The position numbers and the translations under genes were made by a program. A model generated the notes under the pieces. It had not been told where the DNA came from, did no database searches, and saw nothing but the letters and a program-made list of their open reading frames with translations. Below are positions 1 through 23,724 of a DNA stretch of 23,724 bases, piece by piece. The stretch comes from a virus: positions 1 to 23,724 of IMG/VR virus record IMGVR_UViG_3300040801_002409, one strand, 5' to 3'. Position 1 is the stretch's first letter; every line of letters begins with the position of its first letter.

Positions 1-278
1 GCAAGCGCCTGAATCTTGTCGCCTGCCTCGAGCACCAACTTCCCTTGCACCACAGGCGAAAACGCAAGTTTTGCCTCGAGCAGATAACTACTCGCTAGCC
101 GCGTCACTTTGTCCGTGTTGCTGCTATCCAGCCACTGCACTGTGACAACTGCGTCTGTCGTCGTATCCACGTTGGTGACTTGCATCGCCATGATGATGGC
201 AACCGTTGCCGCCGGACACGTGTACACATCCGCTGCCGTTGTCGTCAGGTCAAGCTCTGCGTTCTTAAACGTCGCCAC
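1..278 (-). CDS. Small tail-associated protein, partial
   Basis: Last gene of the tail operon in the window; its 3' end is cut off by the left edge, leaving 92 complete codons. It starts at a GTG (276-278) preceded by GGAGG at 284-288 with 5-nt spacing, directly after the stop of the upstream fibre gene. The protein begins MATFKNAELDLTTTAADVYT and continues as alternating short hydrophobic strands (VAIIMAMQVTNVD, VVTVQWLDSS, KLVLEAGDKIQAL), a small beta-sandwich pattern of the kind seen in about 100-aa proteins next to phage tail-fibre genes. Function is inferred from position and general resemblance; no catalytic motif is visible. It could be a head or tail decoration protein instead. Confidence 0.7.
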   Translation of the reverse strand, partial: MATFKNAELDLTTTAADVYTCPAATVAIIMAMQVTNVDTTTDAVVTVQWLDSSNTDKVTRLASSYLLEAKLAFSPVVQGKLVLEAGDKIQAL

Positions 279-279
279 A

Positions 280-1245
280 TTAACCTCCTAAAGCCAGCGC
301 ATAAATAAGCGCTTGACTTTGTAAATCGGCTTGCGCCGCTTCCACTTGCGAGAGAATGCTCTCTGCTTGGGCAGTAATCGCAGACACGTCCACGTCAACT
401 GCATCCGCAGCAGGATTATCGCTCACTACCCCCGCACTGAAATTCAACTGACTGCGAGGCACTAATTTACGCTGCAACACGCTGGCATCAACATAGTGAT
501 CCTCGTTCGAGGCTAACGCACCTTGCACCTCATATATAAGGTATACCTTTGCCGTCAACGCGGGGGCGGTTGCTTCAATTTCAGCCGTCAACCACCCGCT
601 ATTGCTACTACTAACGACGTCACTCCACGCCGTGCTAACGACTGCATCTGCCGCTGTCAACCACACTAAACCAACGCGGCACAACCTACCCGCCGACAGC
701 GCCCGAAACTGCGCCTGCGCCCGATATACCCCCCCTGCTGCCGCATTGAGAGTGTTTGCCATACGGGCAGACATGTCCCCTGCTGCCGCCGAGCGCAGCC
801 GTAGTGACTGCGAACCCGTCACAAACTGCGCACTATCAAGGGCGATAGCCGCATTACTGACAGAGGCGAACCCAGCAATATCGCTGCCGTTGGCAACCGC
901 GTCGCTCAGGAGTTGTGGCTGATATTCGCTACCGTTTTCTAAAACGACCATGCCAGATTCTGGGAGTGCTGTCGCCACCCATTGGCCGTTGCCCTCATCA
1001 GCACTGTCGTCCCAACGCAAGACAAACCCGTTGCTGACGGCGTTCGCATCCACGTCGCCGATATTGCCGATGCTGCCTGAATCGCCCCAGACTTGCTCTA
1101 GGCGATTCCTTAACCAACGGGTGCGATTTGTGTTGTCGGTAGTCGCATCCTCCGAAATTACCCCCCATTGATCCCTATCAACCCCCGGCTCAGGAAGTGA
1201 AACCGGTTCATTCCACTGGTCTTCTTCAACGATATTTCTAGGCAT
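280..1245 (-). CDS. Tail fibre / tail appendage protein
   Basis: A 321-aa protein encoded after the tail-tip genes. ATG at 1245 overlaps the upstream stop (TAATG) and has a clear ribosome site (AAAGGAGC). The N-terminal ~75 residues are polar and rich in Trp and Asn (WLRNRLEQVWGDS), like the virion-attachment part of many fibres. Residues ~120-255 alternate hydrophobic and Thr/Ser stretches, consistent with a carbohydrate-binding jelly-roll domain (QSLRLRSAAAGDMSA, YRAQAQFRALSAG). The C-terminal ~40 residues are an alanine/glutamine-rich helix. No enzyme motif is seen. Role in host contact is inferred from position and composition. It is short for a sole receptor-binding protein, so another may lie left of the window. 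Confidence 0.65.
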   Translation of the reverse strand: MPRNIVEEDQWNEPVSLPEPGVDRDQWGVISEDATTDNTNRTRWLRNRLEQVWGDSGSIGNIGDVDANAVSNGFVLRWDDSADEGNGQWVATALPESGMVVLENGSEYQPQLLSDAVANGSDIAGFASVSNAAIALDSAQFVTGSQSLRLRSAAAGDMSARMANTLNAAAGGVYRAQAQFRALSAGRLCRVGLVWLTAADAVVSTAWSDVVSSSNSGWLTAEIEATAPALTAKVYLIYEVQGALASNEDHYVDASVLQRKLVPRSQLNFSAGVVSDNPAADAVDVDVSAITAQAESILSQVEAAQADLQSQALIYALALGG

Positions 1246-1718
1246 TAAAAGCTCCTTTCAAATCCTGATCCGTCTGGCCAGTCACCTTCACCCCAGTCAC
1301 CCTCACCCCAGTCGCGGGTATTGGGCACCGTCCACGCGTCTGTGAGGGGATATAGCGACAGGGTGACGTCTGCCATGTTGTTACGTCTTAGCGTTGGCAG
1401 TGGGCGTGAGCCACCCCTGAGGGCGATTTCGCCGCCGTCAGACTCACGGCGCACCCGAATAGCCTTTTGTACTGACGACTCCAACCTGCCCAAGGCTGCC
1501 CGCAATGCGGCAAAATCATCCGCCTGCACAACGCCTTGCCATATCCACGGCTCAGGGTTGGGGAGTCCGTCACCCGCATACGTCCAATCACGCTCACCAT
1601 AGGGGCGGTACGCCTGAATTGACGATTCTCCCCCGGGCACAAGGCTCACCGGATACAGCAGCCCCAAGTCGGTTTCTTGTCCGTAGCCGTCAATCAGCAC
1701 AAACACCTCCCGACTCAC
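1245..1718 (-). CDS. Hypothetical tail-tip protein with DWGEG repeat
   Basis: 157 aa. The start is a GTG at 1718 whose GTGA overlaps the stop of the upstream tail-hub gene, so translation is probably coupled. I do not recognise the family. The protein starts MSREVFVLIDGYGQETDLG and has a middle helical stretch (FAALRAALGRLESSVQKAI). The C-terminus carries a short tandem repeat, DWGEGDWGEGDW, encoded by a repeated 15-bp unit at about 1276-1315. The place between the tail hub and the fibre suggests a baseplate or fibre-connecting role. This is inference only. Confidence 0.6.
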   Translation of the reverse strand: MSREVFVLIDGYGQETDLGLLYPVSLVPGGESSIQAYRPYGERDWTYAGDGLPNPEPWIWQGVVQADDFAALRAALGRLESSVQKAIRVRRESDGGEIALRGGSRPLPTLRRNNMADVTLSLYPLTDAWTVPNTRDWGEGDWGEGDWPDGSGFERSF

Positions 1719-3373
1719 ACGAACCTCCCCAACCTGTCGCGGCGTCTATCAGTTGGATGCGGGATTGTTCGCGTCCTGAGCGTGCTAACGAGCGACGCAC
1801 CCCCGCCACTATCCACCTCAACCTTGATGCGACATCCGCTGGCGTACTGCGTTTGCCCATTGGGCAAGTTGACAACTTTAATGGGCGGGATGACAATGGC
1901 GTCGGGAATGCTCAATGTGTACGAACTTGGCTCATAGAAGGGCAAGCCGTACTCAATAGGCGCAACAAAGCCGCCGCTATCTTCGTCAGCATTAGCCACG
2001 CGGCGGGGTGCGAGCGCGGGTAAGTCGGCGCGGGTTTCGGTTTCGACAACAGGGTCAGCGAAATCAGCAGGCTCGCCATACCACGCACTTATATAAGGTG
2101 TCAGGCTCATGCCGTGAGACTCGCGTTGGTAGTTGCCAGCATCAATAGTGAGGGTAACGGCGTCTTGGGGGCGGCCTTGGATGTAGCGGCCATCCGCACC
2201 AACACCAAAGGTGGCTTCGCCAATGCCCTCAAAGCGGCGCTTTAAGAACGTGCGCCACGTCTGCCACGCGTCAACCGTACCTGCGAGCCTGTCAACAACG
2301 AGGCCACTGTTGAGGTTGAGGTGCTCGGTGATGGTGATGTGTTGGGGGTAATCGTCCGCACCCACCGCGTCGTCTAGCCACAAATCCGATAGCGGCAGCA
2401 ACTCAACATCAAAAAGCTCATCGGTTTCTGTGGTGGTGGTTGCTACCCCCGCGAAATACAGTGCAGGGGCGGGTGTTTTGGTTGTGTAGCTGATTTTTAT
2501 GAGACGCGTGTATGGCTCCCAGAACGGATTTTGGGCAAACGTCACCATCCCCCCAACGCAACAGCCCAAAGCATCAAACGCCATGTCTGCCGCGAGTAAC
2601 TTAGGGGCGACAGTGCCAACTAGTGCGCCTGATTGCACCCGCTGCGCTGTCACGTGAAGTGGCGAGCGAATACCCGTCACCAAACGCCCCACACCCGTAC
2701 CTATCGTAGGGGGCGGGTCAGTGTCGGGGGCGGCAACAAAGGGTAACAACGCCAAAAGAACCCGCCCAACGTCATCACCTGTCGATGTCACGCTGTAGTC
2801 GAGGGTGCGCCCTTGCAGGTTTTCAGTGGTTTCAGCCAACCGCACATCACCAACGGACGAACGTAGCGTTAAGCCGTCAGAGACGCCCGTGCCTACAGTG
2901 GTATGTACCAACACGGCAGGTGCTCTGGTAACGACCAGTTGAATACTGTCATCCTCGTTAGTAGACGTGTCGTGAGCTTGGATCGGGTTGCTGGTTTCAA
3001 CGCCCCGATAGCACGCTACCGACACGTCTATTGTCAGGGCGTCGCCAGGGTCGGGCACATTGATAATCTCGCGGGAGACGTTAAACGTGAGCGACGTCGG
3101 AACAGCGTCCAAAACGCGATAGCACACCACGACATAACGCTTGCTGTCGCCACTGCGATACTCCAAAACTTCCAACACTTGCCAGTCTGCGGCGGTGAGT
3201 TGATAAAAGCGCCCGCTACCGCCACTGGCTTCAAACTCGGCTTGGGGAATCTGCCCAACAGCCACCAAAACATCCCCCGCTGCGGCACCTGTGGGGGTGT
3301 CTAGGGTGACACTCCCAAGGGCGAACGACATGCCTGATACGCTTTTTTGATTGGCTGATACGAAGCTAATCAT
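1715..3373 (-). CDS. Tail-tip / tail hub protein with N-terminal beta-sandwich domain
   Basis: 552 aa, directly after the tape measure; its ATG overlaps the tape-measure stop (ATGA). Residues ~1-215 have the strand pattern of a beta-sandwich found in many secreted and phage proteins, with the signature ACYRGVETSNPI near residue 120 and a closing strand RVLLALLPFV near 205. After a Pro/Asp-rich linker (AAPDTDPPPT), residues ~225-552 form a second, beta-rich part with WxxW and Arg-rich segments (DAWQTWRTFLKRRFEG) and a basic C-terminus. Location after the tape measure is where distal-tail and hub proteins lie in siphophages, which supports a tail-tip role. The N-terminal domain may bind cell-surface glycans; that is inference. 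Confidence 0.65.
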   Translation of the reverse strand: MISFVSANQKSVSGMSFALGSVTLDTPTGAAAGDVLVAVGQIPQAEFEASGGSGRFYQLTAADWQVLEVLEYRSGDSKRYVVVCYRVLDAVPTSLTFNVSREIINVPDPGDALTIDVSVACYRGVETSNPIQAHDTSTNEDDSIQLVVTRAPAVLVHTTVGTGVSDGLTLRSSVGDVRLAETTENLQGRTLDYSVTSTGDDVGRVLLALLPFVAAPDTDPPPTIGTGVGRLVTGIRSPLHVTAQRVQSGALVGTVAPKLLAADMAFDALGCCVGGMVTFAQNPFWEPYTRLIKISYTTKTPAPALYFAGVATTTTETDELFDVELLPLSDLWLDDAVGADDYPQHITITEHLNLNSGLVVDRLAGTVDAWQTWRTFLKRRFEGIGEATFGVGADGRYIQGRPQDAVTLTIDAGNYQRESHGMSLTPYISAWYGEPADFADPVVETETRADLPALAPRRVANADEDSGGFVAPIEYGLPFYEPSSYTLSIPDAIVIPPIKVVNLPNGQTQYASGCRIKVEVDSGGGASLVSTLRTRTIPHPTDRRRDRLGRFV

Positions 3374-6300
3374 TTCTTGATACGACTCCAGTCGAATTGT
3401 CGTGCTGCACCTGCGAACTCCTTAGCGGCTTTCTCGTTGGATACTGCCGCTCGTACCGTGCCTGCGCTGAGTTCGTTGCTGGCGGTGTCGAATTTTGCGG
3501 CGGCGGCTTCCATGCGATCGGCGATAGCGGCTTGACGTTGTAGCCAGTTCTCACGGCTGGCTTGTTCTGCTTCGATTAAATTCACTTGGCTGCTTGGCAT
3601 GGTTGCTGAGATGCTTGCCCTTGCCCGAATACCCATATCCAAGTCACGCGATAGGTTGATGTTTGCCGCGTCGCTGAGGGCGCTCGTTACCGATTGCATG
3701 GCGTTGACGGGGATATCGGCGTTGGCGACAATGCCGCCACCAAAGCCTGACATTGTGAACTCGCCAATGTCCTGAAATACCCGACTGGGGCTGTTAATGT
3801 CCAAGGTTTCTTCCACTGCATCTACAGCGGCTTGGGCGGCTGCGGCTGCCTCTTCTGCGGCGGCTTGGGTTGCGTTTGCATTACTTATAGCTGTCCCTAA
3901 TCCCGCGACGGCTGAGCCTAGGGTGGACGCGGCAGCTTGCAAGCTACCGCTCAGGGCGTTTGCCTCATTGAGTAAGGATTGCCCCTGAGATTGCAAGGAG
4001 GTTTGAGCTTGGGTGAGGGTGCTGTTGATGGTGGCGTCGAGTTGTTCACCGTTGGCACGCCACGCCTCGTTTGTGAGTGACAGACCCTGTTCAATGCTGG
4101 CGGCGATGTCGTTTTGGCTGACATCGAGAGCAGCACTGACGCTAGCAGCCCCGTCCACAACGCTACCCTCTGTAGTAGTAAACGCACCTTGGGCTGCTGC
4201 TGACATTTCAGCCTCGCTAGCAGCAAACTCGGAGGCGATACGCTCTTCTTGTTCAACAATGCGGGCTTGCAGTTCTGCGCTCGACATGTTGAGAGCGTCA
4301 GCGGTGGTGAGCGTCCCTGCGTCAATTTCTGCCATTAGCGCCTGGTAGGTAGCGTCGGCGCTGGTGCTCATCGTGCCCTCAGCCAACCCCATTTGCGACT
4401 CGATAAGGGCGGCACTGGCGTCGATGGCTGTCTCTAAGTCGCTGGTGCTGCTGTCGAGTTGGGCGTTAGCATTAGCCGCACCTTCATTGATGGCATCGCT
4501 GGCGCTGGTAAAGGCGTCCGTGGCGGCATTTGACATGGTTTGCCCAGATTCGTCGAGAGCTTGCTGCGTCTGCTGACTGCCCTCGGTAGCGGCGTCTGTT
4601 GACTGATTGAAGACGGCTTCAAGACCCGCGCCGACCGTTCCCGCAAGGTCAGCGAGCACGGTGTGCATCTGAGTGCCAATGTCGGTTACACCAGCGGTAA
4701 CGGCTGACCAGTCGCCGCTTTGGATAGCCCCGTCGATAAGCACAGATAACTGCGCCATATTTTCTGCCACCACACTGTTAGCGAGAGCCGCCTCGACTGC
4801 CATGTTAATGATGGTGTCTATGATGTACTGCTGGAAGTTTTCCCGCAGTGTAGTGGCGACGGTGGCAAAATCCTCGCCTGCCGCTAGCGATGATAGGGCG
4901 CTGCTAAAATCCCCCGACAGCTGGCGGGTGGCGGCGTCTATCTGCTCTTGACTGACGCGGATGGTTTGCTCGACGTTGCCGAGGCCGTTGGATAAGTCGG
5001 CGGCGAGTGCATCAAGTTCAGTCCTGACCTGATCCCGCTCAGCTTCTAACTGCTCAGCTAACTCAAACTGCCCACTGCTACGAGCCTCAAACGCCTCTTG
5101 ATTGAGTTGCAACAATCTTGCCGCCGTTTGCTCATAAGTGGCGATTCTAGCCTCACCTGCGGCTGATTCCATCCCCGCTAACTGCTCGATATGCTCCCGC
5201 TCTGCGTCAATTTCATCGAGTAATAGCTGTTGGCGCAGGTTAAACGAGTCGCGGCGATACTGTAAACGCAACGACTGCACAAAACCCTCGTCGGCGGCAG
5301 CCTCTACGTTTGCCTCAAACTGTTGCTGTAAGGCTTGTTGTTGCTGTGTGTACTCCTGTTGTAAGCCACGCTCGGTAATCTCGAGCCGTTGTTGTTGATA
5401 CTCCTGAGCCGAGATAAGCCCGCTGCTGTACTGCAACTCGAGTACCCGCTCTTGATTGTTGCGAGCGTTTTCCCACTGGGTATACATGGCATCGTTTAGC
5501 GCCTTCATAGACGCTTCGACAGCCTTGCGGTACTCCTCAGCACGGCGTCTAGCACGTGAGAAAAGCCCACCAATAGTCGAGATGGCAGTTGTTACCACTG
5601 CCGTCACGCCGCCTACGATGTCACCCGTCGCAAACGACATGGCCGCCTGCGCTAGTCCACCAATCGCAGAAATGGCAATGTCGCTACTGGACTGTGCCGC
5701 ACCCGCCATTGCCCCTAGCCCGTCAGCCAGTGACAGGGTGCCGTCTTCACTAGATTTGAGGGCGGTGAGCATCCCGCCAACGCCCTCTTGGACGACATCA
5801 AACGCACTGGACGCAAACCCGCCCATGTCTTCAAACACGGGACCAAGGCTGCCCACACCATCGGCGATAGTGCCGAGCATGTCCATGTTGGCGTCTCGAG
5901 TAGCCTCAATGCGGGCTTGTTCGTCGGCTGCCATTTTTTCTTGCGTGGACGCTATCTCGCCCATAATGCTCATCCACGCGTCGCTGTATTGCTCGGTGCC
6001 TGCGAGCTGCTCGTTGAGATTATCAAGGTGCTGTTGCAGGGTGATATCACCTTGCTCGAGCTCCCACGCGTACTGATTCTCAGCAATTTCAGCAGCACGT
6101 TCTGCGGCTTCTTCTCGGGCTGCTACCTCAGCCTGTAACCGCTCCTGCCACGCACTCATGCGTTCAGCGTGCATAGCCTGCTGCCTTGCTAGTGACTCTT
6201 GGGCTAACTGCTGCTCACCGTCGTAAATCTGGCGTTGAATCTCGATGATTTGCTGGCCTGTGAGTTCTTCGTTTTGCAGGCGCTGCGCCAAATTATCGAG

Positions 6301-9300
6301 GTGCTGCTGCAGGGTGATTTCACCCGTGTGTCTGTCAAATTCGTATTGCGCCTCGGCGATAGCTTGGGCTTGGGCGGCGGCGTCTTCTCGAGCTTGTACC
6401 TCAGCCTGCAAACGCTCTTGCCACGCACTCAAACGCTCCGCGTGCATGGCCTGCTGTTGGGCTAGCAAGTCTTGTTGGGCGGCTAGTTGTCCATCGCGTA
6501 TTTCAGCCTCGGTGTCGGCAATCTGCCGCATGAGGGCAATTTCTTCTGACGTGCCCGTTTCGGTGGCTGCTAGGCGTTCGCGTAGGTTGTCGAGGTGTTG
6601 TGAGAGCGAAATTTGACCTTGCTCGAGCTGAAACTCGTACAAATCCTCAGCATATTGCCGGGCTTCTTCATTGGCTTGGGCTTCAGCCTGCAAGCGTTCC
6701 CGCCACGCATCCATGCGGCTTTGTTGTACCTGACGCTGTTGCTCTAAGGTGCGTTCGCTGATTTGTTTTTGTAGATTGAACGCGTCTTCTTCTAAGCGGA
6801 TACGTTCAGCAGCACTCATGCGCTCTTCGTCAAGGCGGGTTTGAATGTGAGCCAACTGCTCATCAAGGCTCACTTGCCCCATGCGCACGGCACTTTCGTA
6901 GGCTAACTGCTCGTTTTGAGCAACCTCAGTCTGCAACCGCTGCGCCCAGTCCGCCCACCGTTGGCGCTGTTCGCGTGAGCGTTCTAACGCGGCCTGTTCA
7001 GCAGCCGCATTTGTTTGAATGACGCGGGTGACACTATCAAGCTGACTTTCAACAGCCTGCAGTTGCCGCCCCACTTCGATGTAGGCTTGCGAACCGCTCT
7101 CACCTGCTGCCTGCATAGCAGTGATTTGTTCCCGCAAACGCCCCGCGACAGTTTCAAGGTCAGCTTTGAGTTGTTCAGGTTCAACCAGTTGCAGATCGAG
7201 TTCCAACTGCATGGTGGTGAGCATGTCCCTGAAACCAGCAATGGCAGCTTCAGCAGCCTCACGAGCGGCAGAACCAGCCTCGGCGGCTTTGTCTCGCACC
7301 GTATCTGCGAAAGTATCAACGACATTCGCCCCAATAGCCTGAAACACCCGCGATGGCGAGCGTATTTGTAGGGCGTCTTTTGCCCCTTGTTCAACCGCTG
7401 CACCCACCTCGGCACTGGCTTGGACGACGGTGGCCAGTTGGGCTTGCATCTCGCTGGTTAGGCCAGCCACGAACTCTGTAGTGATGAGCGAACCAAGCAA
7501 CTCAGCTTGCCCCGTGTTGACCGTTTCGCCCGATAACAAAGTGGCAAACGCCTCGGTTACAGTGGCTTCATTGCCAGAGAAACTATCTCCCAACGCGTTT
7601 GTGTAGGCAGTTGCGGTGTCGGTGGCTGCCGCGATGGCTTGTTCTCGAGCACGTTGCTGCCGCGCTCCACCAAAGCTGAATAGGTCGTCAAACAGGTTTT
7701 GGACGCGTGGATTGTCGCTCACTAACGACTCAGTGAGCCCCTGCATGAAGTCGGCAGCGGCGTCGCGTCCAACGTCTAGCAGGTGCGTACCCAAGCCAGA
7801 AAACGTGTCGATGATGGCTTGGACGATTGTCTCAGCCAAACTAATAATGGTGCCTTGGGCGTTGATGAACCATGTCTCGAGGTCATCCATGAAGCTGTTA
7901 AAACCCTCAATAGCCTCATCTGGAATGCCCAAAAACTGAGCAATCATGCCCGCAAGCATTTTGGTGGTAGCGACGCTGATACGCGTCGCACCCGCCGCAA
8001 GTTCCTTCACCAGTGTGGCAACAAGAGACAGCGCGGCAGTCGCTACCGTACCCGCAGCGGACAGTATGCCGCCAACAATTTGCTGTACAAGCTTGACGCC
8101 TTCAGGGGACACGTTGGGGGTAGATAATCCCTCGATGAAGCTGACAACGGCATTTACGCCAGACTGAATGATGGTGGGTAACTTGGCAGAAATACCGTCG
8201 AGTGTCTGGGCAACCATCTGTGAACCACTGGCTAGTAGACCGGGCAGCTTACTAGCGACACCACGTAAAACCGACAGCACCATCTCGCCACCGATAGCCA
8301 CTAACGCACCCACATCAGGCACGTCAGCAGAGAAAACTGCCCTTGCCTCGGCAATCGTTTCGCCAGCTATGCCAGACAGCCACTCCCATGCCTCTTGGGC
8401 AACCTCAAACGCGTCCGTGGCAATGTCTGCTGCAAATGACACCGCGCCCTGAATGGCTGTTTGCACAGGTTGCGAGGTGAGCCATTCCCACACCTCTTGG
8501 GCGACTTCCCACACTTCAGCAGCGACGTCGGCAGCGAATTTAGCAGCACCTTGTATGGCTGTTTGAACGGGTTGAGATGTGAGCCAACCCCACACGTCCT
8601 GCGCAATACCCCAAGCCTCTTGGGCGATGTTGGCAACGAATGCCGCACCGCCCTGAATTTTGGTTTGAACCGGTTGCGACGTGAGCCAGCCCCATGCGCC
8701 TTGGGCAAGGGCAAAAGCATCCTTGGTTACATCAGCTACAAATTTCGCCCCACCTTGAATGTTGGTTTGAACGGGTTGGCTGGTGAGCCAGCTCCAAGCG
8801 GCTTGGGAAAGTTGCCAAGCGTCTGCGGCGATGTCAGCAACGAACTTGGCACCGCCCTGAATGGCAGTCTGCACGGGTTGACTGGTGAGCCATCCCCACA
8901 CGTCCTGTACCAGTTGCCAAGCGTCTGGGGCGATGTCTACAGCGAGCGCGGCAGCAGCTTTAATCGCGGGGAGATTGCTCAGGGTGTGCCAGGTGTCAGC
9001 AAACGCGGTGATGATATTGCGGGTAACTTCCAATGCTTTGGCGATACCAACACCAAAAGCCTGCACGCGGTTGACGGCTTCGCCAGACTGAAAACCTGTT
9101 TGTAAATCAACCCAGGCTTGCCGCCCGGCACTGATAGCCGTGCCGATTACATCAAAGGCGGTTTGGATTGCCGCTTGAATTGTGGGGAGTTGCGTCACCG
9201 CCCACGAACTGAAGTCCGCCAAAACAGGTAAAAATTGCTGCCCGAGTTGAATCATGACCACATCGACGTTGGCTCGTAGGGTCTCGAGCGATCTTGCTAC

Positions 9301-10284
9301 CGTGTCTTGCATGGTGTCGTAGGCTGCACTCGTAGCCCCTGCTGCCTCGGCTTGGGCTTCTAGTTGGGCGGTGAATAGTGCGCCCCCCTGTTCACCCGTT
9401 AGCAACAATGCAGCGTTGGTGGCTTCGACAGAGCCAAACAAATCCCGCATGGCGGTGCCGTTGTCGATGGCGTCTTGCTCGAGTGTCTGCAAAACCTCTT
9501 GCACCGTGCCACCTGAAGCAATGAAGTCTGGGAAGCTGGTGCCGCTGATTTCTGCAAAACGCTCTGCTGCATCACTACCTGCGTCAGATAGCTCAACAAA
9601 AAGCTGCCTGAGTTGCGTTGTGGCTACCGATGTCGGCACACCCTGCGCAGTCATGGCAGCCAGTGCCGCGCCTACGGTTTCAAGCTCAATACCCAAACTG
9701 GCTGCCGTGGGCACCACGTTAAACATGGCCGCAGACAGCTCATCAAGAGTCGTCTTGCCCCCGCGAATCGTTGCGAAAATGACGTCTGATGCTTGGCTAT
9801 AAGACAACACTTCTTGCCCGTAGGCATTGACAACAGAGGTGAGCCCATCGACAGCGGTGTTTAGGTCAGACGCGCCCCCGATAGCCGCTTGATTGGCCGT
9901 TTCGAGAAAATCAAAAACATTGTCAGGGGGGACACCTGCAGAAAGTGCGTTGTAGAGGGGAGTAATAACCTCATCTGGCACAACACCCGCAGCGGCAGAA
10001 AACGACAACACGTCATCTGTCATCTGAGACATGGCCGCGTCTGTGGCGTCAGGGAGGAGAGTAAACACCTCCGCCATCCCTTGTTCAAACTGGACGGCTT
10101 CAGCAGTGGCCTTGGCGGCAACACCAGCAAGGGCAGCCCCTGCGGTAGCTACCGCCCCCGCCATCACGGTAGCAGTGCGCCCGACGGTATCGCCCATCCC
10201 CGACACGTTTTGCTCGATGTCGCGTAATGGCTGCGTGGCCTCATCGATGACGCCAATGATAAATTCTAGGTCACGGTTGCCCAT
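3370..10284 (-). CDS. Tail tape measure protein
   Basis: 2304 aa, the largest gene; sets tail length and fills the tail tube. An in-frame TTG at 10302 extends the frame, but the ATG at 10284 has a purine ribosome site (GAGGGG, about 10289-10294) and fits the usual N-terminus MGNRDLEFIIGVIDEA. Residues ~70-270 match the PhageMin_Tail (TP901 type) core: GMAEVFTLLPDATDAAM, then a long Ala-rich helical domain. Residues 461-630 hold five 34-aa repeats with the core WLTSQPVQT. Residues ~1103-1459 hold four 81-94-aa coiled-coil repeats with core AWQERLQAE. A glycine-rich hydrophobic stretch follows (~1467-1580). The motif SPSRVFxxIG, common near tape-measure C-termini, occurs twice, at ~975 and ~2165. 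The rest is Gln/Glu/Ala helix. At about 0.15 nm per residue it predicts a tail near 350 nm. Confidence 0.95.
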   Translation of the reverse strand: MGNRDLEFIIGVIDEATQPLRDIEQNVSGMGDTVGRTATVMAGAVATAGAALAGVAAKATAEAVQFEQGMAEVFTLLPDATDAAMSQMTDDVLSFSAAAGVVPDEVITPLYNALSAGVPPDNVFDFLETANQAAIGGASDLNTAVDGLTSVVNAYGQEVLSYSQASDVIFATIRGGKTTLDELSAAMFNVVPTAASLGIELETVGAALAAMTAQGVPTSVATTQLRQLFVELSDAGSDAAERFAEISGTSFPDFIASGGTVQEVLQTLEQDAIDNGTAMRDLFGSVEATNAALLLTGEQGGALFTAQLEAQAEAAGATSAAYDTMQDTVARSLETLRANVDVVMIQLGQQFLPVLADFSSWAVTQLPTIQAAIQTAFDVIGTAISAGRQAWVDLQTGFQSGEAVNRVQAFGVGIAKALEVTRNIITAFADTWHTLSNLPAIKAAAALAVDIAPDAWQLVQDVWGWLTSQPVQTAIQGGAKFVADIAADAWQLSQAAWSWLTSQPVQTNIQGGAKFVADVTKDAFALAQGAWGWLTSQPVQTKIQGGAAFVANIAQEAWGIAQDVWGWLTSQPVQTAIQGAAKFAADVAAEVWEVAQEVWEWLTSQPVQTAIQGAVSFAADIATDAFEVAQEAWEWLSGIAGETIAEARAVFSADVPDVGALVAIGGEMVLSVLRGVASKLPGLLASGSQMVAQTLDGISAKLPTIIQSGVNAVVSFIEGLSTPNVSPEGVKLVQQIVGGILSAAGTVATAALSLVATLVKELAAGATRISVATTKMLAGMIAQFLGIPDEAIEGFNSFMDDLETWFINAQGTIISLAETIVQAIIDTFSGLGTHLLDVGRDAAADFMQGLTESLVSDNPRVQNLFDDLFSFGGARQQRAREQAIAAATDTATAYTNALGDSFSGNEATVTEAFATLLSGETVNTGQAELLGSLITTEFVAGLTSEMQAQLATVVQASAEVGAAVEQGAKDALQIRSPSRVFQAIGANVVDTFADTVRDKAAEAGSAAREAAEAAIAGFRDMLTTMQLELDLQLVEPEQLKADLETVAGRLREQITAMQAAGESGSQAYIEVGRQLQAVESQLDSVTRVIQTNAAAEQAALERSREQRQRWADWAQRLQTEVAQNEQLAYESAVRMGQVSLDEQLAHIQTRLDEERMSAAERIRLEEDAFNLQKQISERTLEQQRQVQQSRMDAWRERLQAEAQANEEARQYAEDLYEFQLEQGQISLSQHLDNLRERLAATETGTSEEIALMRQIADTEAEIRDGQLAAQQDLLAQQQAMHAERLSAWQERLQAEVQAREDAAAQAQAIAEAQYEFDRHTGEITLQQHLDNLAQRLQNEELTGQQIIEIQRQIYDGEQQLAQESLARQQAMHAERMSAWQERLQAEVAAREEAAERAAEIAENQYAWELEQGDITLQQHLDNLNEQLAGTEQYSDAWMSIMGEIASTQEKMAADEQARIEATRDANMDMLGTIADGVGSLGPVFEDMGGFASSAFDVVQEGVGGMLTALKSSEDGTLSLADGLGAMAGAAQSSSDIAISAIGGLAQAAMSFATGDIVGGVTAVVTTAISTIGGLFSRARRRAEEYRKAVEASMKALNDAMYTQWENARNNQERVLELQYSSGLISAQEYQQQRLEITERGLQQEYTQQQQALQQQFEANVEAAADEGFVQSLRLQYRRDSFNLRQQLLLDEIDAEREHIEQLAGMESAAGEARIATYEQTAARLLQLNQEAFEARSSGQFELAEQLEAERDQVRTELDALAADLSNGLGNVEQTIRVSQEQIDAATRQLSGDFSSALSSLAAGEDFATVATTLRENFQQYIIDTIINMAVEAALANSVVAENMAQLSVLIDGAIQSGDWSAVTAGVTDIGTQMHTVLADLAGTVGAGLEAVFNQSTDAATEGSQQTQQALDESGQTMSNAATDAFTSASDAINEGAANANAQLDSSTSDLETAIDASAALIESQMGLAEGTMSTSADATYQALMAEIDAGTLTTADALNMSSAELQARIVEQEERIASEFAASEAEMSAAAQGAFTTTEGSVVDGAASVSAALDVSQNDIAASIEQGLSLTNEAWRANGEQLDATINSTLTQAQTSLQSQGQSLLNEANALSGSLQAAASTLGSAVAGLGTAISNANATQAAAEEAAAAAQAAVDAVEETLDINSPSRVFQDIGEFTMSGFGGGIVANADIPVNAMQSVTSALSDAANINLSRDLDMGIRARASISATMPSSQVNLIEAEQASRENWLQRQAAIADRMEAAAAKFDTASNELSAGTVRAAVSNEKAAKEFAGAARQFDWSRIKK
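5908..6978 (-). repeat. Four ~270-bp coiled-coil repeats inside the tape measure gene
   Basis: Four in-frame units of 81, 94, 91 and about 91 residues begin near 6978, 6735, 6453 and 6180. The aligned starts are RWADWAQRLQTEV, RMDAWRERLQAEA, RLSAWQERLQAEV and RMSAWQERLQAEV, each followed about 30 residues later by QHLDNL-type or EQLAHI-type helix. Units 3 and 4 are the most alike (QAMHAERxSAWQERLQAEV). They read as long alpha-helical coiled coil and probably arose by duplication that lengthened the tail. Confidence 0.8.
8395..8904 (-). repeat. Five 102-bp tandem repeats inside the tape measure gene
   Basis: Five in-frame copies of a 102-bp unit encode 34 residues each (tape-measure residues 461-630) with the core VWGWLTSQPVQTAIQGG. 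The motif recurs at exactly 102-bp steps, for example at 8461, 8563, 8665, 8767 and 8869. Third positions differ between copies while the protein core is kept, so the array is old and held by selection. Degenerate half-units flank it on both sides (DTWHTLSNLP before, EAWEWLSGIAG after). Confidence 0.9.
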
Positions 10285-10300
10285 AGCCCCCCTCAACGCC

Positions 10301-10332
10301 AAAAAGCCCCACCAGGCAAAAGCCCAGTGGGG
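10301..10332 (-). terminator. Hairpin with U-run just upstream of the tape measure gene
   Basis: On the minus strand CCCCACTGGGC, loop TTTT, then GCCTGGTGGGG followed by CTTTTTGG: an 11-bp stem with two G-U pairs and a T-run, the form of a rho-independent terminator. The two wobble positions pair only in minus-strand RNA; on the plus strand they are A-C mismatches. It ends a few bases before the tape-measure ribosome site, so it may attenuate read-through into the tape-measure gene. Confidence 0.65.
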
Positions 10333-10334
10333 TG

Positions 10335-10362
10335 GTCATAGTTCTGGTTTTGAAGGTGTCAA
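10335..10362 (-). promoter_or_regulatory. Candidate promoter for the tape measure gene
   Basis: Minus-strand TTGACA (10357-10362), 16-bp spacer, then TATGAC (10335-10340). The -35 is perfect and the -10 matches 4 of 6. The expected start, near 10328, lies inside the 5' arm of the terminator-like hairpin, so RNA from this promoter could not form the whole stem. Confidence 0.4.
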
Positions 10363-10383
10363 GGTGTAATTGACATCTTGACA
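10357..10383. repeat. Inverted repeat overlapping the tape measure -35 box
   Basis: TGTCAAG (10357-10363) and CTTGACA (10377-10383) are perfect 7-bp inverted repeats 13 bp apart; inner TGT/ACA bases extend them with one mismatch. One arm includes the candidate -35 hexamer TTGACA, so this could be a protein-binding operator. No binding protein is identified. Confidence 0.5.
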
Positions 10384-10399
10384 TTGTCGATGTGTGCGT

Positions 10400-10579
10400 C
10401 TAGGAGCGTCTTAGCTTGGCGCTTTGTCGGCGCTGTTCTGCTTCGCGTTGTTGGCGTATTTCGTCGCGGTTACCGTACTCCCAGATAGCAAGCAGTAAAT
10501 CACCCTCACCTTGGGGGAGTTTCCAGATGTCTAGCGGGCTAATTCCGTAGGCTTTGGCTGCGTAGTGGAGGCGCAGCAT
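10400..10579 (-). CDS. Tail assembly chaperone, downstream (T-like) frame
   Basis: A 59-aa frame from an ATG at 10579: MLRLHYAAKAYGISPLDIWK, then LPQGEGDLLLAIWEYGNRDE and a basic Arg/Gln tail. It overlaps the 3' end of the upstream chaperone gene in another frame, the standard layout of G and G-T tail chaperones. The ATG has no ribosome site. The same frame is open upstream to 10603, right after a TAA at 10604-10606, and an A5 run sits there, so it is more likely made as a frameshift fusion with the upstream protein than on its own. Known family role: the fusion chaperones the tape measure during tail assembly. Assignment rests on position, overlap and composition. Confidence 0.6.
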   Translation of the reverse strand: MLRLHYAAKAYGISPLDIWKLPQGEGDLLLAIWEYGNRDEIRQQREAEQRRQSAKLRRS

Positions 10580-11105
10580 TTGCTTTAAGAAACGTAGTGC
10601 TTTTTACTTGCTCAGCCCCCGCCCTAGCCGTCCCCATGCTCAGTTTGTAAATCGCGTTCTCGATGTGCTTGATGTCGTTTTCGTCGTAGATTTCTTTGAG
10701 TTCAGTCACCGTGATGGCGTCATCCTCAACAAAGGGCAGGTCGTACTCGGTGGGGTTGTCGGGGTTGGAGAACGTCAACTTGATTTCGTTGCCTTCTTCG
10801 TCCTGTAGCGACATAACCCCTAAAGCCAAATAGGCTTCACCCATGCGGCGGCCTGTCGCCATGAACTCCTCGAATGCTTCAGGATCGTCTTTGTACGACG
10901 GCGTGAGTTCGCGGCGTTGTTCTGCGGTGAGCGTGCCTTCAAATAGCTCGCGAAACTGACTATCAATCGCACCCGTAGCTGTCAGCATCTGCCCAAGCTT
11001 GACCGCCCGAATGCGACCAATGAGCGTGGGGGCGTCGTCAGCTTCTAATTTGAAGGTGCGGCGTTGTTCTGCGAGTCGTTTGAGTTTGCGTGCTGTGCTG
11101 CCCAT
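10539..11105 (-). CDS. Tail assembly chaperone (G-like)
   Basis: 188 aa, between the tube protein and tape measure, where G-type chaperones lie. ATG at 11105 has a strong site (AAGGAG). The protein is basic at the N-terminus (MGSTARKLKRLAEQRRTFKL), helical in the middle, with a short acidic strand segment (SLQDEEGNEIKLTFSNPDNP) and a helical end (IKHIENAIYKLSMG). The last ~20 residues (STTFLKANAAPP...) look unlike a natural domain end and would be replaced if ribosomes shift frame near 10602. Expected to coat the tape measure before the tube polymerises. Confidence 0.75.
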   Translation of the reverse strand: MGSTARKLKRLAEQRRTFKLEADDAPTLIGRIRAVKLGQMLTATGAIDSQFRELFEGTLTAEQRRELTPSYKDDPEAFEEFMATGRRMGEAYLALGVMSLQDEEGNEIKLTFSNPDNPTEYDLPFVEDDAITVTELKEIYDENDIKHIENAIYKLSMGTARAGAEQVKSTTFLKANAAPPLRSQSLRN

Positions 11106-11128
11106 ATTTCTCCTTAGTGTGTTGCGGT

Positions 11129-12076
11129 TTAGTAAGTTGCGGTGGCGTTGCCGAGTTCGACTTCAAACAGCCCGCTACCTGCGTCTTCAGCGGCTGCCGT
11201 AACGGAAATTTCCAGTAGTCCGCGTCCGCTCAGTGGGGGGCGGGGTGGGTTTTTGAGGCTGAGGTTGGGGATCGAGATTTGGAAGTAGGTGTCGGCGTTT
11301 TGTTCCCAACGGAAAATCCACGCGTCGTCTGTCTCGGCAAGAAATTCTGTCATCAGGGCGGTGTTGGTAGGGACAATCGTCATATCCACGGTGAGGCGTG
11401 ATGTGCCTAGGTGAATCGAGCGCATGTCCTCGGTGCCGTCTTGGGTCATGTCTGGCTCGAGATTATTCGTGTACGAAATCGTCAGCGTGCGAATATCCCC
11501 AAACGCCGCAGGCGTGCCACCTTTTTGGTGTGCTGCGTGCCGGAACATGAAAGTGCGGTTCGTCTCCAAAACAGGCGTTGCCGCCGATGTGCCCGTCGGA
11601 TCCCATCCCTTAAACATCCAACTGGTGTCGAGCGTCACTTGGCCATCCACAGGGGAGTTGATGGTGAACTCGTTAAGCTGCCCACCGCGATAGCGCACAG
11701 TGTGGTCATCCAAGCCGGGCGTTACCTGAATTGAGTACGGCTCTAGGGCGACATCAGCAGACTTGTTCGCAGGACGCGGCACAAACGTGTGCACATACGG
11801 GTCAGTCCCGGTAGTGGTAGGCACCCCCAACGCCGCCTGGAAGATGTGACCTAGCAAGCTAGGTTTAGCCAAAATACCGGAAACGCTACCGCTGTACGAA
11901 GGGCGTCCGCGTTCCGATCGGGGGGCGTTTCGCCCACCATAAGGGACGTCGATTTCGATTTCGGGAAAATCCGCCGCGATGTCCTCAGTGGCAGGCAACC
12001 ATGCTGTAGGCGCGACACCTGTCCCCCAGGTGTCTTCTTTGCCGATGCCAATATGGCCTGTTGCACCCGTGCTCAT
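11129..12076 (-). CDS. Major tail tube protein
   Basis: 315 aa. ATG at 12076 overlaps the stop of the 58-aa gene (ATGA) and has AAGGAGG upstream. The N-terminus, GHIGIGKEDTWGTGVAPTAW, is typical of siphophage tail tube proteins that open with a G-x-E-x-x-x-G-T segment. The body is beta-rich (LTISYTNNLE, RLTVDMTIVP, ALMTEFLAETDDAWIFRWEQ). It lies just before the chaperone pair and tape measure, and no sheath gene accompanies it, which indicates a non-contractile tail. The identity as tube rather than another tail protein rests on the N-terminal pattern, size and position. Confidence 0.8.
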   Translation of the reverse strand: MSTGATGHIGIGKEDTWGTGVAPTAWLPATEDIAADFPEIEIDVPYGGRNAPRSERGRPSYSGSVSGILAKPSLLGHIFQAALGVPTTTGTDPYVHTFVPRPANKSADVALEPYSIQVTPGLDDHTVRYRGGQLNEFTINSPVDGQVTLDTSWMFKGWDPTGTSAATPVLETNRTFMFRHAAHQKGGTPAAFGDIRTLTISYTNNLEPDMTQDGTEDMRSIHLGTSRLTVDMTIVPTNTALMTEFLAETDDAWIFRWEQNADTYFQISIPNLSLKNPPRPPLSGRGLLEISVTAAAEDAGSGLFEVELGNATATY

Positions 12077-12249
12077 TCGTTAACCTCCTTGGGTTTGTCT
12101 TTTGGTTTAGATGGCTTAGGAGTAACGTCGGTGAATTGCCCAGTTCTGAGCAACTCAGCAGCCCGATCGTTGGTTATCTCCCGCGTTTCGTCAGTTTTCC
12201 AACCTGGCACCATGACGCCAGGCATGGGCGTGTATTTCACCGTCTTCAC
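12073..12249 (-). CDS. Small head-tail linker-type protein (Mu gp38 position)
   Basis: 58 aa, starting at a GTG (12247-12249) that overlaps the upstream stop as GTGA, with GGAGG six bases before it; its own stop overlaps the tube-gene ATG as ATGA. Overlaps on both sides and the good ribosome site make it a real gene. Sequence: MKTVKYTPMPGVMVPGWKTD, then a short helix (RAAELLRTGQF) and a Lys/Pro-rich tail. The opening PMPGVMVPG recalls DUF2635 (Mu gp38), which sits in the same place between gp37 and the tail genes. That similarity is loose and the function is unknown. Confidence 0.75.
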   Translation of the reverse strand: MKTVKYTPMPGVMVPGWKTDETREITNDRAAELLRTGQFTDVTPKPSKPKDKPKEVNE

Positions 12250-12665
12250 AGGGCTACCTCCAGACGTACCTCGACTGTCATAGCGAGATACCAGTAATCG
12301 ATGTTGTTTCGTTTGGTGATGTCCGCGTCAAAACCAACGAGCCTAGCTTCTTCGCACAAGTCACCGAGGGTGTAATCAGCCCGAATGGCGTTGTAGTAAT
12401 CCCACATGACCCCGCGTAAGAGTTCTTTTTGGGGCGCAGGATTCGAGCCATTAAACCGCTCGTAGACAATCACGAAAAACTCAGCCGTGATGCGATCCAT
12501 ACCCGCGCCCGCAGCCAACCCCGAGACTTGCCCACGGCCATCACCAACCTCAACATAGGGGGCTTGAGGGATATTCCCACCCTCACCCGTGCGCCCCGCA
12601 GTGATTTCAGGGAGGTTGGTAGCGTGAGTAAGTAGGGCGCTAGCAATGTCGTTAAGTGGGTTCAT
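12246..12665 (-). CDS. Tail terminator / tail completion-like protein (Mu gp37 position)
   Basis: 139 aa. ATG at 12665 lies inside the end of the gpG-like gene (14-nt overlap). It opens with the amphipathic helix MNPLNDIASALLTHATNLPE, then a strand PYVEVGDGRGQV, a strand RITAEFFVIVYERF, a helix LRGVMWDYYNAI and a final strand YWYLAMTVEVRLEVA. This helix-strand-strand-helix-strand order is that of tail terminator proteins (lambda gpU type), and Mu has gp37 (DUF1834) at this place. The role would be to cap the tail tube and join it to the head. Assigned by fold pattern and synteny. Confidence 0.65.
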   Translation of the reverse strand: MNPLNDIASALLTHATNLPEITAGRTGEGGNIPQAPYVEVGDGRGQVSGLAAGAGMDRITAEFFVIVYERFNGSNPAPQKELLRGVMWDYYNAIRADYTLGDLCEEARLVGFDADITKRNNIDYWYLAMTVEVRLEVAL

Positions 12666-13134
12666 AGAGGGCTTCCAATGCGTTCACAGCCTCAACTATC
12701 CACCCCTTGGGCAATTCTGGGGCACTGTTGGGCGAACGCCACGGCAAAAATGGGCGAGCCGGCAGCGGCGACACGGGACCACCAAACACGCGGTGTTGTG
12801 GGTTGCCAAACTGATGCACGCGGGCGTACAGAGTCTTAGTGCCTATTGCCACAGCCTTGTTGTCTCTGACTTGGTAGTTGATCGAATTGCGCAATATGCG
12901 GTTGTCTTGCAAGGTGCGTGCGCCTGCCCCACGAAAACTTAGTGTCATGGGGGATAAGGGTTTCCAAGGTGTGCCGTAAGGGTCGGTAGCGGTCTCGAAA
13001 GTTTCTTGCACCTTACTGACCATGCTCTCGCCGATAACAGGCAGTGCGTCAGCAGGGTTGGTTTGGGCAAGTTTGCGGAGCTTGTTACCGACACCGCCGA
13101 TGTCGCGGAGGTCGATGCTTACACCGACAGGCAT
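12652..13134 (-). CDS. Phage virion morphogenesis protein (Mu gpG-like)
   Basis: 160 aa with the hallmarks of the Phage_tail_S / Mu gpG family: a helical start (GVGNKLRKLA), then DPYGTPWKPLSPMTL, LQDNRILRNSINYQV, AVAIGTKTLYARVHQFGN and a C-terminal LPARPFLPW. The order D-x-x-G-x-PW-x-PL, then L-x-D-x-x-x-L, then the A-x-x-HQFG motif, then P-x-RPFL is characteristic. ATG at 13134 follows two bases after the upstream stop (TGAGATG). In Mu and relatives this protein is needed for head or tail completion, at the head-tail interface. Identification is strong from motifs. Confidence 0.9.
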   Translation of the reverse strand: MPVGVSIDLRDIGGVGNKLRKLAQTNPADALPVIGESMVSKVQETFETATDPYGTPWKPLSPMTLSFRGAGARTLQDNRILRNSINYQVRDNKAVAIGTKTLYARVHQFGNPQHRVFGGPVSPLPARPFLPWRSPNSAPELPKGWIVEAVNALEALYEPT

Positions 13135-13135
13135 C

Positions 13136-13531
13136 TCACCATCCCCGTTTCGCGTTGCTCATAACACTCGGCGCACTACCTGTGTCATCGGCACTCGGTG
13201 CAGGGTCAACTTCCAAGCTCACCCGCCCAACCGCCAATGCCTCAAACCACCCCTTGGCGGCTTTGTAATTCACATAGGGGGCAGATTTATCGGCGGGTTC
13301 AGGTAGTAGGTTGAGTTTAGAAATGAGTCGAAATGCTGCCAACCAACCCACATTGCTGCGTAAATCATCGCCCCAGGTGTTGAGGGGTAGCGTGTAGCCA
13401 GCAGCCCGCAGGTAACTATCAGCCTCAGCAGATGCTGCACTAATGGCCTGCTCTTTTTCTGCGGTAGTCGCGGCGGTTTGGGCGTCTGGCGGGAGATGCC
13501 CGCTATCGAGTTGAGCTGCTGTTAAATACAT
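13136..13531 (-). CDS. DUF1320 head-tail connector-type protein (Mu gp36-like)
   Basis: About 131 aa. The frame can begin at a GTG (13540), but ATG 13531 gives MYLTAAQLDS, the usual MY-T start of the gp36 family. It overlaps the upstream gene by ~30 nt. The helix SAASAEADSYLRAAGYTLPL matches the family's conserved A-x-x-E-(I/A)-DSYL-x-x-Y-x-LPL block, and a later helix holds VGWLAAFRLISKL. The position two genes after the capsid protein equals that of Mu gp36. The protein is thought to be a head-completion or connector component; the exact role is not established. Confidence 0.85.
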   Translation of the reverse strand: MYLTAAQLDSGHLPPDAQTAATTAEKEQAISAASAEADSYLRAAGYTLPLNTWGDDLRSNVGWLAAFRLISKLNLLPEPADKSAPYVNYKAAKGWFEALAVGRVSLEVDPAPSADDTGSAPSVMSNAKRGW

Positions 13532-13739
13532 CGACGGCACTCAAAATCTCATCAGCAGTACGCTTGCCAATGCCCTTGATTTTTACAAGGTCGTCAGCGG
13601 TGACATTGCTCAAATCCTCGTAAGTGGCGATTCCCGCATCATTGAGCAGTGCCACTGCCGGGAATGTCTTGGGTAGTAGCACTGGCTGGCTGGCAGCTTC
13701 GCGTTCACGCTGTCGCCGCCTGAACATCCCTATACCCAT
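13503..13739 (-). CDS. Small helix-hairpin-helix protein (Mu gp35 position)
   Basis: 78 aa, starting at an ATG that overlaps the capsid-gene stop (TAATG). The N-terminus is very basic (FRRRQREREA, residues 6-15). Residues 29-69 read as a helix-hairpin-helix / HeH fold: LLNDAGIATYEDL, then DDLVKIKGIGKRTADEIL, with the hairpin GIG at 56-58. Such domains bind DNA backbone without sequence preference. Mu has a small gp35 at the same position. A role in contacting packaged DNA or in head assembly is inference. In-frame ATG at residue 5 is an alternative start. Confidence 0.8.
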   Translation of the reverse strand: MGIGMFRRRQREREAASQPVLLPKTFPAVALLNDAGIATYEDLSNVTADDLVKIKGIGKRTADEILSAVDVFNSSSTR

Positions 13740-14632
13740 TAGGTCGTTACCAGTTGCACAATGCCGGGTTTGGTGCTGGAGGGCAAACGACCATAACGAT
13801 GCGCAACGTAGTAGATGTTGGTGGCCATCACGTCTTCATCGCTGAGGATGTCGCGGTCGGTTTCGATGAGCGGCGTGCTGTTGTACCACAGCGCCAACGC
13901 CCCACGCTTGATGAGCATGGTGATGTAGCGGTCGGGCGTATCGAGCGTGGGAGTGCGGTCAGAGACGATGACAGGTTTGCCCAGAACGCGGGGTAAGTCA
14001 CCCTCGCTCATCGGGTCAGTGAATAGGGGCTGACCGTCGTTGTCTTTGATTTTGAGCAGGTCATCGCGGATTTTACTGTGGACAACCATCGCCACAACAT
14101 CCTGCGATTCATCGCCCCATTGCCCAAGGGCATCCACCAACACGTCATAGCTGATGGGGACGTTGTTGGTGCTGTCCAGTGGCTCGTAGCGTATCGCGCC
14201 ATCGCCAGGGCGGCCAACAGGGGACGCAAGTGGTGCAGCGCCCGCAGCAGTTACCAGCGCCGTGTCGAATTTGCGGCGTGCGCCTTCAGCAATCTGACGG
14301 GCGGCTTCTTGGTAGGGGTCAGCGTACATGGCTGCCATCTGCGCCCACGTGGTCATGCTGACAGCCTTGCCAGCCCGCACCACGGTGGCTTGTTCGCTGC
14401 TTTGGGCGAGGGTGGTAGGTGTGAGGGCAGCGCCTTCAGCAACATCCTCAAATTCGCCAATACTGCCAAAGTACGGCACGGTGACGGTATCGCCCCCGCG
14501 ATTACTAGGCAGGGTAGAACTTTCAACCGCCGCACCTGTACCAAAAAGGGCAACGCGCTCTGCCCATGCCCCGGCAACGGCGTCTGCCAAAATCTCCGGG
14601 ATAATCAAATCGCTGCGAGTGGTCGTGGCCAT
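13739..14632 (-). CDS. Major capsid protein
   Basis: 297 aa. ATG at 14632 sits just after the protease stop and has AAGGCGG upstream. The N-terminus (TTTRSDLIIPEILADAVAGA) and the following GGDTVTVPYFGSIGEFEDVA, VRAGKAVSMTTWAQMAAMYA and ALVDALGQWGDE-type helices follow the layout of HK97-fold coat proteins without a long cleaved delta domain, of the N4 gp56 / phage coat type. The segments VVHSKIRDDLL, VIVSDRTPT and the end DEDVMATNIYYVAHRYGRL are typical late A-domain strands of this group. Position after protease and scaffold agrees. It would form the icosahedral shell. Confidence 0.9.
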   Translation of the reverse strand: MATTTRSDLIIPEILADAVAGAWAERVALFGTGAAVESSTLPSNRGGDTVTVPYFGSIGEFEDVAEGAALTPTTLAQSSEQATVVRAGKAVSMTTWAQMAAMYADPYQEAARQIAEGARRKFDTALVTAAGAAPLASPVGRPGDGAIRYEPLDSTNNVPISYDVLVDALGQWGDESQDVVAMVVHSKIRDDLLKIKDNDGQPLFTDPMSEGDLPRVLGKPVIVSDRTPTLDTPDRYITMLIKRGALALWYNSTPLIETDRDILSDEDVMATNIYYVAHRYGRLPSSTKPGIVQLVTT

Positions 14633-14634
14633 GC

Positions 14635-15135
14635 TTAGTTACCGCCTTTCGTTGCGGATGCTTTGAGCGCACGGTAGGTGTCGATATCGCTGACGTACAG
14701 GTTGTGACGCTCTTGCGGTGTCATGTCCGCCCACGACTTGTGGGTGGCTGCTGAGGTGTTGGGGGCTTTGGTTTCTTCTGGGATGAACTTGGGCGCAGCA
14801 GCGAGGAAGCTTTTCAGGGTTTCCAAGGGTGCTTTTTCTGCCCACGGCTTCAGGGCTGGCGTAAGTTTTCCCTCGTCTAGGGCGCTAGCGATGAGTGTGC
14901 CACGCTCTTGAGCCACGAGTTGCGCTTGGGCGTTTTCCAGTTGTGCGGTCACGCTGGCTAGCTGCGTGTGGGCTTGTCGCCACGCGGTGAGCGTGCCTTG
15001 GGCTTGCTCTACGTTGGCTGCCCCCGTTGCGGCGAGGATGTCGGTTTCGAGTTGGCTGAGGGCAGAAATCCTCGCAACTGCATCATTTTCGTTTTGCGTT
15101 TCGCTCATACCGAGCGCGGCAAGTAACGCTTTCAT
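14635..15135 (-). CDS. Capsid scaffold made from a start inside the protease gene (Mu gpZ-like)
   Basis: An in-frame ATG (residue 165 of the protease) at 15135 is preceded by AAAGGAGG at 15140-15147, four bases away. This is a near-perfect ribosome site inside a coding region, exactly where the protease domain ends and the helical scaffold begins (MKALLAALGMSETQNENDAV). The product would be 166 aa of mostly coiled-coil helix. Mu makes its scaffold gpZ in the same way from gene I. The internal site is seen; use of it is inferred. Confidence 0.7.
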   Translation of the reverse strand: MKALLAALGMSETQNENDAVARISALSQLETDILAATGAANVEQAQGTLTAWRQAHTQLASVTAQLENAQAQLVAQERGTLIASALDEGKLTPALKPWAEKAPLETLKSFLAAAPKFIPEETKAPNTSAATHKSWADMTPQERHNLYVSDIDTYRALKASATKGGN

Positions 15136-15627
15136 GTTGCCTCCTTTGGCGTGCTGGCTAGCCACAAGGGGTTCGTAGCCAAGCATCGCGGGAACGGTGC
15201 ACAGGGCGATGTTGTAAACCTCTAACACCCTGTTGTTTTCGTCTTCATCCCACACGGGTGAGATGTACCTGTATTCGCGGTTTTGGATGTACCTCTGAGC
15301 ATCAGGCGTCCAGCGCATGTTCACAGCCCACAGGCCATCACTGCGCACTTCCAGCTCAAACCATCCTGCCGCCCTGGCATCGTCTGGGCTTGCCCAAGGG
15401 TTCATAACGCTGTGGTTGTAGTCGATGTTGAGGTCGTGGCCGCGACTGGCATAATTCGCCATGACTTGGGCGGCGGCGATGTCGTCAAAAATGCCCGTGT
15501 GCTCATTGAAGCCCATCCAACGAGCCTTGAATTCCCCCATAGGGAACAGCCTGAACTCGGTTGGAACGGTGACGTTTTCGGGTGAATCCCGACTGAGGGT
15601 TTCAGCAGTAGCCAAAACGGCTTTCAT
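14635..15627 (-). CDS. Capsid maturation protease (Mu gpI-like), protease-scaffold precursor
   Basis: 330 aa. Clear start: ATG at 15627 with AGGAGG at 15633-15638. Residues ~20-160 match the Mu-like protease family: LNIDYNHSV (67-74, with D69 and H72), AAGWFELEVRSDGLWAVNMR (86-105), WTPDAQRYI, then REYRYISPVW (117-126) and LCTVPAMLG. The remaining ~165 residues are Ala/Gln/Glu-rich helix and end AxxKGGN; this part is the scaffold. It lies directly before the major capsid gene. By analogy to Mu, it acts inside the procapsid, then cuts the scaffold. Catalytic residues cannot be proven from sequence alone. Confidence 0.9.
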   Translation of the reverse strand: MKAVLATAETLSRDSPENVTVPTEFRLFPMGEFKARWMGFNEHTGIFDDIAAAQVMANYASRGHDLNIDYNHSVMNPWASPDDARAAGWFELEVRSDGLWAVNMRWTPDAQRYIQNREYRYISPVWDEDENNRVLEVYNIALCTVPAMLGYEPLVASQHAKGGNMKALLAALGMSETQNENDAVARISALSQLETDILAATGAANVEQAQGTLTAWRQAHTQLASVTAQLENAQAQLVAQERGTLIASALDEGKLTPALKPWAEKAPLETLKSFLAAAPKFIPEETKAPNTSAATHKSWADMTPQERHNLYVSDIDTYRALKASATKGGN

Positions 15628-15638
15628 ATCAACCTCCT

Positions 15639-15666
15639 AAAACCTGCCAGCTAAGCCGCTAGCTAG
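15639..15666 (-). promoter_or_regulatory. Hairpin and short U-run before the protease ribosome site
   Basis: Minus-strand CTAGCTA, loop GCGGCT, TAGCTGG (7 bp with one wobble that pairs only in minus RNA), then CAGGTTTT directly followed by AGGAGG and the protease ATG. A second hairpin (AAGTCTGT, loop AAAA, ACAGATTT) lies at 15670-15689. The 112-bp gap between 15628 and 15739 is one of the few clear intergenic spaces in the structural operon and may hold a promoter (TTATAC about 50 bp upstream of the start codon, no good -35). Confidence 0.35.
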
Positions 15667-15739
15667 GTTAAATCTGTTTTTACAGACTTGTTAGGTATAA
15701 GAACCCTTGGGAAAATTTTGAGGGGGCTTAAAACGGCTC

Positions 15740-15973
15740 TCAGTGCGTGGGGTGGTTGGCGAGTTTTTGCTCGAGCCACTCAATGTTCTGTTTCAGCAGA
15801 TTAACAACATCCGCTCGGCACGTTGGACGCTTGATGTCGTTTTGCCGCTTAGCAATACTCTCAGCCATATCCCAAGCCTTCCAAAAAGCACGGTTGGCTG
15901 GCGTACTGGTTTCAAACTCACCAAGCAAAAACTTCTTGGCGTCAATCTCAGCTTTCAGATTCTGTGGATTCAA
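15740..15973 (-). CDS. Small hypothetical head-module protein
   Basis: An open frame between the MuF-type gene and the protease. The first ATG (16060) would overlap the upstream gene by 113 nt with no ribosome site. A TTG at 15973 with AGGA five bases upstream gives 77 aa and a 26-nt overlap, so I prefer it. The protein is helical and basic: LKAEIDAKKFLLGEFETS, NRAFWKAWDMAESIAKRQND, then VVNLLKQNIEWLEQKLA, which reads as coiled coil. I do not recognise a family. It could be a minor head or scaffold-associated factor. The start is uncertain. Confidence 0.5.
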   Translation of the reverse strand: MNPQNLKAEIDAKKFLLGEFETSTPANRAFWKAWDMAESIAKRQNDIKRPTCRADVVNLLKQNIEWLEQKLANHPTH

Positions 15974-16649
15974 TTTTGTCCTGCACACTCTCTGCAATGC
16001 TTGGGTGGTATTCCTTGGTTGCAGGCGGGGCAAATGTTGGGCGCTCACGCCAGCCTGCATCAGGTGTCTGGGTGGTGGGGTTTTCGGTGATACCCCTGGC
16101 GTTGGCTTCAGCCTCAGTCAGCGAGCGCACCCCGCTGCGGCAGTTGAAATGGTTTGGCGGATAGCGACTATCCCACCAGGCATCATCCGCAGGCAACAGT
16201 GTTCCGTTGAGGTTGCGGCAGACCGTACTCGTTCGCCCATCAATCAATGCGTCATACAGCCAAAACGGACGTGCCCGCAGCACTGCGGGGTTGGTTTGTT
16301 GTTGGTAGCGGCCTGCGGCGTAGGCGCTCTGAATGTTCGTGCGAAAGATGGTTTCCATGCGGTAAACAGGGTCAGTCACCCGCTCATCGTCTAACCATCG
16401 CGCCATCAGTTCGCCCGCAACATCGTTTTGGAATTCAGCCAGCGTCGTGCCTTCAGCTAGTGCCTTGTCAATTGCCAGCATGATGTCGTTGATGAGGTCA
16501 GCCTCAGAGATGTGACTTATCCAGAACGCTCGAGCACGCACCTGCGATTCAAGTGCAGCGGCTTCTTCACGTGTCATCGGCACTTTCTCCCGAAACCACG
16601 CGATAGCCTCTTCAAAGTCAACTGGATTAAACGGTGCATCCCACGCCAT
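15948..16649 (-). CDS. Phage head morphogenesis protein (Mu gpF / SPP1 gp7 family)
   Basis: 233 aa. ATG at 16649 overlaps the portal stop (TAATG). The N-terminal ~120 residues are helical (NPVDFEEAIAWFREKVP, then METIFRTNIQSAYAAGRYQQ). Residues ~133-174 carry the MuF signature: DALIDGRTSTVCRNLNG (C144), then W-x-x-x-PPNHFNCRSGV with H167, C170 and R171. This pattern defines the SPP1 gp7 / MuF family of minor capsid proteins attached to the portal. It lies directly after the portal gene, as in Mu (gp30). It is thought to act inside the procapsid at the portal vertex. Confidence 0.93.
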   Translation of the reverse strand: MAWDAPFNPVDFEEAIAWFREKVPMTREEAAALESQVRARAFWISHISEADLINDIMLAIDKALAEGTTLAEFQNDVAGELMARWLDDERVTDPVYRMETIFRTNIQSAYAAGRYQQQTNPAVLRARPFWLYDALIDGRTSTVCRNLNGTLLPADDAWWDSRYPPNHFNCRSGVRSLTEAEANARGITENPTTQTPDAGWRERPTFAPPATKEYHPSIAESVQDKIESTESES

Positions 16650-18223
16650 TACTGGGTGTCCTCAATGACGGCATAGCGCCCCGCAAAATGTGACATCAAC
16701 AGCGCCCGCCGGAAAACATCCGCAAACGCTGACGGGTCAGACTCGGCATACAAATCAGCTAACGCGGTGCGCATTTCGTCGTAGTCCTGAGCTAAATCAA
16801 TGATTTCACGCACCCTTTCAGTGAACTCACCAAAGACAGGCGCACCCTCAGCGGCAGCGGCGTCGGCAACGTTGTCAACGTACATCTGCCCTTCAATGAA
16901 TCCTTGGGCACTATCAGCGCTGTCACCACTTGCCAAGCGCACTCGCTGCCGGTTCAGACTGGCGGTTTCAGGTTCTTCAGGCTGTTCAGGTTCTTCTTCT
17001 GGGTCTTCTTCAGGTGTTGGCGGCTCAGACTCAGGTGGTGGTGGTATCTCATCCTCAGCCAGTAGCGGGATGTTGAGGCGTTCTGCCACCTCTCGCAAGT
17101 CAACAGGCACGCCGTTGCGTGACAAGTTGGCAAGTTTAGTTAGGGCGTCAGCAGCAGTGTTGACGGTTTCTGCGATGGCTTTGTCATCAGCAGGTGGGTC
17201 ACTGTCCCAGAGCGCCCACGGTGTCCACTCGGCATTGCCAAAATTGAATTCTGTCCAATGCCGCAAGGCTTGCTCGTGCAGGATGGTGGCCAGTGATTCG
17301 GTATCGCTTTCGAGCAAGTCAGCCCGTACCGACTCATGCACCCGCGCCGCTGCGAGCGACCCGCCACCCACTTCTGTGGTGAGGTTTTGCCCCAACGCGC
17401 TCACGGCGATGGCGGTATTTGCCCAAGAAATAAGCCGATCGAAGCCGTCACTGGTTTGGGCGGATGCTTCGACGAGTTCAAACGAGTAGCCATCAGGGAC
17501 GGCGATAGCGGCGTTACTACCGAGGCTGAACAGTTGCTCGAGAAACTTTTCCTTGTCCTCAGTTTTGGCACCAGCAGGTGTGTGCCCCACCTTGGTAGGG
17601 CTGCCGTGCACCTCGCTATAACCTTGCCAGTCTTTAACAGCAAAATGCTTCGCCAACCACGGCAGCGCCAAGCCACGAACCAGCCCACTTGCCCACGGGC
17701 GAGCATCGTTGTAGGGCGTGTAAAGCAGCCACTTGCCATCGCCCGGCGTGATGGTGATGCGTTCAAACTTGGTGTGTAAGTACCAGACATTCAGCTCAGC
17801 GTCGTACTCGAGCCGACTCGGGTGCCAGATTTTCAGCTTGGGTAGCACCCGCCCCCGCCGCTGAAACCACACCAACTCACCCACGCACACCCCAACCAAC
17901 AGACCATACCGGTGCAACTCAGCCAAGGCTTTTTCAGGGAACATATCCCAGAAATCCTCTTCTAGTGCCTCAGCAATGCGTTTACTGCGAGCGGCGTCAT
18001 CGGCTGGCTCAAAGGACATGTTTAGCCCCAGTACGCCGTTCACGCGATTGGAGAGTGTGGGTTGTACGCGGTCGTCGCCCAACAGGGCATCAGCCAGCAG
18101 GCTAGCTTGTTGCAACTTGCCAGACATCAACATCGTCAGGGCAGAACTCACCAGCGCGGGTGTCCACGACTGATGAAAACGTATAGCAGGCTGGTCATAG
18201 GCATTTTTGAGTGACGTCTTCAA
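16649..18223 (-). CDS. Portal protein (Mu gp29-like, DUF935)
   Basis: 524 aa. Start is a TTG at 18223 overlapping the terminase stop (TTGA), with AGGAGG nine bases upstream. The N-terminus shows the DUF935 pattern: QPAIRFHQSWTPALVSSALT, then ASLLADALLGDDRVQPTLSN and RVNGVLGLNMSFEP. Further on: the wing-like LHRYGLLVGVCVGELVW, LKIWHPSRLEYD, WLAKHFAVKDWQGYSEVHGS, and ALGQNLTTEVGGGSLAAARV, all typical of Mu-type portals. An acidic, proline-rich linker (residues ~391-420) precedes a C-terminal helical domain. It forms the dodecameric DNA channel at one vertex. Confidence 0.92.
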   Translation of the reverse strand: MKTSLKNAYDQPAIRFHQSWTPALVSSALTMLMSGKLQQASLLADALLGDDRVQPTLSNRVNGVLGLNMSFEPADDAARSKRIAEALEEDFWDMFPEKALAELHRYGLLVGVCVGELVWFQRRGRVLPKLKIWHPSRLEYDAELNVWYLHTKFERITITPGDGKWLLYTPYNDARPWASGLVRGLALPWLAKHFAVKDWQGYSEVHGSPTKVGHTPAGAKTEDKEKFLEQLFSLGSNAAIAVPDGYSFELVEASAQTSDGFDRLISWANTAIAVSALGQNLTTEVGGGSLAAARVHESVRADLLESDTESLATILHEQALRHWTEFNFGNAEWTPWALWDSDPPADDKAIAETVNTAADALTKLANLSRNGVPVDLREVAERLNIPLLAEDEIPPPPESEPPTPEEDPEEEPEQPEEPETASLNRQRVRLASGDSADSAQGFIEGQMYVDNVADAAAAEGAPVFGEFTERVREIIDLAQDYDEMRTALADLYAESDPSAFADVFRRALLMSHFAGRYAVIEDTQ

Positions 18224-19512
18224 AGTGCTGCCCTCCTATCCACCCTGCGGGGTGCGGTGTGACTTTCAAAGGGTTGTGGGGTGTCGCTGCTAGCAGCATG
18301 CAACGCTAGTGCTAGTGCCCAAAACTCATCAGCGTGCCCGCGACTGTCGCGCTCAGCGTCAAAGCGAACATTGCCGGCAGGGGTGACGATTCTGCGAACG
18401 CTGTGTAAGCTCTCGCGGATGTCGTGCTGGTTGCGGGGGGTACGAATAGTGCGGTCTTCGTAGGCGCGTCGCAGCGTCAGAGCGAGGTTGCCTTTGACGT
18501 TGTTGGTGAATTTCACGCCCTCAACCTTGTAACCCCAGTCGGCGAATGCTTCTTCAGCAAGTTGCTCACCGAGGCCGGTAGCATCAATACAACAACGCTC
18601 AGCAAGGGGCATGAGGCCATAGAGCACATCACGCTGATCGGCGAACTTCACACCCTTCATGCGGATGACCTTGGCCGTCCAATAGACATCACCAACCTTT
18701 TCCAGTACCCATATCACGCTCAAATCGCGGTGACGTCCTACGTCAAAGCCGATGTAATACTGGCGATCGGCAAACAACTGGCTGTCAATCGCTGCCGCGT
18801 CGTCTTCTGCTGAGATGAGCATTTCGTACGTCAGGTAGGCGGTGTTCTCCTCCAAAAATTCCAGGAGATACTCTTGCTGCCACGCCTCAGGGTCGTTTAA
18901 ACCCAAGCGCAACTCTTCAGGGTCAACCTCCAACCCATCTCGTACAGCGTCGTAAATGTCAACGCGGTGCTTATTCCACACATCCGTCTGCCAAAGCTCA
19001 TAAAACTTATTGCTCTTGCCGTTGGGCGTGCTCACCACGCGGATTTTCAAGTCACTACGGCGAGTAATCGACGGGAACAACGCCGCCCATATTGCCCGCG
19101 AGTCGTCGTGGAAGGCGAATTCGTCAAGCACAACATTCGAGGTATAACCACGTGCTGTACGCGGGTTCGCAGGTAGAAAAATCAAACGGCTACCGTTGTG
19201 AAGTTGAATTTTGAGCTGTGTGAAAGTCGTGCCGTCCCCATGGCGAAACGTGTCGGTATCCTCTTCGATCTGGTTGGCGGCGTAGTGAATGGCGTCAAGG
19301 TGCACTTTGACCTTTTCAGCCAGTTCTAACGCTTGCCGTTCACCCGCCGAGAGAAATACCCAGTTGCTTTGGGCTTCGACTACATCCAAGCCAGACTCGA
19401 GCGTTGTCGTGAAACTCTTACCCGTTTGACGTGACCACATGCCAATCTTGAAGCGAGACGTGTCCTGAATGTACCGCCGCTGATAGGGCAGTAAAATCCC
19501 GCCCTCAGACAT
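18220..19512 (-). CDS. Terminase large subunit (Mu gp28-like)
   Basis: 430 aa. ATG at 19512 overlaps the HU gene stop (TGATG). ATPase: Walker A SRQTGKS (27-33), Walker B VVLDEF (127-132, D130 and E131), and the coupling motif VVSTPNG (159-165). Nuclease: IGFDVGRHRD (D257, D263), CCIDATGLGEQ (D310) and GHADEFWALALALHA (D395), the acids expected of the RNase H-like packaging nuclease. Every key residue is present, so the enzyme should be active. It pumps DNA into the procapsid through the portal encoded next door. The overall type is that of Mu-like phages. Confidence 0.95.
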   Translation of the reverse strand: MSEGGILLPYQRRYIQDTSRFKIGMWSRQTGKSFTTTLESGLDVVEAQSNWVFLSAGERQALELAEKVKVHLDAIHYAANQIEEDTDTFRHGDGTTFTQLKIQLHNGSRLIFLPANPRTARGYTSNVVLDEFAFHDDSRAIWAALFPSITRRSDLKIRVVSTPNGKSNKFYELWQTDVWNKHRVDIYDAVRDGLEVDPEELRLGLNDPEAWQQEYLLEFLEENTAYLTYEMLISAEDDAAAIDSQLFADRQYYIGFDVGRHRDLSVIWVLEKVGDVYWTAKVIRMKGVKFADQRDVLYGLMPLAERCCIDATGLGEQLAEEAFADWGYKVEGVKFTNNVKGNLALTLRRAYEDRTIRTPRNQHDIRESLHSVRRIVTPAGNVRFDAERDSRGHADEFWALALALHAASSDTPQPFESHTAPRRVDRRAAL

Positions 19513-19814
19513 CAGTACGGCGTTTTCTCGCAGGCTTCCTTGAAGGCTTTGCCGGCTTTGAAGGCAGGGTAGTCACTCGCTGGAATTTTGATGCGCTCAG
19601 TCGTGCCAGGTTTGACCCCGCTGCGCTCTTTGCGGCGGCGTAGCTCAAATGTCCCAAACCCCGTCAACGCCACACTGTCACCTTGGGACACGGCACTCTG
19701 GATTTCCCCCAAAAAGCTGTCAATGACGCTCTTGGTGTGGGCTTTGGTGATGCCAACTTCAGCAGAAATCGAATCAACCAAGTCGGCTTTGCTAATGCGT
19801 TTGCTCGTGCTCAT
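19512..19814 (-). CDS. HU-family DNA-binding protein
   Basis: 100 aa. ATG at 19814 overlaps the upstream stop (ATGA) and has AGGAGG before it. It is a full-length HU/IHF protein: helical dimerisation half (SKADLVDSISAEVGITKAHT), then the signature ALTGFGTFELRRRKERSG (GFGTF at 52-56), the DNA-bending arm with VKPGT (P69), and FKAGKAFKEA at the end. HU-like proteins bend DNA non-specifically. Finding it between the small- and large-terminase-type genes suggests a role in the packaging substrate, but a general nucleoid or regulatory role cannot be excluded. Confidence 0.93.
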   Translation of the reverse strand: MSTSKRISKADLVDSISAEVGITKAHTKSVIDSFLGEIQSAVSQGDSVALTGFGTFELRRRKERSGVKPGTTERIKIPASDYPAFKAGKAFKEACEKTPY

Positions 19815-20404
19815 GCGTCCTCCTGTGGGATAAGTCCATACACTTGCTCACGAATGGTGGCAAGAATTTCGGGGCTAATGCCTTTTTCGTTCAGTTTGCT
19901 GGTCAGTTTTTCGTCAATTTCTTGTACGGTTTGCTTGGTAAGGAGCGCTTCTGCCCGCTCTAGGTGCAGCGCATTGCGGGCGGCGTCATTCATCAGCCGC
20001 AGCACCTGCACAGGGTTTAACTCCGCGAGGTCGTCATCATCCAAGCGGTCAAGCATCTTGAGTCCCTTGCTGATGAGGATGTTCGTAAACACGCTCGGCA
20101 AGGTCAGTTTTCGGCCTGTTGCCTCGGCAATGGCGTCCATCTGGCGTTGGGTTTCGAGGTAGGTTTGCCAACTGGGTTTGACGTGGTTGTTGTAGTGACG
20201 CCCCAGGGCCGCCCTGCTGATGGTGGGACCTGAGGCATTGGCAAACGAAATAATCTCGTCGTAGGTCATGCGCTCGTCGTTTTCTAGGCTGCGCTCTTCG
20301 CCCACGAGCATGAGGTCGATGTTGTCGCGTTCAGGGTGGCGGCAGACGGTGCAGCGGCGACTGTGGAGCTTGAAAGCAGCGTAGTCGGCAGTGTTGATAG
20401 TCAT
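19811..20404 (-). CDS. Small terminase-like DNA-binding protein with C2H2-type motif (Mu gp27 position)
   Basis: 197 aa from ATG 20404, which overlaps the upstream stop as ATGA and has a GAGAAGGGG site. An upstream in-frame start at 20482 would run 82 bases into the neighbour and is unlikely. Residues 18-74 show C18-x2-C21 in RRCTVCRHPERDNIDLML and RHYNNHVKPSW with H70 and H74, an arrangement (C-x2-C-HPER ... S-x-x-ALGRH-x-x-NH) seen in phage helix-turn-helix proteins next to large terminases. The C-terminal part is helical (LMNDAARNALHLERAEALLT). The position matches Mu gp27 (DUF3486). DNA recognition for packaging is inferred. Confidence 0.75.
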   Translation of the reverse strand: MTINTADYAAFKLHSRRCTVCRHPERDNIDLMLVGEERSLENDERMTYDEIISFANASGPTISRAALGRHYNNHVKPSWQTYLETQRQMDAIAEATGRKLTLPSVFTNILISKGLKMLDRLDDDDLAELNPVQVLRLMNDAARNALHLERAEALLTKQTVQEIDEKLTSKLNEKGISPEILATIREQVYGLIPQEDA

Positions 20405-20676
20405 GATTGCCCCTTCTCCAACAGCCAAAACAGCACCCAGATGATGAAAATATCGCCCACCAACATGATGAGCGATATCCAAAACAGTGAGCGCAGCGGC
20501 ACGTGCCTCGAGCGAGAAATACTAGAAATCGTCCGCTGCAATTCACTCAAAGACTCATCGAGCAGCTCAAAACGAAACCGCATCGACAGTCCAAACGTCT
20601 TCAGGGTGTCTTCAAAAGCATCCATGCGCCTGTCAGTACGGCGGCGATCGTATTGCTCCTTGTCCTCCGGTGGCAT
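20401..20676 (-). CDS. Small coiled-coil protein with C-terminal membrane helix
   Basis: 91 aa. ATG at 20676 follows two bases after the upstream stop; no strong ribosome site, so coupling is likely. The N-terminal half is charged helix (DKEQYDRRRTDRRMDAFEDT, then LDESLSELQRTIS). Residues ~62-86 form one membrane helix (SLFWISLIMLVGDIFIIWVL). The small Mu genes upstream of gp27 include membrane/coiled-coil proteins (gp25, DUF2730) but with the opposite order, so homology is not claimed. It might be a holin-like or structural accessory protein. Function unknown. Confidence 0.6.
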   Translation of the reverse strand: MPPEDKEQYDRRRTDRRMDAFEDTLKTFGLSMRFRFELLDESLSELQRTISSISRSRHVPLRSLFWISLIMLVGDIFIIWVLFWLLEKGQS

Positions 20677-20678
20677 GC

Positions 20679-21023
20679 TTAGCGCCGTTTACTGAACTTC
20701 ACGCCCGCGTCTTCAATGCTGCCTTCAACAAGGTCAGTTCCAAGCGAGAGGATACGCACTGCACTCCAGCCGCCCGTGCCGTCGTTAAGCCACTGCACCT
20801 GCACGTACCCCTTGCTTTCGAGATAGCGCAATAGGGCGTTGAGTTCGTCATCAGGCGGGCGCACGGCCTGCTGCTCGAGCGTCGTCACAATCACCTGATA
20901 GTTGAGTAGCGTGGGGTCGTCTGGGTTGATGGGGTCACTTTGCTCGGCTAAATACAAAAACCTCATGATGTAACCGCGTAGCATTTTTGCCCGACTCGGT
21001 GAGCCGCGCTTGAATATGGACAT
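20679..21023 (-). CDS. Winged-helix-like protein (Mu gp26-neighbourhood family)
   Basis: 114 aa. ATG at 21023 with a strong AAGGAGGG site. The layout is helix (KMLRGYIMRFLYLAEQ), helix (NYQVIVTTLEQQAV), helix (DDELNALLRYLESKGYVQVQ) and a beta wing (GWSAVRILSLGTDLVEGSIE) ending GVKFSKRR. Helix-helix-L-x-x-L-x-x-x-G-(Y/L)-V, then (T/S)-x-G-x-D-(L/V)-x-E/A-G and a C-terminal GVK is the pattern of the winged-helix proteins found before gp26-gp28 in Mu-like phages (VpaChn25_0724 type). Possible DNA binding; partner or target unknown. Confidence 0.65.
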   Translation of the reverse strand: MSIFKRGSPSRAKMLRGYIMRFLYLAEQSDPINPDDPTLLNYQVIVTTLEQQAVRPPDDELNALLRYLESKGYVQVQWLNDGTGGWSAVRILSLGTDLVEGSIEDAGVKFSKRR

Positions 21024-21032
21024 ATTCCCTCC

Positions 21033-21314
21033 TTAGGGCAGCACCTGTGTCGGGTCTAAGGTGATTCCAAACAGGTTAATAACCAGCAGGGCGGCAACGG
21101 TCAAAAAGATAAGCAGTGGCTCGAGCGCCTTGAGTTTCTGCCGCCAGTCGCTGTCTTTTTGTTTATCCGCCTCGATGCGAGCCAGCAGATCAAGCGCCTG
21201 AACCTTGCCTTTGAGTTCCAACAACTCGCTGTTGTTTTGGTCTCCGAGGCTGGCGTCTAGCGTTTCTTGCAACTCGATGATGCCCCGCAAAATGTCGCGC
21301 TCTAAATCTGTCAC
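21033..21314 (-). CDS. Small coiled-coil membrane protein
   Basis: 93 aa. GTG at 21314 overlaps the upstream stop (TAGTG) with no ribosome site. Residues 1-60 are charged heptad-like helix (LERDILRGIIELQETLDASL, LELKGKVQALDLLARIEADK) and residues ~67-87 form a membrane helix (EPLLIFLTVAALLVINLFGI). A single C-terminal anchor with a cytoplasmic coiled coil resembles XhlA-type lysis accessory proteins, and it lies in a cluster with an endolysin, a lipoprotein and a membrane peptide, so a lysis role is reasonable. This is inference. Confidence 0.55.
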   Translation of the reverse strand: MTDLERDILRGIIELQETLDASLGDQNNSELLELKGKVQALDLLARIEADKQKDSDWRQKLKALEPLLIFLTVAALLVINLFGITLDPTQVLP

Positions 21315-21553
21315 TAGTCAACAGGTTTAACTTTGGCGTTGACGGTCACGCGAACGGCGGGCATCAGGTCGCTGTCTTTAAGGCTCTCAAAGGCAATGCC
21401 GATGCCCGTTTCGGTTTCCACGACGAGCACCCTGTCACCTTGGAAGCTGCTCAGTAGGTCGTTCTCGAGGGCGTACGTGTCGTGATTCCAAAGCACATAT
21501 CCGCCCGGGTGAACTACCCGCGTACCCGCCTTTCCCATCACATCTTTAGGCAC
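21314..21553 (-). CDS. Hypothetical protein
   Basis: 79 aa. The frame opens at GTG 21553, overlapping the upstream gene by 8 nt; an ATG at 21538 is the alternative start. I do not recognise it. It looks like a small beta-rich protein: TRVVHPGGYVLWNHDTYALE, then a strand RVLVVETETGIGIAFES and a final strand VRVTVNAKVK. There is no membrane segment, signal peptide or catalytic motif. It keeps the same strand and tight spacing as its neighbours, so it is probably real. Confidence 0.5.
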   Translation of the reverse strand: MPKDVMGKAGTRVVHPGGYVLWNHDTYALENDLLSSFQGDRVLVVETETGIGIAFESLKDSDLMPAVRVTVNAKVKPVD

Positions 21554-21872
21554 CGTCAGCCACCCGCTCTAACTGCTTGAGCGCCTCGCCAAACTCGCTT
21601 TCGTCAAACAAGCCGCCTAGGGTGCGATGCACCATCTGTTTCCAACCGAAAATGTTGAAGAGTTCAACAGCGGTATCGATAATCTCGCTGACACCTCGGA
21701 TGATTTTGCCGTTGAGCGTAATGCCCATTTTGGCGAAGGTTTTTACCAGAATGTCCATCGCCAAAGCCTTCTTGTTTTCGCCCTTCACCGACTCATCCGC
21801 AAACGCTTCAATTAACTCGATGACAGCGATGATGGTTGCCAAGTGTTTCATTACAAATCGCAATGTTCCCAT
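21546..21872 (-). CDS. Hypothetical helical protein
   Basis: 108 aa. ATG at 21872 follows the upstream stop with no gap; the ribosome site GAGGAGGAG is formed by the last codons (Glu-Glu-Glu) of that gene. The protein is all-helical: MKHLATIIAVIELIEAFADE, KGENKKALAMDILVKTFAKM and IIDTAVELFNIFGWKQM. The first helix is amphipathic but not clearly a membrane span. The K-K-A-x-x-x-D-I-L block followed by a second helical half recalls small phage proteins annotated as LL-H-type holins, but without a firm membrane helix I leave it unassigned. Confidence 0.6.
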   Translation of the reverse strand: MGTLRFVMKHLATIIAVIELIEAFADESVKGENKKALAMDILVKTFAKMGITLNGKIIRGVSEIIDTAVELFNIFGWKQMVHRTLGGLFDESEFGEALKQLERVADGA

Positions 21873-22052
21873 TTACTCCTCCTCTACGAGTGCCACAAGG
21901 CAGTCGATGTAAAGTTCGTAAGCGACGCTCGCGGGCACACCCTCATGAATACGAGCGTCGTAGTCCTGCTTGCAGGGTGTAGGGCGATAAATAGGCGCAG
22001 GGACACAACTAACCAGCGCCAACGTCGCCAACAAAAACGCCGCCCGTTTCAC
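21873..22052 (-). CDS. Small lipoprotein, possible o-spanin-like
   Basis: 59 aa from a GTG at 22052 that overlaps the 26-aa gene stop as GTGA; a GTG at 22064 is an alternative start with a 16-nt overlap. It begins MKRAAFLLATLALVSC: two basic residues, a hydrophobic core and the lipobox LVSC with the lipidated cysteine at residue 16. A proline-rich stretch follows (VPAPIYRPTP), then a short helical, acidic end. Outer-membrane spanins (Rz1 type) are small, proline-rich lipoproteins encoded near endolysins, which fits, but no clear inner-membrane spanin partner is visible. If the host is Gram-positive another role is needed. Confidence 0.65.
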   Translation of the reverse strand: MKRAAFLLATLALVSCVPAPIYRPTPCKQDYDARIHEGVPASVAYELYIDCLVALVEEE

Positions 22053-22129
22053 AAAATCACCCACACCAACACAATGAGCACCACCGTCAAAATGATGACG
22101 ATGTTTCTTGACTTATCGTTTTTTTTCAT
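22049..22129 (-). CDS. 26-aa single-span membrane peptide
   Basis: A tiny gene: ATG 22129 with GGAGGGG three bases before it, stop at 22049. The product is MKKNDKSRNIVIILTVVLIV then LVWVIL: five basic residues in the first eight, then an uninterrupted 17-residue hydrophobic helix reaching the C-terminus. It sits between the endolysin and the lipoprotein, whose GTG overlaps its stop, so it is likely expressed with the lysis genes. It may be a holin or antiholin-like peptide, or anchor another protein. No family is recognised. Confidence 0.6.
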   Translation of the reverse strand: MKKNDKSRNIVIILTVVLIVLVWVIL

Positions 22130-22138
22130 GTCCCCTCC

Positions 22139-22783
22139 CTACTGCGTTGCCTGAAAGTGCATCCAATCGCGGTCAATACGTGCGCCGAGGCTTTTCCAGC
22201 CATGCCGCTCAAAGATGTCAATGACCTCAGGGCACATATTCGGGATGTACGCCTCGTTGGTGGGTGTCCACAGACCATTGCGCACGGGATCAAGGTCAAT
22301 CGCAATGCCCCACGAATGCCGTGAGACTTCCTTGCCACCCCGCATAAAACGCACGTTGGTAGTCCCTCCAAACTGGTCAAGTCCGTGCCGTTTGATGTCC
22401 TCAGGGCTGTAGTGCAGGGCAATGTCCCGCAGAATCGCCAGCAGTGACGGTGCAACCAGTTTGTGACAGCGCATCCGCGTCAGCGGCGCACCATTACCCC
22501 ACGCAATAAACATCGGGTACGGCGGGGTGATGTGGACTTGTTGCGGTGCACGGCCACCCTCGAAGTCAATTTCGCCATAGAACGCGGTCAGGGCAGGGGT
22601 GGTGTCTTCTGGAAACTCAGCACGTTGCAAGCCCGCCCACGATTCATAGGCGGCTTGGGTAGCAGGTCCCCAGATGCCATCTGCCCCGCCATAGTCACGC
22701 AGCGGATAGCCACGCGCCATCAGTCCGTGCTGCACGAGTTTCACGAGTTCTGTGTTGAGTTTGGTTGGTGGCGTCACTGACAT
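22139..22783 (-). CDS. Endolysin: peptidoglycan-binding domain plus M15-type peptidase
   Basis: 214 aa. ATG at 22783 overlaps the end of the upstream small gene by 10 nt. Residues ~12-50 form a peptidoglycan-binding_1 domain (LVKLVQHGLMARGYPL, then GADGIWGPATQAAYESW). Residues ~100-214 carry the M15 / VanY-like zinc peptidase motifs: SRHSWGIAIDLDP with H156 and D163, and DWMHF with H209 as the third zinc ligand. The family cuts peptide cross-links of peptidoglycan. No signal peptide is present, so export needs a holin. Neighbouring membrane peptide and lipoprotein support a lysis module. Confidence 0.9.
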   Translation of the reverse strand: MSVTPPTKLNTELVKLVQHGLMARGYPLRDYGGADGIWGPATQAAYESWAGLQRAEFPEDTTPALTAFYGEIDFEGGRAPQQVHITPPYPMFIAWGNGAPLTRMRCHKLVAPSLLAILRDIALHYSPEDIKRHGLDQFGGTTNVRFMRGGKEVSRHSWGIAIDLDPVRNGLWTPTNEAYIPNMCPEVIDIFERHGWKSLGARIDRDWMHFQATQ

Positions 22784-22914
22784 GACTCACAGTCGGGTTG
22801 CCCAATGTGGCAGGCATCAGCAGGGGTTTCTGCTGCTTCAGATTCCCCCAAGTCTTCATCCTCGAAGTCGTCAAAGTCTTCAGGAACGGGGGTGATGGGT
22901 TTTTCTGGTTTCAT
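22774..22914 (-). CDS. Small acidic protein with C-terminal cysteine cluster
   Basis: 46 aa from ATG 22914 with GGAGG at 22920-22924. The upstream in-frame start at 22998 would translate through a hairpin and is rejected. The protein is very acidic in the middle (PEDFDDFEDEDLGESEAAET) and ends CHIGQPDCESCQ, with C35, H36, C42 and C45. A C-x6-C-x2-C cluster could bind a metal, but one short motif is weak evidence. It lies just before the endolysin gene. Function unknown. Confidence 0.6.
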   Translation of the reverse strand: MKPEKPITPVPEDFDDFEDEDLGESEAAETPADACHIGQPDCESCQ

Positions 22915-22924
22915 GGCTACCTCC

Positions 22925-22952
22925 AAAAGGAAAGCCGCCCGTTTAGGACGGC
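22925..22952 (-). terminator. Hairpin and U-run upstream of the acidic small gene
   Basis: Minus-strand GCCGTCC, loop TAAAC, GGGCGGC (7 bp, one wobble that pairs only in minus RNA), followed by TTTCCTTTT and then directly GGAGG of the next gene's ribosome site. It looks like a rho-independent terminator for transcripts coming from the right. Confidence 0.6.
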
Positions 22953-22989
22953 AGAATTGATAGATTGTTGTTTGAAGGGAGGTGATGTT

Positions 22990-23154
22990 ATGGCGCAACT
23001 CAGTAACGCTGAAAAGATTCAGATTATGAGTCTTGCTATTCAGCTTTTAGGTAGTAAGTACGACGGCAATACCCCTGAAAGGATAAAAACGCTTTTTGGG
23101 TATTACGACGCTATGGTTGAGAAGGTTTCCGATACTTCGCAACCAAATCGGTGA
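22990..23154 (+). CDS. Small plus-strand hypothetical protein
   Basis: The one well-supported complete plus-strand gene in the window: 54 aa from ATG 22990 with a very strong ribosome site, GGGAGGTGATGTT. The protein, MAQLSNAEKIQIMSLAIQLL then GSKYDGNTPERIKTLFGYYD, is two helices joined by a short loop, with no membrane span. It converges on the minus-strand gene at 23111-23311 and their 3' ends overlap by 44 bp. No clear promoter is seen before it. A longer frame starting at 22798 lacks a site and overlaps other genes. Function unknown. Confidence 0.7.
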   Translation: MAQLSNAEKIQIMSLAIQLLGSKYDGNTPERIKTLFGYYDAMVEKVSDTSQPNR

Positions 23155-23311
23155 GCTTGGGTAAAGGGTCTTTTTCTGCGTCTATGCTCTGATAAAGCTC
23201 CTGACCTAAGCGCATAGCATCAACAACTTCGGCGGCGACATCCTGCACAGAGTCGCCGCTTATTGTTGTTTCGAGGTACATCCATTTCACTATGACGGTA
23301 ACGTTAGCCAC
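23111..23311 (-). CDS. Small hypothetical protein
   Basis: 66 aa from a GTG at 23311 with GGAGGGAG nine bases upstream. The N-terminus has two strands (NVTVIVKWMYLETTISGDS), then an amphipathic helix (VQDVAAEVVDAMRLGQELYQ) and a charged end. Strand-strand-helix with a D-S-V-x-D-V-A-A-E-V turn resembles many small phage proteins of unknown function. It is the first minus-strand gene after the right-edge control region and is preceded by a hairpin and U-run, so it may be expressed separately from the late operon. Confidence 0.65.
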   Translation of the reverse strand: MANVTVIVKWMYLETTISGDSVQDVAAEVVDAMRLGQELYQSIDAEKDPLPKLTDLVAKYRKPSQP

Positions 23312-23328
23312 GGCTTACAACTCCCTCC

Positions 23329-23355
23329 AAACAAAAACACCGCCCGCAGACGGTG
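23329..23355 (-). terminator. Hairpin and U-run upstream of the 66-aa gene
   Basis: Minus-strand CACCGTC, loop TGCG, GGCGGTG (7 bp, one wobble pairing only in minus RNA) followed by TTTTTGTTT and then GGAGGGAG, the ribosome site of the next gene. It is built like the hairpin at 22925-22952 (shared CCGTC and GGGCGG words). Confidence 0.6.
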
Positions 23356-23368
23356 AAGAGTTTTAGTA

Positions 23369-23397
23369 TTGACAGCTTTATAACGGTGTGTTAAATT
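23369..23397 (+). promoter_or_regulatory. Rightward sigma-70-type promoter
   Basis: TTGACA (23369-23374), 17-bp spacer, TAAATT (23392-23397). The -35 is a perfect consensus with ideal spacing and the -10 matches 4 of 6. Transcription should start about 23404-23406, exactly where the long inverted repeat begins. A second, weaker candidate (TTGACT 23403-23408, 16 bp, TATAGC) follows. Confidence 0.55.
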
Positions 23398-23402
23398 CAA
23401 CC

Positions 23403-23546
23403 TTGACTAGACCACGGGCAGCTTTATAGCTCGACACAAAGGATTGATGGCTTACACTTTCCCCATCAAACCCTCACATATTTCTCTCATAAGAGCGTAT
23501 AATGCTTACGCCCCCTGTGTTTGTGTCGATGTCGTGGTCTAGTCAA
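23403..23546 (+). repeat. Nested inverted repeat, candidate structured RNA
   Basis: Outer arms TTGACTAGACCACG (23403-23416) and CGTGGTCTAGTCAA (23533-23546) are a perfect 14-bp inverted repeat. Inside them TCGACACAAA (23431-23440) and TTTGTGTCGA (23520-23529) are a perfect 10-bp pair in the same order. Further in, GGATTGATGG (23441-23450) pairs with CCATCAAACC (23463-23472), 9 of 10. Two small hairpins follow (CTCT/AGAG at 23484-23495; GCGTA/TACGC at 23495-23511). The whole would fold as a closed, multi-branched RNA of ~144 nt. A perfect TATAAT (23498-23503) without a good -35 lies inside. Confidence 0.8.
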
Positions 23547-23570
23547 CTCGCCATCCCACCAGGGGGCTTT
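23510..23570 (+). terminator. GC-rich stem competing with the inverted repeat, weak terminator-like
   Basis: GCCCCCTG (23510-23517) and CAGGGGGC (23560-23567) are a perfect 8-bp inverted repeat with a 42-nt loop, followed by TTT. Its left arm lies inside the loop of the long inverted repeat and its right arm outside, so the two cannot both form except as a pseudoknot. The T-run is short, so termination is uncertain. Confidence 0.35.
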
Positions 23571-23595
23571 GCTATTGCTTAGGAAGGAGCTTTTT

Positions 23596-23658
23596 GTGTA
23601 TCCGCCCCCTAAGTACGGGACAAAAGCTGAATACAGAAAAAAAGGTCGTCAGCTCTGA
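23596..23658 (+). CDS. Possible 20-aa leader peptide
   Basis: GTG at 23596 with AAGGAG six bases upstream encodes MYPPPKYGTKAEYRKKGRQL and stops at 23656-23658. It follows the structured region downstream of the rightward promoter. It could be a leader peptide, the start of a gene broken by a frameshift (a frame one base away stays open to the right edge), or chance. No family is recognised. Confidence 0.3.
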   Translation: MYPPPKYGTKAEYRKKGRQL

Positions 23659-23698
23659 AAGCTAGGTTTTTGAGCAGATGTCTGAGTTGGTCTAAGCC

Positions 23699-23724
23699 GT
23701 GGCGAAAAAAAGATTTCTCACGCC
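23699..23724 (+). CDS. Possible gene start cut by the right edge
   Basis: GTG at 23699 opens a frame reading MAKKRFLT before the window ends. It has no clear ribosome site and only eight codons are visible. It is listed because the upstream promoter points at it. Very uncertain. Confidence 0.15.

Follow-up and report, generated by a model that had tools for sequence, protein, structure and literature searches.

Does the nested inverted repeat at positions 23403–23546, which begins where a predicted promoter would start transcription, specify a structured phage RNA? The window (the whole stretch of DNA analysed, 23,724 bases) is the complete IMG/VR contig. We propose that it does: the element would be a structured RNA of the phage that starts at the base of its own stem, either as a leader or as a small RNA, a reading that we hold at slightly less than an even bet.

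The phage and its host

The minus-strand genes of the contig form a Mu-like phage set (Terminase_6 large subunit, Portal_Mu, Phage_Mu_F, a Gp27-like protein, an HU-like protein and an M15 peptidase endolysin). The nearest terminases are those of Meiothermus Mu-like prophages (59–61% identity), and the annotated phages nearest by terminase include the Mu-like Alteromonadaceae phage B23, Pasteurella phage AFS-2018a and Pseudomonas phage B3. The HU-like protein is 54–58% identical to Deinococcota HU proteins; based on the similarities of the terminase and HU-like genes, our guess is that the host is of a Deinococcota type. The HU-like DNA-binding protein gene (19512–19814) lies within the late operon, with the Gp27-like gene on one side and the terminase large subunit gene on the other, and no close relatives of the endolysin and two small neighbour proteins were found in IMG/VR. 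Two leftward genes have a GC-rich terminator-like hairpin and T run directly before their RBS (22934–22952 and 23338–23355).

Nested inverted repeats

The element and its parts are as follows.

23403–23546, plus strand: entire self-folding element, 144 nt; probably a structured RNA, with only the promoter favouring this strand
23403–23416, plus strand: left arm of the outer inverted repeat, TTGACTAGACCACG, 14 nt, 100% complementary to the right arm
23533–23546, plus strand: right arm of the outer inverted repeat, CGTGGTCTAGTCAA, 14 nt, 100% complementary to the left arm
23431–23440, plus strand: left arm of the inner inverted repeat, TCGACACAAA, 10 nt, 100%
23520–23529, plus strand: right arm of the inner inverted repeat, TTTGTGTCGA, 10 nt, 100%
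23441–23472, plus strand: third hairpin, GGATTGATGG/CCATCAAACC (arms 23441–23450/23463–23472), 90%
23421–23431, plus strand: small side hairpin AGCUUUAUAGC between the outer and inner stems, from the fold
23495–23511, plus strand: terminal hairpin GCGTA/TACGC, from the fold; the minus-strand form is longer, with three G-U pairs

Each of the three repeats described beforehand (14 bp, 10 bp and a third, imperfect one) was thus located, and together they go beyond chance: of 100 dinucleotide shuffles made from the window, 2 contained a 14-bp inverted repeat with arms 60–260 nt apart, and of 20,000 shuffled interiors 26 contained a nested one of 10 bp or more. Complementarity does not extend outward past the stem ends, which are precisely where the outer repeat stops. 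No protein family and, as had been claimed, no long frame accounts for the symmetry. There is a 31-codon frame within the element (23447–23542, plus strand; MAYTFPIKPSHISLIRAYNAYAPCVCVDVVV) which stops inside the right arm; the purine-rich stretch of this frame is unconvincing, lying too near the ATG.

Such symmetry might instead serve at the DNA level, as paired operators, as recombinase sites around an invertible segment, or as a cruciform replication or packaging site. Perfect 14-bp inverted repeats enclosing 116 bp would suit this, and the 10-mer CAGCTTTATA, repeated at 23373 and 23419, could be an operator. Inversion has no need, however, of a second repeat nested in register, no site-specific recombinase was recognised among the ten proteins scanned, the closest phages, the Meiothermus Mu-like prophages (terminase 59–61%), lack the element, and related Mu-like phages do not carry it at the corresponding place; we regard a DNA-level site as distinctly unlikely. 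The two copies of CAGCTTTATA form a perfect direct repeat (23373–23382 and 23419–23428), one lying in the promoter spacer and the other inside the element.

Folding of the element

When 23403–23546 was compared with shuffled controls, as the preliminary description had recommended, it outdid all 200 shuffles on either strand (plus strand −52.1 kcal/mol, z −5.58; minus strand −58.5 kcal/mol, z −7.25), and in a sliding 144-nt fold with GC correction it ranked first in the contig. Based on the shuffle counts, these z-scores and this rank, the 144-nt self-folding hairpin is real and is more than a chance symmetry. The element's fold was kept when 23404–23608 was folded as a single transcript. Alternate pairings are possible among GCCCCCTG (23510–23517), CAGGGGGC (23561–23568) and GCCCCCT (23603–23609); a leader switch working through them is unlikely, since GCCCCCT ends at the boundary of an insertion sequence (IS). 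After GC correction, the fold that ranks second in strength in the contig lies where two phage genes meet (20449–20592, minus strand).

Promoter register and the choice of strand

Two promoter-like sites and one terminator-like site lie to the left of the element.

23369–23397, plus strand: sigma-70-type extended −10 promoter, TTGACA-17-TGTTAAATT (TG-T-TAAATT), by consensus match; expected start ~23404
23365–23394, minus strand: weaker promoter-like site, TTAACA-18-AATACT, 9/12, by consensus match only; overlaps the plus-strand promoter and faces the phage genes that lie from 23311 leftward
23338–23355, minus strand: terminator-like hairpin and T run, 48 nt past the element, directly before the RBS of the leftward gene 23311–23111

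The final −10 base of the rightward promoter, a strong one by its sequence, is 23397, which puts +1, seven bases on, near 23404, where the outer stem has its base; the coincidence of the TTGACA-17-TAAATT start with the first base of the element, noted at the outset, therefore holds. This is the contig's only TG-extended match of at least 10/12 on either strand (0.15 expected in shuffles). Local shuffles give matches of at least 10/12, TG not being required, at a rate of ~8e-5 per position on each strand, which puts the probability of an accidental start within a few bases of the stem end near 0.001. Among the arguments for a plus-strand RNA, this register is the chief one. As the weaker leftward site overlaps the rightward promoter, the two directions could compete.

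A G-U pair next to the outer stem (G417–U532) had been taken to point to plus-strand RNA. The wobble is present on the plus strand, but the argument fails, as there are two G-U pairs in the plus fold against four in the minus fold, the minus strand folds better, and without G-U pairs the strands are about equal (−50.8 and −52.2). Of the initial proposal of a structured RNA at a promoter, then, the nested symmetry, the fold and the promoter register stand, whereas the G-U argument for its strand does not. Its description as a stable regulatory RNA fares similarly: the fold exceeds that of shuffled sequence, but the transcript has no defined 3' end, there being no intrinsic terminator 3' of the element on the plus strand (the only two sites in the area are both on the minus strand).

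The element could also be read from the minus strand, as the structured leader of a transcript that comes from the right, crosses the element and then the terminator-like hairpin (23355–23338), and enters the lysis/late genes, with the structure governing read-through. Leaders followed by a terminator are familiar from the lambda late leader and from put-type antitermination RNA. The better minus-strand fold (z −7.25) and the intrinsic-terminator-like site, 48 nt past the element and immediately ahead of the first leftward gene, speak for this reading; nevertheless no promoter-like site lies upstream on the minus strand within the window, even at 8/12, and the advantage in folding comes down to three G-U pairs in one terminal hairpin, the strands being nearly equal when G-U pairs are left out. 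We consider a minus-strand leader unlikely, though worth keeping in mind.

An IS4-family insertion at the right edge

The sequence to the right of the element ends in an insertion.

23609–23724, minus strand: terminal part of an IS4-family insertion sequence with the final 37 transposase codons, REKSFFRHGLDQLRHLLKNLAFRADDLFFCIQLLSRT, stop TAG at 23611–23609

A search of 111 Deinococcota genomes with 23300–23724 gave three matches, all in one genome and covering 23609–23716 only. These three copies (L293, L294 and L295) are of a 73–75% identical relative, have different flanks and share the end CTAAGTGGGGGACAAAAG; on the opposite strand they code for the C-terminus of an IS4-family transposase (DDE_Tnp_1; the best NCBIfam match is transpos_IS4_2, which on this fragment is below the cut-off). 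The minus strand of the contig from 23722 to 23609 translates as REKSFFRHGLDQLRHLLKNLAFRADDLFFCIQLLSRT followed by a stop, a close match to the Deinococcota copies. As the sequence from 23609 matches these differently flanked copies, the phage sequence, judged by these matches, ends at 23608 and the IS4-family insertion begins at 23609, 62 nt from the element. The end of the contig is probably due to further copies of the IS in the host genome. A 20-aa frame with a strong RBS (23596–23658) and an apparent gene at 23700 had the look of an operon behind the RNA; since 23609 onward is the IS end, we dropped them, the 20-aa frame being an artefact of the phage/IS junction.

A proposed leader or small RNA

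Building on what is seen directly, namely the symmetry, the folding, the promoter register and the IS boundary, we propose that rightward transcription from the promoter at 23369–23397 would yield a phage structured RNA, and it is from here that we infer transcription, its strand, and the stability and regulation of the product. A start at the base of the 14-bp stem would lock the 5' end in the helix that closes a branched hairpin of ~144 nt, which would act as a 5'-terminal structured leader or as a small regulatory RNA. With its 5' end closed, the transcript should be protected against 5'-end-dependent decay, and its folded part should control sequence downstream or, once processed, serve as a free RNA. 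With the rightward promoter overlapped by the weaker leftward site that faces the lysis/late genes, transcription in one direction may exclude the other. In this contig the predicted transcript would run into the IS4-family insertion after 62 nt, so its natural downstream part is cut off by the IS and missing. If transcribed, the element would place a structured RNA at the head of the lysis/late genes in a lineage of transposable phages with known relatives in Meiothermus.

Relatives and known systems

Our searches for relatives of the element gave none among phage records, plasmids or, using both-arm patterns, IMG/VR, although the searched sets may omit records very near the window. Rfam (6S, pRNA, tmRNA, riboswitches and others) gave no match at curated scores and chance matches only below them, and a single-sequence covariance model found no match over 2.2 Mb of related loci. 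Run against the 111 Deinococcota genomes, the same model again found no match, an empty answer that shows little without a positive control. There were more than 100 matches in IMG/VR to the single arm TTGACTAGACCACG, none with both arms; in the ten inspected the arm lay mostly in open reading frames (RGLVN or SWSSQ), hence we treat these as coincidence. On these sequence searches the element, which is of ordinary size, is an orphan, a single sequence without a found relative. Compared by eye, attC (integron), Xer/dif, retron and 6S readings were rejected, core features of each being missing.

Relaxing the both-arm pattern gave a sole match, L296, in coding DNA of an unrelated contig and with an ordinary fold (z −1.40), where about one would be expected by chance. 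That such a pair of arms can occur in coding DNA elsewhere, and that a repeat like the outer one, taken by itself, turns up in 2% of shuffled versions of the window, is what can be said for a symmetry that arose by chance and has no function. The nested repeat, the fold energy and the promoter register are jointly far rarer, and we judge this explanation very improbable.

The element might also be a MITE-like insertion, as are ERIC, NEMIS/Correia and the Rickettsia palindromic element (RPE), i.e., a non-coding sequence under 200 bp that is transcribed as a long stem-loop and has its transposase elsewhere (PMC2229807). It has much of this form: 144 bp within their range of 100–160 nt, non-coding, with 14-bp perfect terminal inverted repeats and a long hairpin, a GC content below that of the phage genes (46% against 53%), and an IS inserted 62 nt away. 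It differs from these repeats in lacking a target-site duplication (the flanks ATTCAACC and CTCGCCAT have no common direct repeat), in lacking TA at its termini, which are TTGAC and GTCAA, and in being apparently single: no further copy was found in the contig, in the 111 Deinococcota genomes or, with exact 12-bp arms, in 84,980 GTDB genomes or IMG/VR. In addition, its register with a promoter lying outside it would be accidental. An insertion of this kind is in our view unlikely. As MITE transcripts with long stem-loops are known to be cleaved by RNase III (PMC10969869), the element may still behave in a MITE-like way if it is transcribed.

Two known RNAs resemble the proposed transcript in outline. 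The packaging RNA of phi29 has paired 5' and 3' ends, a branched helix and a length similar to that of the element; it belongs to a different phage type, whereas the phage here has a Terminase_6/Portal_Mu machine, and the element gave no Rfam match. The ends of the element are joined by a long a1/a2-like helix, as in retron msr-msd RNA, but its inner stem continues the outer one, where the retron RNA has msr and msd as separate hairpins. As far as the contig reaches, which on the right is the IS end next to the element, no reverse transcriptase was seen. Phage small RNAs and structured 5' leaders, of which DicF is a prophage-encoded small RNA example (PMC5069750), are like the element in being non-coding, promoter-driven (by a predicted promoter in its case), strongly folded and located in a phage or prophage; the element differs in having no sequence or Rfam relationship to them and in being a candidate from sequence alone.

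We found no described phage RNA regulators for the Meiothermus group. We speculate, as a long shot, that the element could be the first member seen of an undescribed class of phage RNAs with helically closed ends, by which Mu-like phages of Deinococcota-type hosts would alternate between transcribing rightward and expressing the leftward lysis/late operon. As an orphan, its main use is to give RNA mapping, or a search of future phage genomes, a precise target. A strongly folded stretch ~3 kb upstream of the terminase in the Meiothermus prophages was considered as a counterpart and rejected as another element, its hairpins being like IS200/IS605 ends; in a Meiothermus taiwanensis Mu-like prophage (L201, 7010–7360) these IS200/IS605-type end-like hairpins lie between small genes upstream of the terminase.
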